Assembly (NCBI GenBank): GCA_016267585.1
Contig: JACQUT010000328.1
Coordinates: 1 to 11,377, forward strand
DNA: 11,377 bases
DNA from: Cyanobacteria bacterium NC_groundwater_1444_Ag_S-0.65um_54_12
Lineage (GTDB): Bacteria > Cyanobacteriota > Sericytochromatia > S15B-MN24 > VGJW01
Reading direction: 5' to 3'
A model generated the notes under the pieces. The model searched no databases. It was not told where the DNA came from and worked only from the letters and a program-made list of their open reading frames with translations. A program made the position numbers and the translations under genes. Position 1 is the stretch's first letter. Every line of letters starts with the position of its first letter. Below, piece by piece: positions 1 through 11,377 of this stretch.

Positions 1-1
1 C

Positions 2-313
2 AAGGAGCGCCTGCGGAAGCTTACCGAAGAGGGAAAACTGAAAATGGTCGGTGAGCGAAAGGGAGCTCATTACGTTCCGGCACCGAACCAGAGGCTAGAT
101 GCAAAGTCGGGGCAAGACCTGAAGGAACAGATCATCAAGCTTCTTGAGCAAATTGGCGAGGCCTCGCTCCAGGAAATCGAGGACAGATTGAAACTCCTGG
201 GAATTGAGATTGCGGGGAACAACAAGCGCAATTATCTGACCGGCCTGATGAGCTGGGACAAAGATGCCTTCGTCGCAATGGGGCGCGGCCGGTACGGGCT
301 GAGGGAGAGATGA
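2..313 (+). CDS. Winged-helix DNA-binding protein, 3' end only
   Basis: The reading frame is open from the left edge and ends at TGA 311-313, so only the last 103 residues are seen and the true start lies outside the window. The first 28 residues (KERLRKLTEEGKLKMVGERK onward to YVPAP) look like the recognition helix and wing of one winged-helix domain. After a short linker, residues about 40-103 form a second helical block (LKEQIIKLLEQIGE, LQEIEDRLKLLG) ending in GRGRYGLRER, the kind of wing seen in HARE-HTH and related winged helices. The likely role is DNA binding or transcription control. No catalytic domain is visible, but one could precede this part. The gene lies on the presumed element side of the tRNA-Arg fragment, so it may belong to an integrated element. 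The winged-helix fold is fairly sure; the exact role is unknown. Confidence 0.7.
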   Translation, partial: KERLRKLTEEGKLKMVGERKGAHYVPAPNQRLDAKSGQDLKEQIIKLLEQIGEASLQEIEDRLKLLGIEIAGNNKRNYLTGLMSWDKDAFVAMGRGRYGLRER

Positions 314-372
314 CCCGGGAACTTGGGCTGGGCGAAGTTGATATCACGTCGCTGTCCCCTGCTCCTGGTCAC

Positions 373-422
373 TGGCAGCCAAGTTGGCAGCCAAACGCTG
401 ATAAACTGCGATAAATGCTGAT
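373..422. repeat. Short direct repeats beside the tRNA fragment
   Basis: TGGCAGCCAA occurs twice, at 373-382 and 385-394, 12 bases apart. Directly after it GCTGATAAA (397-405), GCGATAAA (408-415) and GCTGAT (417-422) form a second, looser set with a period of about 10 bases. There is no gene here. Repeats of this kind next to an attachment site can be arm-type binding sites for a tyrosine integrase, but that role is inferred only from the nearby tRNA fragment. Confidence 0.5.
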
Positions 423-493
423 CGAAGATGATAAGCCCGTGAGCAAAATACGCGGCGGATAATGGTACTATCACGGTGTTACGGCGATCGGCC

Positions 494-547
494 AGACATT
501 GCCTCCGGAGCAAGGGGTCGCCCGTTCGAATCCTGTCAGGCGCGCTA
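494..547 (+). pseudogene. 3' fragment of tRNA-Arg(CCG), candidate attachment site
   Basis: The bases fold as the 3' half of a tRNA. The anticodon stem is TTGC/GCAA (499-502 and 510-513) around the loop CTCCGGA, with T33 and anticodon CCG at 505-507. A short variable region leads to the T-loop TTCGAAT (525-531), then CCTGT and an acceptor strand CAGGCGC with discriminator G and CTA in place of CCA. The run TTCGAATCCTGTC-GGCGCGC closely matches my recollection of bacterial tRNA-Arg(CCG). No D-arm and no matching 5' acceptor strand (GCGCCTG) lies upstream. The T-stem is damaged (GCCCG against CCTGT, two mismatches), so this is not a working tRNA. Tyrosine integrases commonly use tRNA 3' ends. 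A displaced 3' end on + implies the element lies to the left and resident chromosome to the right. Confidence 0.65.
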
Positions 548-564
548 GTGAAAGGTGACGTTCA

Positions 565-1038
565 ATGACCAATGAAGCTATCGTTTCCTACCAGAGCGCT
601 TGTGATTGCGACCGGGCTCTGAAACAATATCAGGACCATATTGCCGAGTCGAACGACGCTGTGGTCGCCAGGAAGCTGTTTGATGCCATCCAGGCGCGTG
701 ATTGGGTCGCAGCTGAAGTGCTATTCTTACCTGATGCAGTGATGACCTGGTGGACAACCAGTGAGAGATTCGAGGGTGCGAAGGCCATAATTCATGTCAA
801 TGCGGTGTACCCCGAAGGCTGGTCCATCACCGTCGAGCACATCAACCCACTGGCTGACGGCCGGGTCCATAGCGTGATCCAGGTTGACCAGTCACCGCGG
901 TCGTTTTACGCGAACTCGATCTTTAGATTCTGCGACGGTCGGATAGCACAGCTCGACGAATGGTGGGCGACCGTCGAAGAACCCCCAGTTTGGCGGTCTG
1001 ATGGCCAGTTGCCAGGCTATAGAAGGCTTGGACGGTGA
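565..1038 (+). CDS. SnoaL-like / NTF2-like family protein
   Basis: This 157-residue protein has an N-terminal extension of about 30 residues and then a single NTF2-like alpha+beta cone domain (about 34-138). It starts with a helix (ARKLFDAIQARDWVAAEVLF), then DAVMTWWTTSERFEGAKAII, and ends in strands around YANSIFRFCDGRIAQLDEWW. That order is typical of SnoaL-like and limonene-hydrolase-like folds, in which a small molecule binds in the cone. The substrate cannot be read from sequence, and many members are non-catalytic binding domains. The ATG at 565 is chosen because AAGGTGA (552-558) sits six bases upstream. It begins only 17 bases after the tRNA-Arg fragment. Its stop overlaps the start of the DUF2332 gene, so the two are very likely co-translated. 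Confidence 0.8.
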   Translation: MTNEAIVSYQSACDCDRALKQYQDHIAESNDAVVARKLFDAIQARDWVAAEVLFLPDAVMTWWTTSERFEGAKAIIHVNAVYPEGWSITVEHINPLADGRVHSVIQVDQSPRSFYANSIFRFCDGRIAQLDEWWATVEEPPVWRSDGQLPGYRRLGR

Positions 1039-2114
1039 TGCCGGCAGCTACCAAAAGTCATTGGCTAAGCACGGGCCAGCTTGAGCGAGCTTTTCAAGGG
1101 TTCAGCAGATCCTGCACCGGCACCTCCCCGCTGTACGAGCGCCTAGCTGCTGCGATTGTGAGTTCACCCGACCTATTGGCATTGGCTTCCAAGGCTAAGA
1201 TACCGGTACCCAATATCTTCCTCGCTGCTGTTCACTGGCTCTTACTTAAGACCCCGCATCCGTTCGGCAGATTTTACGCATCAATATCCGAGTGCGTCGA
1301 TACTGGCGATCCATTCCCAGAGTTTCAAGCATTCTGCCTGGATAATGCCACGGAAATTGAGCGGATAATCAGCTCTCGGCTCTGTCAGACTAGCGAGGTC
1401 CAGCGGTGCGCCAACCTGTTACCAGCTTTCCACGTTGTCACCCAGGCCTCTTCTTCACCCGTCCACTTCGTAGATATCGGTGCCAGTGCAGGGCTTAACC
1501 TGCTATGGCAGCATTACGCCTATGATTATGGCCAACCGACACTTATTGGGGATAAGAAGTCTGGTCTGGTACTGCAGTGTGAACTTCTCGGTAAACACTC
1601 GCCTAACTTTTTGCCCGAAGCCCTGGATGTGGCCTCTGTGATCGGGTTTGATCTCAACCCGCTAGATGTCTCTAACGAAGATGATATGCTCTGGATGAGA
1701 GCTCTTATCTGGCCAGAGCACCAAGAACGAGCGAATCGCCTGGCAGCTGCGGTCAAGATTGGCAGAGAACATAAGCCAACCGTTGTTGCTGGGAATGCCA
1801 TCGATCTTCTGCCTGGACACCTTGCCAGTATACCGCAGGACGAGACGGTCTGCGTTTTCCACTCGTACACCATGAACCAAATCTCGGATTCGGATAGAGC
1901 ACGCTTATCTGATATCTTGGCCGGTGCAGCAATTCGCCTGACAATCTACGAAGTCGCTCTTGAGTGGTTAACCGATGCTGGCCCTATGCTGGATCTTTCC
2001 ACTCCTGAACTTGGAAATCGCAGATCTTGGAGTTTGGCTCGCTGCGAACAGCACGGCAATTGGCTCGAATGGCTTGCACCTCGAAGTATTGCAAGCGAGG
2101 TTGCTGCCTGGTGA
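1035..2114 (+). CDS. DUF2332 family protein
   Basis: This 359-residue protein matches DUF2332 along its whole length. Marker segments are VDIGASAGLNLL (146-157), followed by the tyrosine-rich HYAYDYG (160-166); GFDLNPLDV (204-212); ALIWPEHQERANRLAAA (223-239); GNAIDLLP (253-260); and VFHSYTMNQIS (275-285). The glycine-rich first motif and the acidic residues after later strands resemble an S-adenosylmethionine-dependent methyltransferase core, but the biochemical role of the family is not known to me. The start is either GTG 1035, giving a 4-base GTGA overlap with the preceding stop, or ATG 1038, giving a 1-base TGATG overlap. The next codon after GTG is that ATG, so the proteins differ by one residue. 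Both imply translational coupling to the SnoaL-like gene. No clear terminator follows before the convergent gene at 2283. Confidence 0.85.
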   Translation: MMPAATKSHWLSTGQLERAFQGFSRSCTGTSPLYERLAAAIVSSPDLLALASKAKIPVPNIFLAAVHWLLLKTPHPFGRFYASISECVDTGDPFPEFQAFCLDNATEIERIISSRLCQTSEVQRCANLLPAFHVVTQASSSPVHFVDIGASAGLNLLWQHYAYDYGQPTLIGDKKSGLVLQCELLGKHSPNFLPEALDVASVIGFDLNPLDVSNEDDMLWMRALIWPEHQERANRLAAAVKIGREHKPTVVAGNAIDLLPGHLASIPQDETVCVFHSYTMNQISDSDRARLSDILAGAAIRLTIYEVALEWLTDAGPMLDLSTPELGNRRSWSLARCEQHGNWLEWLAPRSIASEVAAW

Positions 2115-2282
2115 GCATAACTGCGGTCGAGACCCATTGCTGTTCCAATTCCAATCAGAGGATTCGGCTGTCGTCTCCTGCAATTTCCACCGGGCCTCTG
2201 CAGATGGGCACGAGCTCACTCCATGGGCTCGGAAAGGTCGACGAAATGGCTACAGTGGCGCGGGGAACTGCACGTACTCTCG

Positions 2283-2813
2283 TTAACTCTTGGGCATAGC
2301 TGGTAAACGTTCTAGCTCGGTGAAGTCGACTTTGCGGAACTTGCCATAGAGGGCAGCCACCACGGAAACGAGCGATATGGCACCGGCAACAGCGACCGTC
2401 GTCATCTTGAATAAAGGCACGATTGTCGACGGAGCATTCGGCGACCTGAAATTGCGCACTATTTCGCCAACGACACCACCAGAAATTGTCGCCACTGCGA
2501 TGAAGCTGAGGCCAGGCGAAAATCCTGACTTCCAAGCCTGCCGGAATCCCTCGCTGGCAGTGTTCAGCTGGTTGTCGCTGGCAATGGTCTTTCCCGGTTT
2601 ACCGTTTACTGTGGCGGTTGTGCCGTTTGCAATGCCACCTTTCAAATCCCAGCCTCGACCAGAAGCTACGAATAGGTCTTTGCCCACGGTGATGAACACG
2701 TCATCTGCACCGTTACGTTTAGCAGCGATCTTCGCATGGGCCATAGAACCAGGGTTCAGCTTGATAAGTACCGGGTTATCCAGCTTCTTACCGCCGACTA
2801 ACACCTCTGACAT
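2283..2813 (-). CDS. Hypothetical two-helix membrane protein
   Basis: I do not recognise this 176-residue protein. The N-terminal half (about 1-95) is soluble, rich in Gly, Lys and short strands (VFITVGKDLFVASGRGWDL, TTATVNGKPGKTIASDN), and may be a small beta domain. Two hydrophobic segments follow at about 100-118 and 133-156, separated by a charged loop with RNFRSPN. A short basic and acidic tail (KFRKVDFTELERL) closes it. There is no signal peptide, so the N-terminal half is probably cytoplasmic with a helical hairpin in the membrane. The start ATG at 2813 is well supported by GAGGAGG five bases upstream. The gene stands alone: leuS and its hairpin are upstream on the same strand, and the DUF2332 gene converges on its tail. 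The gene is real; its function is unknown. Confidence 0.75.
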   Translation of the reverse strand: MSEVLVGGKKLDNPVLIKLNPGSMAHAKIAAKRNGADDVFITVGKDLFVASGRGWDLKGGIANGTTATVNGKPGKTIASDNQLNTASEGFRQAWKSGFSPGLSFIAVATISGGVVGEIVRNFRSPNAPSTIVPLFKMTTVAVAGAISLVSVVAALYGKFRKVDFTELERLPAMPKS

Positions 2814-2818
2814 GTGTT

Positions 2819-2825
2819 CCTCCTC
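2819..2825 (-). promoter_or_regulatory. Strong Shine-Dalgarno site
   Basis: On the minus strand GAGGAGG lies five bases before the ATG at 2813. It is the best ribosome binding site in the window and sets the start of the small membrane protein. The genes in the large right-hand cluster mostly lack such a site. Confidence 0.85.
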
Positions 2826-2920
2826 GGGTACCTGATCGTAGCACTGCTCTGAGTACTACCAGTGCCAGCTACATCGGCGAAAGCCGCTGGCATCTTGCCG
2901 GTAGATGATTAACGTTCGAG

Positions 2921-2994
2921 AAAAATTGGGCTATGCAAGTGACTGTTACAGCAAAGATCAGGCTCATGCTGATCTTTGCTGTAACAGTCACTTG
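2921..2994 (-). terminator. Hairpin terminator candidate after leuS
   Basis: Read on the minus strand, the leuS stop codon is followed through a 26-bp perfect stem with a 7-base loop, then CATAGCCCAA and a run of five T (2921-2925). The stem is much longer and less GC-rich than a usual intrinsic terminator, and the T run starts ten bases after it. Termination is therefore plausible but not textbook. On the + strand no T run follows, so it would act only on leuS transcripts. Confidence 0.5.
2936..2994. repeat. Perfect 26-bp inverted repeat over the leuS stop
   Basis: The arms 2936-2961 and 2969-2994 are exact reverse complements (CAAGTGACTGTTACAGCAAA plus GATCAG) around the loop GCTCATG. Pairing stops sharply at both outer ends. 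The right arm contains the last leuS codon and the TGA stop (2988-2990). Confidence 0.95.
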
Positions 2995-5483
2995 ACGACG
3001 ACATTGACCAGACGCTTAGGAATGACGATAACTTTGACAATATCTTTACCGAGCAGCTGAGTTTGCACTTTTTCATCAGCTAGCGCAATGGTTTCTAGTT
3101 GTCGCCGATCGGCTTCTGCCGGAACACGAATATGGCTTCTGACCTTACCATTCACCTGCACGACAATTTCAATCTCCGCGACTTCGAGCGCCGTTTCATC
3201 ATAGGTAGGCCAGGGCGCGAAAACTACGTATCCTTTATTACCTAGTTGTTGCCAGAGCTCCTCGGCGAGGTGTGGAGCGAAAGGTGCCAAGAGCAGTACT
3301 AACTTATTGACAGCATCAGCCAAAACTGCACTATTTACCTGCGGTTCGCGCAAATAATCTCCTAGAGCGTTCGATAGAACCATGATAGCTGAAATTGCCG
3401 TGTTGAAAGAAAAATTTCGCTCTAGATCCTCGGTTACCTTCTTGACTGCGAGATGTGCTTGACGGTACATCTCGCGATCTGCCAGCTTTGCTGACCTACT
3501 GGCAACGTTCGTTGCCGGAGCCGAGCCGACAGCTACGTCGAGAATTTTTTTGGCGTCATGAAATTGCCGCCACACCCGGTTCAAGAAGCGGAAGGCACCT
3601 TCTACCCCAGAGTCATTCCAATCGAGATCGCTTTCTGGAGGTGCTGCGAACAAGGTGAATACGCGGGCGGTATCAGCTCCGAATTCATCAGCCAGTTCGT
3701 TGGGCGAGACGACATTTCCCTTGCTTTTGCTCATTCGCGAGCCATGATAGCGAACAGTTCCTTGAGCAAAAAGCTTGACAACCGGTTCGGGCGTCGGTAC
3801 CCAGCCTTGCTTGTAGCAGAAACGATTGAAGAACCGGAAATACAATAGGTGCATTATGGCATGCTCGACTCCGCCCACGTAGAGATCTACGGGCAACCAG
3901 TAAGCTGCTTTGTTCAGATCGAAGGGAGCCCGGCTATTATCTGGATCGACGTAACGCATGAAGTACCAAGATGAGCACATGAAACCATCCATGGTGTCGG
4001 TTTCGCGCACGGCTGGACCATGGCAAGCCGGGCACCGGGTATTTACCCAGTCTGGCGCCGTAAGCAGGGGAGACTTGCCGAGGCCGGTAAACTGTACTTT
4101 TTCCGGTAGCAGCAGGGGGAGCTGATTTTCTGGCAATGGCACCGTGCCGCAACGCTCGCAATAAACGACAGGAATCGGTGTTCCCCAATAGCGCTGTCGC
4201 GAGATCAACCAATCGCGCAAGCGATAAGTTATGCGAGGCTTTCCGAAGTCGTTTTCTGCGGCAAAACGCGTCATCAGCACCTTGGCTTCTTCGCTGGATA
4301 GCCGATCGAAACGGTCGGAATTGACCATTATGCCTGGTTCTACGTAGGCCGCTGCTGGTTGTCCGGCTACCGGATGTTCTGGTCGTATGACGGTTCGCGA
4401 TGGTAAACCGTATTTTCGCGCGAATTCATGATCTCGCTCATCATGCGCCGGTACGCCCATGACTGCACCGGTGCCGTATTCGTAGAGCACGTAGTTGGCG
4501 GTCCAAATAGGGATCTCTTCGGCATTGCAGGGGTTGATTGCCATGGCGCCTATGGGCAATCCTGCTTTCTCGAGTTCAGACGAAGTACGATCAAGATCGC
4601 TGATGGTCTTCATACGCGCCACGAAAGCTGCTACGGCGGCAGCGCACTCCGGTGATGCCAACTTGGCGACCAGCGGATGTTCCGGGGCTAACACCAGATA
4701 GGTAGCTCCGTAGGTCGTGTCAGGCCGGGTGGTGAAGACGCTGATTTCGCCAGGATGGTTCTTGATTTTGAATACTAGTTCCGTTCCGCTCGATTTGCCA
4801 ATCCAATTACGTTGTATGGCTCGTACTTTTTCCGGCCAATTGGTCAATGCTTCGAGGCCCGTCAGTAGCTCTTCCGCATATTCGGTAATTTTGAAAAACC
4901 ACTGGAGAAGATTGCGTTTTTCAACGGTTGACTCGCAGCGCCAGCATGAGCCGCGTTCTACTTGTTCATTGGCCAAGACGGTTTGACAGCTCGGGCACCA
5001 GTTGACAGCCGCCTCCTTGCGGTAAGCCAGACCACTTTCTCGGAGTTTCAGGAAAAACCATTGATTCCAGCGGTAGTATGACGGATCACAGGTAGCGATT
5101 TCACGCTGCCAATCATAAGAGAATCCCATTCGCTTCATCTGCTGGTCACGAATGTATTCGATATTTTCCCAGGTCCAAGTGGCAGGATGGACACTGCGCT
5201 TGATAGCGGCATTCTCGGCTGGCAAACCGAAGGCATCCCACCCCATGGGGTGGAGAGTATGCCAACCTTGCATTCGTTTCCAGCGGGCAATAGCATCAGT
5301 TATGGTATAAGTCCGCATGTGCCCCATGTGCAGACGATCGCCCGAAGGATAGGGGAACATCGTGAGCGCATAGTAAGCACGTTCACGTTTGGCTGGATCT
5401 TCCGCGACGTGAAAGATTCTATTTTTTTCCCATGCCTGCTGCCAGCGTGCTTCGATGCTTGATGGATCGTATTTTTCATGCAT
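2988..5483 (-). CDS. leuS: Leucine--tRNA ligase
   Basis: This class Ia aminoacyl-tRNA synthetase charges tRNA-Leu in the cytoplasm. From the ATG at 5483 it has 831 residues, normal for a bacterial LeuRS. The HIGH motif is HMGH (52-55, in PYPSGDRLHMGH). A zinc-ribbon insert has C163/C166 and C180/C183, and a second Cys set is at 442/445 and 484/487. The CP1 editing domain shows the threonine-rich TTRPDTTYG (251-259) and HDERD (347-351). KMSKS appears as RMSKS (583-587). An anticodon-binding helical domain (about 660-765) and the small C-terminal domain (about 770-831) complete it. All catalytic and editing motifs are present. A TTG six bases further upstream (5489) would add two residues; the ATG is preferred, with AAGG ten bases before it. 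It is the last gene of the minus-strand cluster, 48 bases after the acetyltransferase gene, and its stop lies inside a perfect inverted repeat. Confidence 0.98.
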   Translation of the reverse strand: MHEKYDPSSIEARWQQAWEKNRIFHVAEDPAKRERAYYALTMFPYPSGDRLHMGHMRTYTITDAIARWKRMQGWHTLHPMGWDAFGLPAENAAIKRSVHPATWTWENIEYIRDQQMKRMGFSYDWQREIATCDPSYYRWNQWFFLKLRESGLAYRKEAAVNWCPSCQTVLANEQVERGSCWRCESTVEKRNLLQWFFKITEYAEELLTGLEALTNWPEKVRAIQRNWIGKSSGTELVFKIKNHPGEISVFTTRPDTTYGATYLVLAPEHPLVAKLASPECAAAVAAFVARMKTISDLDRTSSELEKAGLPIGAMAINPCNAEEIPIWTANYVLYEYGTGAVMGVPAHDERDHEFARKYGLPSRTVIRPEHPVAGQPAAAYVEPGIMVNSDRFDRLSSEEAKVLMTRFAAENDFGKPRITYRLRDWLISRQRYWGTPIPVVYCERCGTVPLPENQLPLLLPEKVQFTGLGKSPLLTAPDWVNTRCPACHGPAVRETDTMDGFMCSSWYFMRYVDPDNSRAPFDLNKAAYWLPVDLYVGGVEHAIMHLLYFRFFNRFCYKQGWVPTPEPVVKLFAQGTVRYHGSRMSKSKGNVVSPNELADEFGADTARVFTLFAAPPESDLDWNDSGVEGAFRFLNRVWRQFHDAKKILDVAVGSAPATNVASRSAKLADREMYRQAHLAVKKVTEDLERNFSFNTAISAIMVLSNALGDYLREPQVNSAVLADAVNKLVLLLAPFAPHLAEELWQQLGNKGYVVFAPWPTYDETALEVAEIEIVVQVNGKVRSHIRVPAEADRRQLETIALADEKVQTQLLGKDIVKVIVIPKRLVNVVVK

Positions 5484-5531
5484 GATCAAAATACCTTATT
5501 GCCAACATGTAACAGTATAAAGAGCAGCCGA

Positions 5532-5984
5532 CTAGAGCGAAAGGCACATTTCATGCGTTTGTGGACTGAAACCTAATTGTTCGTATAGCCGGTAGGCAGA
5601 AATATTAGCTGGATTCACAAAAAGTCGGATTCGTGCCAGGCCATGTTCACTGGCATAAGAAATAGCAGTTCCGAAGAGTTGCCTGGCTAACCCACGCTTG
5701 CGGAAAGCCGGGAAAACACCTACGTTCACGATGAAGAGGTCCGCCAAATCGGTAACGGGATGAAAGGATTTCATGGTCCAAAGGCAGCCAGCTACCTGGG
5801 AGTTGCTATCCGCAATCCAGATGATCTTGGAATGAATTCCATAGTAGTGCGCAAATTCATCTGCTACCCTTCGCTGCAATGATGCTGGTGGTAATGAGCA
5901 CAGATCGGGATAGGTTTCTTTCATTCCCAGCTCCAGCAGCGCCAGTAAGGCTGGTCGATCAGTGGATTGATGCTGTCTTATCAT
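5532..5984 (-). CDS. GNAT family N-acetyltransferase
   Basis: This 150-residue protein would transfer an acetyl group from acetyl-CoA to an amine or protein N-terminus; the substrate is not predictable. The GNAT order is clear: helical N-terminus, strand WIADSNSQVAGCLW (56-69), then the strand IVNVGVFPAFRKRGLARQLF (85-104) whose RKRGLA (95-100) is the acetyl-CoA pyrophosphate loop, and the C-terminal NISAYRLYEQLGF (127-139) typical of motif B. The start at 5984 is preferred because GGAAGAG precedes it and MIRQ fits the usual GNAT beginning. An in-frame ATG at 5996 is possible and would begin six bases after the stop of the gene before it. The gene sits between the receiver/J-like membrane protein and leuS, probably in one transcript, with no sign of a functional link to either. 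Confidence 0.9.
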   Translation of the reverse strand: MIRQHQSTDRPALLALLELGMKETYPDLCSLPPASLQRRVADEFAHYYGIHSKIIWIADSNSQVAGCLWTMKSFHPVTDLADLFIVNVGVFPAFRKRGLARQLFGTAISYASEHGLARIRLFVNPANISAYRLYEQLGFSPQTHEMCLSL

Positions 5985-6002
5985 GATCTCTTCCATTTTG
6001 TG

Positions 6003-7892
6003 TCAACGTACTTCTAGCACCTGTATAGCGGAGCGTGCTGCACGGTCAGCTTGCATGGTGGCGGCCATGACCAGGTAACGATAACGTCCGGGATGTCGAA
6101 TCACTTCCGAATCGATCACCTCATGGTACTGGCTGCTGGCGGTAGCTATCAGCTGCCAATGTGCTAGCACGTCTTCGTCAGCTATTCGATATACCGCGAT
6201 CTTGTCCCAGCTAGTTAGCCAGTTAATAATTACTCCATCTGAACGCAGGTAACTTGTTACCGTTAATTGTCCGAGCGTCGGCAGTTTATCGCTGGTCCAG
6301 TTTTCCGGTGCCATGGATAGCAAGGCGGCAAGAAGTCCTAGCAGCGCTGTAACGGCAAGAGCCAAGCTGGACCAGCGATTGCGCCTAACTAACCCCCAAG
6401 ATTTGTCATCAGCTTTGATTGGTACGGGTTGCCAGTTGTCAAGTTGCAGGGGAGGGGAAAGCGCTATCAGTTGTCGTGGTGCAGTATGCACCTTGAAGAA
6501 TTTTCCCCAGCTCGCTGCGTCGGCGACAGCAAGAACGATGGCTCCAGCCGGTAGCGCTTCAACTTGGTTTGGCAATTGCCAACTGGTGGCGTCACTACTG
6601 TCGGATGTCGTTTGGATATAGTAGCCTACTTGATTTGCGGGATTTTCTTCTACTGGACTGCTAGCAGCGGCCAAGATGACGATGCGTTTTCTACCTAGCT
6701 TGAAGCAGCTGCCGCGCAGTGGTCCAATTTCCTGGTCCATCGCGACCGCTAGCTCGAAAAAGCTTGGTGCCCAGATTTCCAGGTTGGCTTGCAAAGTCGG
6801 TATGAAATAGCTAACCGGTACCGGCAATTCGTTTTCTTCGGTTAGCTCTTGGACCGGCAATTCTTCTGGCAGAGCGCTCTGTTCCGCGGTGAGGTATTCT
6901 TCGCCAAGCAAGCTAGCAGCTGTTTCATTGACAATTCGTTCGCTGGCTACCCAGTTTTCTGGCGGCCAGTGATAGGGTGGCCAGGCTTCGCCACCAGGAT
7001 CGTGACGCCGGCTACCCAAGCCTGGTGGATTGCTGAGTTCGGGATCTTGCAAGGCTTCAGCGACTATTACTTCTGCGTCCGCGATGATATTTGAAAGCCG
7101 GCTGTCGACATTTTCTGCCATTTCGGATTTTTCCACCGGCAATTCGGTCATGGCGGCAGCGGTCGGTTTTTCTGGCTTTTGCTGGTGATCCGGCGCGGTT
7201 ACTGGCGGTAGCGCTGTCGTGGAAATATTTTCTATGAGGGTGTCATAACGTTCGCGTTCGACCGGATCTAGTAAAAGCTTTTCGGCCAGCGCTACGAGCG
7301 TGAGTGCATAGCCGGCGCGCGCTTTGTTCTCTTTATGATGAATACTGCGATCGGACCAGTATTCGTGATAGTAACAAATCGCTGATTCTAGTTCGTCAAA
7401 GTTGGCGGAGCGTTTTAACCCTAATAACTGATAATAATCAACTATTTGGGTTACCAACATTTCTCCGGCGCTTCCCAGTTCCGGAAGCTTTTCCAGCGGG
7501 GGATGAAAGCAACTGTCCAGGAATTCCCAGAGGTAATCTTCTCGCCAGTCCGCGAGCATTAGTGTTCGGAAACCATAGAGCCGCTTTTGCGAATCCAGCT
7601 GGGAGGGCTCATTCGCTTCTTCTGTCAGCAGTACCAGGGTGATCTCCATCAGTTCCGGGAAATGTTGCGGGTCGTGAGCTTTGATGCCGTTGATCATGGT
7701 CAGAAAAGCGGTTGGTGGGATGACTATGATGATCCCGGTGACGCTTTTTGGTTCTTCCAGCGCTTGCAAAAAACTTTCCCACTCCCCTGCTTTGGAGTGC
7801 CGAAAGATCTTCAGCGGGGTATTGGCGATCTTTGCTGGCCAGAGCAGCGGTGGGCTTTTACCATCCAGTACGATGTAGCTATTTTTTGACAT
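6003..7892 (-). CDS. Membrane protein with receiver-like, J-like and FN3-like domains
   Basis: No family covers this 629-residue protein as far as I can tell. Residues about 5-130 have the alternating strand/helix pattern of a response-regulator receiver (strand GIIIVIPP at 53-60, then ITLVLLTEE at 84-92), but without the phospho-acceptor aspartate. Residues 152-220 read like a J domain (DYYQLLGLKRSANFDELESA ... LLLDPVERERYD), but HPD is replaced by W179-S180-D181. A Pro/Glu-rich linker (about 225-360) leads to an unrecognised domain (361-500). A membrane helix follows at about 508-526 (LALAVTALLGLLAALL) after RRNR, so the N-terminal part should be inside. A fibronectin-III-like domain (543-629) would be outside. 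The start ATG lies five bases after the stop of the JAB gene with no clear ribosome site, suggesting coupled translation. Domain calls rest on pattern reading, not on a profile search. Confidence 0.75.
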   Translation of the reverse strand: MSKNSYIVLDGKSPPLLWPAKIANTPLKIFRHSKAGEWESFLQALEEPKSVTGIIIVIPPTAFLTMINGIKAHDPQHFPELMEITLVLLTEEANEPSQLDSQKRLYGFRTLMLADWREDYLWEFLDSCFHPPLEKLPELGSAGEMLVTQIVDYYQLLGLKRSANFDELESAICYYHEYWSDRSIHHKENKARAGYALTLVALAEKLLLDPVERERYDTLIENISTTALPPVTAPDHQQKPEKPTAAAMTELPVEKSEMAENVDSRLSNIIADAEVIVAEALQDPELSNPPGLGSRRHDPGGEAWPPYHWPPENWVASERIVNETAASLLGEEYLTAEQSALPEELPVQELTEENELPVPVSYFIPTLQANLEIWAPSFFELAVAMDQEIGPLRGSCFKLGRKRIVILAAASSPVEENPANQVGYYIQTTSDSSDATSWQLPNQVEALPAGAIVLAVADAASWGKFFKVHTAPRQLIALSPPLQLDNWQPVPIKADDKSWGLVRRNRWSSLALAVTALLGLLAALLSMAPENWTSDKLPTLGQLTVTSYLRSDGVIINWLTSWDKIAVYRIADEDVLAHWQLIATASSQYHEVIDSEVIRHPGRYRYLVMAATMQADRAARSAIQVLEVR

Positions 7893-7897
7893 TGGCG

Positions 7898-9268
7898 CTA
7901 GAACAATCCCAGCAATCCACGCCCGGCCTTTTCGAGGGCCAGCATGGCAGAATCCCAGGCATGGCCAGTATTGCCGGAACGATCCAGGCCGATTACCAGG
8001 TAACGGTAGGTACCGGGCAGTGGCGGTGCGTCTTTCAACTCTAATCCGGCGTTCGCTGGTCGCAATAATTGTCCGCCACCCAGGATTACGCTCGTCGTGG
8101 TGAGCAATGGTCCCTCACGTATCAACCAGTACCCTAGAATTTCTTGATCGGTTAACGCTGGGAGTTTGATGATTACCGAGTTTCGCGTATCAGCTATTTG
8201 TAGTTCGCCAGCAGGTGCAGCCGGCGGCGCAAAAACTGGTATGGTCAGTGCGAGTGTTCTGGACCAGCGAAATAGTTGTCCAGCAGTATCGAGCGCGGCA
8301 ATGCGGTACCAAAAACGTTTACCGGGGCTGCTGAGAATTCGAAATTTTAGATTTTCAAAATCTAGCGAATGCTCATTTCGGGGCAATCTGGCAATGGGCA
8401 GCGCAGTGTCAGGTGAAAATGGCGCCGAATGGTCATCCCGATATACCTGGTAACCGCTAGTTTTTGCCCCGGCACTTTCCCATTGGAGCTGTGAGGATCC
8501 GGGCAGTATCCAGGCGTTGAACGGTCTACTGGCAAGAAAGTGGTTAAATACGGCAAGGCCGGTTACCAGGAGCGCCAGAGCAATCATGCCATCACGCCAA
8601 GGCCCTTGGTACCAGCCACTGACCAGCCGACGGATCATTTGTGCCGATTTTCGAGCATGTCTGGTTCGCAGCGAAACTAACTTCTGGTTTACCGGATCGA
8701 AAAGCGCCAAACATTGCTCTTGGGTTGACGAAAGCTTGGAGTCTTCCCAGATGAAGAATCCCGCTTGCTTTCTTGGCAGGTCTATTACATAGGCAATTTG
8801 ATAAGGCCTGGAGAAATTTCGCTCATGGAAGGCTCGATCGCTGGTTCGGGAAAGAAAAATTCCCTGATCATGATGGCTGTGATACCAACCCATGACAGCT
8901 AGCTGGGCGGTTTGATAGCTTGCCAAGGATATCTTCTTATCTGCAGCTATTAACGCTACTCCAGATGGAATTTCGTGATCACAGAATGGCAAGTCCATGC
9001 GCTGCTGACAGGCCAGGACTATAACAACATGGCGTTGTTGTTTGTTTGTTTCATACAGTAAATAGCATTGTCCCAGGAGGTAACCACCGATATTATGGGG
9101 ACAAGCAGCTGCTTGCGCAGCGATATCGGCCAGCACGGAACGTGTGACGTATATTTCCAGGTGTTCCGATTGCCCTGGCCACCGCCAGAGATCGGTTAAT
9201 AACTCCGTACTTTTCATTTCTTGCCATGCAGAAGGCTCAAATGGTCTGCGCTTTGCTTCGGGTCTCAC
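7898..9268 (-). CDS. Membrane-anchored JAB/MPN (JAMM-like) protein with FN3-like repeats
   Basis: Residues about 38-175 form a JAB/MPN domain, the fold of zinc isopeptidases that remove ubiquitin-like tags. It shows IGGYLLG (60-66), VMGWYHSHHDQGIFLSRTSD (125-144) and a strand AGFFIWED (169-176). H130, H132 and D144 could bind zinc. The usual glutamate before the GG is N59, and one extra residue separates S140 from D144, so protease activity is doubtful. A basic stretch (RTRHARKSAQMIRR) precedes one membrane helix (about 227-246), placing the JAB domain inside. Two fibronectin-III-like domains (about 255-343 and 352-446) would lie outside. The second holds PGTYRYLV, echoed by PGRYRYLV in the next gene's tail. 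The start is uncertain: GTG 9268, 13 bases after the peptidase stop, or ATG 9217 (17 residues shorter). It is the first low-G+C gene after the peptidase. Confidence 0.85.
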   Translation of the reverse strand: MRPEAKRRPFEPSAWQEMKSTELLTDLWRWPGQSEHLEIYVTRSVLADIAAQAAACPHNIGGYLLGQCYLLYETNKQQRHVVIVLACQQRMDLPFCDHEIPSGVALIAADKKISLASYQTAQLAVMGWYHSHHDQGIFLSRTSDRAFHERNFSRPYQIAYVIDLPRKQAGFFIWEDSKLSSTQEQCLALFDPVNQKLVSLRTRHARKSAQMIRRLVSGWYQGPWRDGMIALALLVTGLAVFNHFLASRPFNAWILPGSSQLQWESAGAKTSGYQVYRDDHSAPFSPDTALPIARLPRNEHSLDFENLKFRILSSPGKRFWYRIAALDTAGQLFRWSRTLALTIPVFAPPAAPAGELQIADTRNSVIIKLPALTDQEILGYWLIREGPLLTTTSVILGGGQLLRPANAGLELKDAPPLPGTYRYLVIGLDRSGNTGHAWDSAMLALEKAGRGLLGLF

Positions 9269-9281
9269 GCCGCTATAGTAA

Positions 9282-10670
9282 TCAGGGATTGGTCGGTCGG
9301 CTCGGTGGGGGAGTCACTGCCGGACCGGCTCCCGCCAGCTCGGCGGCCCGGGCATTGAAATACCGTCGGCCCACTGGCGCCCGCACCACATTTGCCGCTT
9401 TTCGGTAAGCGGCTGCGGCAGCGTGTCGCTCGCCACGGTTGAACAGCTGATCGCCATACTCCTCGGCAACGAACATTTCTCCACACCAGGGAGTGGCAGC
9501 CGCCGCGATGATGTCGAAAGCACGCATCAACTGGCGCCGGTTCGGTTTGCTGGCGAGCGCTTTGGAAAGCGCGGGAACTTCGGCGGACAGCGAAGCCGGA
9601 AGGCTCGACCATCGCGGGGTCAGCTCACGCCAGAGCCCACGCAGTACCGGCAAATCATCGGGAAGTCCTGGCAGCTTGCGAAAGGCCGGTCTTTGCGGAG
9701 CAGCGGCCAGCTGTTTCACCATGCCGGCAACGAGCGTACCATCGGCAGCCAAACGCTGGTAGTCGAGCTTCTCTGGTGTATCCCCGGTATTGTGGTAGTC
9801 GATGTGCGTTCCGTTGAAAAAGAAGAGATGCGGAACCCGGGCTGCCGCAAAAGGAACATAGTCGCTGCGCGGCCCGATCACTTCAGTAGAGAGCAAGGAC
9901 AAGTGTTTAGCCACGCGCTGGTTTCGTCGTACCAACGTTTCGAGCTGTGGCGAGCTATCGCCACCGAATGCGACCAGGCGCCAAGCTGGGAGATCGGCAA
10001 ATGGCCGCCCCATGGCATCCAGGACAATGAAAGCCGCCGTACTGGCAAGTCGAACCGGTGGACGTTGCACATAAGCGTTTGCTCCCAAAAAGCCCTCTTC
10101 CTCACCATCGAACGAGGCAAACAGGATATCGCGCCGGAGCCGGGGGCCACTGGCCAGTAATCGTGCCGTTTCGATGACGCAGGCCACACCAGCGGCATTG
10201 TCACTGGCGCCCGGACCAAATTCGCCCACGTGATCGAGATGAGCCTCTAGAATGATGGTCTCGCGCGGAGCGGTACCACGCCCGCGCAGGATTCCTAACA
10301 CATTTATCCCGGCCAGGCCACCGGTGTCAAACGGGTGTAGATATCCTGGAACGAGCGCCACCAGACCGAGTGCTCTGAACTGTGCCGCTATATAGTTTGC
10401 GGCAGAGCGCGCTCCCGGCTGACCCATTTGTCGTCCCCGCCATTCGGGGGTGCAAAGCTTTTCAACATGTCGGCGGAGCCGGTGCGGAGCCAAGCTGGCA
10501 GACTGGACTTTGGTCCGCCACGCTTGCGCCGGAACCGGGGCGACGGTTTGCGGCGCCGGAGCCATGGTCATTCCGTTCAGCAGGACAGCAAGCAACGTGC
10601 CGCCAAGCCATTGCTGGTATCTGGCAACTATACCCCTGGTTGCACTGCTGACTAGCTGCATGGTCTTCAT
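9282..10670 (-). CDS. Exported M28 family metallopeptidase
   Basis: This 462-residue zinc peptidase of family M28 (aminopeptidase Y/S type) should release N-terminal residues from peptides outside the cytoplasm. The N-terminus has a basic region and a hydrophobic segment (WLGGTLLAVLL, 21-31) followed by Ala/Pro-rich APAPQTVAPVPAQA, so a Sec signal peptide cut near 39-50 is likely. The di-zinc site is complete: H144 in EAHLDHVG, D157 in GASDNAAG, the pair E190/E191 in DGEEEG, D218 in IVLDAMG, and H293 in IDYHNTGDTPEKLD. About 115 C-terminal residues (330-445) form an extra mostly helical part, and a Pro-rich tail ends it. The ATG lies 17 bases after the HD-GYP stop with a purine run (AGAGAG) as a weak ribosome site. 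The gene is much richer in G+C (65-73% in sampled blocks) than the genes that follow. Confidence 0.93.
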   Translation of the reverse strand: MKTMQLVSSATRGIVARYQQWLGGTLLAVLLNGMTMAPAPQTVAPVPAQAWRTKVQSASLAPHRLRRHVEKLCTPEWRGRQMGQPGARSAANYIAAQFRALGLVALVPGYLHPFDTGGLAGINVLGILRGRGTAPRETIILEAHLDHVGEFGPGASDNAAGVACVIETARLLASGPRLRRDILFASFDGEEEGFLGANAYVQRPPVRLASTAAFIVLDAMGRPFADLPAWRLVAFGGDSSPQLETLVRRNQRVAKHLSLLSTEVIGPRSDYVPFAAARVPHLFFFNGTHIDYHNTGDTPEKLDYQRLAADGTLVAGMVKQLAAAPQRPAFRKLPGLPDDLPVLRGLWRELTPRWSSLPASLSAEVPALSKALASKPNRRQLMRAFDIIAAAATPWCGEMFVAEEYGDQLFNRGERHAAAAAYRKAANVVRAPVGRRYFNARAAELAGAGPAVTPPPSRPTNP

Positions 10671-10687
10671 GCTGTCTCTCTATTCTT

Positions 10688-11377
10688 TTAGCTATTGCGA
10701 ATACGTATGATCACGCGTACCGGTTCGCGTACCGACCCGGTGGCGAGGTTGCGGATGCGCTCTACCAGACTGGGAGTCACTTCGTAACCGCGCGGCACCA
10801 GCAACGTGCCCATCACCGTTCGCACGTCCTCGACAAAGACCATTCCCACGCGCACGGCAGCGAGTGGTAGGTCCTTGATCTCGAACCGTTGCGTCTTGCT
10901 GCCGCGTAATACCCCGAACGCCTCCAGTAGCCTGACATCATAGCAACCAGATCGGCCACGCATCGTATCTAGTGCCATTTCCGGAGAGTGGCCGCGTGCT
11001 TCGAGCAGATCGTAGTCTATTACTATCTTGATGATCCGTGCCCCGAGCGGAATGTCCTCGGCCCGCAGGCCGTTAGCCGGATGTCCCATGCCATCGTAGC
11101 GCTTGTTTTGATTGAACACGATGGCGCGCACCTCTTCCAACCGTGGAATGTTACCGAGCAGTTGCTCTGCCAGTTCAGGCAGACGATCCACCATGAGCTG
11201 CTCGTCCTTGCTCAAGGGTTGCCCGTAGTAGAATTTCTCGCTGGTAGGAGGTGGCAGAGCCACGCAACCGATTTGTGAGAGCATCGCAGCTACTTCGATT
11301 TGCCAGGAGGGGTTAATCTTGAGTTCGTTTGCCAGTTCACAGGCATATTCCTTGAGACGCATGGCCCGGCCAAAGAC
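10688..11377 (-). CDS. Divergent HD-GYP-type protein, N-terminus cut by window edge
   Basis: The frame is open to the right edge, so at least 229 C-terminal residues are seen and the true start lies outside. Counting from the first internal Met (11362), the layout follows HD-GYP cyclic-di-GMP phosphodiesterases: the helix VAAMLSQIGCVALPP (24-38), LPELAEQLLGNIPRLEEVRA (61-80), then KRYDGMGHPANGLRAEDIPL (87-106) and ARIIKIVIDYDLL (108-120). The signature residues are lost: HD is S29-Q30, the HHE before RYDG is Q85-N86-K87, and GYP is G93-H94-P95. Phosphodiesterase activity is therefore unlikely. A C-terminal stretch (about 165-224) with LPLAAVRVGMVF and a basic tail follows. Such proteins often carry an N-terminal receiver domain, which would be beyond the edge. 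It stops 17 bases before the peptidase gene and is the first seen gene of the cluster. Confidence 0.85.
   Translation of the reverse strand, partial: VFGRAMRLKEYACELANELKINPSWQIEVAAMLSQIGCVALPPPTSEKFYYGQPLSKDEQLMVDRLPELAEQLLGNIPRLEEVRAIVFNQNKRYDGMGHPANGLRAEDIPLGARIIKIVIDYDLLEARGHSPEMALDTMRGRSGCYDVRLLEAFGVLRGSKTQRFEIKDLPLAAVRVGMVFVEDVRTVMGTLLVPRGYEVTPSLVERIRNLATGSVREPVRVIIRIRNS

Follow-up and report, generated by a model that had tools for sequence, protein, structure and literature searches.

Two adjacent genes on one contig encode single-span membrane proteins that are very likely a paralogous pair of MPN subunits, one derived from a JAB isopeptidase and the other lacking metal ligands (MPN-minus). 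The window analyzed is the 11,377 nt at positions 1-11,377 of contig JACQUT010000328.1 of Cyanobacteria bacterium NC_groundwater_1444_Ag_S-0.65um_54_12 (assembly GCA_016267585.1), and its genome, G000, comprises 2.07 Mb in 411 contigs and is 65% complete. On the minus strand, an HD-domain gene, an M28 peptidase gene, the JAB protein gene, the partner gene, a GNAT gene and leuS (assigned by its sequence, without a Pfam scan) follow one another in one direction. Thirteen bases separate the M28 gene from the JAB gene and five separate the JAB gene from its partner, confirming the close spacing claimed in a sequence-only reading of this DNA. With M28, GNAT and leuS as its neighbors, the pair does not lie beside E1, E2 or Ubl genes, and the arrangement is not that of a Bil-like operon. 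Elsewhere in the window, positions 565-2114 of the plus strand encode a SnoaL-like protein and, after it, one with DUF2332, and positions 2283-2813 of the minus strand a 176-aa protein with no Pfam match, whose C-terminal half contains hydrophobic segments by eye.

The JAB protein comprises the following features:

7898..9268, minus strand: JAB protein, MPN-TM-FN3-FN3, 456 aa, GTG start
8702..9166, minus strand: MPN/JAB domain, residues 35-189
9092..9094, minus strand: codon 59, Asn in the window and Glu in 7/7 other aligned sequences
8837..8881, minus strand: JAMM loop H130-x-H132 ... S140-xxx-D144, from alignments including one to an Rpn11-like chain
8531..8587, minus strand: TM helix, residues 228-246 (hydropathy 2.04; model helix 224-246)
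7928..8521, minus strand: two FN3-fold domains, residues 250-447

The head of this protein has the MPN fold and gives a profile match to PDB 6fjv at 5e-5. The catalytic Glu expected before the second strand is replaced by Asn59 in the window copy, which retains HxH and D144, the latter in an S-x3-D spacing with an extra residue relative to the common SxxD and shared by all six aligned JAB sequences that have the Asp. The residues E, H, H and D are complete in 5/8 aligned sequences; Glu became Asn in the window, two members of one genus, G001 and G002, have Arg for the first His and Glu for Asp, and HxH is not visible by eye in G003. As the lesions of the window copy and of G001/G002 do not overlap, at least two losses took place, unless residues were regained. 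The earlier proposal of an isopeptidase-derived head therefore stands as to derivation, whereas activity in the window copy finds no support, and an active isopeptidase in the window species was rejected on the change of Glu59 to Asn.

One alternative retains catalysis for the pair as a whole: the JAB protein would be an active isopeptidase, the partner its MPN-minus activator in the manner of BRCC36-KIAA0157, and the FN3 tails would gate it from outside. The five complete sites and the MPN-minus character of the partner are in keeping with this, but the missing Glu, the lost first His in G001 and G002, the HxH not seen in G003 and the S-x3-D spacing render it improbable. Such an enzyme is plausible for G004-like species, not for the window species.

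The partner is more elaborate, combining head modules, a conserved linker and a tail of the same kind:

6003..7892, minus strand: partner protein, with receiver-like, J-like, linker, MPN-minus, TM and FN3 parts, 629 aa
7503..7892, minus strand: receiver-like alpha/beta domain, residues 1-130 (model secondary structure, weak TadZ CheY-like match, alignment)
7218..7445, minus strand: J-like domain without HPD, residues 150-225
6951..7025, minus strand: linker motif PGLGxRRxxPGxxxWPPxxWPxxxW, residues 290-314 (invariant columns of the 7-row partner alignment)
6453..6791, minus strand: putative hidden MPN-fold domain without metal ligands, residues 368-480
6309..6365, minus strand: TM helix, residues 510-528 (hydropathy 2.39)
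6006..6272, minus strand: FN3-fold domain, residues 541-629

The structure model of this protein is poor overall (pLDDT 53.8, pTM 0.29, from an alignment of 7 sequences). Its receiver fold is suggested by the model secondary structure and by one weak TadZ CheY-like match in Foldseek. Phosphorylation of this part is unsupported, since no phospho-acceptor Asp was seen by eye in the partner alignment at the end of strand 3, a placement that itself depends on an uncertain fold. The J fold was recovered, with the HPD motif missing from 6/6 aligned sequences that hold the domain. An active Hsp70 co-chaperone was rejected for this reason, so that the co-chaperone origin proposed earlier is upheld for derivation and unsupported for activity.

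Between linker and membrane helix, the partner appears, from its model, to carry an MPN domain too, with the fold but not the JAMM ligands and with moderate regional quality (pLDDT 54-76). Among the 50 matches listed for the partner, 15 are confined to residues ~359-480, all from entries of MPN-containing complexes, with the chain identities of some, 8ppl_I4 among them, being presumed; fold matches of the two proteins include 4cr2, 5cw3 and 4qft. Comparison of the MPN profiles of the JAB protein and the partner scored 28.3; the best of 300 shuffles reached 20.8, the reversed profile 13.5 and five control domains 10.2-15.7. These results point to two paralogous MPN subunits, over a short stretch of ~31 columns whose score falls to 21.2 once the profile includes cluster JABs (described below); a profile of cluster JABs alone scores 17.6 and aligns in a different register. 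Global alignment gave nothing, Foldseek with the partner model returned no match at E <= 0.001, COP9 entries aligning at an rmsd of 11.8-16, and whole-protein profile comparison recovered only the FN3 motif segment PGxYRYLV (probability 3.9). With the full-length partner as query, a protein search recovered no match at all, the window's own protein included; domain-wise comparisons did better, as did the C-terminal region of the G004 partner orthologue when used as query, which found five proteins. Given the drop in similarity with other profiles and the null global alignments, the second MPN domain rests mainly on the model. The earlier description of a JAB head set against a receiver/J head was right about the heads present, but the apparent MPN domain of the partner recasts the two proteins as MPN/MPN-minus paralogues.

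The tails point in the same direction. FN3 folds were matched in both proteins, as the sequence-only reading had proposed, with low model confidence for the partner tail and no match of the Pfam fn3 model in the tails. The claimed homology of the outer domains holds for the last FN3 domain of the JAB protein, which scored 28.8 against the partner FN3 (150 shuffles at most 20.7), but not for the first, which gave no match (15.8). Both proteins thus share an MPN and an FN3 domain in the same order, MPN-TM-FN3, about one helix, for which a duplicated MPN-TM-FN3 ancestor is the simplest account. Hydropathy and a weak charge bias suggest that the MPN domains lie inside and the FN3 domains outside.

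In the genomes searched, the pair was found in one small group. The JAB protein was detected in 5/5 genomes of the family and in 0/13 other genomes of the class (E <= 1e-8), with weaker matches in the same five genomes. The partner is likewise present in 5/5 family genomes; its profile matched six of 386 genomes of the phylum (E <= 1e-10), five of them the family members, and the sixth, G130, matches the J region only. The two genes are adjacent in all five (G000, G001, G002, G003 and G004), bearing out the expectation that they would be found together elsewhere. The source contigs of P0007 and P0012 are both 114276 long and presumably one contig. Directly downstream of the partner in 5/5 family genomes lies the acetyltransferase gene:

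5532..5996, minus strand: GNAT acetyltransferase gene

It was identified by Pfam in G000 and G003 and by eye in G001, G002 and G004. A gene for a J-like (without HPD)-TM-TPR protein comes right after GNAT in G001 and G002 (L026:10503-11708); a relative lies ~5 kb away on the pair's contig in G003 and on another contig in G004.

That both genes are decaying relics without function, as several incomplete active sites might suggest, is highly improbable. The frames are open over 456 and 629 aa, gene order and the GNAT neighbor are conserved in 5/5 genomes, and non-catalytic motifs are invariant, with REGPL in 8/8 JAB sequences and WPPxxWP in 7/7 partner sequences.

Searches for more distant JAB relatives returned few candidates. 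A JAB profile search of genome contigs gave four loci, two presumably those of G002 and G001, the others the acidobacterial locus L051 and a Terriglobia protein; no JAB frame appears among the open reading frames listed for L051. The Pfam Prok-JAB model, which missed the pair's JAB in G001, G002 and G003, matched 3/10 non-family class genomes searched (G007, G008 and G014), one of them above the cut-off. Further weak Prok-JAB matches, in 392-aa frames apart from both the pair and the cluster, occur at G001:C19:11296-11439 and G002:C167:1593-1739. The Terriglobia protein (L052:7707-8927) reads RxH where HxH is expected, carries a TonB_C domain after what looks by eye like a TM stretch, and is perhaps another membrane JAB with an outside domain.

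The same genomes encode a Ubl conjugation cluster. In the window's genome, an E1-E2-RING-like-Ubl-JAB cluster occupies 2219-6135 of L030 (G000:C259), a contig other than that of the pair, with Pfam matches for E1 (ThiF, 1.6e-41), E2 (UQ_con, 6.1e-11) and the RING-like protein (0.014, below the cut-off), and none over the cut-off for the Ubl-like protein. The Ubl terminates in LEAGA, or in LEAG followed by a tail, and lacks Gly-Gly at this site. E2 is present in 5/5 family genomes and 0/13 others of the class (E <= 1e-4), a distribution identical to that of the pair's JAB. The Pfam E2 model matched 5/16 genomes in a search that covered the five family members, 10 of the 13 remaining genomes of the class and a single Terriglobia genome. 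E2 and JAB of the cluster were seen in 5/5 genomes, E1 and the RING-like protein in G000, G001 and G004, and Ubl in G000-G003, in a tally for which the G002 contig is cut and G003 and G004 were read in part. The cluster looks like a family trait rather than a sporadic island. Its JAB keeps E, HxH and SxxD intact in 5/5 family genomes (by eye), so the cluster itself already covers deconjugation. In G001 (L031:8497-9318) and G002 (L032:3370-4230), the C-terminal end of the cluster JAB looks hydrophobic by eye, and these JABs may be membrane-anchored too. A G003 region with an additional JAB also encodes a small Ubl-like protein (L033:8209-8481; by eye, with no Pfam match over the cut-off) and is perhaps a second Ubl locus.

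Whether the pair serves this pathway is the point on which the main readings differ. The pair could instead form a membrane scaffold or envelope sensor unrelated to Ubl, its MPN folds serving only to dimerize and to tether the receiver- and J-like modules to the membrane. The incomplete active sites agree with such a role, as do the separate contigs of pair and cluster in 5/5 assemblies, all of them fragmentary, and the Terriglobia JAB-TonB_C protein, in whose genome (completeness not stated) the Pfam E2 model found no E2, so that a Ubl pathway is not necessarily a requirement for a membrane JAB. Against it stands the occurrence of the pair's JAB and E2 in exactly the same 5/18 class genomes, although, as these form one clade only, their co-occurrence shows compatibility rather than linkage and can reflect coincident gains in one ancestor. 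We regard the scaffold or sensor as a serious possibility, if a somewhat doubtful one.

A little short of an even chance is given to the full mechanism, a docking platform at the membrane with the Ubl pathway as its likeliest partner. Each paralogue would contribute a cytoplasmic MPN domain, one membrane helix and an outer FN3 tail, and by analogy with Rpn11-Rpn8, CSN5-CSN6 and BRCC36-KIAA0157 the two may associate in the membrane as a heterodimer, one subunit being MPN-minus and the other of MPN-plus descent. In the ancestor, the JAMM center of the JAB subunit was probably intact; as the center is incomplete in the window species, G001, G002 and (by eye) G003, the complex of the window species probably serves for docking rather than proteolysis. 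Cytoplasmic partners would be bound through the MPN faces and through the receiver- and J-like modules, and would most likely come from the genome's own Ubl conjugation pathway (Ubl, conjugates, or E2/RING-like proteins), while the FN3 tails would bind something in the envelope. Signaling from outside to inside, suggested earlier, may also occur. It is unlikely that the pair is a bacterial transmembrane MPN-plus/MPN-minus receptor linking an outside ligand to Ubl conjugation, in which an enzyme was repeatedly turned into a reader.

The pairing of an MPN-plus with an MPN-minus subunit is characteristic of four eukaryotic complexes, the proteasome lid, the signalosome, eIF3 and BRISC, where Rpn11-Rpn8, CSN5-CSN6, eIF3h-eIF3f and BRCC36-KIAA0157 form heterodimers. 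The present proteins resemble these as two paralogue-like MPN proteins, one enzyme-derived and one without metal ligands, but they are bacterial, membrane-anchored and equipped with FN3 tails and J- and receiver-like modules, and their "plus" subunit is itself incomplete in the window species. The Terriglobia protein offers a partial likeness, with a JAB domain, a TM-like stretch and a C-terminal domain presumably outside, but it has RxH, TonB_C instead of FN3 and no E2 found in its genome, and no partner gene occurs among the neighboring frames listed. The pair's JAB resembles the Caldiarchaeum Rpn11-like DUB in its match to the 6fjv profile, and the separate cluster resembles the Caldiarchaeum Ub operon in content; this DUB is not known to have an FN3 tail or a membrane span. 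It is active and monomeric in solution, according to the available text of PMC6043591, which does not mention MPN-plus/MPN-minus pairing in bacteria. Bacterial JAB operons and classes are described in PMC1779556, which nowhere uses the word "fibronectin", and BilC is the name used in PMC11354881 for a Ubl-operon JAB protein. From the Ubl-operon JABs (the PMC1779556 classes, BilC and Cap3), the pair's JAB differs in not lying beside E1, E2 and Ubl genes, in its membrane span and FN3 domains, and in the missing catalytic Glu of the window copy. Within the accessible parts of the open-access literature, no bacterial MPN-plus/MPN-minus pair or JAB-TM-FN3 protein was recognized.

If the receptor reading is true, the pair would be the first example from prokaryotes of an arrangement like that of Rpn11-Rpn8 or BRCC36-KIAA0157. 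A bacterial membrane pair, present in all five family genomes searched along with a separate E2-bearing Ubl cluster, would show that MPN pairing arose at least once outside eukaryotes. It would also offer a simple system in which to follow the passage of a deubiquitinase fold to a non-catalytic scaffold.
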